Source: Kordiimonadales bacterium IMCC3096
GTDB taxonomy: Bacteria; Pseudomonadota; Alphaproteobacteria; Minwuiales; Minwuiaceae
Assembly (NCBI GenBank): GCA_016865035.1
Contig: CP018227.1
Span: forward strand, 4,188,115-4,252,114
Reading direction: 5' to 3'
Length of the DNA stretch: 64,000 nt
The position numbers and the translations under genes are program-made. Each line of letters begins with the position of its first letter. Within the stretch, counting starts at the first letter, position 1. Under the pieces are notes generated by a model. The model was not told where the DNA came from. It made no database searches and saw only the letters and a program-made list of their open reading frames with translations. This document shows, piece by piece, positions 1 through 64,000 of the stretch.

Positions 1-1
1 C

Positions 2-502
2 AAGGTGGACGAATATTCCCGGACCAATCTCGACAATGTCTGGGCCATCGGCGACGTCACTGACCGCATCGCCCTCACCCCGGTGGCCATCCAGGAAGCC
101 ATGGCGCTCTACCGCACGGAGTATCTGGACGACCCGACCCCCTGCGACCACGCCAACGTCCCTTCCGCCGTTTTCAGCCAGCCCCCGGTGGGTACTGTCG
201 GGCTGACCGAGGACCAGGCCCGGGAACTGCACGGGACCATCGACATCTACCGCTCCACCTTCACCCCGATGAAGCTCAGCCTGACCGGGCGGGAGGAGAA
301 GACGATGATGAAGATCATCGTCGACCGCGTTACCCAGAAGGTCCTCGGCGTGCACATGGTTGGCCCCGACGCCGGCGAGATCATCCAGGGCATCGCCATC
401 GCAGTGAAGATGGGCGCCACAAAGCGCGACTTCGACCGCACCGTCGGCATCCACCCGACAGCAGCGGAGGAGTTCGTGACGATGCGGGAGAAGGCAGCCT
501 GA
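2..502 (+). CDS. gor: Glutathione-disulfide reductase, C-terminal part
   Basis: This is the 3' end of a class I pyridine nucleotide-disulfide oxidoreductase; the gene begins outside the window. The visible part starts in the end of the FAD domain ([16 protein letters not shown]) and continues through the dimerisation domain to the diagnostic HPTAAEE motif, which carries the active-site His and Glu donated to the partner subunit. The spacing and the sequence [10 protein letters not shown] fit glutathione reductase better than lipoamide dehydrogenase or mercuric reductase. It reduces glutathione disulfide with NADPH in the cytoplasm. The FAD- and NADPH-binding cores and the redox-active cysteines lie upstream of the window, so the substrate call rests on the C-terminal half only. 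Confidence 0.88.
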
Positions 503-539
503 AACGGGGGCTCTCACGGCGAAAGAAAATTACAATTAA

Positions 540-590
540 AGGTCAATATTTCTGACCTATAGTTGACTTTGCGTCACCCGGCAGATAGCT
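540..590 (+). promoter_or_regulatory. Candidate operator and promoter of the oxidoreductase gene
   Basis: An inverted repeat AGGTCA-N7-TGACCT occupies 540-558. Directly downstream TTGACT (563-568) could be a -35 element, with a weak TAGCTT 17 bases later. The surroundings are clearly more AT-rich than the flanking genes. An operator role is inference; the regulator is unknown. Confidence 0.35.
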
Positions 591-632
591 TCTGATGAGA
601 CGTCGGAAACACTGACCGCGGGAGCGCAGAGA

Positions 633-3600
633 ATGGACCTCGCCCAGGTATCGCTGAACGACAAGTACGAACTGGAAGAAGGCCGCGTGTTCATCACCGG
701 CACGCAGGCCCTGATCCGCCTGCCGATGATGCAGCGTAACCGGGACCTCGCGACAGGGCTGAACACGGCCTGTTTCATTTCCGGCTATCGCGGCTCCCCG
801 CTCGGCACCTATGACCAGCAGCTCTGGCAGGCCAAGGAGTATCTGGAGAAGAACCACATCCGGTTCCAGCCGGGCCTGAACGAGGATCTGGCCGCGACCT
901 CCGTCTGGGGTTCGCAGCAGACCAACCTCTATGCCACCGCAAAATATGACGGGGTCTTCGCCATCTGGTACGGCAAGGGTCCGGGCGTCGATCGCTCTGT
1001 CGATGTGCTGAAGCACATGAACTCCGCCGGCATGTCGAAGAACGGTGGCGTGCTGGTTCTCGCAGGCGATGACCATGCTGGCGTTTCATCGACGCTGCTG
1101 CACCAGTCGGAACATGTCTTCATGTCCGCCATGATCCCGGTGCTGCATCCCTCCAACGTGCAGGAGTATCTGGATTTCGGCCTGCTGGGATGGGCCATGA
1201 GCCGCTATTCCGGCCTCGCAGTCGGGTTCAAGTGTGTCTCGGAAACCGTTGAAAGTGCTGCGAGTGTCTATATCGATCCGCATCGCGTGAACATCCGGCA
1301 GCCGGACTTCGAGATGCCGCCGGGTGGCCTGTCGATCCGCTGGCCCGATGACCGGTTCCAGGAAGAACACCGCCTGCACCGCCACAAGATCTACGCCGCC
1401 CTGGCCTTCGCCCGCGCCAATGGCATCGACAAGACGATGATCGACAGCCCGAAGCCGCGCATCGGCATCATCACCACCGGCAAGTCCTATCTGGACGTGA
1501 TGCAGGCGCTGGACGATCTGGGCATCGACGAGGAACTGGCTGCCGAGATCGGCATCCGCCTCTACAAGGTCGGCATGCCCTGGCCGCTGGAGCCGGAAGG
1601 CGCGCGCCACTTCGCGGAAGGCCTGGAAGAGGTCATCGTGATCGAGGAGAAGCGCGCCGTCATCGAGAACCAGTTGAAGGAACAGCTCTACAACTGGCGC
1701 GAGGATGTGCGCCCGCGCATCGTCGGCAAGTTCGACGAGCACCGCAACTGGCTGTTCCCCAGCCATGGGGAACTCAGCCCTGCCGAGATCGCCCGTTTCA
1801 TCGCCGCGCGCCTGAAGCCGTTCCACAGCAATCCGGAGATGGAGGAACGGATCGACCAGCTGGACGCCAAGGAGCGGATGAAGAAGATCGCGGCCGAGAC
1901 CCGTGACGCCGGCGACAAGCTGGAGCGTGTCCCCTACTTCTGCTCCGGCTGCCCGCACAATACCTCCACCCGCGTGCCGGAGGGGTCGCGGGCCACGGCA
2001 GGTATCGGCTGTCATTTCATGGCGCTGTCGATGAACCGCCAGACCCAGACCTTCACCCAGATGGGTGGCGAGGGCACGCCGTGGATCGGCCAGGCCCCGT
2101 TCGTGACCGACAACCACATCTTCACCAACCTGGGTGACGGCACCTATTTCCACTCCGGCTTGCTGGCCATCCGTGCCGCCGTCGCCTCCGGCGTCAACAT
2201 CACCTACAAGATCCTCTACAATGACGCCGTGGCCATGACGGGCGGCCAGCCGCACGACGGCCAGCTCTCCGTGCCGCAGATCGCACAGCAGGTCTGGGCC
2301 GAGGGCGTGAAGAAGCTGATCGTCGTGACCGACGAACCGGACAAGTATCCGGGCGATGCGGGCTTCCCCGCAGGCACTCGCATCTATCACCGCAGCGAAC
2401 TGGATGACGTGCAGAAGGAACTGCGCGACACGCCGGGCTGCACCGCGCTGATCTATGACCAGACCTGCGCGGCGGAGAAGCGGCGGCGGCGCAAGCGTGG
2501 CACCTTCCCCGACCCGGCCAAGCGGGTGATGATCAATGAAGACGTCTGTGAAGGCTGCGGCGACTGCTCCGTCGCGTCCAACTGCGTCTCCGTGGAACCG
2601 GCGGAGACCGAGCTCGGCCGCAAGCGCCAGATCAACCAGTCGTCCTGCAACAAGGACTTCTCCTGCGTGAACGGCTTCTGCCCCAGCTTCGTCACCATTC
2701 ATGGCGGCGGGCTGCGCAAGCCGAAGGCTGCATCAATGGGCAAGCAGGGCGCGGCGGCCAAGGATCGCTTTGCCGATCTGCCGATGCCCGAGAAGGCCCC
2801 GGTGGAGGACGAGCCCTTCGGCATGGTCGTCACCGGCATCGGTGGCACCGGCGTGCTGACCGTCGGTGCCCTGATGGGCATGGCGGCGCATCTGGAGGGC
2901 AAGGGATCGTCCGTGCTGGACTATACCGGTCTGGCGCAGAAGAACGGCGCGGTGATGAGCCATGTGCGCATCGCCAACGCGCCGGAGGACATTCACGCCG
3001 TCCGCGTCGCCTCCGGCAAGGCCAACCTGGTGCTGGGCTGTGACATGGTCGTCGCGGCCTCCGACAATGCCATCGACACGATGGAAAAGGGCGGCACCCG
3101 CGCGATCATCAACAGCCACCTGGCCCCGACCGCTGCCTTCACCCTGAACCCGGACATGAAGTACGGCTCCGGCGCGCTGGAGGACACGATCCGGGAGGCT
3201 GCGGGCGGCAACCAGACGGAATTCATTGACGCCACCCGCATCGCCACGGCGCTGCTGGGGGATTCCATCGCCACCAACCTGTTCATGCTGGGCTATGCCT
3301 TCCAGCGCGGGCAGTTGCCGGTGGGTCTCGACTCCCTGATGCGCGCCATCGAGCTGAACGGTGTCGCGGTCGGCATGAACAAGGAGACCTTCAACTGGGG
3401 GCGTCTGGCCGCGCATGACCTGGACGCGGTCGAGGCCGCGGCACAGCCGGCCAGCAGTTCGGTGCTGCCGTTCCGCAAGCCGCTCACCGATCTGGACGAC
3501 ATCATCAACCACCGTCGCAAGCTGCTGACCGCCTATCAGGACAAGGCCTATGCCGACCGCTACGAGGCGCTGGTGCGCGACGTGCAGAAGGCGGAGCAGC

Positions 3601-4157
3601 AGAAGGGTGGCGGCGCCACCGGTCTGGCCGAGGCGGTTGCCCGCAACTACTACAAGCTGCTGGCCTACAAGGACGAGTACGAGGTGGCGCGGCTCTATAC
3701 CGACGGCACCTTCCGCCGTCGGCTGCAGAACCAGTTCGAGGGCGACTACAAGCTGAAGTTCCACCTGGCGCCGCCGCTGATCAGCAGGCCGGACCCGGAG
3801 ACCGGCAGGCTGTCGAAGATGGAGTTTGGCGGCTGGATCATGCCCGTGTTCCACGTCCTCGCCGGGCTGAAACGCCTGCGCGGCACGCGTCTCGACATCT
3901 TCGGCTACACGGCGGAGCGCAAGCAGGAACGCGCCCTGATCACGGAGTACGAGACGGTGGTCGCGGAACTGATCGCGAAGCTCTCAGCGGGCAACCACGC
4001 CATGGCCAAGGCCATCGCGGAAGTGCCGCAGGACATTCGCGGCTATGGCCACATCAAGGAACACAATATCGAGGGCGCGAAGAAGCGGGAGGCCGACCTG
4101 CTCCGCCTGTTCCGCAAGCCCACGAGTTCCGGCGATCAGGCCCAGGCGGCGGAGTGA
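633..4157 (+). CDS. Fused indolepyruvate:ferredoxin oxidoreductase family protein
   Basis: A 1174-residue single-chain IOR in which the alpha (IorA) and gamma (IorB) parts are joined. The family oxidatively decarboxylates arylpyruvates or branched 2-oxoacids to acyl-CoA and passes electrons to an iron-sulfur acceptor. Visible landmarks in order: an N-terminal pyruvate-oxidoreductase domain; a central TPP-binding region with CSGCPHNTST and GDGTYFHSG; a ferredoxin-like cysteine cluster near residues 636-675 (CEGCGDC and later cysteines); and a C-terminal gamma domain beginning GIGGTGVLTVG. A GGAG ribosome site lies about 10 bases before the ATG. It is transcribed alone; the downstream gene is convergent. 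The exact oxoacid substrate cannot be read from sequence. Confidence 0.9.
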   Translation: MDLAQVSLNDKYELEEGRVFITGTQALIRLPMMQRNRDLATGLNTACFISGYRGSPLGTYDQQLWQAKEYLEKNHIRFQPGLNEDLAATSVWGSQQTNLYATAKYDGVFAIWYGKGPGVDRSVDVLKHMNSAGMSKNGGVLVLAGDDHAGVSSTLLHQSEHVFMSAMIPVLHPSNVQEYLDFGLLGWAMSRYSGLAVGFKCVSETVESAASVYIDPHRVNIRQPDFEMPPGGLSIRWPDDRFQEEHRLHRHKIYAALAFARANGIDKTMIDSPKPRIGIITTGKSYLDVMQALDDLGIDEELAAEIGIRLYKVGMPWPLEPEGARHFAEGLEEVIVIEEKRAVIENQLKEQLYNWREDVRPRIVGKFDEHRNWLFPSHGELSPAEIARFIAARLKPFHSNPEMEERIDQLDAKERMKKIAAETRDAGDKLERVPYFCSGCPHNTSTRVPEGSRATAGIGCHFMALSMNRQTQTFTQMGGEGTPWIGQAPFVTDNHIFTNLGDGTYFHSGLLAIRAAVASGVNITYKILYNDAVAMTGGQPHDGQLSVPQIAQQVWAEGVKKLIVVTDEPDKYPGDAGFPAGTRIYHRSELDDVQKELRDTPGCTALIYDQTCAAEKRRRRKRGTFPDPAKRVMINEDVCEGCGDCSVASNCVSVEPAETELGRKRQINQSSCNKDFSCVNGFCPSFVTIHGGGLRKPKAASMGKQGAAAKDRFADLPMPEKAPVEDEPFGMVVTGIGGTGVLTVGALMGMAAHLEGKGSSVLDYTGLAQKNGAVMSHVRIANAPEDIHAVRVASGKANLVLGCDMVVAASDNAIDTMEKGGTRAIINSHLAPTAAFTLNPDMKYGSGALEDTIREAAGGNQTEFIDATRIATALLGDSIATNLFMLGYAFQRGQLPVGLDSLMRAIELNGVAVGMNKETFNWGRLAAHDLDAVEAAAQPASSSVLPFRKPLTDLDDIINHRRKLLTAYQDKAYADRYEALVRDVQKAEQQKGGGATGLAEAVARNYYKLLAYKDEYEVARLYTDGTFRRRLQNQFEGDYKLKFHLAPPLISRPDPETGRLSKMEFGGWIMPVFHVLAGLKRLRGTRLDIFGYTAERKQERALITEYETVVAELIAKLSAGNHAMAKAIAEVPQDIRGYGHIKEHNIEGAKKREADLLRLFRKPTSSGDQAQAAE

Positions 4158-4205
4158 CCGTTCGCTGGCCACGCCAGCGACTGACGCTGGTCCCGGTCTG
4201 AGCTG

Positions 4206-4341
4206 CTTCCCCCCTTGAGGGGGAAGTGGCCGCGGAGCGGTCGATGGGGGGTGAAGCCGGAGGCTATCGGATGATGGGCCGGTGCCTGTTCGGCTTCGCC
4301 GACTCACCCCCATCCCGGCCTTCCCCCATCAAGAGGGAAGG
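4206..4341. repeat. REP-like palindromic element
   Basis: Two short hairpins (8-bp stem at 4206-4213/4219-4226; 7-bp stem at 4319-4325/4335-4341) flank a longer inverted relation between 4243-4256 and 4301-4314. The segment 4289-4327 matches 22106-22068 on the other strand at 36 of 39 positions, so it is a dispersed repeat. It sits between two convergent genes and may act as a bidirectional terminator. Confidence 0.7.
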
Positions 4342-4415
4342 AGCAGTCCGGCGGTTCTGTCTGATCTATTCCCGTGCCGCGCAGCAGTCTGATGGCATCA
4401 CCGGCCCGCGCACCC

Positions 4416-5846
4416 TCAGCCCGTGCCGCCGACGGTCAGGCCATCGATGCGCAGGGTCGGCTGTCCGACGCCGACGGGCACGCCCTGCCCGGCCTTGCCG
4501 CAGGTACCGATGCCGGGGTCGAGCGCCATGTCGTTGCCGATCATGGCAACCTTCTTCAGCACTTCCTCGCCGGAGCCGATCAGGGTGGCGCCCTTCACGG
4601 GGGCGCCGATCCTGCCGTTCTCGATCCGGTAGGCCTCCGTGCAGGTGAAGACGAACTTGCCCGAGGTGATGTCCACCTGGCCGCCGCCGAAGCTGGTGGC
4701 ATAGATGCCGTTCTGCACGCTCTCCAGAATCTCCGCCGGATCGCGGTCACCATTCTCCATGACCGTGTTGGTCATGCGCGGCATCGGCATGTGGGCGAAG
4801 CTCTCGCGGCGGCCATTGCCGGTCGCGGCAACACCCATCAGGCGCGCGTTGAGACGGTCCTGCATGTAGCCGCGCAGGATACCGTCCTCGATCAGCACCG
4901 TGCGGCTGCTCGGTGTGCCCTCGTCATCGACGGTCAGCGACCCGCGCCGGTCAGGGATCGTGCCGTCATCGACGACGGTGACGCCCGGTGCCGCCACGCG
5001 CTGTCCCATCAGGCCGGAGAAGACCGAGCTCTTCTTGCGGTTGAAATCGCCTTCCAGCCCGTGGCCGATCGCTTCATGCAGCAGGATCCCGGGCCAGCCC
5101 GGACCCAGCACAACAGTCTGCTCGCCCGCAGGCGCGGCAACGCTTTCCAGATTGACCAGCGCCTGACGCAGGGCCTCGTCCACCTCCCCCTGCCAGCGGG
5201 TCGGGTCGATGTAGGCGGCATAGCCGGTGCGTCCACCGGTTCCGGCACTGCCGGTTTCCTGGCGGTCGCCATCGCCGACCATGACCGAGACATTCAGCCG
5301 GACCAGCGGGCGGATATCGCCCACCTCCGCACCGTCCGGGCGGATGATCCGGACAGCCTTCCAGGAACCGGCCAGCGAACAGGTCACCTGCCGCACCCGC
5401 GAATCCAGATCGCGGGCATAGGCGTCGATGTCCTGCAGCAGCTTCACCTTGGTCTCGAAGTCGAATTCATTCAGCGGATTGTCGTCGGCATAGAGGCTGC
5501 GGTTGGTGCGCGCCGGGCCATCGGCCAGGGTGCCCTGATGGCCGCGCCGTACCGCGCTGACGGTATCCCCGGCCCGCGCGATGGCGTCATGCGACAGTTC
5601 GGAGGAGTGGGCATAGCCCTGCGCCTCATCCGCCACGGCCCGCAGGCCGAACCCCTGCGCCGTGTCGAAGCTTGCGTTGCGCAGTCGCCCGTCGTCGAAG
5701 GCCAGCATCTCCGATTGGCTGTACTCCAGATACAGCTCCCCGTCGTCGCAGCCCTCCAGCGCCTCCCCCACCTGACGGCGGGCGCGGTCGGGATCCAGTC
5801 CCGCACGGGTGAAGAACAGCTCTGAAGTGGTCGCGAGATCGGACAT
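4416..5846 (-). CDS. tldD: Metalloprotease TldD
   Basis: A 476-residue TldD/PmbA-family protein. TldD and PmbA (TldE) form a heterodimeric cytoplasmic zinc protease that cleaves unstructured peptides and matures some modified peptides. The HEAIGH zinc motif is at about residues 257-262, which identifies the catalytic TldD subunit rather than the motif-less TldE. The family-typical C-terminal sequence GTCGKAGQ is present. I chose the ATG at 5846 (MSDLATT) because it follows an AGGCGGAG ribosome site and matches the usual N terminus; an in-frame ATG 33 bases upstream is possible. No tldE partner is in the window. Confidence 0.93.
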   Translation of the reverse strand: MSDLATTSELFFTRAGLDPDRARRQVGEALEGCDDGELYLEYSQSEMLAFDDGRLRNASFDTAQGFGLRAVADEAQGYAHSSELSHDAIARAGDTVSAVRRGHQGTLADGPARTNRSLYADDNPLNEFDFETKVKLLQDIDAYARDLDSRVRQVTCSLAGSWKAVRIIRPDGAEVGDIRPLVRLNVSVMVGDGDRQETGSAGTGGRTGYAAYIDPTRWQGEVDEALRQALVNLESVAAPAGEQTVVLGPGWPGILLHEAIGHGLEGDFNRKKSSVFSGLMGQRVAAPGVTVVDDGTIPDRRGSLTVDDEGTPSSRTVLIEDGILRGYMQDRLNARLMGVAATGNGRRESFAHMPMPRMTNTVMENGDRDPAEILESVQNGIYATSFGGGQVDITSGKFVFTCTEAYRIENGRIGAPVKGATLIGSGEEVLKKVAMIGNDMALDPGIGTCGKAGQGVPVGVGQPTLRIDGLTVGGTG

Positions 5847-5942
5847 GGGGTACTCCGCCTGAAAATCTTTCCTGAACATAAGCCGCCTTGCGGGAATGTC
5901 ATCAGGCGGAAAGGGAGAGTTGCACTCTCCCCGCCAGTACGG

Positions 5943-7178
5943 TCAGTCGAACGTGCGGGCGTCCTCCACGACGATGCCGTCATTGGGCAGGCTGCCCGGT
6001 GCCACGATCTCGACCTCGCCGCGCAGCTTGGTCACGGTGGTGACCGACTGCTTCACGGCATCCAGCAGCGTGGCATCACCCTTCTCCGCTTCCACCATCA
6101 GGGTCATCTGATCGCGGTTGTCGGGGTTGGTGATGACGAAGCGGGCCTTGGTCACCTCAGCATGGCGTCCGACGATCTCCCCCACCAGCTTGGCATGGAC
6201 GAACATGCCCCGGACCTTGCAGGACTGGTCGGCGCGGCCCATCCAGCCCTTGATGCGGGTCGCGGTGCGGCCACAGGGGCTGGTGCCGGGCAGGATGGCG
6301 GTCATGTCGCCGGTGCCGTAGCGGATCAGCGGATAGATCGGGTTGAAGGTGGTGACGACGATCTCGCCCACCTCGCCTTCCGCGACAGGCTCCCCGGTGC
6401 CGGGGCGGCAGATCTCCAGGATCAGTCCCTCGTCCAGCAGCATCCCCTCGACGGGCAGCGACTCATAGGCAATCAGGCCGACATCGGCGGTGCCATAGCC
6501 CTGGGTGGTCTGGATGCCCCGGTCCTCGAACCATTGCCGCAGCGACGGCGGCAGCGGCTCCGCGCCCACCGACGCCTTGCGGTAGGAGGAACTGTCGCGG
6601 CCCATCTCGTCGGCCTTTTCCAGCAGGATGCGCAGGAACGACGGCGTGCCGGCATAGGCGGTGGGCTTCAGCCGTTCGATGGCATCCACCTGCATCTCCG
6701 TATTGCCGACACCGCCCGGAAAGACGGCGCAGCCAATGGCCCGGCAACCGGTCTCCACCAGCATGCCCGCAGGGGTCAGGTGATACGACAGGGTATTGTG
6801 GACAATGTCGCCGCGACGGAATCCGGCGGCATAGAGCGCGCGGGCATAGCGCCAGTGGTCGCGCTGCACCCCGTCCGGTTCGAAGATCGGTCCCGGTGAC
6901 ATGTAGACATGCGCCATGTCGCCGACCGGCACGGCATTCAGCCCACCGAAGGGGGGTTCCGCGTTCTGGGCATCCTGCACGTCCGGCTTGCGGATCACCG
7001 GAAGCTGCTGCAGGGCCTCCCGCGAGGTGATGGCCATCGGATCGATGTCCGCATAGAGCTTGCCGAAGAAGCTGCTGTTGGTCTTGGCCAGCGCCACCTG
7101 CCCCGGCAATGCAGCCATCAGTTCGGTTTCCCGCTGCTCCGGATCGCGGGTTTCCAGTTCGTCGAAATGCTCAGCCAT
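5943..7178 (-). CDS. Phenylacetate-CoA ligase (PaaK)-like adenylating protein
   Basis: A 411-residue member of the PaaK branch of the ANL adenylating superfamily, which activates carboxylic acids as AMP esters and usually loads them on CoA. The adenylate-site sequence TTQGYGTADVG, the hinge-region RYGTGD and the C-terminal small domain are recognisable. The usual P-loop (SSGTTG-like) is replaced by YMSPGPIFEPDG near residue 93, so ATP handling may be altered. The ATG at 7178 is preceded by GGGGAGGG; the open frame extends further upstream through the repeat but without a better start. An aryl-acid substrate would fit the neighbouring arylpyruvate oxidoreductase, but that is inference. Confidence 0.75.
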   Translation of the reverse strand: MAEHFDELETRDPEQRETELMAALPGQVALAKTNSSFFGKLYADIDPMAITSREALQQLPVIRKPDVQDAQNAEPPFGGLNAVPVGDMAHVYMSPGPIFEPDGVQRDHWRYARALYAAGFRRGDIVHNTLSYHLTPAGMLVETGCRAIGCAVFPGGVGNTEMQVDAIERLKPTAYAGTPSFLRILLEKADEMGRDSSSYRKASVGAEPLPPSLRQWFEDRGIQTTQGYGTADVGLIAYESLPVEGMLLDEGLILEICRPGTGEPVAEGEVGEIVVTTFNPIYPLIRYGTGDMTAILPGTSPCGRTATRIKGWMGRADQSCKVRGMFVHAKLVGEIVGRHAEVTKARFVITNPDNRDQMTLMVEAEKGDATLLDAVKQSVTTVTKLRGEVEIVAPGSLPNDGIVVEDARTFD

Positions 7179-7241
7179 GGTTCCCTCCCCAGGAATGCGT
7201 TCCAATTGCGGACTGTGCCACCGTTCTGTCGGTTTGTCCTC

Positions 7242-7330
7242 TGACTGTTCCGTCCCTCTCCCCCACCCGGCCCCACCTGATAAGGATACTCCCGTGGGTG
7301 GCCGGGTGGGGGAGAGGGACGGAACAGTCA
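7242..7330. repeat. Long perfect inverted repeat
   Basis: Positions 7242-7272 and 7300-7330 are exact reverse complements over 31 bases, separated by a 27-base loop. The arms are rich in C-tracts. It lies between two minus-strand genes, so it could reduce read-through or stabilise an RNA end. It is not the same sequence as the elements at 4.2 and 22 kb, though the C-rich style is similar. Confidence 0.85.
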
Positions 7331-7341
7331 GCAAACAGTCT

Positions 7342-7758
7342 CTACAGCGTCATGGCGCGGGCGCGGGCGCCGCGTTCGATGGCGGCGGCGGGCAGACGTC
7401 CGACGCCAAGGGTCTGGCGAATGATCATCAGGATCTCCAGTTCGACCTGGCTGACCTCCCCGTCGGCCGCCGCCACATCACAGGCCAGCGCATAGGCCGT
7501 CTCGCCCAGACGCGGCGGCAGCGCGGCGGCGACGTCCTGCATCAGCAGATCGACACCATCTTCCTTCTCCAGGTAGCCAAGGCAGCTTTCCGCATCGCGG
7601 GCCAGTGCGTCATCCACGCTGTAATTGCGGAAGATCGGCAGGATACGGATCATCTCGCTCATCAGGATGACCTCCTGCTCCGCCATTTCCTTGTCGGCGC
7701 AGGCCACCAGCACCATCACGTGAATCAGGGCGCTGTGGGGGCTCATCTTTTCGGACAT
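7342..7758 (-). CDS. TerB-like (tellurite-resistance TerB family) protein
   Basis: A 138-residue, mostly helical protein with the two-helix acidic repeats of TerB/DjlA-like domains: ACADKEMAEQEV near residue 20 and DVAAADGEVSQVELE near residue 93. These motifs bind metal in characterised TerB proteins. No other ter genes are nearby, so a tellurite role cannot be assumed. It is small, cytoplasmic, has no signal peptide, and may be co-transcribed with the PaaK-like gene on the same strand, although the perfect palindrome lies between them. A second ATG four codons in is an alternative start. Confidence 0.72.
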   Translation of the reverse strand: MSEKMSPHSALIHVMVLVACADKEMAEQEVILMSEMIRILPIFRNYSVDDALARDAESCLGYLEKEDGVDLLMQDVAAALPPRLGETAYALACDVAAADGEVSQVELEILMIIRQTLGVGRLPAAAIERGARARAMTL

Positions 7759-7798
7759 CGGCTGCAGGCTCCATGGAATGTTCTGAGCCGGTAATCTG

Positions 7799-10561
7799 TC
7801 AGGTCAGGCTGCCGTCGTCCATGGCCCGCGCGTGTCTTTCCCGCTCGGCGGCCAGGAAGTCACGTGTTTCAGCCACCGCCTCTGCCAGTCCGACACGCGA
7901 CACCTCGACATCGGAGGGAAAGGCGTCGCACAGCCGCGTCGGCAGGCGCGGGTCCAGCATGACGAAGACACCCCGGTCACCGCGCTGACGCAACAGCCGC
8001 CCGAACGCCTGTTTCAGCTTCAGACGGGTCAGCATGTCGTCATGCGCGCCCTTGCCGAACGCCTCCCGCCGGGCCTTGTGCATGATGTCGGGACGCGGCC
8101 AGGGCACACGGTCGAAGACGATCAGACGCAGTGACCGCCCCGGAACATCCACGCCGTCGCGCACCGCATCGGTCCCCAGCAGACAGGAATCCTGCTCGGC
8201 GCGGAAGATGTCGACCAGCGTCGGTGTGTCGATGGGATCGACATGCTGGGCATAGAGCGGGATGCCTTGATCCTCCAGCGGGTCCAGCAACCGTTCATGC
8301 ACCGCTCGCAGCCGCCGGATCGCGGTGAACAGGCCCAGCGCGCCACCGCCCGCCGCCAGGAACAGTTCCCGATAGGCGGCGGAGATCTCGTCCACCCGGT
8401 CACGGCGCACATCGCGCACCACCAGGATGCGTGTCTGCCTGGCATAGTCGAACGGCGACGGGACACTGATCCGCTCCGCCGGTTGCACCAGGTGGCGCAG
8501 CCCCGTCCGTGCCTCTGCCGTGGCCCAGTCATCGCCCTCCGAGCGGTCCCGCAGGCTTGCCGAGGTGATCACCACACCATGGGCCGGTTTCAGCACCACC
8601 TCCGCAAAGGCCTGCATCGGATCGACCAGATGCCGGTGATAGGCCACATCCGCCTCCCGCCCCGCAATACGGCGCAGGGCGAACCAGTCGACAAAGCCCT
8701 CCGGCCGTGGACCGCCCAGCCCCTGCAGCATGGAGATCCAGGCCGTCAGCAGGTTGCCCGCACGATAATCCAGGCCGCTTACCGCCGCCTCGATCCGCAT
8801 CCTCTCCCCGCTCGGCAGTTCATCCGCCTCGTCATCCAGCCGGTCGAGCAGGATCTGGCGCAGTTCCTTCAGCGGTGCCCGCAGCTCCTCCAGCGCCCGC
8901 ACCAGCCGGGCCGAGGCCTCGACCAGTCCGTCGACCGGCGGGTCGGTCTCGCATTCCAGGCCATAGACATCGTCGGGGTGCGCCGCCCGCGCCCTGACCT
9001 GCTGGCGGACCACGGCAAGGAACTGCTCCGTCGGACCGCTCGGGTTCTCGCCCCGCAGCCGCGTCTGCCAGTCGAAGGCCGGCAGGACACGCGCGGCGTG
9101 GGTGGCATGATCCAGTGCCGCAACGGCCGCGTCGTCGCCGACGATCAGATCCTGGATGCGGCGGGTCAGGCCGCGCGCGCGGCCACGCGCACCATCCTCC
9201 GCCCCCCGGATCCAGCGGCGCAACTCCGCCGCCTCCTGCCCCGACAGCTCGGCAGCGAAGGCGCTGTCGGCGGCGTCGAACAGGTGATGCCCCTCATCGA
9301 AGACATAGCGCCCTGCCCGCTGTTCCTCCGCCGCCTGCTGCACGGCGCGGATCAGTACCAGCGCGTGGTTGGCGATGACGATCTCCGCCCGTTCCGAGCG
9401 TCTGCGCGAATTCTCGATGAAACAGCGCCGATAGTGGTCACAGGCAGAGAACACACACTCCCCGCGCCGGTCCGCCAGCGCCACGGTGCGCTGCGTGCCG
9501 AACAGGGTGACCAGCCAGGCCGGAAAGTCGCCGCCCCCCAGGTCACCGTCACGTGTCACCTCGATCCAGCGCGCCATCAGGGCCAGCGGCACGATGTCGG
9601 CCCGCCGCGCCGCGCCGCCCTGCACGGCTTCCTGGAAATTCAGCAGGCAGAGATAGTTCTCCCGGCCCTTGCGGATCACCGCCTTCTCCGCCTTGACATT
9701 CGGATCGGTGTAGAGCCGGTCCAGTTCCTGATCCAGTTGGCGCTGCAGGTTCTTGGTATAGGTCGACAGCCAGACGGTGCCGCCATTCTTCTCCGCCCAG
9801 ACCGATGCCGGGGCCACGTAACCGAGCGTCTTGCCGGTGCCTGTCCCGGCCTCCGCCAGCACCACATGCGGCTCATCGATGCGTTCGCGCGGCGCGAAGG
9901 CCATGGTGGCGCGGGTGGCATACTGCTGTTGCGACTGCCGGTCCTCCGCGCCCACGTCCAGCATCTGGCGCAGGCGGTCCAGCGCCTCGACGGGTTCGAC
10001 CGGCGCATGTCCCGCGGGCGGCAGAGGTGCCAGATCGGGGAAGTCGGCCACCCGCGACCAGGCGTCCAGTCCCCGGAACCGCCCCTTCCCCGCCGTGACA
10101 CCCAGCGCGCGCAGGACCGGCTGCGCCCAAGACCAGCCGCCATCGGCCATGGCCTGTGCCAGCATCGCGGTGGTGTCGCGGCGCGCATCAGGGGTCAGGG
10201 AGAGATCGTGCAGCATAAGTGCCGCCGCCTCGAACAGTTGCGACGGGTCGGGCGGCATCCCGAGTGCGGGCAGGTCCAGCGCGCGCATCAGCCCGTCCGC
10301 CGTGGGCAGGCAGAAGGTGCCGGGCCGGGCAAAGGCGAAGAGTTCCAGCAGGTCATAGGCCGCGAAGGTCGCGACCCCCAGCCTGCGCGCCACGGCGGGC
10401 ATGTTCACCAGCATCGGCGCATCGCCGGTCAGCGCGGCACCAGCGGCACGGGAATCCAGCGTCTCGATCTCCCCGTCGGGGCTGACACGCACGATCCCGC
10501 GGCCACTCAGGGCGACGGCGGGACAGTCCGGCATCATGATTTCCGAATCGCGCGTGTTCAT
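7799..10561 (-). CDS. ATP-dependent DNA helicase, Rad3/XPD/DinG family
   Basis: A 920-residue superfamily 2 helicase. Walker A is AGTGTGKT, Walker B is a DEGH box (VFDEGHHLFDAAD), and between them lie cysteines (NYLC and CVFSACDHYRRC) spaced as in the XPD/DinG iron-sulfur cluster. The C-terminal motif VI region (QAFGRLLRQRGDRG) is intact. Such enzymes unwind 5'-3' at damaged or structured DNA. About 220 residues precede the helicase core; they resemble no catalytic domain I can name. The ATG at 10561 is chosen; alternatives lie 8-9 codons downstream. It is divergent from valS with about 150 bases between starts. Confidence 0.9.
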   Translation of the reverse strand: MNTRDSEIMMPDCPAVALSGRGIVRVSPDGEIETLDSRAAGAALTGDAPMLVNMPAVARRLGVATFAAYDLLELFAFARPGTFCLPTADGLMRALDLPALGMPPDPSQLFEAAALMLHDLSLTPDARRDTTAMLAQAMADGGWSWAQPVLRALGVTAGKGRFRGLDAWSRVADFPDLAPLPPAGHAPVEPVEALDRLRQMLDVGAEDRQSQQQYATRATMAFAPRERIDEPHVVLAEAGTGTGKTLGYVAPASVWAEKNGGTVWLSTYTKNLQRQLDQELDRLYTDPNVKAEKAVIRKGRENYLCLLNFQEAVQGGAARRADIVPLALMARWIEVTRDGDLGGGDFPAWLVTLFGTQRTVALADRRGECVFSACDHYRRCFIENSRRRSERAEIVIANHALVLIRAVQQAAEEQRAGRYVFDEGHHLFDAADSAFAAELSGQEAAELRRWIRGAEDGARGRARGLTRRIQDLIVGDDAAVAALDHATHAARVLPAFDWQTRLRGENPSGPTEQFLAVVRQQVRARAAHPDDVYGLECETDPPVDGLVEASARLVRALEELRAPLKELRQILLDRLDDEADELPSGERMRIEAAVSGLDYRAGNLLTAWISMLQGLGGPRPEGFVDWFALRRIAGREADVAYHRHLVDPMQAFAEVVLKPAHGVVITSASLRDRSEGDDWATAEARTGLRHLVQPAERISVPSPFDYARQTRILVVRDVRRDRVDEISAAYRELFLAAGGGALGLFTAIRRLRAVHERLLDPLEDQGIPLYAQHVDPIDTPTLVDIFRAEQDSCLLGTDAVRDGVDVPGRSLRLIVFDRVPWPRPDIMHKARREAFGKGAHDDMLTRLKLKQAFGRLLRQRGDRGVFVMLDPRLPTRLCDAFPSDVEVSRVGLAEAVAETRDFLAAERERHARAMDDGSLT

Positions 10562-10656
10562 CGCTGGACTATATCCACGCCGGGCCTGCAGGGGGACGCG
10601 CAAGCGGCTGCGCTTGACCTGTCCCGCGACCGTGCCTAGAGCTAGCCCGCGCGTGG

Positions 10657-10671
10657 CCTCCCGTCGGGAGG
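10657..10671. other. Small hairpin in the valS leader
   Basis: CCTCCC and GGGAGG form a 6-bp stem around a GTC loop about 40 bases before the valS ATG. It could sit in the 5' leader of valS; no T-box or other known leader architecture is visible. Confidence 0.35.
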
Positions 10672-10711
10672 TCAATCAACGGATTCAACGTTTCAGACAT
10701 AAGGTTCGGCA

Positions 10712-13339
10712 ATGCTGGACAAGACATATCGGCCCCAGGAGGTCGAGCAGCGGCTTTACGAGAGTTGGGAACAGGGTGGCCTGTTCCAGGCGGGACGCAA
10801 TGACGGCGCGCCCTTCACCATCGTGATTCCGCCGCCGAACGTGACCGGCAGCCTGCACATGGGCCATGCGCTGAACAACACGTTGCAGGACATCCTGATG
10901 CGCTGGCACCGGATGAAGGGCCGCGACGCGCTCTGGCAGCCGGGCACCGACCATGCAGGCATCGCCACGCAGATGGTGGTGGAGCGGATGCTGGGCGCTG
11001 ATGGCATCAGCCGCCACGACCTGGGCCGCGAGACCTTCGTCGACAAGGTCTGGGAATGGAAGGCGGAATCCGGGGGCACCATCACCAACCAGCTTCGCCG
11101 CCTCGGCGCGTCCTGTGACTGGAGCCGTGAGCGCTTCACCATGGATGAAGGGCTGTCCGCCGCCGTCACCAAGGTCTTTGTCGAGCTGTACCGCGACAAT
11201 CTGATCTACCGCGACAAGCGGCTGGTCAACTGGGACCCGAAACTGCTGACGGCGATCTCCGACCTGGAGGTCGAGAGCGCCGAGCAGAAGGGGCACATGT
11301 GGCACTTCCGCTATCCGGTCGAGGGTCAGGAAGGCACCTTCATCACCGTCGCCACCACGCGTCCGGAGACCATGCTGGGGGATACAGGCGTCGCGGTTCA
11401 CCCGGACGACGAACGCTACAGGGACCTGGTCGGCAAGTTCGTCATCCTGCCGCTGGTCGGTCGCCGCATCCCCATCGTTGCCGACGAATATGCCGACCCC
11501 GAACAGGGTTCCGGCGCGGTCAAGATCACCCCGGCGCATGACTTCAATGACTTCGAGGTCGGCAAGCGCTGCGATCTGGAGATGATCAACATCCTGGATG
11601 CCCATGCGCACCTGAACGAGAACGTGCCGGAAGCCTATCAGGGCATGGAACGTTTCGCGGCGCGGGCGAAGGTCATTGCCGACCTGGACGCGCTGGGCCT
11701 GCTGGAGCGGATCGAGGAGATCACGCACACGGTTCCCTTCGGCGACCGCTCCGGTGTGGTCATCGAGCCATGGCTGACCGACCAGTGGTACGCGGATGCC
11801 GAGACCCTCGCCCGCCCGGCCATCGAGGCCGTGGAGGACGGGCGCGTCCAGTTCGTGCCGAAGAACTGGGAGAACACCTACTTCGAGTGGATGCGCAACA
11901 TCCGCCCCTGGTGCATCTCCCGCCAGCTCTGGTGGGGACACCAGATCCCGGCCTGGTACGGCCCGGATGGCGAGGTCTTCGTCGCCTATGACGCGGCGGA
12001 GGCGCAGACGCTTGCCGATGCGCATTATGGCAAGACGGTCGAACTGACCCGTGACGAGGATGTGCTCGACACCTGGTTCAGCTCCGCGCTCTGGCCGTTC
12101 TCGACCCTCGGCTGGCCGGAGGAGACACCGGAACTGGCCAGGCACTATCCGACGGACGTCCTGATCACCGGCTTCGACATCATCTTCTTCTGGGTTGCCC
12201 GGATGATGATGTTCGGCATGCACTTCATGAAGGAAGTGCCGTTCCACACGGTCTATATCCACGCTCTGGTCCGCGACGAGAAGGGCCAGAAGATGTCGAA
12301 GTCGAAGGGCAACGTCATCGATCCGCTGGAACTGATCGAGGAATATGGCGCGGACGCGCTGCGGTTCACGCTGGCGGCGATGGCGGCGCAGGGGCGCGAC
12401 ATCAAGCTGTCCGAACAGCGTGTCGCGGGCTACCGCAACTTCACCACGAAGATCTGGAATGCCGCGCGATTCTGCGAGATGAACGAATGCGCGGTTGCGC
12501 CGGACTATGATCCGTCGAACCTGCAGCAGCCGGTGAACCGCTGGATCGTCGGGGCGCTGTCGGAAGCGGCGGCCACCATCGACCGGGAACTGGAGGCCTT
12601 TCGTTTCAACGAGGCGGCAAACGGTATCTATCGTTTCACCTGGAACCTGTTCTGCGACTGGTATCTGGAGTTCGCGAAGCCCCTGCTGCGGGCCAACGAC
12701 CCCGATGTTGCCGGTGAGACCCGCGCAACTGCCGCCTGGGTCCTGCAGCGCATCCTGACGATGCTGCACCCCTTCGCGCCTTTCGTGTCGGAGGAACTGT
12801 TTCAGCAGATGGGCGGCGAAGGCTCCATTTCCACCACCGCCTGGCCGCAGCAGGACCTGCAGAACGCCGACGCCGCGAAGGAATTCGGTTTCGTCATCGA
12901 ACTGATCTCCGAGATCCGCTCCGCACGCGCAGAGACCAACGTGCCGCCAAAGGCCGAGCTGGAGGCACATTTCCCGGACCTGGACGCCACCCGCAGAGGC
13001 TGGATCGACAGCAACTGGGAACTGGTGTCCCGTCTCGCGCGCCTGTCAGGCATCAGCGAGACCATGCCGGGCGGCGCGTCGGAGATCGTCGTCGACGGGG
13101 CGCGGGTCGTGCTGCCGCTGACCGGCGCCATCGACGTCGATGCCGAGAGGACGCGGCTGAACAAGGAAATCGGGAAGCTGGACGCGGAGATCGACCGTAT
13201 TGCGAAGAAGCTGGCGAACGAGAAATTCGTTTCCCGTGCGCCAGAGCATGTGGTGGAGCAGGAGCGGGAACGCCAGGCCGAGGCCGAGGCGGCAAAGACC
13301 AAGCTGGAGGCGGCACTGGGCCGCCTGCCCGCAGCCTGA
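10712..13339 (+). CDS. valS: Valine--tRNA ligase
   Basis: An 875-residue class I aminoacyl-tRNA synthetase that charges tRNA-Val. The HIGH-type motif appears as HMGH at residues 49-52 inside [16 protein letters not shown], a ValRS signature. KMSKS is at about 527-531. The CP1 editing domain ([17 protein letters not shown]) that hydrolyses Thr-tRNA-Val is present. The C terminus (about 810-870) is the charged coiled coil found in ValRS. The stop codon is followed after 3 bases by the next ATG, suggesting translational coupling with the exported protein downstream. Confidence 0.98.
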
Positions 13340-13342
13340 GCC

Positions 13343-14044
13343 ATGCCGCTCCTGTCGCGCGTTGCAACTGCTGTCGCAATCACGGTCGCGGTGCTGCTCT
13401 CAGGGGCGGTCGCTCAGGCACAGGACAGTCAGGCACCGGGCAATCAGGCACAGGGTGCCGATGAGTGGCAGGAGCCGTTCCGGGTCTTTCTGGCAGACCC
13501 CGACTACGTGAATGCACTGGGTGAGCAGATCGACCTGGTCGAACAGCAGATCGCGCCCGAATGCATCCAGGTGCTGAAGAATGCCAATCGCCGCGAACTG
13601 CGCGTGCGCGTGAAGCCGGTCTTCAAGGCCGGTACACTCTGGCCCATCTGGGGAGAATGGCGGGAACAGATCAGCATCGAACGCTGCAATGAACCCGTGA
13701 TTCACAACGTTCTGGTCACGGCACGACCGGACGGCGCCCCCCAACTGACATCCCTGCTGCCCGGCAACACGCGGGCAAGCGTGGAAATGCAGATCGCCGC
13801 CAGCCGGCCGGTCGTGGACATTGCCAACGCCCGGATGGGCAAGGAATGCCCCTCGGGTCAGCGTGACATTGTCGATACCGTCGTCGTTGGATTTCTCGAT
13901 GGCACGGAAAAGGAGCCCATCGCCCGGCAGAAATGGCGCGAATACTGGCTGGTACGGCTCTGCGCGAAGTACCTGACGGTTCAGGTCGACTTTCAGCCCG
14001 ACGGCAAGGGCGGCTTCACCCACAGCACCGATCTGATCGAGTAG
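13343..14044 (+). CDS. Exported protein of unknown function, coupled to valS
   Basis: A 233-residue protein with a clear Sec signal peptide (hydrophobic core VATAVAITVAVLLSGAV, cleavage expected near AQA-QD). I do not recognise a family. After a Gln-rich linker the mature part contains several conserved-looking Cys residues (EC near residue 73, RC, EC, LC) that could form disulfides in the periplasm. The ATG begins 4 bases after the valS stop and no independent ribosome site is visible, so it is probably translated by coupling. A relation to valS function is not implied; shared transcription is inference. Confidence 0.75.
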   Translation: MPLLSRVATAVAITVAVLLSGAVAQAQDSQAPGNQAQGADEWQEPFRVFLADPDYVNALGEQIDLVEQQIAPECIQVLKNANRRELRVRVKPVFKAGTLWPIWGEWREQISIERCNEPVIHNVLVTARPDGAPQLTSLLPGNTRASVEMQIAASRPVVDIANARMGKECPSGQRDIVDTVVVGFLDGTEKEPIARQKWREYWLVRLCAKYLTVQVDFQPDGKGGFTHSTDLIE

Positions 14045-14084
14045 CCCGGGCTGGCCGAACAGGTCCCGGCAGGCCACGTCCCGT

Positions 14085-14414
14085 TCAGTGGGTCGCGGTG
14101 TCGGAGAACAGGTGAATCGTCAGCACACCGGCCAGGATCAGCCCCAGACCGAGCAATGCGGGCAGGTCCAGCCGTTCCCCATGCACGATCCAGCCGAATC
14201 CGGCGATCAGCACGATCCCGAGGCCTGACCAGACAGCATAGAGCACCCCGATCGGAAAGCGGTCCAGCGCCAGACTGAGCATGAAGAAGGCCAGCCCGTA
14301 GAAGCCGAGCGTCAGCACCGTGGGGCCGAGCTTCGTGAATCCCTCCGTCGCCTTCAGCGTGCTGGTGCCCGCAACCTCCCCGACGATCGCGATGACCAGA
14401 TACAGGTAATGCAT
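14085..14414 (-). CDS. SMR-family small multidrug efflux protein
   Basis: A 109-residue protein with four hydrophobic helices, the size and topology of the small multidrug resistance family. The essential membrane Glu of helix 1 is present (IVGEVAGT, about residue 13), as is the AVWSGLG signature of helix 3. Family members work as dimers in the inner membrane and export cations or guanidinium against protons. AVWSG fits the EmrE/QacE subgroup, but the substrate is not predictable. The start follows AGAGAGG and diverges from the gamma-carbonic anhydrase gene. Confidence 0.9.
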   Translation of the reverse strand: MHYLYLVIAIVGEVAGTSTLKATEGFTKLGPTVLTLGFYGLAFFMLSLALDRFPIGVLYAVWSGLGIVLIAGFGWIVHGERLDLPALLGLGLILAGVLTIHLFSDTATH

Positions 14415-14535
14415 GGCTGACCTCTCTGCTGCCCCGCAGATTTGCGGTTGCCTGCCGGTGTGCGCCTGAACTACCCCTGTGGCAAGGGTCCGCTTGCGGA
14501 ACCGGGCATCAGATGACCACAGAAGGAATTGCGTG

Positions 14536-15063
14536 ATGGAGCGTGGCAGCAGCTATCCCTTTCGGGGCAAGAGCCCGAAGATCGCCGACACGGCCTTCAT
14601 TGCGCCCGGCGCCCGGCTGATCGGCGATGTGGAGGTCGCGGACCGTGCCAGCGTCTGGTTCAACTGCGTGCTGCGGGGCGACGTCTGCCACATCCGCATC
14701 GGCGCCCGCTCCAACATCCAGGACGGCACGGTGATCCATGTGAACAGCGGCGACTTCCCCACGCTGGTGGGGGAGGATGTGCTGGTCGGCCACAAGGTCA
14801 TGCTGCATGGCTGCGAGATCCAGGACCGGTCCTTCGTCGGGATGAGCGCCGTCATCATGGACGAATGCGTCATCGAGACCGGCGCCATGGTCGCCGCAGG
14901 CGCCTTCCTGCCGCCCGGCAAGATCGCCCGCAAGGACGAACTATGGGCCGGCTGGCCCGCCAAACCCATCCGCACCCTCACCGACCGCGAACGCGCCATG
15001 ATCGCAGGCGGCGCGGCGCATTATGCCGAGCTGGCGGCGGAATACAGGACGCAGCAGGACTAG
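14536..15063 (+). CDS. Gamma-class carbonic anhydrase family protein
   Basis: A 175-residue left-handed beta-helix (hexapeptide repeat) protein. The three zinc-ligand histidines of the family are recognisable in VIHVNSGD and GHKVMLHGCEI. Homologues include YrdA/PaaY-type proteins; carbonic anhydrase activity varies within the group. It probably acts as a cytoplasmic trimer. AGAAGGA lies 9 bases before the ATG at 14536, favouring it over a start further upstream. Its end is convergent with the thiolase gene, one base apart. Confidence 0.9.
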   Translation: MERGSSYPFRGKSPKIADTAFIAPGARLIGDVEVADRASVWFNCVLRGDVCHIRIGARSNIQDGTVIHVNSGDFPTLVGEDVLVGHKVMLHGCEIQDRSFVGMSAVIMDECVIETGAMVAAGAFLPPGKIARKDELWAGWPAKPIRTLTDRERAMIAGGAAHYAELAAEYRTQQD

Positions 15064-15064
15064 G

Positions 15065-16309
15065 TCAGTTCCCCGGCCCGGCCAGCACGGTCACGGCGCA
15101 GACGGCTTCCTCGAACCTGTAGACGCCGCCGCCGTTCTCGGCGATGGCGTGACGGGCGCCTTCGACCTGGCGCGGACCGGCTTCGCCGCGCAACTGGGCG
15201 ACCAGTTCGGCGAGCTGGCCGAGGCCGGTAGCGCCGATCGGGTGGCCCTTTGATTCCAGACCGCCGGAGGGATTGACCGGGATGCGGCCACCAAGCGCCG
15301 TGTCGCCACGTTCCGCCGCCCGGCCGCCATCACCGAAGGGCACCAGCCCCAGGTTCTCGACCTGCTGGATCTCACCCATGGCGGTGGCATCATGGACTTC
15401 GGCGACGTCGATCACTTCCGGCCCGAACCCGGCCTGCGCATAGGCGCGGTTCGCGGTGCGGCGGGTGATGTGGTTCTCCATGTCCTCCGGCTCCCGGTCG
15501 ATGCCGGTGCCGAGCACGGAGGCCGCGACCCGCACGGCACGGGAGCGGGTGAAACGGTCAAGCACCGCATCGGACACCAGAATGGCCGCCGCCGCACCGT
15601 CGGAGATGGGGGAGCACATGGGCAGGGTCAGCGGCCAGGAGACCGGACGCGCGGCCAGCACTTCCTCGATGCTCACCGCGTCGCGGTACTGCGACTTCGG
15701 GTTCAGGGTGGAATGCTGGTGGTTCTTCGAGGCGACGGCGGCCAGATGCCTTTGCGTGGTGCCGAATGTCTTCATGTGGAACTTGGCCCAGCTTGCGTAG
15801 ACATCCATGAAGGGACTGCGCTGGCCGTTCGGCAGGTTGGCATCGGCGGGGGGTTCCACCCCCTGCCCCAGCCGGTTCAGCCTCTCGAACGTGGCTTCCC
15901 GGTCATGCACGTCGATGGCCCCGTCGAAGATCTCGAAGCTGCGGGCCTTGTCGGCGTGGTACATCTTGTCCGACCCGACCGCGAGAGCAATGTCGCACTG
16001 TCCTGCCCTGATCGCCGTGTAGGCCGCGTTGAAGGCGGTCGACGCACTGGCGCAGGCGTTCTCCACGTTGGACATCGGAATGCCCTGGAAGCCCATTTCC
16101 CTGAGCGCGATCTCGCCCGGCACCAGATACTGCCCCTCCAGCACCCCCTGCGTCGTATTGGAGAACCAGGCGGCCTCCACATCACCGGGCTGCAGGTCGC
16201 AGTCGGCCAGTGCCTCGTTCACGGCCATGGCGGTCAGTTGCTTGACGGATGTATCGAGAAAACGCCCGAACGGCGTCATGCCGATACCGACAACATGGAC
16301 ATTGGTCAT
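15065..16309 (-). CDS. Thiolase (SCP2-type acetyl-CoA acetyltransferase)
   Basis: A 414-residue thiolase-superfamily protein. The nucleophilic Cys is in ENACASAS (near residue 86), and the C-terminal HPIGATG carries the catalytic His. The length and the sequence GGLESKGHPIGATGLGQ resemble the SCP2/non-specific lipid-transfer thiolase branch, which often acts in beta-oxidation or sterol or branched-chain degradation. The second catalytic Cys of classical biosynthetic thiolases is not evident near GGG at the C terminus, again as in the SCP2 branch. The ATG follows GGGGAGG. No companion beta-oxidation genes are adjacent. Confidence 0.9.
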   Translation of the reverse strand: MTNVHVVGIGMTPFGRFLDTSVKQLTAMAVNEALADCDLQPGDVEAAWFSNTTQGVLEGQYLVPGEIALREMGFQGIPMSNVENACASASTAFNAAYTAIRAGQCDIALAVGSDKMYHADKARSFEIFDGAIDVHDREATFERLNRLGQGVEPPADANLPNGQRSPFMDVYASWAKFHMKTFGTTQRHLAAVASKNHQHSTLNPKSQYRDAVSIEEVLAARPVSWPLTLPMCSPISDGAAAAILVSDAVLDRFTRSRAVRVAASVLGTGIDREPEDMENHITRRTANRAYAQAGFGPEVIDVAEVHDATAMGEIQQVENLGLVPFGDGGRAAERGDTALGGRIPVNPSGGLESKGHPIGATGLGQLAELVAQLRGEAGPRQVEGARHAIAENGGGVYRFEEAVCAVTVLAGPGN

Positions 16310-16373
16310 TGCGGTTCATCCTCCCCAGGTGATTGCCGAAGAAGCATAGCATCAGAGTGCAACGCGAAAAGGG

Positions 16374-17708
16374 TCAGGCTTTGACCGCGGCCAGTGCCTT
16401 CCCGACGGAGGCCGCCAGCCGGTCGACCAGTGTCCCGATCTCGGCATCGGAAATGATGAAAGGTGGCGCGAGCAGCACGTGGTCCCCGTTGCGCCCGTCA
16501 ATCGTTCCGCCGCCGGGGTAGCAGATCAGCCCCGCGTCCTGCGCCAGCCGCTTGATACGGCCATTGAGGCCAAGCGCCGGGTCGAACGGTTCCTTCGTTT
16601 CCCGGTCCCGCACGATCTCGATGGCGCGGAACAGACCCCGTCCCCGGATATCGCCCACATGCGGATGCTGGCCGAAGGCCTGATGCAGCGCGTCGGCCAG
16701 CTTCTCGCCCTTCGCGGCGACACCATCGACCAACCCGTCGTCGATCAGCCGCGAGAGCACCGCATCCGCCGCAGCGGATGCTGCCGGATGCCCCATGTAG
16801 GTGTGTCCATGCTGGAAGAAGCCTGTCCCGTCGACGAACGCCTGGTAGACACGGGCGCTGACGATTGCCGCCCCCACCGGCTGATAACCGGCCCCCAGCC
16901 CCTTGGCGACGGCAATGATGTCGGGCACCACCCCCTCCTGATCGGACGTGAACAGCGCCCCGCAGCGTCCCATGCCGCACATGACCTCATCGGCGATGAA
17001 CAGGACGCCGTGGCGGTCGCAGATCTCACGGATACGGCGGAAGTAGCCATCGACAGCGGGGACCGCTCCCATGGTTGCGCCAACGACAGGTTCCGCGATG
17101 AAGGCTGCGACGGTCTCCGGCCCCAGCCGCTGGATCTCCGCCTCCAGTTCATCCGCGATGCGCAGGCCGTAGTCTGTCTCGCTCTCCCCCGCTTCCTGCC
17201 CGCGATAGGCGTAACAGGGCGAGATATGGGACATGCCGATCAGCAGTGGCTCATACAGCCCGCGCCGCCAGCGGTTGCCCCCGGCAGAAAGCGCGCCCAG
17301 CGTGTTGCCGTGATAGCTCTGCCAGCGGGCGACGATGTGATGGCGCTGCGGTTGCCCGATCTCGACGAAATACTGCCGCGCCATCTTGATGGAGGCCTCG
17401 ACGGCTTCCGACCCGCCGGAGACCAGATAGACGTGATCCAGGTCGCCGGGTGCTTCGGCGGCCAGTCGGTCGGCCACCCGCTCCGCAGCGTCAGAGGTGA
17501 AGAAACCGGAGTGTGCAAAAGGCAATGCGCCCATCTGCGCCCGCACAGCCTCGATCACCTTCGCGTCGGAATGGCCAAGGCAGGAAACCGCCGCCCCGCC
17601 CGACCCGTCCAGGTATCGCTTGCCGTCCCGGTCAATGATCCAGCAGCCGTCGCCGGCAACCGCGACCGGGGGACTGAAGGCCGTATGGCGCGGGAAGACA
17701 TGACTCAT
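16374..17708 (-). CDS. Class III PLP-dependent aminotransferase
   Basis: A 444-residue fold-type I aminotransferase of class III (ornithine/GABA/beta-alanine aminotransferase group). The PLP lysine is in DIIAVAKGLGAGYQPVG, preceded by the phosphate-contact aspartate in FIADEVMCGMGR. The N terminus (MSHVFPRHTAFSPPVAVAG) is typical of the 'aspartate aminotransferase family' subgroup, which is of undefined substrate. I chose the ATG at 17708 because GGAGAG lies upstream at good distance. It diverges from the exported-protein gene at 17902. Confidence 0.92.
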   Translation of the reverse strand: MSHVFPRHTAFSPPVAVAGDGCWIIDRDGKRYLDGSGGAAVSCLGHSDAKVIEAVRAQMGALPFAHSGFFTSDAAERVADRLAAEAPGDLDHVYLVSGGSEAVEASIKMARQYFVEIGQPQRHHIVARWQSYHGNTLGALSAGGNRWRRGLYEPLLIGMSHISPCYAYRGQEAGESETDYGLRIADELEAEIQRLGPETVAAFIAEPVVGATMGAVPAVDGYFRRIREICDRHGVLFIADEVMCGMGRCGALFTSDQEGVVPDIIAVAKGLGAGYQPVGAAIVSARVYQAFVDGTGFFQHGHTYMGHPAASAAADAVLSRLIDDGLVDGVAAKGEKLADALHQAFGQHPHVGDIRGRGLFRAIEIVRDRETKEPFDPALGLNGRIKRLAQDAGLICYPGGGTIDGRNGDHVLLAPPFIISDAEIGTLVDRLAASVGKALAAVKA

Positions 17709-17901
17709 GACAGCTCTCCAGGTTTCGGAACTCTTGTCGACAGGCGCCACCTTGCGCCGCAATTGCCTGTTTTTCCAGCATTCAGGGGCTCACCTTGCGG
17801 ATGCCCGCATTCTCGTCACAATGAAACCAGCTCAGTGGCAATCAACGAATGATTGACAGGGCAAATAATCGCGCTCATCCAAATACAGGGAGCGAAAAGC
17901 G

Positions 17902-18555
17902 ATGAAATCCATCAAGATGCTGGCAGCAGCAGCGGCAGTTGCCGTTTGTGCCACGACGGCAATGGCGGAAGAGAAATTTGTCACCGTCGGCACCGGCGAG
18001 ATCTATCTGGGCGAACTGAACCCGCGCATCACCGGTGCGTCGTCGATGACCAACTACGCCGCCTTCGCCCACGCGGATGCGCCGCTGTTCCTGTTCCACC
18101 TGCTGGAATTCTCCGGCAAGGAGTTCGAACTGGATGTGGAGGAGCTGAACGCACGCTGGTCCTCCGATCCCGACATGATCGATTCCTGGAGCCAGATGGT
18201 CATCAAGCACACCGAGGACACGGTCGACATCCTGACCGAGGCGCCGGAGTCCGGCATCTACAAGATGCTGGATGACGGTTCCGTCGTCTTCGACCGCTTC
18301 GACTATCACCGCCGCGCGGTGGAGAGCGACCGGGAAGCCTTCTTCCTGCGTATCCTGAAGCCGGGCGACTATCGCTACGAAGGCGCGGACCTGGGCATCC
18401 TGGTGACCCGTGGCCGGTCGATGAACAACCGGTTCCGGCTGACGCCCCGGTCGAAGCAGTGGATCGACGGCATCAAGTCGAGCTTCTCCGCCAGGCCCCT
18501 GCCGGCGGCGGAGCCGGGACCGGAGCTGTCGGACCCCGCCTTCAAGATCATGTAG
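17902..18555 (+). CDS. Exported protein of unknown function
   Basis: A 217-residue protein with a signal peptide (MKSIKMLAAAAAVAVCATTAMA, cleavage after AMA). The mature part is acidic with many aromatic residues and no motif I recognise; FDYHRRAVESDREAFFLRIL near residue 135 suggests a mixed alpha/beta domain. GGGAGCG precedes the ATG. The following gene (C45-type acyltransferase) is on the same strand 74 bases on, so the two may be co-transcribed, but I have no basis for a joint function. Confidence 0.7.
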   Translation: MKSIKMLAAAAAVAVCATTAMAEEKFVTVGTGEIYLGELNPRITGASSMTNYAAFAHADAPLFLFHLLEFSGKEFELDVEELNARWSSDPDMIDSWSQMVIKHTEDTVDILTEAPESGIYKMLDDGSVVFDRFDYHRRAVESDREAFFLRILKPGDYRYEGADLGILVTRGRSMNNRFRLTPRSKQWIDGIKSSFSARPLPAAEPGPELSDPAFKIM

Positions 18556-18629
18556 GACCGGTCCGGGCGCGGTGTCCCTGACCCCGCGCCCGCGCGCTCA
18601 CGACGTATATCGGGAGGATATGCAACGGC

Positions 18630-19631
18630 ATGCTGCTGACGTTCCGGGCACGGGCGGAGGCCCAACCAGGCCCTGTCTGGGGCGGCCTCTTCCGCGAATA
18701 CTGGCCGAACTACCGCAAGTGGTGGGCCGGGTCGGGTGCGGCTGCGCGCCCGACATGGCTCGAAGGGCTGGATGCCATGCGCACCCACATGCCGGAGATC
18801 GTGCCGCTGTACGAGGAACTGGTGGAGGTGGCAGGCGGCAAGGACGACCAGGCCCGTTTCCTCAGCTATTACTGCCCTCCCCCCTATCTCTCCGGCTGCA
18901 GCCAGGCGATCTGGCCCGGCGGACGGCCAGTGCTGGTGCGCAACTACGACTACAGTCCCTATGCTTTCGACGGCACGATCCTGCGGACGGAATGGCAGGG
19001 GCGGACGGTCATGGGCATGACGGACGGACTGTTCGGGCTGGTTGATGGCATCAATGACGCCGGACTGGCCCTGTCCCTGACATTCGGCGGCCGGCAGGTG
19101 GTCGGCGACGGCTTCGGTGTGCCGCTGATCCTGCGCTACGTCCTGCAGACCTGCAACACGGCGGACGAGGCAGGCGCGGCCCTGGCACGCATCCCCACGC
19201 ACATGAGTTACAACGTCACTGCAATGGATGCGAAACGGAACTACGTCACTGTCCACATGGCACCCGACCGTCCGGCCATCGTCACCCATGCCGCCGTCGC
19301 CACGAACCATCAGGAGAAGGTCGAATGGGCCAGCCATGCCCGTTTCACCGCAACCGTGGAACGCGAACGCTTCCTGCTGCAGCGCCTGACCCTGCACGTG
19401 GAATCGGCGAACCGCTTTGTATCCGCCTTCCTGCGACCGCCACTTTATTCCGTCGCCTTCAACCAGGGTTTCGGCACACTCTATACGGCTGTCTACGAGG
19501 GGCGGCAGCGGCGGTTGACCCTGCACTGGCCCGGCAAGACCTGGAAGCTGGAGATGCGCAACTTTCAGGAGGGCAATGCCTCCGTCCGCCTGCCGGACGC
19601 TGCCTTGCCGGGCGCGACTAGAAGCACATGA
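18630..19631 (+). CDS. C45-family autoproteolytic acyltransferase/hydrolase
   Basis: A 333-residue Ntn-type protein related to the C45 peptidases (isopenicillin N acyltransferase-like) and other linear-amide hydrolases. The predicted nucleophile is Cys90 in YLSGCSQ, which would become N-terminal after self-cleavage; the downstream RNYDY and GLVDGINDAGLALSL motifs are the usual active-site pocket. The ATG at 18630 is 12 bases from a GGGAGG site; no better in-frame start exists. No signal peptide is evident. Substrate unknown: amides, N-acyl amino acids or beta-lactam-like compounds are all possible for the family. Confidence 0.82.
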   Translation: MLLTFRARAEAQPGPVWGGLFREYWPNYRKWWAGSGAAARPTWLEGLDAMRTHMPEIVPLYEELVEVAGGKDDQARFLSYYCPPPYLSGCSQAIWPGGRPVLVRNYDYSPYAFDGTILRTEWQGRTVMGMTDGLFGLVDGINDAGLALSLTFGGRQVVGDGFGVPLILRYVLQTCNTADEAGAALARIPTHMSYNVTAMDAKRNYVTVHMAPDRPAIVTHAAVATNHQEKVEWASHARFTATVERERFLLQRLTLHVESANRFVSAFLRPPLYSVAFNQGFGTLYTAVYEGRQRRLTLHWPGKTWKLEMRNFQEGNASVRLPDAALPGATRST

Positions 19632-19658
19632 GCCGACAGGCCGAAGGGGAACACGACC

Positions 19659-21947
19659 ATGGCAAGCAACATTTCCGATGACCTGAGGTCTGGCGCGCTG
19701 GTCTATCACAGTGTCCCGCGCCCCGGAAAGATCGAGGTCAGTCCGATCAAGCCGCTGGGCAACCAGCGCGATCTGGCGCTGGCCTACAGCCCCGGCGTGG
19801 CCGCCGCCTGCGAGGCCATTGTCGACGACCCCAGGGCCGCAGCGCAGATGACGATCCGCGGCAATCTGGTGGCCGTGATCACCAACGGCAGCGCGGTCCT
19901 GGGACTTGGTGCCATCGGCCCCCTCGCCGCCAAGCCGGTGATGGAAGGCAAGGGTGTGCTGTTCAAGAAGTTCGCGGGCATCGACGTCTTCGACATCGAG
20001 ATGGACTGCAACGATCCGGACCGGCTGATCGACGCCATCGCCATGCTGGAGCCCACGTTCGGCGGCATCAATCTGGAGGACATCAAGGCTCCGGAATGCT
20101 TCGAGGTCGAGGAGCAGCTCAAGAAGCGCATGGGCATTCCCGTGTTCCATGACGACCAGCACGGCACGGCCATCATCGTCGGTGCCGCCGCGCTGAACGC
20201 CATGCAGATCGCGAACAAGAACCTGGCAGATGTGAAGATCGTTGCCTCCGGCGCAGGGGCGGCGGCCCTTGCCTGTCTGCACATCCTCGTCTCCCTCGGC
20301 GCGAAGCGGGAGAACATCTGGGTCACCGACATCGAAGGTGTTGTCTACAAGGGCCGTGAGGTGCTGATGGACCGCTGGAAGTCCGTGTTCGCACAGGAAA
20401 CGGACGCACGGACCCTGGCCGACGTGATCGACGGGGCGGACATCTTCCTCGGCCTGTCCGCAGCCGGGGTGCTGAAACCGGAACTGCTGAAGAAGATGGC
20501 GAAGGATCCGCTGGTTCTGGCGCTGGCCAACCCGACGCCGGAGATCATGCCCGACGTCGCGCGCGAGGTGCGTCCGGACATGATGATCTGCACCGGCCGT
20601 TCGGATTTTCCCAATCAGGTCAACAATGTGCTGTGCTTTCCCTATATCTTCCGCGGGGCCCTGGACGTCGGTGCGACAGCCATCAACGAGGCCATGAAAC
20701 TGGCCGCGGTCGAGGCCATTGCCGAACTGGCACACGCCGCCCCCTCCGATGTCGCGGCCAAGGCCTACAGCGGCGAGGCCGAACTGTTCGGGCGCGGATC
20801 GCTGATCCCGAATCCGTTCGACCCGCGCCTGATCCTGAAGATTGCCCCCGCCGTCGCCCGGGCCGCCGAGGCCAGCGGTGTCGCCACCCTGCCCATTGGC
20901 GACTACGAAGCCTATGAGGAGCGCCTGGAACGCTTCGTCTTCCGCTCCGGCCTGATCATGAAACCGATCTTCGCCCAGGCGAAGGCCGCCCCGCGCCGGG
21001 TGATCTATGCGGAAGGTGAGGACGAGCGGGTGCTGCGCGCTGCCCAGGTGGCCCTTGAGGAACGGATCGCCACGCCGATCCTGATCGGGCGGCCTGAAGT
21101 CGTGAACCAGCGGCTGGAGCGCTTCGGCCTCTCGATCAGGCCCGGAACCGATTTCGAACTGGTGAACCCGGAGAGCGATCCGCGCTACCGGTCCTATGTC
21201 GATACATATCTGGAGCGGGCCTGGCGGCAGGGTGTGACCGCCGACAGGGCACGGACCCTTGTCCGTACCCGCCCGACGGTGATCGCGACACTGGCGGTCC
21301 ATCGCGGCGATGCCGACGCCATGATCTGCGGGCTGGAGGGGCGTTTCGACCGCCACCTGGACCATATCCGCACGGTGATCGGACTGGCCGAGAATGCGCG
21401 GGATTTCTCCACCATCAGCCTGATCCTGCTGTCGAAGGGTGCCTATTTCCTGGCCGACACCTATGTGTCCTATGACCCGACGGCGGATGAACTGGCGGAG
21501 CTGGCGATCCTCTCTGCCGGACAGGTGGAACGCTTCGGGATCACGCCGAAGGTCGCCCTGCTCTCGCACTCATCCTTCGGCAGCCGACCGACCGAGAGTT
21601 CCCTGAAGATGCGTCACGCGGTGCAACTGATCCGTGAACGCGCTCCGGGTCTGCAGGTCGAGGGCGAGATGCATGGCGACGCCGCCCTGGACGAGGCCTA
21701 TCGCAAGCGCGCCTTCCCGCTCGCCGCCCTGCATGGCCAGGCCAACATCCTGATCATGCCCAATCTGGACGCGGCCAATATCTCCTACCAGTTGATCAAG
21801 TACATGGGCGACGCCCTGCCCGTCGGCCCGATCCTGGTGGGTGCCGCCAAGCCGGCGCACATCCTGACCCCGTCCGTCACGGCACGCGGCATCGTCAACA
21901 TGACCGCCCTGGCCGTCGTCGAGGCCGGAGCCCGCGAACAGGCCTGA
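19659..21947 (+). CDS. maeB: NADP-dependent malic enzyme with phosphotransacetylase-like domain
   Basis: A 762-residue MaeB-type malic enzyme that decarboxylates malate to pyruvate with NADP, linking the TCA cycle to NADPH and acetyl-CoA supply. The malic domain (residues about 15-150, with [15 protein letters not shown]) and NAD-binding domain ([11 protein letters not shown]) are followed by a C-terminal phosphotransacetylase-like domain (about 430-755), which in this class is regulatory and senses acetyl-CoA rather than catalysing. AAGGGGA precedes the start codon. Monocistronic by position. Confidence 0.95.
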
Positions 21948-21985
21948 CGGTTCGGCTCTCAGGGTCTCATCAGGCAACTCTGGGC

Positions 21986-22106
21986 TTCACCCCCTCCTCG
22001 ATCCTCCCCCGTCGAGGGGGAGGAGGAAGAACCGATGCTCCCACACCAACTCTCCTTCCCCCGCGACGGGGGAAGGTCGGGATGGGGGTGAATCGGCGCA
22101 GCCGAA
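21986..22106. repeat. REP-like palindromic element
   Basis: Two hairpins (8-bp stem 22003-22010/22016-22023; 9-bp stem 22054-22062/22068-22076) lie inside an outer inverted repeat (21986-21994 with 22084-22092). Positions 22106-22068 on the minus strand match 4289-4327 at 36 of 39 bases. It lies between convergent genes (maeB and the DUF1244 gene). Confidence 0.75.
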
Positions 22107-22142
22107 TGCTCCGAACAGGACGGACGGCCAAAAACCAGCCCG

Positions 22143-22439
<297 letters not shown>

Positions 22440-22510
22440 GATCATCACTCCGTGTCAGAATCCGGTTCAGAGCGGGCCGCTCCTCCCCATCATGTGGGCC
22501 AGTCTGCGCC

Positions 22511-23653
22511 TCAGTCCAGCCCCAGCACGGTGTCGGCGACGATCTCGTCCACCACGGCCTTGAACGCGGCCCTCGGATTCTCCGCATCCTTCATCGCCGC
22601 ATCAAAGGTGGCGATCTGGCGGTCGGCGGAGGTGCCGCGGCGCACGATCTCCCGCGCATGCATCACCTCGGCCGTGCAGCCCAGCGCCTCCGCATCCTCC
22701 GCGATCAGCTCCAGGATCTCCTCGATCAGTTCGGCATAGGGCACCTGCGCACCGCGCCCGAAGTCCACCAGCGTGCCGGTCACACCGTGCCGCATGGCCA
22801 GCCAGCGGTTCTCCCGGATCAGAGCGGCCGGATAGACCCGCCAGCGCTGGTTCCGCTTCTTCAGCCGCCACAGCATGCGCAGCAGGCAGGCATAGATGGC
22901 AGCAACGGCGATCGTGTCCTCGACGCGGGTACAGACGTCGGTCATCCGCATTTCCAGCGTCGGAAAGCGGTCGGACGGGCGGATGTCCCACCAGAGCTTG
23001 GTCGCATCCTCGATGACGCCGGCACGGATGAACTGGGTCTTCAGCCGTTCATATTCGGCCCAGCTCGCGAAAGCCTCCGGCATGCCGGTACGCGGCAGGG
23101 CATCGAACACGGTCAGGCGATAGGACTGCAGCCCCGAACGCTGCCCCTGCCAGAAGGGCGAGGAGGTCGTCAGCGCCAGCAGATGCGGCAGGAAATAGCG
23201 CACCTGATTCATCAGGTCGATCCGCAGTTCCGGATCCTCGATGCAGACATGGACATGCATGCCGCAGATCAGCAGGCGACGCACGACCGTCTGCAGGTCA
23301 CGGGCCAGCGTGAGATAGCGGTCCTTCTGCGTCGGCTCCTGCTCCTTCCACTCCGCGAAGGGGTGGGAAGATGCGGCGGCGAAGGCCAGTCCTTCCTCCG
23401 TCACGGCGGTCCGAACGGCCCGGCGCAGTTCGATCAGTGACGACTTGGCCTCCGAAATCGTGCGGCAGACGCGGGTACCGACCTCGATCTGCGCCCGCAG
23501 GAATTCCGGCGTCACGATCTGGTCCGGCGCCAGCGACTGGGCATGTTCCAGGATGCTGTCGGGCGGGCGGGACGCCAGATTGCCCGTGACGGGATCAATC
23601 AGCAGATATTCTTCCTCGATCCCGATGGTGAAGGACGGGCTGTCGTCACTCAT
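22511..23653 (-). CDS. YbdK-type carboxylate-amine ligase (GCS2 family)
   Basis: A 380-residue member of the glutamate-cysteine ligase family 2. The N-terminal motif FTIGIEEEYLLID carries acidic metal/ATP-binding residues, and HVHVCIEDPELR lies mid-protein. YbdK shows weak gamma-glutamylcysteine ligase activity; the physiological substrate of most homologues is unknown. The start overlaps the end of the N-formylglutamate amidohydrolase gene by 4 bases (ATGA), so the two are translationally coupled. Confidence 0.9.
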   Translation of the reverse strand: MSDDSPSFTIGIEEEYLLIDPVTGNLASRPPDSILEHAQSLAPDQIVTPEFLRAQIEVGTRVCRTISEAKSSLIELRRAVRTAVTEEGLAFAAASSHPFAEWKEQEPTQKDRYLTLARDLQTVVRRLLICGMHVHVCIEDPELRIDLMNQVRYFLPHLLALTTSSPFWQGQRSGLQSYRLTVFDALPRTGMPEAFASWAEYERLKTQFIRAGVIEDATKLWWDIRPSDRFPTLEMRMTDVCTRVEDTIAVAAIYACLLRMLWRLKKRNQRWRVYPAALIRENRWLAMRHGVTGTLVDFGRGAQVPYAELIEEILELIAEDAEALGCTAEVMHAREIVRRGTSADRQIATFDAAMKDAENPRAAFKAVVDEIVADTVLGLD

Positions 23654-24432
23654 GGCAATACTCCCAGCGGCTCCAGCATCTCCCGGAAGGCATCCCCGAT
23701 CAGGACGGCCCATTCCTCCGCGCCCGCCTCAGTCTCGATCAGGTCCTGGCGGATCTCCAGCGCGACATAGGGCCGGCCTGCGCTGATCCCGTGGTGATAG
23801 ATCGAATAGGATCGCGGCTCGTTCACGGCATAGGGCTGGTTGTCGCCGACGGTGATGTCACCGTTGCGCCGCAGCACCTGCAGCAGCCGGTCGCTCTCCG
23901 GGCTCTCGTGATCGTGCAGCACGCCCAGATGCCACGGACGCCGGATGTCGCGAATGATGGGCGTGAAGCTGTGGATGAACAGCAGTGGTGGGGGCGTCTC
24001 TGCCGTCAGCCCGTGCACCTGCCGCTCCACCTCGTTGTGGTACTGGCTGTGCCAGGAGAGCCGGTGCGCCCGCTCCGCCTCCGACAGGTCCGCATTGCCG
24101 ATCACCTTCGTCCCGTCGGAGAAGGCGGCAATGGCCGTCGGGTCATCCGGATAGCGGTTCAGGTCAACGAACAGACGGGAGGTACCGCCCAGGATGGCCG
24201 TGGCATCCAGAATCTCCGCCAGATGACGGGTGACGGCGGCGGCCCCGACATCCCAGGCGATATGTTCGAACATCTTGTCCGGGTCGATGCCAAGGGTGCC
24301 GTAGCCTCGCGGCAGGGCGTTGGAGGCATGGTCGCAGATCAGCAATGCCCTTGCCTTCCCCTGCCCGTTGAACAGGTGAAAGGCCGGTGGCTGAACGTCG
24401 GCTGTGGGTCGCAAGGAGAAGGGATCAAACAT
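23650..24432 (-). CDS. N-formylglutamate amidohydrolase family protein
   Basis: A 260-residue FGase-family zinc hydrolase. Recognisable parts are CDHASNALPRGYGTLG near residue 33, HIAWDVGAAAVTRHLAE, and LFVDLNRYPDD. Classical members hydrolyse N-formyl-L-glutamate, but many homologues act on other N-acyl amino acids. Start at 24432 (MFDPFSL) is chosen by homology; the open frame continues upstream over the hisI start without a good start. It is the first gene of a two-gene unit with the YbdK-type ligase, and diverges from hisI. No hut genes are nearby, so histidine degradation is not indicated. Confidence 0.88.
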   Translation of the reverse strand: MFDPFSLRPTADVQPPAFHLFNGQGKARALLICDHASNALPRGYGTLGIDPDKMFEHIAWDVGAAAVTRHLAEILDATAILGGTSRLFVDLNRYPDDPTAIAAFSDGTKVIGNADLSEAERAHRLSWHSQYHNEVERQVHGLTAETPPPLLFIHSFTPIIRDIRRPWHLGVLHDHESPESDRLLQVLRRNGDITVGDNQPYAVNEPRSYSIYHHGISAGRPYVALEIRQDLIETEAGAEEWAVLIGDAFREMLEPLGVLP

Positions 24433-24514
24433 GGGCGGCAGAATAGACGCTTTTCCGAGGCTGCAAAGAAGGCCACCCTGCGCCACAAACCCGCACACCT
24501 GAAAGAGCCTATCC

Positions 24515-24892
24515 ATGACAGCGAAGACCGCCCTGCCCCCGCAGCTCGACAATGACCTGTTGTTCAATGCCGACGGGCTGATTCCAGCCATCGCCCAGCA
24601 GCATGACACGGGCGAGGTGCTGATGATGGCCTGGATGAACCGGGCCTCCATTGCCGAGACCCTGCAGACCGGTCAGGTCTGCTACTGGTCCCGCTCCCGC
24701 CAGGCCTTCTGGCGCAAGGGCGAAAGCTCCGGCCACGTCCAGCGCCTGCAGGAGATGCGCTACGACTGCGACGGCGACACCATCCTGCTGCTGGTGGACC
24801 AGACCGGCCCGGCCTGCCACACCAACCGCAGAAGCTGCTTCTACCGCGCCGTGCGCGACGACGGGGTGGAGGAGATCATGCAGCCGGCGTGA
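24515..24892 (+). CDS. hisI: Phosphoribosyl-AMP cyclohydrolase
   Basis: A 125-residue HisI that opens the adenine ring of PR-AMP in the third step of histidine synthesis. EVLMMAWMN, the metal-binding DCDGD and the zinc cysteines of [11 protein letters not shown] are all present. It is a stand-alone protein, not fused to HisE, as usual in alphaproteobacteria. No other his genes are in the window. Confidence 0.96.
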
Positions 24893-24945
24893 GTCAGGAA
24901 CGCCTGCCCCTGCCGCAACACCTGCCCTGTCCGTGCTCCAACGAA

Positions 24946-24974
24946 AAAGCCCCGACCGCGATGGCCGGGGCTTT
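24946..24974. terminator. Bidirectional intrinsic terminator
   Basis: An AAAGCCCCG stem pairs with CGGGGCTTT across a short loop, with A-runs on the left and T-rich sequence on the right. It lies between convergent hisI and the acyl-CoA dehydrogenase gene and could serve both strands. Confidence 0.8.
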
Positions 24975-24996
24975 CCGTTTCAGCATGTGAACCGGA

Positions 24997-26202
24997 TCAG
25001 AGACCCAGGATCAGCTTCGCCATGATGTTGCGCTGGATCTCGTTCGATCCGGCATAGATCGAGACCTTGCGGTAGTTGTACATCTTCGGCCCGACACCGG
25101 CGGCCCAGTCGGGGCCGATCGGCGGCTCGTTGGAGCCCCACTTCAGCGGCTGGAACGGCGTCTGCTTGATGCCCGCCGCCTCGAAGGCCAGTTCCGACAC
25201 AAGCTGCTGCAGTTCGGAACCGCGGCACTTGATCATCGAGCTTTCCGGCCCGGGATTCTGGCCACCGGCCAGACGGCCCAGCACGCGCAGTTCGGTATAT
25301 TCCATTGCGGTGATCAGGGTATCGGCATCCGCCATCTTCTTCTGGAAGACCGGATCATCGGCGACACGCTCACCGTTCTCCTGCTCCTCCGACGCGATCT
25401 GGCGCACCTTCTCCATGCCGCGCTTCAGGCCCTGGCTGTAGGTTCCGCCACGCTCGAACTCCAGCAGGTACTTGGCGTAGGTCCAGCCCTTGTTGACCTC
25501 ACCGATCATGTTCTCCTTCGGGACCTTCACATCCTCGAAGAAGACCTGATTGACCTCCTGATAATCCTTCTCCGGCATGTCCATGGTGATGATCGGATCA
25601 ACCGTGACACCCGGCGACTTCATGTCGATCAGGATGAAGGAAATGCCTTCCTGGCGCTTGCCCTCGTTGGAGGTGCGGACCAGGCAGAAGATCCAGTCGG
25701 CATACTGGGCGACGGAGGTCCAGATCTTGGACCCGTTCAGCAGCCAGTGATCGCCCTTGTCCTCGCACTTCATCTTGACGCTGGCGAGGTCGGAACCGGA
25801 GCCCGGCTCCGAATAGCCCTGGCAGATGATCAGGTCAGCAGCCTGGATCTTCGGCAGGAAGTCGGATTTCTGCTTCTCGGAACCGAATTTCATCAGCACC
25901 GGGGCCAGCATGCGCGGGCCGAAGGGAATGACGATCGGGGCGCCAGCCGCCGACATCTCGGCGTCATAGATGTACTTCTGCGTCGGGGTCCAGCCGCAGC
26001 CGCCATGCTCCACCGGCCAGTGCGGCGTGGCCCAGCCCTTCTTGTGCAGCGCCTTCTGCCAGCGCACATGCAGATGCTTCGGCATGTAACCGGCCCGTGT
26101 CTTCTTCATCGCAGCCTTCAGTTCGTCGTCGAAGGCCTCGTTCAGAAACGCACGAACCTCGTCGCGGAACGCCATGTCCTCGGCAGAAAAGCTGACATCC
26201 AT
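24997..26202 (-). CDS. Acyl-CoA dehydrogenase family protein
   Basis: A 401-residue flavoprotein of the ACAD family. The FAD-binding CQGYSEPGSGSDLA and the C-terminal SIYAGSNEIQRNI motif are clear. In short- and medium-chain ACADs the catalytic Glu precedes Gly in this last motif; here it is Ala, so either the base lies elsewhere as in isovaleryl- or long-chain enzymes, or the substrate is unusual (sterol or terpenoid side-chain ACADs are candidates). ATG at 26202 follows GGGGAG. The divergent gene encodes a hydrolase; a palindrome between them may be shared regulation. Confidence 0.9.
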   Translation of the reverse strand: MDVSFSAEDMAFRDEVRAFLNEAFDDELKAAMKKTRAGYMPKHLHVRWQKALHKKGWATPHWPVEHGGCGWTPTQKYIYDAEMSAAGAPIVIPFGPRMLAPVLMKFGSEKQKSDFLPKIQAADLIICQGYSEPGSGSDLASVKMKCEDKGDHWLLNGSKIWTSVAQYADWIFCLVRTSNEGKRQEGISFILIDMKSPGVTVDPIITMDMPEKDYQEVNQVFFEDVKVPKENMIGEVNKGWTYAKYLLEFERGGTYSQGLKRGMEKVRQIASEEQENGERVADDPVFQKKMADADTLITAMEYTELRVLGRLAGGQNPGPESSMIKCRGSELQQLVSELAFEAAGIKQTPFQPLKWGSNEPPIGPDWAAGVGPKMYNYRKVSIYAGSNEIQRNIMAKLILGL

Positions 26203-26268
26203 GATCAATACTCCCCGGAATCCTGATGGATCCATTAGATGCTGATTTTCAGGGCTGGATCAACCTAT

Positions 26269-26287
26269 TTACCTTTACGTAAGGTAA
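26269..26287. promoter_or_regulatory. Palindromic operator candidate
   Basis: TTACCTT-N5-AAGGTAA is a perfect inverted repeat centred on TACGT, between two divergent genes. Its TTTACGTAA core resembles operators of LiuR-type regulators of branched-chain acid catabolism. Binding by any regulator is inference. Confidence 0.45.
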
Positions 26288-26393
26288 GTGAAACGGGGGG
26301 CGCAGCCATGTGCTTCCCGGTACTGCACAAGGCCATCTGAATCATGGAAGATTGCGCAAAACAGAATGCAGCATATCCGGGGGGATTGATCAC

Positions 26394-27206
26394 ATGTCAC
26401 GCTTTGAAATCGCGCCAGGCGAGAGCCTTTACTTCGAGTATGATCCGCCGACCGGCGACATGCAGACATTCGTTTTCGTCAATGCACTGACCGGAAACGC
26501 GGCGGCCTGGCAGGCGGAAATCGGCCCCGCGCTGCGCGACGCCGGCTATGGCACGCTCTGCTACAACTTCCGCGGACAGGTGGAGACCGAGTTCGGGCCT
26601 GACACCGATCTGCGCCCGACACTGGTGGCGGAGGATCTGAAGCGGCTGATGGCACACCTGCAGCCGCCGCGGCCCATTCTCGTCGGCCTGTCGATCGGCG
26701 GCCTGTTCGCGGCGGAGGCCTGGCTGGACGGGGTCGCGGCGGAAGGGCTGGTGCTGATCAACACCCTGCGCAAGCCCGGCCCGCGCATCGAATGGCTGGG
26801 AACGGCAATGGTCGCCATGGCACGTCACGGCGGTTCACGCCTGATGATGGAGGCCAATCTGCCGATGCTGGTCAATCCCGATCAGCTTGTCGCCATGCGG
26901 CCCGACATGTTCCCCGGCACACCCTACGAGCCCATGTCCCCCGATGACGGCCTGTTCCGCCTGATGGAAGGATCCGTCGCCACCGACTGGGACTTCCCCT
27001 GGTCGCGCCTGACCCTGCCGACGCTGGTCATGACCGGTCTGCACGACCGGGTGTTCCGGGTGGCGGAAGATGTCGAGGAACTGACCGCCCTGATCCCCGA
27101 TGCCCGTCCGGTAACCGTGGAGGACGCCGGTCACCTGATCCCGGCGGAGCGCCCTGCGACCTTCACGCGTCACCTGCTCGACTTCGCGCGCAGCCTTCAT
27201 GACTGA
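26394..27206 (+). CDS. Alpha/beta hydrolase
   Basis: A 270-residue alpha/beta-hydrolase-fold protein. The nucleophile elbow is GLSIGG with Ser100; the acid is in TGLHDRVFR and the His in EDAGHLIPAERP, giving a complete Ser-Asp-His triad. The substrate is unknown. A GGGGGGAT site precedes the ATG. The stop overlaps the start of the MFS gene by 8 bases, so hydrolase and carrier form an operon and may handle the same compound, for example hydrolysis of an ester and transport of the acid. Confidence 0.85.
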   Translation: MSRFEIAPGESLYFEYDPPTGDMQTFVFVNALTGNAAAWQAEIGPALRDAGYGTLCYNFRGQVETEFGPDTDLRPTLVAEDLKRLMAHLQPPRPILVGLSIGGLFAAEAWLDGVAAEGLVLINTLRKPGPRIEWLGTAMVAMARHGGSRLMMEANLPMLVNPDQLVAMRPDMFPGTPYEPMSPDDGLFRLMEGSVATDWDFPWSRLTLPTLVMTGLHDRVFRVAEDVEELTALIPDARPVTVEDAGHLIPAERPATFTRHLLDFARSLHD

Positions 27207-28521
27207 CGAACAGGTGGCCCCGAAGGGATTTCGCGAACGCTTCGCGCTGGGGCTCAACAACCACTTCTTCTACGGCTGGATCATGCTGGGCGTGGCGGCC
27301 ATCGTGCTGCTGGCCAGCGGCCCCGGCCAGTCCCATACCATCAGCGTCTTCGTCAGTATCCTGGTGGAGGATCTGGGCATCTCGGCCACGGCCGTGTCCT
27401 TCGCCTACGGCTTTGCCACCCTTGCCGCGGCATTCCTGCTGCCCTTCGTCGGGCGGCAGGTGGATCGCCACGGCATGCGCAGGACGGCGCTGGTCATCAC
27501 GGTCCTGTTCGCCCTTGCCTGCGTCGCCTTCTCCCAGGTCACAGGCACGGTCATCAGTGTCTTCGGTGTCTTCGAGATTGCGATCTGGCTGACCCTCGGC
27601 TTCGGCCTCCTGCGCTTCCTCGGTCAGGGCGCGCTGATGCTGAATGCGGTCAACCTGATCTCCCAGTGGTTCTCGGCCAAGCGCGGCTTTGCCATGGGGC
27701 TGGTGATGCTGGGTTTCGCCGCCTCCATGGCCATCCATCCGCCGCTGGCCCAGTGGCTGATAGACAGCGGCGACTGGCGCTCTGCCTTTATCTGGCTGGG
27801 TGTTCTCAGCGCGCTGCTGCTGCTGCCCGGGTTGCTGTTTCTCGTCTTCAACAAGCCGGAGGATCTCGGCCTGCTGCCGGACGGTGCCAGGGCCGCGCCG
27901 GACGCGACCGAGAGCGAGAAGAAGCCGGAATTCGGCCTGACGCTGGCGGAGGCAACCCGTACACCGACGTTCTATCTGGTCGCCCTGGGACTGTTCTGCT
28001 TTGCCATGCTGGTCACCATGCTGCACCTGTTCCAGATCTCGATCTTCGAGGCGCAGGGCCTGGGCCGGGAACTGGCCTCCCTCATCTTCCCCGTGTCCGC
28101 CGTGGCGATGGTGATCTGCATGCCGCTGCTGGGGCGCATGCTGGACAGGTTCCGCACGGAGTGGGTCTTCGCCGGCGGTCTGCTGGTCATGGCTGCTGCC
28201 CTCGTCGCGGCCGGCAATGTCACCGACCTGACGTCGGGGCTGGTCTACGGCGTCGTCTTCGGCATCAACAATGCGGTGTCGATGACCTTCTTCGGCTTCA
28301 TGTGGCCGCGCTATTTCGGGCGCAAGCACATCGGCTCGATCCAGGGCACGGGACAGATGATCGGGGTCGTGGGTGCCTCACTCGGCCCCCTGCCCCTGGG
28401 CATCGCCTACGATCTCACGGGCGACTACACGCTGACCCTGATCGCCTTCGCGGCGATGCCGGTGGCGGCGGCGGTGCTGGTTGTGCTGTTCCTGCGTGAC
28501 CCGAAGCAGCTCGCCGACTGA
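27199..28521 (+). CDS. MFS transporter, monocarboxylate/OFA-like
   Basis: A 440-residue major facilitator with about 12 predicted membrane helices. The loop 2-3 sequence GRQVDRHGMRR is the MFS motif, and the arrangement resembles the oxalate/formate antiporter and monocarboxylate group. It lies in the inner membrane. It overlaps the hydrolase gene by 8 bases and is therefore translationally coupled to it. Its end is convergent with the acyl-AMP ligase gene at a 4-base distance. Confidence 0.87.
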   Translation: MTDEQVAPKGFRERFALGLNNHFFYGWIMLGVAAIVLLASGPGQSHTISVFVSILVEDLGISATAVSFAYGFATLAAAFLLPFVGRQVDRHGMRRTALVITVLFALACVAFSQVTGTVISVFGVFEIAIWLTLGFGLLRFLGQGALMLNAVNLISQWFSAKRGFAMGLVMLGFAASMAIHPPLAQWLIDSGDWRSAFIWLGVLSALLLLPGLLFLVFNKPEDLGLLPDGARAAPDATESEKKPEFGLTLAEATRTPTFYLVALGLFCFAMLVTMLHLFQISIFEAQGLGRELASLIFPVSAVAMVICMPLLGRMLDRFRTEWVFAGGLLVMAAALVAAGNVTDLTSGLVYGVVFGINNAVSMTFFGFMWPRYFGRKHIGSIQGTGQMIGVVGASLGPLPLGIAYDLTGDYTLTLIAFAAMPVAAAVLVVLFLRDPKQLAD

Positions 28522-28525
28522 GTGA

Positions 28526-31168
28526 TCAGCCGCGGCTCTTGATCACCCGTGCAGGCGTACCGGCGGCAACGGTGTATCCGGGGATATCGCCGGAGACCGT
28601 GGAGCGGGCGCTGATGATCGCGCCGTTGCCGATGCGCGACCCCGGCGTGACCGTGACACCGGAGGCAAGCCAGACATCCGCGCCGATCAGCACGGGCTCA
28701 TGGATATAGCCCTGGCGCATGATCGGCTCCCGGCTGTCGAAGCGGTGTTCGGAGGCAATGATGGTGCAGTGCCCCGCCGTGGCGCTGTCGCGTCCTATGG
28801 TGACATCCGCCCCGGCGTTGATGATGGAGGAGAAGGCGACCTGCGCCCGGTCCCCCAGCCGGATCGTGCCGTCCCGCGCCGCCACCAGCCGCGCGGTCGT
28901 GTCCACCGCCGCGCCATCACCCAGGATGATGCGCCCATTCTCCCGCACCTTCAGATCGACCCAGGGCATCAGGGTCACGGAGCGGCCGAGACGGATGTTG
29001 CGCGGGTCGCCATCAGGCCGCAGCAGGATGGGGCCGAGCACCCGCAGACCGGGACCATAGCCGATCCCCAGACGGCGGAAGGTGAAGCGGTAGTACCAGG
29101 TCCAGAAGCCGGCACGCCCCTTTGGCAGTGCCACAGGTTCGTCCGTGATCATCGGCACCTGATCGGCGGTCAGTTCGCATGTTTCAGCGCTCCCGACCGG
29201 CTCGGCGCGCAGACGCTCGATGGTCCGCGAGATCGCGCGAATGCTGTCCAGTGCTGTCGGATCGGCAGTGACATTCTCGGGGACTGAAACACCAAAGCGC
29301 TGCTCCAGCGCCAGGATCAGGGTCACGGTGGAAAAGGAGTCCACCAGCCCGCCCCGGATCAGGGACGCATCATCGTCAACCCGGCGACCGGACAGGACGT
29401 CATCCATCACCACCCGCCGCACATCCTCGATCAGTGAACGTGTCGTGACGGTCGGCATTTCTGATGTTGCATGCGAATCAATCGCCGGAAGTGCACGGTA
29501 ACGCTTGAGATTTTCCCCGCGCGCCATCTTGCCGGAGGTCGATTTCCTGAGCCAGCGCGGCTCCACGATGCGCACATCACCGGGCACGATCTCCGTGCCG
29601 GTCGCGACCGTTTCACGGATCGCGGCGGCGATCGCGGGCCATTCGGCCTGCGGTCGCTCGCTCTCCGCGATCAGCACCAGACGTTCGGTGCCTGCGCTCT
29701 CGTCATGATCGCCCAGGGCAACCGCGCGACCGGGCAGCACACCGTCCACACCACAAGCCAGTGCCTCCACGTCATGGGGGTGAATGTTCTTGCCGCCGAT
29801 GATGATCAGGTCGCGCTTGCGCCCGACCACGAACAGGTGCCCGTCCGCGAGGTAGCCAAGGTCACCGCTGCGATAGCGCCCGTTCCGCAGCACCTCGGCG
29901 GTGCGTTCCGGTTGCCCGTCGTAGCCGGTGAACATGGACGGGCCGCTGATCTCGATCTCGCCGACATGGCGCTCCGGCAGCGGCTTCCCGGACTCATCCA
30001 GGATTGTCAGTTGCGTGGCCGGCAGCGCAACACCCGATGACACCAGCATCCGGCCCGTCGCAGCCGGTTCCGCCACGTGTCGGTCGGTCAGTGCGGCAAT
30101 ATCCACCGTCTCCGTCCGCAGGGCTGTCTCGACCCCCCCCGATGTAGCGGCAAAGGTTGCCTCCGCCATCGCATAGGAACCGGCGAACGCTTCAGGGTTG
30201 AAACCGGCATCGGCGAAGCGGTCCAGAAAGGCCCCGTGCGCGGCCGCCGTTATCGGCTCCGAGCAGTTCACCAACCCGCGCAGTGACGACAGGTCATGGT
30301 CTCCCGCAGGCGCATTGCGCGCCATGAAGCTGTAGGCGAAGTTCGGCAGCCAGCTCAGTGTGCCGCGATGACGCTTCACCGCATCCAGCCAGAGTGTCGG
30401 ATTCTGCACCCAATCGAAGGGCGAGATCGCCACCAGACGGCAGCGCTTGATCAGGGGCAGGAAGAAGCAGGTGATCAACCCCATGTCGTGATAGAGCGGC
30501 AACCAGCTGACGATCACGTCGGATTCGCTCGCCCGGATCATGTCGCCATAAGCCGCGATCTGCCACAGCAACGCCCTGTGGCTGATCGTGACGCCCTTCT
30601 TCAGCCCGGTCGTGCCGGACGAATACTGCAGGAAGGCCGGATCATCGGGATCCATCGCAGGCCGCGCGAAGAGCCGGATCGGGTCGCCGTCGTTCGGCGG
30701 CGTCGATGCCGCTGTCTCCTCGTCGCGCGCGATCAGCAACGCATCGAACGTCGGCAGTGCGTCAACCAGCCCGGAGAGTTTCGGCGCCAGTTCGCCGTAG
30801 GTGACCAGCACGCGTGCGCGGCTGCCTTCCAGCAGGCTGCGCACGGTCTCGAAGTAGACATCCTCAGACAGCTTCGGTGACGGATGGGCGAACATGGCCG
30901 GCACCGCCCCCATCAGGATCGCCCCGATATAGGCGGTGTAGAGGTCGATGCCGTGCCTCAGCACCACAACAATCCGGTCGCCCTGTCCCACGCCCTGGTC
31001 CTGGTAGCGCACCGCCCAGGCATGCGCCCGGACGTATATCTCGTCGTAGGAGAAGTTCTGCTCCGTCCCGTCACCCTGGACCAGGGTCAGGAACGCACTG
31101 CTCCCCATCCGCGCCCGGTTGGCGAACAGCACGCCCTGCAGGGTGTTGTCAGCCCAGGGGGCGTTCAT
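28526..31168 (-). CDS. Trimodular acyl-AMP ligase / acyl carrier / hexapeptide acyltransferase
   Basis: An 880-residue fusion. Residues 1-570 are an FAAL-type adenylating enzyme (LQYSSGTTGLKKGV P-loop, WLPLYHDMGL and RSGDLGY). Residues about 585-660 are an acyl carrier domain with the phosphopantetheine Ser near 611 in GLVDSFSTV. Residues about 700-880 are a left-handed beta-helix acyltransferase with catalytic-type His in IIASEHRFD. The layout implies that one chain activates an acid, holds it as a thioester and transfers it to an acceptor, here probably a sugar. It is the last gene of the glycosylation operon and overlaps the preceding small gene by 20 bases. The acid is unknown. The adenylation domain has no CoA-ligase insertion evidence either way. 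Confidence 0.88.
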   Translation of the reverse strand: MNAPWADNTLQGVLFANRARMGSSAFLTLVQGDGTEQNFSYDEIYVRAHAWAVRYQDQGVGQGDRIVVVLRHGIDLYTAYIGAILMGAVPAMFAHPSPKLSEDVYFETVRSLLEGSRARVLVTYGELAPKLSGLVDALPTFDALLIARDEETAASTPPNDGDPIRLFARPAMDPDDPAFLQYSSGTTGLKKGVTISHRALLWQIAAYGDMIRASESDVIVSWLPLYHDMGLITCFFLPLIKRCRLVAISPFDWVQNPTLWLDAVKRHRGTLSWLPNFAYSFMARNAPAGDHDLSSLRGLVNCSEPITAAAHGAFLDRFADAGFNPEAFAGSYAMAEATFAATSGGVETALRTETVDIAALTDRHVAEPAATGRMLVSSGVALPATQLTILDESGKPLPERHVGEIEISGPSMFTGYDGQPERTAEVLRNGRYRSGDLGYLADGHLFVVGRKRDLIIIGGKNIHPHDVEALACGVDGVLPGRAVALGDHDESAGTERLVLIAESERPQAEWPAIAAAIRETVATGTEIVPGDVRIVEPRWLRKSTSGKMARGENLKRYRALPAIDSHATSEMPTVTTRSLIEDVRRVVMDDVLSGRRVDDDASLIRGGLVDSFSTVTLILALEQRFGVSVPENVTADPTALDSIRAISRTIERLRAEPVGSAETCELTADQVPMITDEPVALPKGRAGFWTWYYRFTFRRLGIGYGPGLRVLGPILLRPDGDPRNIRLGRSVTLMPWVDLKVRENGRIILGDGAAVDTTARLVAARDGTIRLGDRAQVAFSSIINAGADVTIGRDSATAGHCTIIASEHRFDSREPIMRQGYIHEPVLIGADVWLASGVTVTPGSRIGNGAIISARSTVSGDIPGYTVAAGTPARVIKSRG

Positions 31169-31493
31169 CCAGCCACTCCAGCACTGTCTGACTTTCGGCG
31201 GCACAATAGGCGTCGAAACGGTCCATCCGGTCCTGCTCGACCACCATCACGTAGATCTGGCCGGCACCATTGCGGACAAGGGCAGTCTTGAACCCTTCCC
31301 CCTTCAGGCGGCCATTGACGGACGGTGTGGCGTAGAACCCGAAGTCCTTCGCCGCCACGTCCATGCGACGACCGGAGGCCGTGACCATCGTGACCTGCTC
31401 ATCCGTCGCCAGATGCACGTCACCGCAATCGGAGATCGCGATGCCCGGTGCGGGCTGAAACACGCGCGGGGGTGATTTCTCGGCCAGCCTCAT
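31149..31493 (-). CDS. Small protein of unknown function in the glycosylation operon
   Basis: A 114-residue protein without signal peptide or membrane segment. I do not recognise a family. It looks like a beta-rich domain (ISDCGDVHLATDEQVTMVT, then DFGFYATPSVNGRL) with a C-terminal helix (DAYCAAESQTVLEWLDE). The ATG overlaps the stop of the sugar amidotransferase by 4 bases and its end overlaps the acyl-AMP ligase start by 20, so it is tightly bound into the operon. It could be an accessory subunit of either neighbour. An in-frame upstream start exists but the ATGA overlap favours 31493. Confidence 0.75.
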   Translation of the reverse strand: MRLAEKSPPRVFQPAPGIAISDCGDVHLATDEQVTMVTASGRRMDVAAKDFGFYATPSVNGRLKGEGFKTALVRNGAGQIYVMVVEQDRMDRFDAYCAAESQTVLEWLDERPLG

Positions 31494-32641
31494 GCCGCCT
31501 GCTCCAGATCCGCCCGCGGCCAGCGCCAGTCGGCAACCGGGAAGCCCGGCACGACCCACTGACCGTCCCGCTGCTGCCAGATCGCGTGGTCGCGAAAGCG
31601 TTCCTCCAGCTCGGCGAAGACCGCTGGCGACAGGTCCATGAACGCAAGCGCGCGGGCAATGTCGGCGTCGGGTCGCTGGTCGCCCAGCCGCGCGATGGTG
31701 GCCAGTGCCGCATCACGGCTGATGCGCCCGTTGCGGATTTCCAGCGAAAGGTTGTCGAACAGACGGGTGAAACCGAACTTCGGATACTTGAACCAGTGAT
31801 GGATCGAGATGAAGTCGCAGTCGATGTCCGCATAGTCATACAGGCCGACCTTCGGCCCCTCCGCCCGGCGCTGGAACCCGTGCTTCTCCGCCACCCGCAG
31901 GCTCTCGGAAGGATCCCAGGGCAGGTAGTAGCCCAGGAAGATGGAGCGGATGTCCGCCGCGTCGAACTCGGCCTCGGTCGGGGGGGTGAAGGGTTCAAGC
32001 TCGCGCGGGCTGAGCTCGTCACCGATCCAGTCCTGCGCCTCCCGCCCCTGCAGGATGCCATGGCGTTTCAGCCAGGCATGGTTCAGCAGGTCGAGATCGC
32101 TGTCACCGGCATCGCCGCCATATTCCATGAACGGGCTCTCGCCCCAGACGATCAGCGGCACACCCAGACGGGCGGCAAAGCGCATCGGAATGGCGAAGAT
32201 CGCCAGATGCATCGGCACCGCGCTGGACCCGGTCTCGATCAGGGTCCGGCGCATGAAACGCGCTTCGACGGACGGGTCGATGGCGAAGTCGACATGATCG
32301 ACACCCAGCCGCACCAGTGCATCCAGATTGGACTGGCCCAAGGCATTGCGGCCCGGCGACTTCCAGGTCACGGCCAGCACCTTCAGACCCATGTCGAGAC
32401 AGCGCGCGACCTGCCAGAAGCTGTCCTTGCCGCCGGAGACGGGCACGATGCAGTCATAGGCGGCATTGCGCGCCTTCGCCCAGCCCACGACCTCGTTCAG
32501 GCGCTGCTCCCGCGCGGCCCAGTCGATCTCCACCCGGTTGCGCCGGTGTCCCTTGCAGGCATTGCAGACGCCATCGGACCCGATGGTGATGCCGGGACGG
32601 CTGTCAGGCAGGACACAGGACTGGCAGAAACGAACATTCAT
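31490..32641 (-). CDS. N-acetyl sugar amidotransferase (WbpG/PseA type)
   Basis: A 383-residue PP-loop ATPase of the N-acetyl sugar amidotransferase family. The ATP pyrophosphatase loop is SGGKDS at residues 69-74, and the N terminus has the CQSC and CNAC pairs expected to bind zinc. WbpG makes acetamidino sugars in lipopolysaccharide, with ammonia from HisH/HisF; PseA makes acetamidino-pseudaminic acid for flagellin. No hisH/hisF are here, but an AsnB-type glutamine amidotransferase is directly upstream with a 4-base overlap and could supply ammonia. ATG at 32641 is preferred over a GTG two codons earlier. Confidence 0.87.
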   Translation of the reverse strand: MNVRFCQSCVLPDSRPGITIGSDGVCNACKGHRRNRVEIDWAAREQRLNEVVGWAKARNAAYDCIVPVSGGKDSFWQVARCLDMGLKVLAVTWKSPGRNALGQSNLDALVRLGVDHVDFAIDPSVEARFMRRTLIETGSSAVPMHLAIFAIPMRFAARLGVPLIVWGESPFMEYGGDAGDSDLDLLNHAWLKRHGILQGREAQDWIGDELSPRELEPFTPPTEAEFDAADIRSIFLGYYLPWDPSESLRVAEKHGFQRRAEGPKVGLYDYADIDCDFISIHHWFKYPKFGFTRLFDNLSLEIRNGRISRDAALATIARLGDQRPDADIARALAFMDLSPAVFAELEERFRDHAIWQQRDGQWVVPGFPVADWRWPRADLEQAA

Positions 32642-34461
32642 GCCCACTGCTCCATGAAGAGTTTCGCGGAAACGAAGGAAAACAGGAACTTGGAGAAACT
32701 GTTTGGCAGATCAGGTTCACGCATCGCCGCCTCGATCCGGTCACGTTTCACCAGATTGAAGACTGGCCCGTCATCCAGGATACGCTCGCGGGTCTTCGGG
32801 TTATCCAGGTCGAACAGGCTGCGGAAGGCCGCGTTGAACCCCTTCTTGTGCCGGTCCAGCCGCACCTTGTCGTTCAGCACACCACGCGACGCGGCACGCA
32901 GCGGTGCTTTGGCATGGCCGTCGCGGATCAGGTGTTCCGGCGGGATCGTGTAGGCGAAGTCGCAGAGCTTCCGGTCCAGGTAGGGACTGCGGTTCTCCAC
33001 CGACGAGCGCATGGAGTTCAGGTCGTCCTCCCGCAGGATGATCGGCACCGCCTCCGTCCGCAGCTCGTTCAGCATCCGGTTGCGCAGCAGATCGTCGGAC
33101 AGTGCGCTTTCCGTGAATGGCTCGTCGAAAGGCGTCGTCAGATAGTCGGAGAACACGTCGCGGTTCAGGTAGATATGGTCACGGAACTGCGGCTGCGCGC
33201 TGTAGAGGTCAGGGTCCTGCAGATGCGGGTTCCGCACGATGGGCTGCACGTGGCGCTGCCAGTCGGCGCGCCGCTCCGCCCGGTCCGGATGTCCCTGCAT
33301 GGCCTGCAGATGCAGGTTGAAATGGTCGTAATAGCCGGTGACCAGCTCGTCCGCACCGGTGCCAGAAACCGAGACACGGAAACCCTCCGCCCGCATCGCC
33401 TCCGACAGCATGCTGTGCACATAGTAGGACGCGGTGATGACCGGCTTGTCATGATAGGCGACCAAGTCGGCGAAACGGTCCAGATCGCTGGCCTGCTCCA
33501 GCCGGATCTCGTGATGACGGCAACGCAGGTCGCGCACGGTTGCGGCGATGTTCGCGCTCTCGTCATAGCGCGGGTCAGGGTCGATGATGGAAAAGGACGC
33601 CACATCCGCGCCATGGCGCTTCGCGGCAAAGGACGCCAGCGCGGCACTGTCGACACCGCCTGACAGGCAGAAGGCGATCGGCACGTCGGCGCGCAGGCGC
33701 AGGCGGATGCTCTCTTCGAGATGAAACCGCAGTCCCTCGACCGCTGCACCGAAGGACATGCCGGTTTCCGGGCGGTACTCGGGCCGCCAGTATTCGTCGA
33801 TGCTGACACCACGATTGTCGCCCACGACCAGATTGTGCCCCGGCGGCAGTTCATGGACACCGGCATGGAACAGATCGCCGGACTTGTAGAGCGACTTGTA
33901 GCCGTTCACGAGATAGCGGCGCACGGTCTCCTCGTTCACGGAGGGGCGCACGCCATTGAGTGCTGCCAGCGCCTTGATCTCGGAGGCGAAGCGGAACCCC
34001 TGCCCCATGTCCTGCCAGTAGAGCGGCTTTTCCCCGAACGGATCGCGGGAGATCAGCAGCCGACGGCGGTTGGCGTCATGCAGCGCGAAGGCCCACATGC
34101 CCTCGATGTGATCCACCAGCCGGTCGCCCCAGGCGCGATAGGCCTCCAGCAGGACCTCCGTGTCGGACTCGGTGGTGAAGGTCACGCCCCTGGCCCGCAG
34201 GATCTGGCGCACCTCGACATAGTTGTAGATCTCGCCATTGAAGACGACGGTCAGACCATCGCGACGAAACGGCTGATCGGCGCGAGAATCCAGATCGATG
34301 ATCGCAAGCCGTGTGTGCAGCAACGTCAGCCAGTTCGATCCCATCTCGACGCTGAAGCGGCCCGACGCATCGGGACCACGCCGCCCCATGGCCTCAAGAC
34401 AGGCGGTTTCCCGCTGCGGCAGCGGCCGGTCAGGTCCAAAATGTCCGGCGATCCCGCACAT
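32638..34461 (-). CDS. AsnB-type glutamine-hydrolysing amidotransferase
   Basis: A 607-residue protein with the complete class II glutaminase domain (Cys2 nucleophile in MCGIAGHFG, then FNGEIYNY) followed by a PP-loop synthetase domain ([16 protein letters not shown]). Family members amidate aspartate, but homologues in polysaccharide clusters amidate sugar acids or other carboxylates. The location between neuB-like and wbpG-like genes, with 6-base and -4-base junctions, argues for a sugar-modification role. Both catalytic domains look intact. True asparagine synthesis remains an alternative. Confidence 0.9.
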   Translation of the reverse strand: MCGIAGHFGPDRPLPQRETACLEAMGRRGPDASGRFSVEMGSNWLTLLHTRLAIIDLDSRADQPFRRDGLTVVFNGEIYNYVEVRQILRARGVTFTTESDTEVLLEAYRAWGDRLVDHIEGMWAFALHDANRRRLLISRDPFGEKPLYWQDMGQGFRFASEIKALAALNGVRPSVNEETVRRYLVNGYKSLYKSGDLFHAGVHELPPGHNLVVGDNRGVSIDEYWRPEYRPETGMSFGAAVEGLRFHLEESIRLRLRADVPIAFCLSGGVDSAALASFAAKRHGADVASFSIIDPDPRYDESANIAATVRDLRCRHHEIRLEQASDLDRFADLVAYHDKPVITASYYVHSMLSEAMRAEGFRVSVSGTGADELVTGYYDHFNLHLQAMQGHPDRAERRADWQRHVQPIVRNPHLQDPDLYSAQPQFRDHIYLNRDVFSDYLTTPFDEPFTESALSDDLLRNRMLNELRTEAVPIILREDDLNSMRSSVENRSPYLDRKLCDFAYTIPPEHLIRDGHAKAPLRAASRGVLNDKVRLDRHKKGFNAAFRSLFDLDNPKTRERILDDGPVFNLVKRDRIEAAMREPDLPNSFSKFLFSFVSAKLFMEQWA

Positions 34462-34467
34462 GGCCGG

Positions 34468-35481
34468 TCAGCCCAGCATCTCGGCGGTGAAGCGATCACC
34501 CATGGCCATCGGAGCCATCAGGGTACGACCGATCACCTCATGCTCCCGCCCCGGCGGCAGACCGTCGCCCGGGCGCACCCAGACGAGATCCCTGTCGGCG
34601 ACCCGGTGGCCCGCTGCAAGCGGACGACGGGCAGCGATGGAGCGTCGCACCAGCGGCGCGGTATCCCGCTCGATGGCGGCCATGGTCACTTCGCCGGACC
34701 CCAGCAGGGTCTCGGTCATGCGCACGCGCTGTACGAGTTCCTTCATCTCCGCCGGATCGGCCGAGAGCTGGTGATCGCGGAAATCGCTGTGGTCGTGGGC
34801 AATGGTGAAATGCTTCTCGACAATGCGCGCGCCCAGGGCGACCGCGACCACGGCTGCTTCATTGCCGCTGGTGTGGTCTGAGTAGCCGACATCGCAGGAC
34901 GGCAGCGCATCGATCATGGTGCGGACTGCGGCGACATTGGCGTGCTCCGGCGGGGTCGGATAGGCCGTCACGCAATGCAGCACGCCCAGACCCGGCGCCA
35001 CACCGTCGGCGACCCAACGGGACTTGATGCGACAGACGGACTGCTGCACGCAGTCCATGTCCGCCAGCCCGGTGGAAATGATCGTCGGCTTCGCCGTGGC
35101 CGCGACATAGTCGATCAGCGGCCAGAAGGTATTGTCCGAACTGGCGATCTTGAAGGCGTCCACGTGATCGTTCAGGAAGACGGCACTGTCCATGTCCAGC
35201 GGGGTGGAGATGAAGGCGAGGCCAGCGGCCCGGGCCAGCTCTCCCAGTTCGGCGAACTGGTCGTGGGTCAGTTCGAAGCCCTTCATCCGCTGGAACCGTA
35301 CCGCATCGACCGGCGCGATGAACTGGTCGGTACTGAAGGTCTGGAATTTCACTGCATCGACACCGGCGTCAGCGGCCAGATGGACCATTTCCCTGGCCAG
35401 CCCGAAGTCACCTTCGTGATTGTTGCCGACCTCGGCGATGATGAAGGTTGCGTCGTTCGTGTTCCTGCCTGCGATCTGCAT
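34468..35481 (-). CDS. NeuB-family nonulosonic acid synthase
   Basis: A 337-residue sialic-acid-synthase family protein that condenses phosphoenolpyruvate with an N-acyl hexosamine to make a nine-carbon acid. Motifs include IIAEVGNNHEGD at the N terminus, KFQTF, GYSDHTSG and VEKHFT, and a C-terminal antifreeze-like SAF domain from about residue 280 (RRSIAARRPLAAGH). The start at 35481 (MQIAG) is chosen because the preceding acetyltransferase stop lies 6 bases upstream; an open frame continues into that gene but is not coding. Whether the product is sialic, legionaminic or pseudaminic type cannot be decided from sequence. Confidence 0.93.
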   Translation of the reverse strand: MQIAGRNTNDATFIIAEVGNNHEGDFGLAREMVHLAADAGVDAVKFQTFSTDQFIAPVDAVRFQRMKGFELTHDQFAELGELARAAGLAFISTPLDMDSAVFLNDHVDAFKIASSDNTFWPLIDYVAATAKPTIISTGLADMDCVQQSVCRIKSRWVADGVAPGLGVLHCVTAYPTPPEHANVAAVRTMIDALPSCDVGYSDHTSGNEAAVVAVALGARIVEKHFTIAHDHSDFRDHQLSADPAEMKELVQRVRMTETLLGSGEVTMAAIERDTAPLVRRSIAARRPLAAGHRVADRDLVWVRPGDGLPPGREHEVIGRTLMAPMAMGDRFTAEMLG

Positions 35482-35486
35482 GGCGC

Positions 35487-36185
35487 TCACCCGTGGTAAT
35501 GAAAGACGTAGTTGGAGGCGATCAGGCGAAAGTTGTCGCCCATATAGCTGCGCAGCGAAGCGGCGTTGGCGAGTTGTGTGCCGACCCGCAGGATGGCAAT
35601 TCCCGGCACCATGGACTCGGACCAGGCGATCATGTCGCGTGCCAGTCCCCTGCCCCGGTAGCGATTGTCGACCGCCACCAGGTCGATGGTCAGCACATCC
35701 CCCGAACGCAGGTACTGCAGGAACCCGGCCGTCACACCATCGACCTCGGCCACGATCATGCCGTCGCCGCGCTTGCCTTCGAACCAGTTGCCCGCCCACT
35801 GGCGCTTGATCTCGTTGGCGGTATTCGTCGTCACCATCGGATCCAGATGGAACCGGCTGAAGGAAAAGCTGCGTTCGGCGATGCTCTCCACCGCCGCGCG
35901 ATCCTTCGGCTTTGCCGCCCGGCTGAACCGGCTGTTGGCCGCGCCCCAGACGGGGCGTTCGAAGTTCATGCCCGTATCGACCAGGCGGAACCCCTTGTCC
36001 TCCAGCCGACGTGAGACTTCGGTACGGGAAACAGGCAGGCGTGCATCGACAAAGCACGGCTCGCCGTCAGGCAGTTCGATGGCCCGTCCGGGTTCGGCGG
36101 ACGGTGTCAGATGCCAGACAGACTTGCCCAGCAGGCCGGACAGCCAGTCATCCGGCCGCAGCGCCATGGGAGCATGCGCGTTCAC
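35487..36185 (-). CDS. GNAT family N-acetyltransferase
   Basis: A 232-residue GNAT protein. The acetyl-CoA pyrophosphate loop is RYRGRGLARDM, preceded by the core strand VLTIDLVAVD; the C-terminal part ANAASLRSYMGDNFRLIASNYVFHYH matches sugar amine acetyltransferases related to WecD and PseH. The first 90 residues form an additional N-terminal region. It probably acetylates (or otherwise acylates) the amino group set by the DegT aminotransferase. It overlaps the epimerase gene by 4 bases. Confidence 0.86.
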   Translation of the reverse strand: MNAHAPMALRPDDWLSGLLGKSVWHLTPSAEPGRAIELPDGEPCFVDARLPVSRTEVSRRLEDKGFRLVDTGMNFERPVWGAANSRFSRAAKPKDRAAVESIAERSFSFSRFHLDPMVTTNTANEIKRQWAGNWFEGKRGDGMIVAEVDGVTAGFLQYLRSGDVLTIDLVAVDNRYRGRGLARDMIAWSESMVPGIAILRVGTQLANAASLRSYMGDNFRLIASNYVFHYHG

Positions 36186-37297
36186 GCCCAGGCACGCCGC
36201 TTCAGATAGACGACCTGGCCGTCATCCGGGGCGGTGTTCGTCCCGATGAAGCTGGCCCAGTTGTCCTTGTACCAGTTGATGTAATCGACGAAGCCGACAT
36301 CAAGCGGATGGCTCGGACGGTAACCGATCAGGCTCCTGGCCTTGTCCACCGACAGGGTACCGCGTTCCGGCATCAGGCTGTCGCGATCATTGTGGCGCAC
36401 TTCGACGCCGGGGAAATGCTCCCGGATGATCTCCACCATCTCGTTCAGCGAACGGCCCTGGCCATAGGTCAGGTTGAAGATCTCGTTGGCGGCGTCGGGC
36501 GATGCCAGCGCCGCGATCACACCACCAACCAGATCCTGGATGTAGGTGAAGTCCAGGCAGTCGGTACCATCACCATTGATGGTCAGCGTGTTGCCGCGCA
36601 GCGCGTTCTCGATCAGCGCCTGGCCGACACGGCGGCTGACGCAGCGCTCCCCGTACAGCGCGGAGGGACGCACGATCGTGTAGGGCAGATCGAAGACCTG
36701 ATTGTAGGCGATCACCATCTTCTCGCCCGCGAACTTCAGCGCGCCATAGATGCCCATCGGGTTGCAGGTGGTCTCCTCGTCCACGATGCCGTCGGCAAAG
36801 GTGCCGTAGACCATGGAGGACGAGAAATAGACGAACCGCTGCACGTTCAGGCGCGTGGAGCGCGAAGCGTCCAGCGCGTTCTCCAGGGTCCGCAGCGAAT
36901 GGTCGAACGTGGAGTACGGGTCCTTGTTCGAGCGGTTGGCGTGCGAAACGGCAGCCAGATGCACGATGTAGTCCGGGTTCAGGTCTTCCAGCGCCTCTGA
37001 CAGGGCATGGTAGTCACGGGCATCCGCCTCGATGAACGGCACCTGGGCCTGATGCAGCAGGTTCATCCGCTGCTTGATGAAGTTCAGATAGATCTCGCCG
37101 TTCGGGTTCGTGTAACGCTCCCGCTCGATGGCGTAGTAGTTGTTGACGCCAAGACTGTCGATCACGGCCACTTCGACGCCGAGCGACTTCATCTTCAGCG
37201 CCATGTTGTGGCCAATGAACCCGGCACCGCCGATGATCACGACCTTCTTGCCGGTCAGTGCCGACTGCTCTGTGTGAAAGTTGGTTTCAACGGACAT
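36182..37297 (-). CDS. NAD-dependent epimerase/dehydratase (extended SDR)
   Basis: A 371-residue extended short-chain dehydrogenase acting on nucleotide sugars. The Rossmann motif is GGAGFIG at residues 23-29, and the catalytic Tyr184/Lys188 pair sits in YGALK with SSSMVYG upstream. The overall look is of a UDP-hexose(uronate) 4-epimerase rather than a 4,6-dehydratase, but this distinction is uncertain. If it is a dehydratase it would be the LegB- or PseB-like first step. It is overlapped at its start by 11 bases of the aminotransferase gene. Confidence 0.9.
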   Translation of the reverse strand: MSVETNFHTEQSALTGKKVVIIGGAGFIGHNMALKMKSLGVEVAVIDSLGVNNYYAIERERYTNPNGEIYLNFIKQRMNLLHQAQVPFIEADARDYHALSEALEDLNPDYIVHLAAVSHANRSNKDPYSTFDHSLRTLENALDASRSTRLNVQRFVYFSSSMVYGTFADGIVDEETTCNPMGIYGALKFAGEKMVIAYNQVFDLPYTIVRPSALYGERCVSRRVGQALIENALRGNTLTINGDGTDCLDFTYIQDLVGGVIAALASPDAANEIFNLTYGQGRSLNEMVEIIREHFPGVEVRHNDRDSLMPERGTLSVDKARSLIGYRPSHPLDVGFVDYINWYKDNWASFIGTNTAPDDGQVVYLKRRAWA

Positions 37298-38534
37298 CGT
37301 GCAAAGCCTTCTTCATGGCGTGAATGATGAAATCCATGTCGTCATGGTTCAGATGCGGGCCGACGGGCAGCGCGATGGAACACCGGCTGATCTCGGTCGC
37401 ATTGGGAAAGTCCTCCGCGCGGAGGCCGTACTTGTCGCTGTAGTAGGCCAGTGCCGGGACCGGGCCGGGGTAGTAGACACTGGTGCCCACGCCCTGTGCG
37501 TTCAGCGCCGCCGCAACGTCGGAACGCCGCGATGCCCGGGCGCCCTTCAGCACCACCGACAGGCAGTAATGACTGCTCTGGAACCGGCCATTGCTGGACT
37601 GGAACAGGTGCAGACCGTCCAGTTCCTTCAGCCCGGCCTCCAGCCGTTCATAGTTGGCATGACGCGCATCCAGGAACCCCTGGACCTGCTTCAGCTGCTC
37701 GATCCCCATCGCCGCCTGCATCTCGTTCATGCGGTAGTTGAAGCCGAGCTGGGTGACGTCATAGACGCCGGGTTCCTTGCGCTCCGTCACCGTGCGGTCC
37801 AGGCCGAAGGCCTTCTTGCGGCGGATGCGTTCGGCCAGCGCGTCGTCACGGGTCAGGACCATGCCCCCCTCCGCCGTCGTCATGTGCTTGACGGGGTAGA
37901 AGGAGAAGCAGCCCATGTCGCCCATCAGACCGGCGTGGATGCCGTCCAGGTAGGTGCCGACGGCCAGCGCCGCGTCTTCCATGACGAACAGGCCATGCTT
38001 CGCGGCAATGGCGTTGATGCGCACCATGTCGACCGGCATGCCCAGGTAATGGACGATGGAGATTGCCTTCGTGGCGGGGGTGATCGCCGCCTCGATCCGG
38101 TCGATGTCGATATTGCCTGTTTCCGGTTCCGCATCCACGAACACCGGCTTCGCGCCGACATATTCGACGGCGTGCGCGGTGGCGGTGTGGGTCTGTGCGG
38201 GCACGATGACCTCATCCCCGGCCCCCAGACCAAGCTGGAAATAGCCGAGATGCAGCCCTGCGGTGCAGGAGGAGACGGTGATCGCCTGCCCGCCATTGGT
38301 GAAGGCGGCGAAATCCTCCTCGAACTTCAGGGCACGGGGACCGTGAACCAGGATCGGGCTTTCCAGCACCTCCAGCACGGCACGGCGCTCGGCCTCGCCG
38401 ATGATCGGACGGCCGAAATGGATCTGGCGGAAAGCGGAATTGTCAGAGCTGCTCGACAGCGATGGACTTGCCGGTGTGAGCGGCGCGTTCGATGGCGAAA
38501 CAGACGGCGAGGGAGCGGAATACGTCATCTGCAC
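37287..38534 (-). CDS. DegT/DnrJ/EryC1-family sugar aminotransferase
   Basis: A 415-residue PLP-dependent aminotransferase for keto nucleotide sugars. The PLP lysine is Lys216 in SFYPVKHMTTAEGG; VMEDAALAVG carries the pyridine-nitrogen Asp. It would use glutamate to put an amino group on a C3 or C4 keto sugar. The first about 33 residues are Ser/Pro-rich and are encoded wholly within an overlap with the 3' end of the oxidoreductase gene; no ATG, GTG or TTG start exists closer to the conserved core, so the extension is probably real. Its partner may be the epimerase/dehydratase or the Gfo/Idh enzyme. Confidence 0.92.
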   Translation of the reverse strand: MQMTYSAPSPSVSPSNAPLTPASPSLSSSSDNSAFRQIHFGRPIIGEAERRAVLEVLESPILVHGPRALKFEEDFAAFTNGGQAITVSSCTAGLHLGYFQLGLGAGDEVIVPAQTHTATAHAVEYVGAKPVFVDAEPETGNIDIDRIEAAITPATKAISIVHYLGMPVDMVRINAIAAKHGLFVMEDAALAVGTYLDGIHAGLMGDMGCFSFYPVKHMTTAEGGMVLTRDDALAERIRRKKAFGLDRTVTERKEPGVYDVTQLGFNYRMNEMQAAMGIEQLKQVQGFLDARHANYERLEAGLKELDGLHLFQSSNGRFQSSHYCLSVVLKGARASRRSDVAAALNAQGVGTSVYYPGPVPALAYYSDKYGLRAEDFPNATEISRCSIALPVGPHLNHDDMDFIIHAMKKALHDVR

Positions 38535-39441
38535 TCACCTCCGGCGCGCGGTCATGCAGCACCGCGTCCACGAAATCATGTAACAGGTCACCCTTGTCGA
38601 CACCGGGATAGGCCTCCCTCATTGTTTCCGGCCTTCTGCCGGGATGCCGATCACGGTAAACAAACGCACTTTCCAAACCGTTAACGAAACTGGCGTTCGT
38701 GCCGTAGACCTCCAGCTTGTGGAAATGCGGGTGCACGCAGCCGCCGTTGCAGCCGATCTTCGCGACCATGCCGCTCTCGAAACGGACCAGCGCCTGCACC
38801 AGGTCGAAGTTGGCAAAGGCGCTGTCGGCGGTGGCGATGCGGTTGCCCATGGCGGTCACTTCCACCGCGCGGTCACCGGTCAGCCAGAGCACCAGGTCGA
38901 TCATGTGGACCGCGCCCCCCAGCACCAGGCTGTAGCCCGGCAATTCACCGCGCCAGCCGCCCAGCAGCTTGTGGATGCGGCCATACTGGTAATCGGCGTC
39001 GATGTGGAACAGGCGGCCATAATCCCCTGCCGCGATGTCAGCCCTGAGCTTCAGGAAACGGGGACAGCGGCGCAGGATCAGGTTCGAGGAGATCTTCAGG
39101 TGCGGCTTCTGGTTCAGTTTCGCCCGGATCTGGCGCGCATGGTCGATTTCCAGCACCAGCGGCTTCTCGACAAAGACATGCTTGTCGGCGTCCAGCGCCC
39201 GCATCACCTGCGCGAAATGATCCTGATCGTGGGAGGCGATGGAGACGATGGAAACGTCCGGGTCGTCCAGCACGGCATCCGCATTGTCCGCGATTTCCCG
39301 GTCCGGGAAACGTGTGCGCACGTCAGCCCGCTTGGTGGGACAGAAATCGGCCAGTCGCGTGACGCGGCATTCGGGATGACGTTCATAGCCACCGATATGA
39401 CGTTCACCTACGCCCAGGCCGATGATCCCCGCCTGGATCAT
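38443..39441 (-). CDS. Gfo/Idh/MocA-family sugar oxidoreductase
   Basis: A 332-residue NAD(P)-dependent oxidoreductase. The N-terminal Rossmann segment IIGLGVGERHIGGYERHPE and the EKPLVLEIDHA motif with its catalytic Lys define the family. In WlbA-type pathways such enzymes oxidise C3 of a nucleotide sugar before a DegT aminotransferase acts, and here that aminotransferase is the next gene with a 92-base overlap. An inositol- or glucose-fructose-type activity is the alternative but is less consistent with the operon. Overlaps the cytidylyltransferase gene by 4 bases. Confidence 0.88.
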   Translation of the reverse strand: MIQAGIIGLGVGERHIGGYERHPECRVTRLADFCPTKRADVRTRFPDREIADNADAVLDDPDVSIVSIASHDQDHFAQVMRALDADKHVFVEKPLVLEIDHARQIRAKLNQKPHLKISSNLILRRCPRFLKLRADIAAGDYGRLFHIDADYQYGRIHKLLGGWRGELPGYSLVLGGAVHMIDLVLWLTGDRAVEVTAMGNRIATADSAFANFDLVQALVRFESGMVAKIGCNGGCVHPHFHKLEVYGTNASFVNGLESAFVYRDRHPGRRPETMREAYPGVDKGDLLHDFVDAVLHDRAPEVSADDVFRSLAVCFAIERAAHTGKSIAVEQL

Positions 39442-40139
39442 GACGCCACCTGGCCCGTGGTCCGGGGCAGTTCGGCGAGTTCATCCCAGCGATAGCGCCA
39501 TGTCGGCGCATTCAGGTCGCGGGCGACGGCGCGAAAGCGCTCGAAGTCCTCTTCCGTATCCACCACCATGGAGGTCTCGCCACTGTCGAACCGGGAAGTG
39601 ATATTGACGATGCGATAGCGATCCGGGCTGCGGTAGAACCAGGGGGTCACATGCTCACGGTCCGACGCGTCGGTCATCTCCGCCTCTGCCGACAGGAATG
39701 CGTCCGAAGACACCACCTCGACCGACTGCCCCTTGGGGAAGGTGCGCGGGAATACATTGGTCACGACATCGGCACCGCCGTTGCGGAACCGGGTTACCGC
39801 ATCATCAACCAGCCGCCGGTCGATCAGCGGGCTGTCGCCGGAGACCCGGACGAACGCGCGGACGGGGAAGCGTTCCAGCACGGTCCGGAAGCGCCCGGCC
39901 ACATCGTCGAGCGGCCCGCGTATCACGGGCACGTTGCGGGCGGTGCAATGGGCTGCCAGCGCGTCATCCAGCGCGTCGTCTGACGTTGCCACGATCAGCG
40001 GGCGGGCAACACGACAGCGCTCCAGCGCATCCAGCGTGTAGTCGATCAGCCGACGCCCTGCGACGGGGCGCATCACCTTGGCCGGACACCGGGTCGATCC
40101 GGTGCGGGCCTGGACGATGATCGGGACCAGGTCATGCAT
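39438..40139 (-). CDS. Cytidylyltransferase (NeuA/SpsF-like)
   Basis: A 233-residue nucleotidyltransferase of the acylneuraminate cytidylyltransferase family. The N-terminal IIVQARTGSTRCPAKVMRPV is the NTP-binding loop and VRVSGDSPLID the metal-binding region. It would activate the nonulosonic acid as its CMP form for transfer. It resembles SpsF-type members more than classical NeuA. Start at 40139 overlaps the end of the TPR glycosyltransferase gene by 8 bases; the reading frame continues upstream but is the shadow of that gene. Confidence 0.88.
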   Translation of the reverse strand: MHDLVPIIVQARTGSTRCPAKVMRPVAGRRLIDYTLDALERCRVARPLIVATSDDALDDALAAHCTARNVPVIRGPLDDVAGRFRTVLERFPVRAFVRVSGDSPLIDRRLVDDAVTRFRNGGADVVTNVFPRTFPKGQSVEVVSSDAFLSAEAEMTDASDREHVTPWFYRSPDRYRIVNITSRFDSGETSMVVDTEEDFERFRAVARDLNAPTWRYRWDELAELPRTTGQVAS

Positions 40140-41940
40140 CGCTGCGTTCCAGTGCCGGTTCCAGACCCAGCCGCCGACCCGTCGCGATGCGGGCCGCCTT
40201 GCAGGGGACGGCCGGCCATTCGGCGCGGTTGGTGGCAACGAATATCTCGGCCTTCGGGAACCATGGCTCGATCCCCGCACCGAAGTGGAACCGGTCAGGC
40301 TTGTGCAGCAGGGTGACTGTCGGCACGCCCACCGCGCCCGCGATGGCGACAGGCGACGACGAAATGGACACCACGAAATCCAGCGCAACCGTATAGGCCG
40401 CTGCTTCGTCGAGTTCGTTGCGGCGGTCGATGTCGTCCCAGTCATGCAGGTCGATGCCGAATTCCGTCTTCAGACGGGCGCGATCCTCGCTGGCGTCCTT
40501 GTACATGACGTCGATGAAGTGCGCGCCCTTCGACGCCAGATCGAAGAACGGCTGAAAGTCGCTCAGCGACATGTAGCCCTTGGAACGGATCGGGGTCACG
40601 AAGCCGCCGGACCAGCAGAGACCGACCTTCGGCCCCTCCCCCAGCGCATCGAACCGCGCCTTCCAGAAGGCCACGCGCTCCGGGTCCGGCGTCAGATAGC
40701 TGTCGCCGCGCCGGAAGCTCTCCATGTCCGGACGCAAGATGCTGAAGAGGGAACCGGAGGGAATGAACAGGTCCGGCTTCGGAACCTCTTCGTCCTTCAG
40801 CCAGCCATAGTGACGGTGGATCTTGTTGTTGGACCGGAAGGTGACATGCCGGTGCACCGTTGCCTGCGGGAAGGAACGCTGGAACCAGCTCACCAGGCGG
40901 CGGTCGCATTCGATGATGACGTGACCGGCCAGGTCGATGACTTCCTGGAAGGCACTGGCGAAGATGATGGCGTCGCCGATACCCTGTTCGTCGGAGATCA
41001 GCAGGGTCTTGTCGGAAATGTCCTCGCCGTGCCAGCGCGGCAGGTCATGGACGAAGACCACGGAGTCACCGCGGCGACGGTCCAGCCGCCATTCGTATTC
41101 GGCCCAGCCCTTCTCCAGGTTGCCCGTGCCGAGCAGTGACGAGGCATAGTTGAAGCGGGTATCGGCATCGTCGGGACGCATGCTCACCGCCTTCTCCAGA
41201 TATGGCAGCGATTCCGCGAAACGCCCCTCCGCCGAATAGGCATGGCCGATGTTGGCGTAGGCGATCTCGAATTCCGGCGCGAGCCGCAGCGCCTCGTCGA
41301 AGAACGGGCGGGCCTGATCGGCACCCTGCGCCTCCGCCACCGTGACGGCCAGCGCCTGCCAGAGTGTCGGATCCTCGACCTTCGTCTGCACCGCGAACTT
41401 CAGGGTATCGATGGCGGCCTCATAGTCACCGCCCGCGCGCTTCGCCGACGCCATCGCAATCGGGCCACGGCTGTCGTCGGGTGTGCGCTGCATGACCAGC
41501 GCGAACATGTTCTCCGCCGCCTTCAGCATGCCGAGGTCCTGCGCCAGCAGGCCGATGCCATAGATGATCTCGGGATCCTCGCCGGACACCTTCAGTGCCT
41601 TCTCCAGCACGTGCACCGCCGCCTGCACCTGCCCTGCGTGCCGCAGGTTGTTGCCCAGCACCAGCAACGTGTCGGCATTGGCCGGGTCAAGCACATGCGC
41701 CTGCAGGAATTCGACCGCCGCGTCGTCGAACCTGCCCTGCCCGGCGAACCTGCTTCCCTGCCTGAGGTGCTGAACCGCGCGCTTGAGGTCGGCGCGGGAA
41801 GGCTTCCGGTCATCATCGACCGTCTGCAGCGTCGCCATGATCTGATAGGTCCCGGCCTGCATGATGTTGCGACCCAGGGTCGGAGCGTCCTGACGCAGGC
41901 TGGCGTCCGAGTTCTTCTTGCGCGCGGCGTTGCGGGCCAT
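40132..41940 (-). CDS. TPR-domain glycosyltransferase, FlmG-like flagellin glycosyltransferase
   Basis: A 602-residue two-part protein. Residues about 50-275 are a tandem array of tetratricopeptide repeats (for example EIAYANIGHAYSAEGRFAESLPYLEKA). Residues about 290-600 form a GT-B-like glycosyltransferase domain with ISDEQGIGDAI and the C-terminal DFVVSISSSPVAIAGAVGVPTVTLL sugar-nucleotide site. Caulobacter FlmG has this architecture and binds flagellin through its TPRs. First gene of the eleven-gene operon and divergent from flbT, which supports a flagellin target. GAGAGG precedes the ATG. The FlmG assignment rests on architecture and context. Confidence 0.83.
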   Translation of the reverse strand: MARNAARKKNSDASLRQDAPTLGRNIMQAGTYQIMATLQTVDDDRKPSRADLKRAVQHLRQGSRFAGQGRFDDAAVEFLQAHVLDPANADTLLVLGNNLRHAGQVQAAVHVLEKALKVSGEDPEIIYGIGLLAQDLGMLKAAENMFALVMQRTPDDSRGPIAMASAKRAGGDYEAAIDTLKFAVQTKVEDPTLWQALAVTVAEAQGADQARPFFDEALRLAPEFEIAYANIGHAYSAEGRFAESLPYLEKAVSMRPDDADTRFNYASSLLGTGNLEKGWAEYEWRLDRRRGDSVVFVHDLPRWHGEDISDKTLLISDEQGIGDAIIFASAFQEVIDLAGHVIIECDRRLVSWFQRSFPQATVHRHVTFRSNNKIHRHYGWLKDEEVPKPDLFIPSGSLFSILRPDMESFRRGDSYLTPDPERVAFWKARFDALGEGPKVGLCWSGGFVTPIRSKGYMSLSDFQPFFDLASKGAHFIDVMYKDASEDRARLKTEFGIDLHDWDDIDRRNELDEAAAYTVALDFVVSISSSPVAIAGAVGVPTVTLLHKPDRFHFGAGIEPWFPKAEIFVATNRAEWPAVPCKAARIATGRRLGLEPALERSDA

Positions 41941-41995
41941 GCCGAAACCTCTCGTACCGGATTGATCAACAGTCCCGCATTCAGCCCTGTCAGGC

Positions 41996-42010
41996 TTAAG
42001 AAACGTTTAA
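41996..42010. promoter_or_regulatory. CtrA-type binding site
   Basis: TTAA-N7-TTAA, the consensus half-sites of the alphaproteobacterial cell-cycle regulator CtrA, lies 56 bases upstream of the TPR glycosyltransferase start and 160 upstream of flbT. A second, degenerate copy (TTAA-N7-TCAAC) is at 42062-42077. In this GC-rich context chance occurrence is low. Which gene it controls is not determined. Confidence 0.65.
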
Positions 42011-42102
42011 GGCGGCCCGTCAGATGATCCTGATCCCCCGGAAATCCGGTTGCCGGTAGCGTTAACGATAATTCAACCAGCACGGGGGCAAGGTTCGTTC
42101 AC

Positions 42103-42118
42103 GGTCCGCAGACGGACC
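42103..42118 (+). other. Short hairpin upstream of flbT
   Basis: GGTCCG-CAGA-CGGACC is a perfect 6-bp stem with a 4-base loop about 50 bases before the flbT ATG. It may be in the flbT leader or be an operator; no regulator is known. Confidence 0.4.
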
Positions 42119-42169
42119 CGTCAACAGTTCGCGTCAGAAGGCGGTCGGTAGTCCGGCCGGAAAAAACGA

Positions 42170-42574
42170 ATGGCCCTGAAGCTGACCCTGAAACCAGGGG
42201 AGAAATTCGTGATCAACGGTGCCGTCATTGCAAATGGCGACCGCAGAGCCACGCTGGTCCTTCACAACAAGGCCTCGATCCTGCGGGAGCGGGATATCCT
42301 CAAGGCCGACGATGTCGATACGCCCTCGAAGCGCATCTATTTCGCCATCATGTCGATGTATCTCGACGAAAAGGTCCGACCGCGATTCTACGAAGAATTC
42401 GTCATGCGCATGTCGGAGTTCATGGGGGTCCTGACCGATCCCGAAGCCCTTTCCACCTGTGTCGCCGTCAGCCAGTGCGTCATGGATCGTCAGTACTACA
42501 AGGGTCTGACGCTCTGCCGGAAGCTGCTCGATTTCGAAAGTGAGAGACTGCATCATGAGCCTGCAAGCGTATAG
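42170..42574 (+). CDS. flbT: Flagellar biosynthesis repressor FlbT
   Basis: A 134-residue FlbT. The N-terminal LTLKPGEKFVINGAVI and the core NKASILRERDIL are diagnostic. In Caulobacter FlbT binds flagellin mRNA 5' leaders and couples flagellin translation to hook assembly; it is cytoplasmic. It overlaps flaF by 20 bases and stands opposite the FlmG-like gene. No flagellin gene is in the window. The ribosome site is weak (CCGGAAAA). Confidence 0.95.
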   Translation: MALKLTLKPGEKFVINGAVIANGDRRATLVLHNKASILRERDILKADDVDTPSKRIYFAIMSMYLDEKVRPRFYEEFVMRMSEFMGVLTDPEALSTCVAVSQCVMDRQYYKGLTLCRKLLDFESERLHHEPASV

Positions 42575-42911
42575 CCGGACCCAGCGGGTCGCCGAGAACC
42601 CGCGTGACACCGAATACCGCCTCTTTGCCGACATCACGCGTCAGTTGATGCAGGTGAAGGACACCCCCCGGCACGACCGTGCCGTCGTCGATGCGCTGTA
42701 CCGCAATCGCCGGCTCTGGAGCACCCTGCTGAGTGATTGCAGCCGCGACGAGAACGGCCTGCCGGATGCGATCCGTGCCTCAGTCATCTCCCTGTCGCTG
42801 TGGGTGGACAAGTATTCCAGCGCCGTGATGCGCGGCGGCGAGAGCATCGAGCCGCTGATCGAAATCAACCGCACGATCATGGAAGGCCTCGCCCAGCGCC
42901 CCGCTGCCTGA
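42555..42911 (+). CDS. flaF: Flagellar biosynthesis regulator FlaF
   Basis: A 118-residue FlaF (AYSRTQR at the N terminus, then ALYRNRRLWSTL). FlaF promotes flagellin synthesis and secretion in alphaproteobacteria, acting opposite FlbT. The ATG at 42555 lies inside the end of flbT, so the two are co-translated. Followed by a strong hairpin. Confidence 0.95.
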   Translation: MSLQAYSRTQRVAENPRDTEYRLFADITRQLMQVKDTPRHDRAVVDALYRNRRLWSTLLSDCSRDENGLPDAIRASVISLSLWVDKYSSAVMRGGESIEPLIEINRTIMEGLAQRPAA

Positions 42912-42937
42912 GACCTTCAACGACAACCGGACGCGTT

Positions 42938-42976
42938 TGCGCCGTCGCGCGGGGGACCTCCCGATGCGACGGCGCA
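42938..42976 (+). terminator. Probable terminator after flaF
   Basis: An 11-bp perfect stem (42938-42948 with 42966-42976) and a 17-base loop begin 26 bases after the flaF stop. The following T-run is short, so it may be a weak intrinsic terminator or an RNA-stabilising hairpin. Confidence 0.55.
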
Positions 42977-43063
42977 CTGCGTTTCACCAGGGAATCGCGT
43001 CTTCTGCCCGCCATCACCGACCCGCACTTGCGATGCAGCGCGGGGCAGTGAACAATCCCCGCC

Positions 43064-43930
43064 ATGCGCAACGCCACCCCCCTTGATCACCGCCGCCATC
43101 CCTACCGCGACGACCTCGCCGCCGAATATCTTCGGGGTCAGGTAGAAGCCGCGCGTTTCGTGGAACCGGTCACCGCACGTGTCGTTCGGGAAACCCTGTC
43201 GATCCAGGCGCGACCTGAACCGCAGGCCATGCAGATATCCGAGCTGCTGTTCGGGGAGGATGTGGCCGTCTATGAACAGCGCGACGGCTGGGCCTGGGTC
43301 CAGGGGCACCTGGATGGCTATGTCGGGCATGTCCGGCTCGATGGCCTCTCCTTCGATGACGCGGCCCCACCGACCCACATGGTCAGCGCCAGACTCAGTC
43401 ATCTGTTCCGGAACCCGACGATAAAGGACCCGCCCGTCGGCCGGGTCACGCTGGGTGCGCGCATCAGCATCGTCGCCGTCGAAGGCCGGTTTGCGGTGCT
43501 GGCGGACGGTCGCCACATCATGGCCAACCACATCCGGCCCCTTGATGCGCCGGAGGCTGACGTCGTCGCCGTGGCCCTGCGCAACCTCGGCGCGCCCTAT
43601 CTCTGGGGGGGACGCAGCAGCCTGGGCCTCGATTGCTCCGGCCTGATTCAGGTGGCCGTGCAGGCACTGGGCGGGACGCCGCCGCGCGATTCGGACATGC
43701 AGCGCGACGAACTCGGCCAGGACGTGGCGAAACCCGCCGACATGCACGATCTGCAGCACGGGGATCTGGTGTATTTCCCCGGCCATTGCATGATCGCGGA
43801 CGGCGCGGGCCACCTGATCCATGCCAACGCCACCCACATGATGGTGACCCGCGAACCCGTCGAAACCGTCTTTGCCCGCACCCGCGGCGGCTATGGATCC
43901 GTGACCCACGTCCGGCGCTACACCGTCTGA
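43064..43930 (+). CDS. NlpC/P60 family peptidase
   Basis: A 288-residue protein with an SH3-like N-terminal half (about 40-165) and a C-terminal NlpC/P60 cysteine peptidase domain. Catalytic Cys191 is in GLDCSGL, the His is His241 in GHCMIADG and the third polar residue is His253 in HLIHAN. Such enzymes hydrolyse D-gamma-glutamyl-diaminopimelate or related bonds in peptidoglycan. There is no signal peptide, as in many alphaproteobacterial homologues. Upstream ribosome site is weak. Confidence 0.9.
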   Translation: MRNATPLDHRRHPYRDDLAAEYLRGQVEAARFVEPVTARVVRETLSIQARPEPQAMQISELLFGEDVAVYEQRDGWAWVQGHLDGYVGHVRLDGLSFDDAAPPTHMVSARLSHLFRNPTIKDPPVGRVTLGARISIVAVEGRFAVLADGRHIMANHIRPLDAPEADVVAVALRNLGAPYLWGGRSSLGLDCSGLIQVAVQALGGTPPRDSDMQRDELGQDVAKPADMHDLQHGDLVYFPGHCMIADGAGHLIHANATHMMVTREPVETVFARTRGGYGSVTHVRRYTV

Positions 43931-43939
43931 AAGCGCGCC

Positions 43940-44695
43940 TTACTGACCATTCGGCGGAATCATTCCCGGCCAGTCGATGACGGGCAGGTTGGCCACCGTC
44001 TCCCGCAGTGACTGGCTGTAGCTGCGCCGGACGTCGGAGTAATAGGCATCATTCTTCTCGAACCGCCTGATCTCCAGCGGTTCCAGCGAATTGGCGCGAT
44101 AGCAGATCATGTCGAACGGCGGTGCCACCGACAGGTTTGAACGCACCGTGGCATCGAAGGACAGCAGCGAAAGCTTCACCGCGTCGGCCATGCTGGTGGT
44201 GGAGAAGCGGAAGGCCCGGTCCAGGATCGGCTTGCCGTACTTCAGTTCCCCGATCTGCAGGAAGCAGGTATCGGACGTCGCCTGAATGAAGTTGCCGGCG
44301 GAGTAGATCAGGAACAGGCAATGGCCCTCCCCCCTGACCTGGCCTCCGAACAGCATGCTGGCACTCGGGTCGCCATATCCCTGCACGTGATTGGCATGGG
44401 CTGTCATGACTTCCCGCAACACGTTGCCGACCATGGTGGCGGCATCGAACATCGTCGGCGCCTCGAAGAGGTTGGTTGCATGTCCGGGCTGGCGGGTGCG
44501 CTGCTCCAGGATCGTGGCAACCGCCTGTGTCGTGGCCAGGTTGCCCGCGCTGGCCAGAACCATGATCGACTGTCCAGGCTGCTGGAACAGGTTGAGCTTG
44601 CGTACCGTTGCCACGTGATCGACGCCCGCATTGGTGCGGGTATCCGCCGTGATGACGATACCGTCCTTCAGATACAGACCAAGACCATAGGTCAT
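43940..44695 (-). CDS. Anbu peptidase (proteasome-type)
   Basis: A 251-residue Ntn hydrolase of the Anbu (ancestral beta subunit) family related to HslV and the proteasome. Thr2 of MTYGLGLYL would be the nucleophile; ADTRTNAGVDHVATVRKLN is the family signature. Anbu is often beside an ATP-grasp protein, an alpha-E protein and a transglutaminase; none is adjacent here, although a transglutaminase-like gene lies 11 kb away. ATG at 44695 follows GGAG. Confidence 0.93.
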   Translation of the reverse strand: MTYGLGLYLKDGIVITADTRTNAGVDHVATVRKLNLFQQPGQSIMVLASAGNLATTQAVATILEQRTRQPGHATNLFEAPTMFDAATMVGNVLREVMTAHANHVQGYGDPSASMLFGGQVRGEGHCLFLIYSAGNFIQATSDTCFLQIGELKYGKPILDRAFRFSTTSMADAVKLSLLSFDATVRSNLSVAPPFDMICYRANSLEPLEIRRFEKNDAYYSDVRRSYSQSLRETVANLPVIDWPGMIPPNGQ

Positions 44696-44808
44696 AGTGG
44701 CGCTCCAGTTGGAAGGGGGGGGCAGATGCAATGCATCGCCGCGCGGAGCATGGCATGATCCCGATCCTGCTGAAAAGATGAATGCTGATGATCGGGGAGA
44801 ATGATGGC

Positions 44809-45834
44809 ATGGCAATCAATCAGGAATGGCTGGATCAGGTTCAGGAAGAGATCATCGATCCCGGCCAGCCGATCATCGATCCGCACCATCACCTCTGGGA
44901 CAAGCCGGCAGTGAAGGCGCTGCCCGGCAGTCGCTACCTGTTCGAGGAACTGCTGGCCGATACCGGCAGCGGTCATAATGTTGTCGCGACCGTGTTCGTC
45001 GAATGCGGCGTGATGTACCGCGCCGACGGACCGGAGGCCCAGAAACCGGTTGGCGAGACGGAATTCGTCAATGGCGTCGCGGCCAGAAGCGCGTCCGGCA
45101 ACTATGGTCCCATCCGCGCCTGTGCGGGCATCGTCAGCCTGGCCGATCTGAACCTGGGCGCGGCGGTGGACGAGGTGCTGGAGGCACATCAGCGTGCCGC
45201 CCCGGCCCGCTTTCGCGGCATTCGCCACGCCGCCGGGTTCGACGCCAGTGACGCGGTCCGCAACTCCCACACCAACCCGTTCCCCGGCATGCTGGCCGAC
45301 CCGACCTTCCGGGAAGGATTCGCCTGCCTGGCCCCGCGTGGACTGACGTTCGAAGCCTGGGCCTATCACCACCAGATCAGGGAAGTCACCGCCCTGGCCC
45401 GCGCCTTCCCGGAAACCACCATCATCGCCGACCATTTCATCGGCCCTGTCGGCATCGGTCCCTATGCCGGCAAGCGCGACGAGATCTTCGAGGTCTGGAA
45501 AGGCGATTTCGCCGAACTGGCAACCTGTCCCAACGTCGTGGCCAAGCTTGGCGGCATCAACATGGCCATCAACGGCTTTGCCTGGCACCACCGCGACAAG
45601 CCCCCCACCGCACGGGAGCTGGTGGCGGCCACCGGGGACTGGTACGCCCATGCCATCGACTGCTTCGGGCCTGACCGCTGCATGTTCGAAAGCAATTTCC
45701 CGGTCGACAAGCTCTCCGTTTCCTACCCCGTGCTCTGGAATGCCTTCAAGCTGATCGCTGCCGCCTATTCGGATACGGAGCGCCAGAACCTGTTTCATGA
45801 CACCGCGAAGAGGGTCTACCGACTGGAAATCTGA
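44809..45834 (+). CDS. Amidohydrolase family 2 metal-dependent hydrolase
   Basis: A 341-residue TIM-barrel protein. PIIDPHHHLWDK (residues about 19-30) is the N-terminal metal-binding motif, and YHHQIREV, ADHFIGPVG and the terminal CMFESNFPVDK carry other ligands. Members hydrolyse lactones, or decarboxylate aromatic acids; the substrate here is unknown. GGGGAG lies 9 bases before the ATG at 44809. An upstream ATG would overlap the promoter of the divergent Anbu gene. Confidence 0.85.
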   Translation: MAINQEWLDQVQEEIIDPGQPIIDPHHHLWDKPAVKALPGSRYLFEELLADTGSGHNVVATVFVECGVMYRADGPEAQKPVGETEFVNGVAARSASGNYGPIRACAGIVSLADLNLGAAVDEVLEAHQRAAPARFRGIRHAAGFDASDAVRNSHTNPFPGMLADPTFREGFACLAPRGLTFEAWAYHHQIREVTALARAFPETTIIADHFIGPVGIGPYAGKRDEIFEVWKGDFAELATCPNVVAKLGGINMAINGFAWHHRDKPPTARELVAATGDWYAHAIDCFGPDRCMFESNFPVDKLSVSYPVLWNAFKLIAAAYSDTERQNLFHDTAKRVYRLEI

Positions 45835-45841
45835 AGCCGTC

Positions 45842-45868
45842 TGTCACAATCGGCGACCCTGCATCGTC
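45842..45868 (+). promoter_or_regulatory. ECF41-type promoter
   Basis: TGTCACA (45842-45848), exactly 16 bases, then CGTC (45865-45868). This is the promoter motif I recall for ECF41 sigma factors. It stands 39 bases before the start of the carboxymuconolactone-decarboxylase-like gene, whose downstream neighbour is an ECF41 gene. A second TGTCACA at 45876-45882 has no CGTC at that spacing. Confidence 0.75.
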
Positions 45869-45907
45869 AAGTCCGTGTCACAGATGAAACGATGCAGGAG
45901 AACGGAC

Positions 45908-46453
45908 ATGCGCACTTTCCTCGCCCGGCGGGCACTGCGGGCCTTTGGCCGCCACTACGACTATGATGTCAGCTATCTGGAGTACCTGCTGAAGGTCAGC
46001 CCGCGCGGCTTCTTCGGCTTTCGTCCGGTCATGGCGCTGGCCCGCCACAGGGAAGCGGCACCGCGCGATGCGGCCTGTGCCGCGAAACTGGTTGGCGCGA
46101 TGCATGAGGATTGCGGGCCCTGCCTGCAGATCACGACCGACATGGCGCGGGAGGCCGGGATGACGGACGACCAGATCGACGCGGTGCTGACCGGGGCAGA
46201 GGCACGCATGAGCGGCGCAACGGCCCTCGGGTATCGCTTCGCTGCGGCACTGGTCGGACGGACGCTCGAACTGGATGCCGCGCGGGAGGCCGTTCGGGCG
46301 GCCCATGGGGACCAGGCCATCGTCGATCTGACATTCGCGACACAGATCGGGCGCATCTTCCCGATGGTGAAGACCGGGCTTGGCTTCGGGCAGGCCTGTC
46401 AGCGTATCCAGCTCGGGTCACGGGTGGTCGACATGCACCGGAAAGCGGCCTGA
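45908..46453 (+). CDS. Carboxymuconolactone decarboxylase/AhpD-like protein
   Basis: A 181-residue helical protein of the CMD/AhpD superfamily. The redox-type CGPC pair is at residues 69-72. Genes of this class are the standard partners of ECF41 sigma factors, and here the sigma gene follows 4 bases later. GGAG precedes the ATG at 45908. AhpD-like members are peroxide-related reductases; the reaction here is unknown. Confidence 0.85.
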   Translation: MRTFLARRALRAFGRHYDYDVSYLEYLLKVSPRGFFGFRPVMALARHREAAPRDAACAAKLVGAMHEDCGPCLQITTDMAREAGMTDDQIDAVLTGAEARMSGATALGYRFAAALVGRTLELDAAREAVRAAHGDQAIVDLTFATQIGRIFPMVKTGLGFGQACQRIQLGSRVVDMHRKAA

Positions 46454-46457
46454 CCGG

Positions 46458-47366
46458 ATGGACCGCAGCGCCCCCTCGTCGGCCACCTTCTCGGCGGCGC
46501 GACCGCGACTGCTGGGTCTGGCCTACCGCATGCTGGGCAGTCGCACGGACGCGGAGGATATCGTGCAGGACACCTGGCTGCGGTGGCAGGGCGCGGACAC
46601 GCAGGCGCTGCGTGCGCCGCATGCCTGGCTGACCACCGTGGCCACGCGCCTGTGCCTGGACCGGCTGAAGAGCGCGCGGGCGCAGCGTGAACTCTATGTC
46701 GGGCCCTGGCTGCCGGAACCTGTGCCGGATGCGGAACAGATGTCGCCGGAGGCTGCAACGGCTCTGGCCGACGACCTCTCCTTCGCGCTGCTGCTGACGC
46801 TGGAACGGCTGTCACCGGCGGAGCGGGCGGCCTTCCTGCTGCACGACGTCTTCGACACGCCGTTCCCCGAAATCGCGCGTGCCCTGCAGCGGTCGGAGGC
46901 TGCCTGCCGCCAGCTCGCCAGCCGGGCCCGCAAGGCCGTACGGCAGGATCAGCCGAAGCAACCGGCAACGAACGAACAGCACCTGGCACTGCTGCAACGG
47001 TTTGTCAGTGCCACAGGCAACGGTGACGTGGCGGCTCTGACGGCCCTGCTGTCGGAAGATGCCATCGCCTATGCGGATGGTGGCGGCGTCCGTATCTCGG
47101 CACTGCGCCCGATCATGGGGCCGGACAGGATTGCCAGGTTCCACGTGGGCGTCACACGCAAGGCCATGGAACGCGGCGACAGCCTGGAATTCCGCCCCTT
47201 GATGGTGAACGGTCGGCCAGCCCTGCTGGTTCACCTGAACGGCGAACCGGACCAGATACTGGGTATCGAGGTGTCGGAGGGAGTGATCCGTCGGGTCTAC
47301 AGCGTCCGGAACCCGGAAAAACTCCGGGCAGTCGTCAGTTCGCGACCTTCTGGCGGCGGTCGCTGA
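46458..47366 (+). CDS. ECF41-type RNA polymerase sigma factor
   Basis: A 302-residue ECF sigma factor with a fused C-terminal SnoaL-like domain. Sigma region 2 is at about 12-75 (AYRMLGSRTDAEDIVQDTWLRW), region 4 at about 110-165, and the regulatory domain at about 175-300. All three ECF41 marks are present: WLPEP (84-88), DGGG (207-210) and NPEKL (285-289). These factors have no classical anti-sigma; the C-terminal domain controls activity. It is encoded 4 bases after the CMD-like gene, under a matching promoter, so autoregulation is likely. Confidence 0.93.
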   Translation: MDRSAPSSATFSAARPRLLGLAYRMLGSRTDAEDIVQDTWLRWQGADTQALRAPHAWLTTVATRLCLDRLKSARAQRELYVGPWLPEPVPDAEQMSPEAATALADDLSFALLLTLERLSPAERAAFLLHDVFDTPFPEIARALQRSEAACRQLASRARKAVRQDQPKQPATNEQHLALLQRFVSATGNGDVAALTALLSEDAIAYADGGGVRISALRPIMGPDRIARFHVGVTRKAMERGDSLEFRPLMVNGRPALLVHLNGEPDQILGIEVSEGVIRRVYSVRNPEKLRAVVSSRPSGGGR

Positions 47367-47703
47367 CGAACTGCTTCTCGGCGTCGCGGGCGGCGGCGAA
47401 AGCGGGCTGCAGACGCTGGGCGAGCTGCACCCTGCCCTGCTCCATGGCCTGTTCCACCGCGGCAGCGATCTTGTCCGACAGGCGACGCATGTAAGGCTCT
47501 TTCTGCATCACGGTCCGCACACAGCGCCGCACGCGGACGGCGGAGACGATACGGTCGATCTGCCCCTCCTCCAGCGCGGCGATGATCCGCTCGGTGGTGA
47601 CACTCTCGGCACCGTCCCCGTACTGGCGCACCAGATCATCCGCCTGCCAGCGCTCGGCATCGGTGAATTCGTCCAGATCCATCCGCGGAATGACACTCGC
47701 CAT
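47335..47703 (-). CDS. Small protein of unknown function
   Basis: A 122-residue soluble, mostly alpha-helical protein rich in Arg, Ala and Glu. I do not recognise a family. Its 3' end overlaps the convergent ECF41 gene by 32 bases. There is no signal peptide. The start is supported only by a weak GGGGCAGGG site. Confidence 0.6.
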   Translation of the reverse strand: MASVIPRMDLDEFTDAERWQADDLVRQYGDGAESVTTERIIAALEEGQIDRIVSAVRVRRCVRTVMQKEPYMRRLSDKIAAAVEQAMEQGRVQLAQRLQPAFAAARDAEKQFVSDRRQKVAN

Positions 47704-47798
47704 GATTTCGCCCTGCCCCCAAACAGCTCTTGTTTCACACGCAAGGTATGGGACGCTGGTAAACCGTCTGTAAACGCCAAAGTTCCCTTGATCGCCCT

Positions 47799-48512
47799 TC
47801 AGTTCACTGTCAGGGCCTGCGACGCCTCGCGCACCGAGGCCTCCCGGAAGGTTCCTTTCTGGAAGATCATGTCGCCAAGCAGCGGGTGGCGGAGCGACAG
47901 GACGAACGCAAACTGGCCGCTGCCCTGATCCACATGGCTGACGGTCAGTGCGCCGGGGGCCAGCTCTGCCGGTATCCGCAAGCGTCGTTTCCCCGCCTTC
48001 AGGAAGCAGTGATCACTGTGAAAGTACAGTGCCTTGTCGTCCGCGCTGACCCTGAGCGCGATGCCGAACCCGCAGCCGACATATTCCTCCAGCCCGGTCG
48101 GACCATCGAAACGCTTGCTGCTGTGGATGACCTGCGGGAACCCCTGCGCGCGACCGTACATGCGGGTCCAGAACTGGCCCTTCGAGGCCGCATCCTCTGT
48201 CACCGAGACGACAGCCGGGACCCCAAGAGCATCCGAGAGAGGCAGTGGCGCGCCGACCAGTCGGGCAACCTCGGCAACCAGTCGTCCCGCAAGATTTCGG
48301 CGGCTCTCCACGATACTGCCGACATAGGTGACCGCCTGACCGGGCTGGAGACGCTTGCTGAACCTGTCGCGCACAGCCTCCGGCAGCCGTGCCCACACCA
48401 CGGCCCCGAGCAGGGCACGAAACCGCATATCGGGCAGCGTGGGTGCATGGTCATGATTCGCCTGGTCGCGCCGCGCATCGTGAACCGGGTAGCAATCGGG
48501 AGCCACGCTCAT
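47799..48512 (-). CDS. DUF4166 domain protein
   Basis: A 237-residue protein whose central part (about 40-230) matches DUF4166, with FWTRMYGRAQGFPQVIHSSKR and LEEYVGCGFGIAL as the recognisable core. The function is not established. ATG at 48512 follows a GGAGAGG site. It is downstream of a GbsR/MarR-type regulator on the same strand with a 57-base gap, so the regulator probably controls it. Confidence 0.78.
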   Translation of the reverse strand: MSVAPDCYPVHDARRDQANHDHAPTLPDMRFRALLGAVVWARLPEAVRDRFSKRLQPGQAVTYVGSIVESRRNLAGRLVAEVARLVGAPLPLSDALGVPAVVSVTEDAASKGQFWTRMYGRAQGFPQVIHSSKRFDGPTGLEEYVGCGFGIALRVSADDKALYFHSDHCFLKAGKRRLRIPAELAPGALTVSHVDQGSGQFAFVLSLRHPLLGDMIFQKGTFREASVREASQALTVN

Positions 48513-48569
48513 CTCACCCTCTCCTGTCCTTCGTCTCACCTGCACGGACCGAGGCCGGACCGACTCTGA

Positions 48570-49148
48570 CTAATCTGAATCAGCCTTCCGTGCGGTCCTT
48601 CCCGCCCCCAGCAGGTTCGCGACCCGGCTGCCGAGCCGGATCAGCCGCATCAGAGTGCTGGGCGGCATGGTGATCATCTGCCCGAACCACGTATCAAGGG
48701 TCGTCATGAAGTCATTCAGTTCATGCAGGCGGTTGCGCGCGACCCTGCTGACTTTCGGATCGCCATCAGCCAATGCCAGCACCTGTCGCAATGAGGCGAT
48801 GGCAGGGTCGATCTCGCGCTCCTTCCGGCCCTGCGCAATGCAGGTGAGGACCTGCCACAGATCCCCCTCGGCCTCGTAGTGGTCGCGCCGGTCACCAAAG
48901 ACCGGGATACGCCGTATCAGCTTCCAGCCGATCAGCTCGCGAATGCTGTTCGAGACATTGGAACGCGCAAGTCCCAGTTGCTCCGAGATGTCCTCAGCCG
49001 TCATCGGACCATCGGCGAGAAACAGCAGCGCATGGATCTGGGCCACCGACCGGTTGACCCCCCACTGCCCGCCAAGATCGCCCCATTGCAGAACGAACTG
49101 CTCAACGGCCTTGGGGAGGTTTTTCGTATTTTCCGTTTTTTCTGTCAT
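48570..49148 (-). CDS. GbsR/MarR-family transcriptional regulator
   Basis: A 192-residue winged-helix regulator of the GbsR branch. The DNA-binding part is at about 35-105 (DISEQLGLARSNVSNSIRELI as helix-turn-helix), followed by a helical C-terminal dimerisation region. The ATG at 49148 lies inside a palindrome, with a consensus-like promoter only a few bases upstream, suggesting a leaderless transcript and autoregulation. The likely target is the downstream DUF4166 gene. Confidence 0.88.
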   Translation of the reverse strand: MTEKTENTKNLPKAVEQFVLQWGDLGGQWGVNRSVAQIHALLFLADGPMTAEDISEQLGLARSNVSNSIRELIGWKLIRRIPVFGDRRDHYEAEGDLWQVLTCIAQGRKEREIDPAIASLRQVLALADGDPKVSRVARNRLHELNDFMTTLDTWFGQMITMPPSTLMRLIRLGSRVANLLGAGRTARKADSD

Positions 49149-49183
49149 GACAGAAATATCGGAAACTGACGCATGACTGTCAA
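49142..49183 (-). promoter_or_regulatory. Promoter and palindromic operator of the GbsR-type gene
   Basis: On the minus strand TTGACA (49183-49178) and GATATT (49160-49155) are spaced by 17 bases. The start codon at 49148 is only 6 bases beyond the -10, and CTGTCATGACAG (49142-49153) is a perfect palindrome across the start codon. Confidence 0.6.
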
Positions 49184-49288
49184 GGCACAAGACCCGAAGC
49201 GCAAGCACCTGAGGAACGGGAAGCTGTCGCCTGTCGCGTGCGAACGGCAGAAAAAAACGTGAACCGGGAGTGCTTCGAAAACGCGGGG

Positions 49289-49726
49289 CTATTCAGATTT
49301 CAACTTATCAACCAGGACTATGAATATCAAAAGATGGGTGACCTGACCGCTCTCATTGGCGAGTGGCAGGTTGATCTCGTCCAGTTTGCGAAAATCGCTG
49401 TGTGGTCCGATATACTCGATCGGGCTCCTGACCGGCCTGCCTGTTTGAACCGCTTCCCTGAGTTGCGTCATCAGCGGTCCGTCAGGTTCCACATGCGGCT
49501 GAGAGCTCAGAAACCGACCGGTATAATTCTCAAATAGTATCGACTTGATATTCTCACCTATCACGCGATATTCGAAATCTCGCCCGCCATCGACCACACC
49601 CAACAAAATCATGTTGGGCAGAAGCCCGGGTATATGCATTGGATTGAAATCAGATCGCAACGGCGTGGTTCGGCCCCGACAAATACTTCCCCAGTATGAC
49701 AAACCTTGCTTGATGATTTCGTGCAT
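49289..49726 (-). CDS. PAS-domain protein
   Basis: A 145-residue single-domain protein resembling the PAS_5 group: SDFNPMHIPGLLPNMILLGVVDGGRDFEYRVIGENI covers the start of the domain. There is no output domain, so it may signal through partners. The gene and its surroundings are clearly more AT-rich than their neighbours, a possible sign of transfer. The ATG at 49726 is chosen over a TTG three codons upstream. Confidence 0.78.
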   Translation of the reverse strand: MHEIIKQGLSYWGSICRGRTTPLRSDFNPMHIPGLLPNMILLGVVDGGRDFEYRVIGENIKSILFENYTGRFLSSQPHVEPDGPLMTQLREAVQTGRPVRSPIEYIGPHSDFRKLDEINLPLANESGQVTHLLIFIVLVDKLKSE

Positions 49727-50211
49727 TCTGGCCAATTCTTCCGCACTTAAAGAACACCATGGTCATAGTAACGGACTCAATCCAGCTCATATCTTATCTG
49801 ACATTCGTCATCTGATCATCTGATCATTTGTCGGCGAGGTCATAGCCAAGGATCCCGTGGATCAATCCTGTCGCCTCGCCTGTTCGACCGGTCAGTTCCG
49901 TGGCGACAGGTTCTGAGTTCGCGATACCTCCGACCTTGCGGCAAGACCCCGATGATCTGCTTTTCCGTCAACCATGATCGCTTCATTCATCCGCCTCCTC
50001 TCGTCGACGGACCCTACCAGGACTTGGAGGCAATCCAGGGGAACGGATACTGACCGGCACCCGCGCCACCGGCGGAACCGACTGCGCGCAGGGCAAGGCC
50101 CGATCATGGAACGATCCGACTTTCCCGATGCGCCAGAGATGCAGACCTTCACGGTCCCTTCCCCTCAGCCGTCCGAATGAAGCGTGGCCGGAGCGGGACT
50201 GCGCAAGACCA
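49727..50211. other. 485-bp region without a convincing gene
   Basis: Both strands carry only short frames with no recognisable protein. The left part (to about 49850) is AT-rich with a small CTGATCAT direct repetition near 49812-49827. A perfect 9-bp inverted repeat (49867-49875 with 49902-49910, 26-base loop) lies in the middle. The right part returns to the general base composition. No mobile-element ends or tRNA are seen; it may hold the promoter of the PAS gene. Confidence 0.5.
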
Positions 50212-51759
50212 TCACTCCCATTCGATGGTGCCCGGCGGCTTCGAGGTCACGTCGTAGACGACACGGTTGACGCCGCGGACCTCGTTGATGATGCGGGTGG
50301 CGACGCGGCCCAGGAAATCGTGGGGGAACGGATAGAAATCGGCGGTCATGCCATCGGTGGAATTGACCGCGCGCAGGGCGAGGACACTCTCGTAGGTCCG
50401 CTCATCCCCCATCACGCCAACCGTCTTGACCGGCAGCAGCACGGAGAAGGCCTGCCAGATGTCGTCGTAGAACCCGGCCTTGCGGATCTCGTCGAGGTAG
50501 ATCGCGTCGGCCTTGCGCAGGGTATCGGCCTTCTCCTTGGTGATCTCGCCGGGCAGCCGTATGGCGAGGCCGGGTCCGGGGAACGGGTGGCGACCGACGA
50601 AGATCTCCGGCAGGCCGAGTTCACGGCCCAGGACGCGAACCTCATCCTTGAACAGTTCACGCAGCGGCTCCACCAGCGACATGTTCATCCGCTCCGGCAG
50701 GCCGCCGACATTGTGGTGCGACTTGATGGTGACGCTCGGACCGCCCGCGAAGGAGACCGACTCGATGACATCGGGATAGAGCGTGCCCTGGGCCAGGAAA
50801 TCGGCGCCGCCGATGGCCTTCGCCTCTTCCTCGAACACGTCGATGAACAGCTTGCCGATGATCTTGCGCTTGGTCTCCGGGTCGCTGACCCCGGCCAGCG
50901 CGCCCATGAACATGGGCTCCGCATTCTTGTGCACCAGCGGGATGTTGTAGTGGTCGCGGAACAGGCTGACGACCTCGTCCGCCTCCCCCATCCGCATCAG
51001 ACCGGTATCGACGAAGACGCAGGTCAGCTGCTCCCCGATTGCCTGATGCACCAGTACGGCGGTGACGGCGGAATCGACACCACCGGAAAGACCGCAGATC
51101 ACGCGCCCGTCGCCCACCTGCTCCCGAATGCGCCGGATGGAGTCGTCGCGGAAGGCTGCCATGGTCCAGTCGCCGGCACAGTTGCAGACGCCAAGGCAGA
51201 AATTCGCCAGCAGGCGGGCACCGTCGGGGGTATGCGCCACCTCCGGATGGAACTGCAGTCCGAAGATCTGCCGCGCCTCGTTGGCGATGGCGGCGATGGG
51301 GGCGTTGACGGAGCTTGCGACGACGCGGAAACCCGGCGGCAGCCTGGTGACATGGTCACCATGGCTCATCCAGACCCGATACTTGTGGCCTGTGGACCAG
51401 ACGCCGTCGAACAGGGCGCAACCGTCCACGACCTCGATATCGGCGCGGCCGAATTCCTTTTCCTCGCTGGGCGAGACACCGCCGCCGAGCTGCTGTGCCA
51501 GCGTCTGCTGGCCATAGCATATGCCCAGGATCGGCAGACCGGCATCAAAGACGGCCTGGGGCGCACGCGGCGTGTGGTCAAAGGTAACGGAGGCGGGGCC
51601 GCCGGAAAGGATGATCCCCTTGGGCTGCAGTCGCGCCAGCCCTTCGGTGGTCTTGTCGAAAGGCACGATCTCGCAGAATACCCCGGCCTCTCGCACACGC
51701 CGTGCGATCAGCTGGGTCACCTGGGAGCCGAAATCGACGATCAGAACGCTGTCAGTCAT
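50212..51759 (-). CDS. guaA: GMP synthase (glutamine-hydrolysing)
   Basis: A 515-residue GuaA converting XMP to GMP. The class I glutaminase Cys is in GICYGQQ and its His/Glu in FHPEVAHT; the ATP pyrophosphatase domain has [10 protein letters not shown]; the C-terminal dimerisation domain ends with the usual KPPGTIEWE. The ATG at 51759 is chosen; a GTG two codons upstream is possible. It is the last gene of a guaB-rsmB-TPR-guaA series on one strand. Confidence 0.97.
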
Positions 51760-51826
51760 GGCCACCCGATACGCGGATGGCCATGACTTGTCCAGCGGGC
51801 AGAGAGGTCACGGAAAAACCGTGGTC

Positions 51827-52315
51827 TCAGGAACCCTTTACCCGGGCCACCGCATTCTTCAGCGAGGTATATTCGGCGCAGCCGAAGGTGCAGATCGAAT
51901 CGAGCGCAGCCAGATGCTTCTCCGCCTCGGCCATGTTGCCGATCTCCAGATAGGCCTGACCGATATACTCGTGCGCACCCTTGTGCTCCGGATCGATGTC
52001 CAGGGCCGTGCGGTAGGACGAGAGGGCGTCGAGATAATTGCCGCTCTTGCGATAGGCATAGCCGAGATAGTTGAAGGCGTCCGCGTTCCCCGGGTCCTTG
52101 GCCGTGGCCAGTTCCAGGTTGGTGATCGCCGTCTTCCAGTCCTGAGCCTCCACCGCGGCGACACCGCGGTCATAGGCAGCATTCGAGGGCTTTGCCTTGC
52201 TGCTGGAGGAATCGTCGCTGGAACTTGATCCCATGGCCGAAACCGCAACCGGTGTCAGGGCAAGCGCACCCATGGTGAGGGCCACCGCAACGCCGCGCGT
52301 AAACTTCGACATCAT
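51827..52315 (-). CDS. Exported TPR-repeat protein
   Basis: A 162-residue protein with a signal peptide (core VAVALTMGALALTPVAVSA), a Ser-rich linker and two or three tetratricopeptide repeats (NADAFNYLGYAYRKSGNYLDALSSYRTAL, then GAHEYIGQAYLEIGN). TPRs mediate protein contacts, presumably in the periplasm. An AAGGAG site precedes tandem ATGs. Two Cys residues near the C terminus (ICTFGC) could form a disulfide. It lies between guaA and the RsmB-like gene but has no evident purine role. Confidence 0.85.
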   Translation of the reverse strand: MMSKFTRGVAVALTMGALALTPVAVSAMGSSSSDDSSSSKAKPSNAAYDRGVAAVEAQDWKTAITNLELATAKDPGNADAFNYLGYAYRKSGNYLDALSSYRTALDIDPEHKGAHEYIGQAYLEIGNMAEAEKHLAALDSICTFGCAEYTSLKNAVARVKGS

Positions 52316-52360
52316 TAAACTCCTTCACGTGGTTTGATCGTGACCGGGCTGCTGCAGACA

Positions 52361-53659
52361 CTACCGGATATCGCTGCGCAGGACAGCCGCAAAAAAGCCG
52401 TCCACGCCGTGACAATACGGTGACAGCCGCAGTTCCCCTGCCTCTGTAACAGCCCCTTCGGGCAGTGATACTCCGGCCTTTTCAGCCATATCCCGGCAAT
52501 CGACACGCACAAGATGCGGAAGCTGTCGCATCAGTTCTGTGATCACGCTCTCATTCTCGGCACGCAGGATGGAGCAGGTGACGTAGATCAGCAGGCCGCC
52601 CGGCTGCAGCAACGTGGCGGCACGTCCGGCAATCTGTATCTGGCGCACCTGATGCTGCTCCAGTCGCGCCGCGTCCAGGCGCCAGCGCTGTTCCGGCTGG
52701 CGACGCCAGGTGCCGCTGCCGGAGCACGGCGCATCGACGAGGACGCGATCCATGCGTCCGACCAGTTCCTGCGGCAGGTCGCCCTCCGGATCGATCCGTC
52801 GGCTCTGCACATTGCGCAGTCCGGCACGGGTTGCCCTGGCCCGCAGCCGCTCCAGCCGGCGCACGTCCACGTCCAGCGCATGCAGCTCGCCGCGGTTCTC
52901 CATGCGCGCGCCCATAGCCAGGGTCTTGCCCCCTGCCCCGGCACAGAAGTCAGCAACCTGCTGGCCCGGCTCCACCCCGACCAGCGCGGAGACGAGCTGA
53001 CTGCCCGCATCCTGAATCTCGATGGTGCCGTCGCCCAGCAGTGGATGCGCATTCAGGTTCGGCCGTCCTGCCAGCCGGACCGCCGTTCCGGTCCAGCCCC
53101 ACGCCGTGGCACCGATGCCATCGGTTTCCAGACGCGCCAGGACCGTGTCCCGGTCCGACTTCTGGCTGTTCACCCGGATATCGACGGCAGCCACGTCCTG
53201 GAGCTGCGCCAGCAGTTCCTGCTCCACGCCCTCTCCGTAGGTCTCCGTCAGGTCCGCCAGCAGATGCGCAGGGAAACCGGCACGGTCCGGCAGGGGCGCT
53301 TCGGCAGCATCCTGCGTCCGGGCCAGGTCCAGGGCCGTGGTCTCGTCCGCCGTGGGCGGAACCGGTCCATGGGCCGTGGATTCAGCGGGCAGCGCAGCGG
53401 CGTCTTCTTCAAGCAACAGGGAAAGAAATACCCGCAAGCGATTGGTGATTGGCAGATTTCCCTGCACCAGACGCCAGTCAATCAGCCCGCGCTGGCGCAG
53501 CACCGTGAACACGATCTGGCCAACAGCGCGACGGTCACCGGACCCCGCGTAGCGCCGCTTCCGGAAATAGTCGCGCATGATCCAGTCGGCGGCCGGTGCC
53601 TCGGTCTCGATCCGGTCAAGCAGTTCGATGGCGGCCTGAAGTCTGGCGGCGGGGGTCAC
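52361..53659 (-). CDS. RsmB/NOP-family RNA (cytosine-5) methyltransferase
   Basis: A 432-residue S-adenosylmethionine-dependent m5C methyltransferase. N-terminal NusB-like helical part, then a Rossmann domain with VADFCAGAGGKTLA. The catalytic cysteines are in VDAPCSGSGTWRRQP and YVTCSILRAENE. The rRNA position cannot be assigned; 16S C967 (RsmB) is the usual target. The start is a GTG at 53659. It follows guaB by 18 bases, which supports co-transcription. Confidence 0.92.
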   Translation of the reverse strand: MTPAARLQAAIELLDRIETEAPAADWIMRDYFRKRRYAGSGDRRAVGQIVFTVLRQRGLIDWRLVQGNLPITNRLRVFLSLLLEEDAAALPAESTAHGPVPPTADETTALDLARTQDAAEAPLPDRAGFPAHLLADLTETYGEGVEQELLAQLQDVAAVDIRVNSQKSDRDTVLARLETDGIGATAWGWTGTAVRLAGRPNLNAHPLLGDGTIEIQDAGSQLVSALVGVEPGQQVADFCAGAGGKTLAMGARMENRGELHALDVDVRRLERLRARATRAGLRNVQSRRIDPEGDLPQELVGRMDRVLVDAPCSGSGTWRRQPEQRWRLDAARLEQHQVRQIQIAGRAATLLQPGGLLIYVTCSILRAENESVITELMRQLPHLVRVDCRDMAEKAGVSLPEGAVTEAGELRLSPYCHGVDGFFAAVLRSDIR

Positions 53660-53677
53660 GTCCCGGTGCCGACGCGA

Positions 53678-55189
<1,512 letters not shown>

Positions 55190-55358
55190 TAGCCCAACAG
55201 GCGCGAGACCGGAGAAAATTCCGTTCGCGGCAAACGCGGGCTGGATTGATTGTTGTGCGACTTATGCCATCAGTCAGGCTTTGCAACCAGTTCCGCGACT
55301 CACGAAATCCCCGGACCAAGCGCCGCAGTCCCGGACCGTCGAACCAACCCCTTGGAAA

Positions 55359-56045
55359 TCAGGCGTTCTCCGCCTCCGCCTCGGCCGCGAAATCACCGTC
55401 GATCGCGGTCCCGTCATCAAACATGTAGGGGTAGAACTCGCGAAAGCAGTCGCGAATCTCCTCAAAGGGCATGTCATTGCGATGCCCGCGCTCCTGCACA
55501 TACTCCATGTGCCGGTCGCCATCCGCTGTAAACGGATGGAAGACGGAATCGTTCTCACCGTCGAAGTCGAGCGGCATGATCCGGAACTTGTCGCAAAGTT
55601 CGATATTGAACGCCGGTGTCGCCTTCACCCACTTGCCGTCGATGAACAGCTCCGTGAAGCCGTGATAGTAGAAGACATCGGTGCCCATCTGGTCGCTCAT
55701 GCGCTTCGTGGAGACATGATTGCGCACATCGGCAAATCCCAGCCGCGCCGGAATGCCCTGCCCCCGCGCCGCCGCGGCCAGCAGACCGGCCTTGGTGATG
55801 CAGAAACCGCTGTTGCGCTCCAGACAGGCACTGGCGCGGAAATGATCCTGCGTCATGCGCACGCCATAGGGGTCGTAATAGAAGTCATCACGAACGGCGT
55901 AATAGAGCTTGATCGCCTTCGCCTTCGGGTCCGTCTCCAATCCCACCACCTTCCTGGCGAAGGCAACGATTCCCGGATGATCGGAATCGATCAGGTCGGT
56001 CGGCTGCAGACATTCGGCAATGTCGGCTTCGCTCCGGTCGTTCAT
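55359..56045 (-). CDS. Transglutaminase-like domain protein
   Basis: A 228-residue protein of the transglutaminase-like cysteine peptidase fold. Cys is in [24 protein letters not shown], His in YYHGFTELF and the Asp follows in the next strand region. Such proteins may be proteases or amide-forming enzymes, and often pair with Anbu or ATP-grasp proteins; Anbu is present but 11 kb away. GGGGAG precedes the ATG. Same strand as the following exporter gene, with a 57-base gap. Confidence 0.85.
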
Positions 56046-56102
56046 GCTTTATCTCCCCTGAAACGTGAATTGATGATCCAGCGTACGATCTCCGGCGTCA
56101 AC

Positions 56103-57620
56103 TCAGCGATTCCCTTCCCACCGCACCATCCAGAGGAATGGAATGACGGCGAGTGAGACAACGCCGAACAGCCAGAAAGCGTTCAGATACCCGATCATCG
56201 ATGACTGCCGCCCGATCTCGCCGGCGAAAGCGGCCACCCCCTGCAGACTGTCCAGATTCCAGGCCCCCGCCGAGGATGGATACTGGAAGTTCTCGTTGAA
56301 GGGCGAGGCATGGGTCGTCAGGTCGGAATAGTTGATGTTGCTGGTCCGGATGACGACGGCAATGCTGATGGAAATGAACAGGCTGGAGCCGAAATTGCGG
56401 ATCAGGTGAAAGACCGCACTGCCCTCCCCCGCGTCCCGGGGATGAAGTGTGGCAAAGGCAATCTGTGTCGTCGGCACCCAGGTCATGCCCACTCCGAAGC
56501 CCTGCAGCATGCTGGTCCAGGCCACGTCGAAGGCCGTCAGGTTGATGTTGAAGCCTGCGATATAGAGACCGGCAATGCCCTGCATCAGAAAGCCGAGGGT
56601 CATCCAGCGTCTGGGGTCATATTTCGACAGCCAGACCATGGCCGTGAAGGCGATCAGCGTGCCGACACCGCGCATCGCCAGAAGCCAGCCGATGTCGGTG
56701 TCCGGAAAGCCGCGCAGGTGCTGCAGCAGCGGCGGAAACAGCACCATCGGCGTGAAGTTCAGCATGCCGAAGATCAGGATGAACAGCATCCCGAAGGCAT
56801 AGTTCCGGTCCTTGAACAGCTTGAAGTTCAGGAACGGCTTGTCCGCTGTCAGGCTGTGGACGATGAAGATGTAGAACGCCAGTGCGGCCAGGCCGAGTTC
56901 CAGCATGATCTCCATGGACTCGAACCAGTCCTCCCGCTCGCCGCGGTCCAGCATCAGCTGGGTTGCGGCCACGGCAATCGACAGGCTGATGAACCCGGTC
57001 CAGTCGAGACGGATCCGGCCCGGCGTGGCCAGATCGCGGACGATCACCAGGATACCGGCAAAGGCCAGCACGGCGCAGGGCACGATCATGAAGAAGACCC
57101 AGCGCCAGCCATATTCCTCAGACAGGTAACCGCCGAGGGTCGGCGCGATGATCGGCCCCATCACCACGCCCATGCCGAAGATCGACATGACGCTCGCCTG
57201 CTTGTCCTTGGTGAAGGCCTGCAGGACAATGGACTGGCTGGTCGGCACCATGGGTGCGCCGCACAGGCCCTGAAACACGCGATAGATCACGATTTCTGTC
57301 AGTGACGACGCCATGCCACAGAGCATCGTCGAGATCGCGAAGCCCGCCACCGAGTACATCATGACCTTGCGCTGGCCCAGCCGCGCGATCAGCCAGCCGG
57401 TCAGCGGCGTCATCACCGCCGTCGCCACGATGTTGAAGGTCACGACCCAGGCAATCTGGTCCTGCGTCGCGCCGAACTCCCCCTGCATCTTCGGCAGGGC
57501 GACATTGGCGATCGTCACCGTCATGGCGTAGAGCATCGTCGACATGGTCAGTGTCCCGACCAGCAGCGCCTGCGCCATTGTCGTCTGTGGTGGTGCGACG
57601 ACTGAGGGGGTGACACTCAT
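56103..57620 (-). CDS. DHA2-family MFS efflux transporter (EmrB-like)
   Basis: A 505-residue membrane protein with about 14 predicted helices, typical of the DHA2 drug:proton antiporters. The helix 1 sequence [20 protein letters not shown] and the loop [15 protein letters not shown] are family features. EmrB usually works with an EmrA membrane-fusion protein, which is not adjacent. ATG at 57620 is the best-supported start; upstream frame lacks hydrophobic or conserved sequence. It diverges from the paraoxonase-like gene. Confidence 0.92.
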
Positions 57621-57773
57621 GCTCGGGGCAGCTCCTGATGCAGCGCGGGAAGGCCAGGACCGCCGACCGGGAAGCGCCTGCCCTGCGGCGGGAATGGTGG
57701 TTGACCGAATGACGCTTCTCGTCATCCTCTGGCTGTGAGGCCATCGTCGTCAGAAAGGGTTTCGGGCGCAACC

Positions 57774-58994
57774 ATGTCCAGAACAGACCAGCACCACGGA
57801 ATTGTGGGGGCAGCGCGGCGCGTCCTGATCGCACTGTCCACGGCCCTGATCGCCGCTGTGCCGTCTGCAGGGACGGCCGACGCCGCCGATTGCCGGGAGG
57901 TGCATCTGACCGATGCGAGCACCGGTGCGGTGCTGCGCGGCATCGAGGACCTGGCATGGCACGCCCCCAGCAAGCGGATCCTGCTGTCCGCCCATGATCG
58001 CTGGGCCGACGGGGATGCGGACGAACCGGTCGCCAACGGCATCTATGCCATCTCGTTCCCGCGCCTGAAGCGGGAATTCATCGAGGTCTCGCGCCCGATT
58101 GACCTGCCGGTTCCGAACCTCACCGAACTCTTTCAGGAGGATCAGGTCCTGCACCCGCACGGGTTCGCGCTGTGGGAACCGGAACTGCCGAAGGCGGGCT
58201 TTCTGGACCAGCGCATCGGCAAGCAGACCGGGCGCCTGATGGTGATCAACCATCGCGAGATGGGAACCGCGCGGCGCGATGACGGCACGGCCGGAACCTC
58301 GATCGAGGTCTTCTTCGTCGCCCCGAATGGCGCGCTGGATCATGAAGGCACCTATTCGCATCCAGACATATGCGCCGCCAATGACCTGGACGCCCTGGAC
58401 GGGAACACCGCCATCGTCAGTCTGGATCGCGGCGCCTGTGGCGGGATCGGCGCCTTCTTCGAACTGCTGCTGGGACAGGAGCGTTCGAAGATCGCCATGG
58501 TCGATCTCACACGCGCCGACGCGCCGGAGATCCTTGATGACCGTCTGGCATTCGCGAACGGCGTCCTTGTCGACCAAGGCGAGAAACCGACTGTCTATGT
58601 GGCGGAGACGCAGGCCGACCGGATCAGGGCCTACGAACTGATCGACGGGCGCCTGAAACGACCGGCCAGGACCATTCCCGTGCCCGGCGGACCGGACAAC
58701 CTGGACATGGATGTGGACGGAAACCTGCTGACCGCCGTGCATCCCGACACGATGGACCTGTATTTCTACATGCGGAAGTGGCCGTTCTTCAGCAGTGCGC
58801 CGACACGGCTGATCTCCCTCGACCCGGACAGGCCGGACAGCTGCACCCTGTTGCATGATGACCCGGACGGCGACCCGGTCAGCGGCGCCACCGGGGTTCT
58901 GCGGATCGATGGCATGCTGATTGCCGGGTCTGTCACCGATGATGGCCTGCTGCTCTGCCGCGCGCCCGCGAAGCCGGCAGCCTGCGCGGAATGA
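57774..58994 (+). CDS. Exported paraoxonase/arylesterase-like beta-propeller
   Basis: A 406-residue protein with an N-terminal membrane/signal segment (VLIALSTALIAAVPSAGTADA). The mature part resembles the six-bladed propeller of serum paraoxonases and related esterases: LHPHGFALWE near residue 127 matches the PON-type HPHGI motif, and DLDALDGNTAIVS and PGGPDNLDMD are calcium-site-like. Family enzymes hydrolyse lactones and esters. It overlaps the next gene by 4 bases. Confidence 0.75.
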   Translation: MSRTDQHHGIVGAARRVLIALSTALIAAVPSAGTADAADCREVHLTDASTGAVLRGIEDLAWHAPSKRILLSAHDRWADGDADEPVANGIYAISFPRLKREFIEVSRPIDLPVPNLTELFQEDQVLHPHGFALWEPELPKAGFLDQRIGKQTGRLMVINHREMGTARRDDGTAGTSIEVFFVAPNGALDHEGTYSHPDICAANDLDALDGNTAIVSLDRGACGGIGAFFELLLGQERSKIAMVDLTRADAPEILDDRLAFANGVLVDQGEKPTVYVAETQADRIRAYELIDGRLKRPARTIPVPGGPDNLDMDVDGNLLTAVHPDTMDLYFYMRKWPFFSSAPTRLISLDPDRPDSCTLLHDDPDGDPVSGATGVLRIDGMLIAGSVTDDGLLLCRAPAKPAACAE

Positions 58995-59650
58995 GCCACC
59001 TCGTCATCTTCGACTGCGACGGTGTCCTGGTGGACAGCGAGCGCCCGGCAAACCGGCTGCTCACCCGCTATCTCAACGACCATGGCGTCGCGATAGAGGT
59101 CGAGGAGACGGAGGCGACGTTCGTCGGCCTGTCGCTGAGCAGTTGCGCGGAGCTTGTGCTTGAAAGATTTGGCGTCCGGCTGCCCGACAGCTTCGTCAGC
59201 GACATCCGGACCGGCACCGCCGAGGTGCTGGCGCGGGAAGTGAAGGCCATTCCCGGTGTGCGCGGCGCGGTGGAGCGGATCACGGCCCTGACCTGCGTCG
59301 CATCCTCCGGCGAGGTGAGCAAGATGACCCTCACCCTCGGCACGACCGGGATCATCGATCTGTTCGCCGGACGACTGTTCTCCGCCACCATGGTGAAACG
59401 CGGCAAGCCCGCGCCCGACCTCTTCCTGCATGCCGCCCGCGAGATGAATGTCGATCCGCGCGCCTGCGTCGTCGTGGAGGACAGCCCCTTCGGCCTGCAG
59501 GCGGCGCGCGCGGCGGGCATGCGGGCGCTGGGCTTCACCGGCGGCAGTCACCGTGATCACGATCGTGACCGGCAGATGCTGCTGGATGCGGGTGCGGAGG
59601 GGGTTTTTCAGCACATGGATGACTTGCCGGAACTGGTGGTTCGCGTTTAA
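58991..59650 (+). CDS. HAD-family phosphatase
   Basis: A 219-residue haloacid-dehalogenase-type hydrolase of the beta-phosphoglucomutase-like subfamily. Motif I is FDCDGVLVDSE with the nucleophilic Asp, motif II CVASSGEVSK, motif III Lys in KRGKPAPDLF, and motif IV VVVEDSPFGLQAA. It dephosphorylates small phosphate esters; the substrate is unknown. It starts within the paraoxonase-like stop and precedes a P450 gene by 60 bases. Confidence 0.93.
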   Translation: MSHLVIFDCDGVLVDSERPANRLLTRYLNDHGVAIEVEETEATFVGLSLSSCAELVLERFGVRLPDSFVSDIRTGTAEVLAREVKAIPGVRGAVERITALTCVASSGEVSKMTLTLGTTGIIDLFAGRLFSATMVKRGKPAPDLFLHAAREMNVDPRACVVVEDSPFGLQAARAAGMRALGFTGGSHRDHDRDRQMLLDAGAEGVFQHMDDLPELVVRV

Positions 59651-59710
59651 CCTTCCCGGATAAATGAACGGCGGTCATCAATTCTGCCGACATTGCCCGG
59701 GAGGCACAGC

Positions 59711-60937
59711 ATGAACGAACAGACACCGGTCGCCGACGCACCGCTCTTCAACCCGTTCTCGCCGGAGTTCCTGCGCAATCCCTACCCGTCATTCGAGTTG
59801 CTGCGCGAAAACCAGCCGCTGATGAAGACGCCCCTGGGATTCTGGGTCGCATCCCGCTACGCCGACGTGCAGATGATCCTGAAGGACCGCCGCTTCGGGA
59901 AGGGTTTCGACGAGCGCATGAAGATGCGTAACGGTGACGATGTCTTCGACAATCCGGTCTACGCCAACATGCGCACATGGATGCTGGTCCAGGACCCGCC
60001 GGACCACAGCCGCCTGCGCGGCCTCGTCTCCAAGGCCTTCACGGCACGCCGCATCGACGGATTGCGTCCCCAGATCCAGACGCTTGTCGATGAGTTGCTG
60101 GACCGGGCGGCACCGCGCGGCCGGATGGACTTCATCCGGGACTTTGCCTATCCGCTGCCGGTGAACGTGATCTGCGACATGCTCGGCATCCCGCCGGAGG
60201 ATCGCAGCCACTTCGAGTTCGGTTCCAAGATCTCCGGGCGGCTGATCGACCCGACCCCGGTCAGCGCAGAGGAACTGCAGGAGATCGGCGACGGCTTTTC
60301 GCGGCAGGAGGCCTATTTCCGCGACCTGTTCTCCCGCCGCCGCGCCGAACCGCAGGACGATCTGACGACGGTCCTGGTGCAGGCGGAGGAAGCCGGCGAA
60401 CGGCTGACGGAGGCGGAACTGGTCGGAAACGTGATCCTGCTGTTCGGCGCCGGGCACGAAACGACCGTCAACCTGCTGGGCAACGGGCTCCTCGCCCTGC
60501 TGCAGAACCCGGACGAGTACGCCAAGCTGCGTGACAATCCCGATCTGGTGCCGGGCGCGATCGAGGAGATGCTGCGCTTCGATTCCTCCGTGCAGATGAC
60601 CGGCCGCACCGCGATGGAAGATGTCGAGGTCAATGGCGTCACCATTCCGAAGGGCGACCACATCATCAATCTGCTGGGGTCGGCCAATCGCGACGGCGCC
60701 GCGTTCGACGCACCGGAAAGCTTCCGCGTTGACCGCAAGGATGTGCGACCGATGTCCTTCGGTGGCGGCATTCACTTCTGCCTCGGCGCCCAGCTTGCGC
60801 GGGTGGAAGCCGATATCGCATTCCGCAGCCTGCTGGCGCGACTGCCCGATCTGCGGCTGGAGAAGCCCGACGAGCCGGACTGGCGTCCGACATTCACCTT
60901 GCGGGGCCTGACCTCCCTGCCGATCGCCTGGGGCTGA
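59711..60937 (+). CDS. Cytochrome P450
   Basis: A 408-residue soluble bacterial P450 (CYP). The I-helix oxygen-activation motif is FGAGHETTVNLLGNG, the ExxR is in the EEMLRFD region, and the haem thiolate is Cys357 in FGGGIHFCLGAQLAR. Partners (ferredoxin, reductase) are not adjacent. It monooxygenates an unidentified substrate. The ATG at 59711 follows GGAGG. Together with the PON-like and HAD genes it may form a small catabolic unit. Confidence 0.96.
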   Translation: MNEQTPVADAPLFNPFSPEFLRNPYPSFELLRENQPLMKTPLGFWVASRYADVQMILKDRRFGKGFDERMKMRNGDDVFDNPVYANMRTWMLVQDPPDHSRLRGLVSKAFTARRIDGLRPQIQTLVDELLDRAAPRGRMDFIRDFAYPLPVNVICDMLGIPPEDRSHFEFGSKISGRLIDPTPVSAEELQEIGDGFSRQEAYFRDLFSRRRAEPQDDLTTVLVQAEEAGERLTEAELVGNVILLFGAGHETTVNLLGNGLLALLQNPDEYAKLRDNPDLVPGAIEEMLRFDSSVQMTGRTAMEDVEVNGVTIPKGDHIINLLGSANRDGAAFDAPESFRVDRKDVRPMSFGGGIHFCLGAQLARVEADIAFRSLLARLPDLRLEKPDEPDWRPTFTLRGLTSLPIAWG

Positions 60938-61088
60938 CGGCCAGCCGGTCCCGGGCTGCCGCGATCTTCCTGCCCGGACCCGCGGATCGGGACACGGGAG
61001 ATACCCGCCATTCGTGAACCGGTCTGGACCTGTGCCATTTCACTGGTATCTTCCGCCGTCGCCCGCTTAGTGCAATTGCTGGAGAACC

Positions 61089-61649
61089 ATGATGGCCCTG
61101 TCCGAACCGGCCCAACGCGCCCACCGCCATACGCGCAAGATCGAGATCTGCGGATATGAGAGGGAAGATGGCTTGTGGGACATGGAAGGCATGATCTCCG
61201 ACCACAAGCCGGTGCCCTACGGGAACATGATGGAACGGCGCGACGACGGCATGGTTCACAAGATGTGGCTGCGCCTGACCGTCGATGAGGACATGATGAT
61301 CCATGCCGCCGAGGCCTGGTCGGAAATCACGCCCTACAGCATGTGCAAGGAAGTCGCGCCGAACTTCGCCGCGCTTGCCGGCCTGCGGATCGGACCGGGC
61401 TTCAACAGGAAGGCCCGCGAGAGGGTCGGCGGCACCGCGGGCTGCACCCATATCGTCGAACTGCTGCCACAGATGGCCACGGCCACCATGCAGACCATCT
61501 GGCCGATCAAGAACATGGGCGGCAAGAAAGCTGACGGGCGCCCCGGAATCCTGAACACCTGCCACGCCTGGGCAGACTACAGCCCCGTGGTGAAGGAGAA
61601 GTTCCCGGATTACTACGTGGAACCGAAAGCGGGCAAGATCGACGCCTGA
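61089..61649 (+). CDS. DUF2889 family protein
   Basis: A 186-residue protein of the DUF2889 family (RKIEICGYEREDGLWDMEG near the N terminus, then GMVHKMWLRLTVDEDM and PYSMCKE). No enzymatic function is established to my knowledge. It has a GGAG site 8 bases before the ATG and an alternative ATG one codon on. It follows the P450 gene by about 150 bases. Confidence 0.85.
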   Translation: MMALSEPAQRAHRHTRKIEICGYEREDGLWDMEGMISDHKPVPYGNMMERRDDGMVHKMWLRLTVDEDMMIHAAEAWSEITPYSMCKEVAPNFAALAGLRIGPGFNRKARERVGGTAGCTHIVELLPQMATATMQTIWPIKNMGGKKADGRPGILNTCHAWADYSPVVKEKFPDYYVEPKAGKIDA

Positions 61650-61826
61650 TCCCGGACGCCAACGCCGGAGAAATGAAGTATCAGACTACCCCTTTCACTC
61701 ATCTGATGCGATTGGTACTGTGATCGCACGGTTCTTGCATCGACGCCAGGGTTAACAGTTGAGATGCTGGATCGGTAACGATTTGGCACATCTTTTCATG
61801 TCACCTTCGCGTTTTGGAGTCGGGGA

Positions 61827-64000
61827 GTGTCAGACATAGGTTCCGGACGGCGGGCAGGACGGATTGGCCAGGGGTGGTTGCGTTACGCAGCGCCGCTGAT
61901 TGCCATTGCCGGTGTTGCTGCTGTCGTTCTGATCTTCAATGCCGACCTTTTCGCGGGCGAAGGCAAGATCGCCATCGGCCCCAAGTCCGTCAGCGCCCTC
62001 GTCATCATCATTGTCCTGATCGTCGGTGTCCTGATCGAGGATGCGCGGCGTAAGTACATGCGGCTCAACAGCCAGAACCATCGCATGACGGAGATGGCGG
62101 ACCGCCTGTCTGAGACGGTCGAACTGCTCAACGACATGAACTCCACCCTCCGCGCCAACGAGGAACGCTATCGCGGCCTGGTCGAGACCCAGCATGACCT
62201 GATCGTGCGACTGGACTCCCGCGGCCGCCTGAGCTTCGCCAATGAAGCACTCGGCCGGACCCTGGGGATCAGCAACGAAGACGCCATCGGCAAGCCCCTG
62301 ACGGTCAATGTGGCCGTCGAGGAGGGATCGCAGCCCTTCGACCTGCAACGCATCAGCATCCCCCCCTACCGCGCCAGCTACGACCAGCGTGTCCTGACCA
62401 GCAACGGCTGGCGCTGGATTGCCTGGGAAGATGTGGCGCTGCGCGACCCGGACGGACGCATCACCGAGATCCAGCGGGTCGGGCGCGACATCACGGACCG
62501 CAAGGAGACGGAGCGGGAGCTCGGCGTAGCCCGCGACGAGGCGGAGGCCGCGAACCGCGCCAAGTCCGGCTTCCTGGCCACCATGAGCCACGAGATCCGC
62601 ACCCCGATGAACGGTGTTCTGGGCATGACCAGCCTGCTGCTCGATACCGAACTGACGGCAGAACAGAAGAATTACGCCGATGCGGTTCAGGAATCCGGCC
62701 AGTCGCTGCTGACCCTGATCAACGACATTCTCGACTTCTCCAAGATCGAAGCCGGCTATCTGGAGTTCGAGAGCATTGATGTCGATATTGCCGGACTGTG
62801 CGAGAAGATCGCCGAACTGCTGGCGCCCCGGGCGTTCGAGCGCGGCATCGAGGTCATGGCCATGGCCGACCCGGACATTCCGCGGCACCTGATCGGTGAC
62901 CCGGGCCGTCTGCGCCAGGCCATCGTCAACCTGGCTGGCAACGCCGTGAAATTCACCCACGAAGGCGGCGTCGTGATTGCGCTGCGCCTCTTGCAGGACC
63001 GGCCCGATTCCGCGGCCATCCGCGTGGAGATCATCGACAGCGGCATCGGCATCCCCGAAGACAAGCAGGCACAGTTGTTCGAGGAATTCACGCAGGTCGA
63101 TTCCTCGGTCTCCCGGCGTTACGGCGGTACCGGCCTGGGTCTGGCGATCACCCGGCGTATCGTCGAGAAGATGGGCGGCGAGATCGGCCTGATCAGCGAA
63201 AAGGAAAAGGGCAGCACCTTCTGGTTCGAGATCGAACTGAAGAAGGCCAAGGGCGGCACTTCCCCCCGCGCCGAAGCGCGTCTGGACCAGAAACGCATTC
63301 TGGTGGCTGAAGCCAATCGTATCGCCCGCTGGGCGCTGGCCGATCAACTGACCGACGGCGGCGCGATTGCGAAGCGCACCTCCAGCGGCGGGCAGGCACT
63401 GGAACTGCTGCGCGCCGCGGCTGCCAAGGGCACACCCTACGATTCCGTCCTCTTCGACGGGTCGCTGGAAGACGTTCCCGCGACAGAATTCATCGAACAG
63501 CTGCGGGCGGACCCCAAGCTCGCATCGACGCGCGCCATTGTCATGCTGCCGGTCAGTCGCCGCGCCGAGAACGAACCGCTGAAGAATGCCGGTTTCGATG
63601 GCTATCTGACGAAGCCGATCCGCCGCCGCTCTCTCTACCGTCTGCTGACACCTGAACTGGAAGTGGACGATCAGGTCGATGTGAATGACGACGACGATGA
63701 TGCCGCCAGGCCGGTCAGGGCCGCCAGTTCCGGTCCGCTGCGGATCCTGCTGGCGGAGGACAACGAGATCAATCAGATGCTCGCTCTCGCCCTGCTGGGC
63801 AAGAACGGCCACAAGGTGACCGCGGTCGAGAACGGCGCGGAGGCCGAGATCGCGGTTCGTGACAATGACTTCGACCTGGTGCTGATGGATATTCACATGC
63901 CTGAAGTCGATGGTCTGGAAGCCACCCGTCGCATCAGGGCACTGGATGGCAACAAGCTCGATATCCCGATCATCGCCCTGACCGCCAACGCGATGGCAGA
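61827..64000 (+). CDS. Hybrid sensor histidine kinase, 3' end missing
   Basis: The frame starts with a GTG at 61827, supported by a GGAG 7 bases upstream, and is open to the end of the window (about 724 residues). Two membrane helices at about 20-40 and 55-75 are joined by a short periplasmic loop. A PAS domain lies at about 110-230, then a HisKA domain with His255 in [10 protein letters not shown], an ATPase domain (N and G boxes AGNAVKF, GIGIP, GTGLGL), a degenerate receiver with Asp544, and a second receiver with Asp688 in LMDIHMP. A C-terminal phosphotransfer domain may follow outside the window. Confidence 0.93.

Follow-up and report, generated by a model that had tools for sequence, protein, structure and literature searches.

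The last gene of an 11-gene nonulosonic-acid cassette in the window, the 64,000-nucleotide stretch of the Kordiimonadales bacterium IMCC3096 genome analyzed here, encodes in one chain a fatty acyl-AMP ligase (FAAL) domain, an acyl carrier domain and a left-handed beta-helix acyltransferase domain (the FAAL-ACP-LbH fusion; Table 1). We propose, with a probability of about 0.6, that the fusion is a self-loading acyltransferase: it would activate a free acid directly, with no CoA involved, and attach it to a nonulosonic acid through an ester bond. Judging from the families of its domains, the process would run as follows: i) the FAAL domain would adenylate a free carboxylic acid with ATP; ii) the acyl group would move, without CoA taking part, to the phosphopantetheine arm that Ser611 of the fused carrier bears; iii) the carrier, flexibly tethered at both ends, would swing over to the C-terminal beta-helix domain, which is expected to be a trimer; iv) His808 would activate a hydroxyl on the nonulosonic acid (or on an activated or precursor form of it), which would then receive the acyl group as an ester; v) a FlmG-like enzyme would then put the finished sugar on flagellin. 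Established by the analysis are which domains are present, the conservation of their catalytic residues, the operon around the gene and the recurrence of the fusion; which acid is loaded and at which position it is accepted are guesses. Each of the domains is ordinary, while the three-domain chain in a sugar pathway appears to be new.

Table 1. Cassette genes, in operon order, and domains of the fusion (window positions).
Feature	Position	Strand	Support or remark
FlmG-like TPR + glycosyltransferase, 602 aa, first in operon	40132..41940	-	TPR in N half
SpsF-like cytidylyltransferase	39438..40139	-	Pfam CTP_transf_3 89 bits
Gfo/Idh/MocA oxidoreductase	38443..39441	-	
PseC-like aminotransferase	37287..38528	-	Pfam DegT 372 bits; TIGR03588 under cut-off
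SDR sugar-nucleotide epimerase/dehydratase	36182..37297	-	Pfam Epimerase
WecD-like GNAT N-acyltransferase, presumed 4-amino-sugar N-acetyltransferase	35487..36185	-	
NeuB-type nonulosonic acid synthase	34468..35481	-	Pfam NeuB 209 bits; start picked by sequence
AsnB-type glutamine amidotransferase, N-terminal Cys2 (MCGIAG)	32638..34461	-	TIGR01536 above cut-off
WbuX-type N-acetyl-sugar amidotransferase	31490..32641	-	TIGR03573 303 bits, cut-off 203
114-aa conserved protein, overlaps both neighbours	31149..31493	-	orthologues ~45% in G303, MAG_12
FAAL-ACP-LbH fusion gene, 880 aa, last in cassette	28526..31168	-	one intact open frame
FAAL domain, residues 1-560	29489..31168	-	Pfam AMP-binding E 8e-59; best solved matches FAALs
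Acyl carrier domain, residues 577-655; phosphopantetheine site Ser611, codon 29336-29338	29204..29440	-	PP-binding
Left-handed beta-helix acyltransferase domain, residues 685-880, His808	28529..29116	-	Pfam Hexapep above cut-off

The first-pass annotation had read these coordinates as one protein with activation, thioester-holding and transfer domains, and both the coordinates and the domains were borne out: a single open frame runs from an ATG at 31168 to a stop at 28526, and its translation matches Pfam AMP-binding, PP-binding and Hexapep. The N-terminus "MNAPW" is kept in 5/5 aligned Minwuia copies. The 4.29 Mb single-contig genome carries one such gene, its remaining matches being partial (adenylating-enzyme or hexapeptide). 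Between Minwuia species, purifying selection acts on each of the three domains: crude Nei-Gojobori values of dN/dS (computed by script) against the closest Minwuia species were 0.11 for the FAAL domain, 0.13 for the carrier, 0.30 for the tether and 0.03 for the beta-helix domain, and against more distant species the tether was always the loosest, followed by the carrier, with the beta-helix domain the tightest. An AlphaFold2 model of the 880-aa chain, built as a monomer on 24 alignment rows, had a mean pLDDT of 83.5, with three confident domains and pLDDT below 50 at the tethers (564-576 and 657-701); its pTM was 0.64, at which the relative placement of the domains carries no information. The fusion is thus predicted to consist of three folded domains on flexible tethers.

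All eleven genes of the cassette lie on one strand (41940 to 28526), and most neighbours overlap or are a few bases apart. It holds a NeuB-type synthase, a cytidylyltransferase and an aminotransferase, the combination by which a nonulosonic-acid locus was recognized, while the cut-offs of the subtype equivalogs (Neu, Pse, Leg) were missed. No UDP-releasing PseG or NeuC was found in the cassette; elsewhere in the genome there is a NeuC and, for PseG, only a sub-cut-off match. With NeuB, the PseC-like aminotransferase and the cytidylyltransferase upstream on the same strand, the earlier assignment to a sugar operon instead of a polyketide cluster stands. A polyketide or peptide loading module was rejected, since no condensing enzyme, ketosynthase or condensation domain was recognized in the cassette. 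Among the accessory genes, AsnB might supply ammonia, or amidate a carboxylate; WbuX is paired with it (31490-34461), no HisH/HisF being seen, and at a second nonulosonic-acid locus of the same genome (L068:14598-16742) a WbuX adjoins a HisF-like gene (by eye). The SDR (36182-37297) has SSSMVYG in place of the T/S-D-E motif usual in 4,6-dehydratases and is possibly an epimerase; the cassette showed no recognizable 4,6-dehydratase (both by eye). The 114-aa protein had no Pfam or PDB match and its model was too poor for a fold search; its orthologues lie at L035:8420-8752 and L036:12150-12479, within the corresponding cassettes.

The intact fusion is present in five of the seven Minwuia genomes, this one included, and other Minwuia likewise have it within this cassette. 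In G002 (bin_bo, L033) ~139 extra bases within the beta-helix domain disrupt the frame (the interruption, at L033:10639-10764, may be real or an assembly error), and G005 (89% complete) gave no match. The same architecture, at 40-45% identity, was found in a Phycisphaeraceae MAG (L034, JAHBWZ010000007.1) and in "bacterium MAG_12" (L035), in both cases in cassettes of much the same genes; that of MAG_12 is cut by the contig end, and in the Phycisphaeraceae MAG no NeuB lies beside the fusion and no 114-aa protein was found in the genome. Because its domains are all under purifying selection and its architecture recurs in two other lineages, the fusion is no chance reading frame. A plasmid search gave no match, and viral contigs yielded one small fragment only. 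Sampling of Pseudomonadota and of the phylum to which the Phycisphaeraceae MAG belongs turned up no more close copies, only weaker relatives at sugar loci.

Both halves of the chain also exist separately. The cassette of G303, an alphaproteobacterium from a different family, has the beta-helix protein by itself (228 aa, 53% identical), together with WbuX, the 114-aa protein and two AsnB paralogues (within L036:10250-14341); no FAAL was detected in that genome at E 1e-40. On the other hand, G017, Minwuia G003 and G050 have single-domain FAALs (35-40% identical) directly beside a free carrier gene, the carriers being Pfam matches in G017 and Minwuia G003 and read by eye in G050. Their union here in a single chain, when each half also exists by itself, speaks for two consecutive activities. 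The idea that the fused carrier is closely related to a free one was rejected, as the two gave no alignment even at E 100. In the beta-helix tree 8/11 inner branches were open, at which resolution the tree does not give the order of fusion and fission, nor whether the G303 state is ancestral or a loss. Minwuia G003 has another FAAL and free carrier with a weak GDSL-like protein, a TPR protein and an AsnB (L080:3642-9898).

The annotated C-terminal hexapeptide acyltransferase was recovered by Pfam Hexapep and by matches to WbbJ and, in the PDB, to LacA, maltose acetyltransferase and NeuO, and AlphaFold2 prediction of this domain, which the annotation had proposed as a check, returned a left-handed beta-helix fold. 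His808, the presumed catalytic base, is invariant in the alignments (Minwuia, Phycisphaeraceae MAG, MAG_12). The domain scored 72 bits against WbbJ (PRK09677; cut-off 243), by which it is related to WbbJ proper but not a member, and 35 bits against the NeuD/PglB/VioB family (TIGR03570; cut-off 161), so far under the cut-off that an N-acyltransferase of VioB/NeuD type was rejected. An O-acyl ester is therefore the likelier product than an amide, because WbbJ and the sugar O-acetyltransferases score best while NeuD/PglB/VioB score poorly, and because a GNAT for amino-group acylation is already encoded in the cassette. WbbJ, LacA, maltose acetyltransferase and NeuO share with the domain its fold, His position and sugar acceptors, NeuO acting on a nonulosonic acid polymer; unlike the fusion, they have no loading module. 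These four enzymes use acetyl-CoA, whereas LpxA and LpxD are beta-helix enzymes using acyl-ACP.

The beta-helix domain would take its acyl group from the built-in carrier, but the fact that most of its relatives are acetyl-CoA enzymes counts against self-loading. The two activities might then never meet, the beta-helix domain O-acetylating the sugar from acetyl-CoA while the FAAL-ACP part hands a different acyl group to another enzyme of the cassette, be it the GNAT, the glycosyltransferase or the 114-aa protein. G303, which keeps the beta-helix protein in its cassette without a close FAAL, points the same way, as it indicates that this domain can work without a loading module. However, three distant lineages have retained the fusion, in which a flexible tether links the carrier to the beta-helix domain that immediately follows it, and no other acyl-ACP-dependent enzyme was recognized in the cassette. 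We therefore regard two separate activities as unlikely.

Less probable still is transfer of the acyl group to some other glycan, e.g., lipopolysaccharide or a lipid carrier, by a gene that merely shares the operon. The resemblance of the beta-helix domain to the LPS O-acetyltransferase WbbJ would fit such a role, as would the other surface-glycan-like genes that adjoin related FAAL and carrier pairs, but largely the same genes (AsnB, WbuX, PseC, SDR and GNAT) accompany the beta-helix domain in distant lineages, and no polymerase, flippase or LPS gene was recognized in the cassette.

By sequence and by fold, the closest solved relatives of the FAAL domain are FAALs (the best three gave TM 0.89-0.90 by target length), and K547 is its presumed catalytic residue. 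The elements that make FAALs reject CoA have been located in EcFAAL as W224, M231 and F279, bulky residues at the base of the CoA pocket, and the helix R251-P259 (PMC8460268). Aligned to the fusion, these markers fall on W222, M229, F277 and the FAAL-specific helix 249-257, which aligns gap-free with EcFAAL and is helical in the model at 250-255. Markers and helix were present in 5/5 fusions and 5/5 standalone FAALs of one alignment, whereas five CoA-ligase-like paralogues of the same genome lacked the W/M/F markers and had a gap at the helix position. After the HDMGL motif the fusion has TCFF, versus the smaller GGIL of an olefin synthase FAAL in the alignment, and the bulkier residues might narrow the acyl tunnel.

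As to the carrier, its serine had been placed near residue 611 and lies exactly there. D610-S611 is invariant in six homologues (Minwuia, Phycisphaeraceae MAG, MAG_12), and a helix begins at 611 in the model, so that Ser611 is at the helix start. Pfam PP-binding (PF00550) was above cut-off in four of the five excised carrier segments; the carrier of the Phycisphaeraceae MAG is strongly diverged, with no Pfam match, but still keeps Asp-Ser. That the protein is just an acyl-CoA synthetase of the usual kind whose carrier is vestigial, with no special function, as the name of the best NCBIfam match (the CoA ligase PRK07768, below its cut-off) would suggest, is very improbable given the CoA-excluding elements, the Asp-Ser kept in every lineage and the purifying selection on the carrier.

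The link to flagellin glycosylation suggested by the annotation is likely, given that the operon starts with a FlmG-like gene and that flagellin genes occur in 7/7 cassette genomes checked (9 kb downstream in one Minwuia genome); flagellin as the destination is only a guess, though the sugar is probably one that decorates the flagellum. Caulobacter FlmG, which pseudaminylates flagellin, has 596 aa with TPR plus glycosyltransferase (PMC7591256); in the 602-aa FlmG-like protein the TPR half was found and the glycosyltransferase half was not recognized by Pfam or NCBIfam, and the two are likened by size and layout, not by alignment. The Caulobacter pathway joins TPR plus glycosyltransferase to cytoplasmic nonulosonic acid synthesis, a layout that the Minwuia cassette would share; unlike the Minwuia cassette, its table lists no FAAL-carrier-acyltransferase (PMC7591256). 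Outside Minwuia the flagellin destination is weaker, because matches to the FlmG-like protein there are at TPR level or lacking. A second FlmG-like protein, 30% identical, is encoded elsewhere in the IMCC3096 genome (G000:C1:3231135-3232664) and also occurs in two other Minwuia genomes.

Among known systems, the FAAL-ACP didomain proteins HapA and NocH of polyketide/peptide clusters establish the logic of FAAL plus carrier (PMC11837247). They too fuse FAAL to carrier and activate a free acid without CoA, but they pass the acyl group to a ketosynthase or peptide synthetase, whereas the Minwuia chain carries its own beta-helix sugar acyltransferase in a nonulosonic-acid operon. AasR/AcpR of Caulobacter/Rhodobacteria sphingolipid synthesis (PMC9386255) resemble the fusion in that a dedicated acyl-ACP synthetase, with its carrier, supplies a pathway other than polyketide synthesis; they differ in being separate proteins and in delivering the acyl group to serine palmitoyltransferase. 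The annotation had compared the gene with Pseudomonas syringae viosamine, whose acyl group is built with an ACP, the FabH-like synthase VioS and the reductase VioR, and is attached by VioB to an amino group (PMC3927599). This comparison holds loosely, as ACP-dependent acylation of a flagellin sugar. A close likeness does not: the viosamine island uses condensation and reduction, separate proteins and a VioB-type transferase to give an N-acyl product, while here no condensing enzyme was recognized, the acid would be activated directly and the transferase domain scores higher with WbbJ than with the VioB family. No paper joining FAAL with flagellin glycosylation or nonulosonic acid was found in a search that left out most subscription journals, which makes this a weak absence; the FAAL review (PMC11837247) uses neither "hexapeptide" nor "sugar" in its main text.

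More tentatively, and with somewhat less than even confidence, the fusions could together form a family of sugar acyltransferases, each charging its own carrier with a chosen free acid for delivery to a nonulosonic acid, their cassette having spread between Alphaproteobacteria, Planctomycetota and an unplaced bacterium, with an acylated (possibly fatty-acylated) flagellin or surface glycan as product. If true, the fusion would be a one-protein, CoA-free route for putting a chosen acid on a sialic-acid-like sugar, it would predict an acylated nonulosonic acid that cannot be inferred from standard cassettes, and it would extend the known roles of FAALs, hitherto in polyketide, peptide and lipid pathways; as a compact module, it might allow sugar acylation to be altered by a change of FAAL.

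The IMCC3096 genome also carries a second NeuB/NeuC locus (L068:7664-15926; G000:C1 about 2465660-2473930), which adjoins an acyl-CoA synthetase (PRK12582-like) on the opposite strand.
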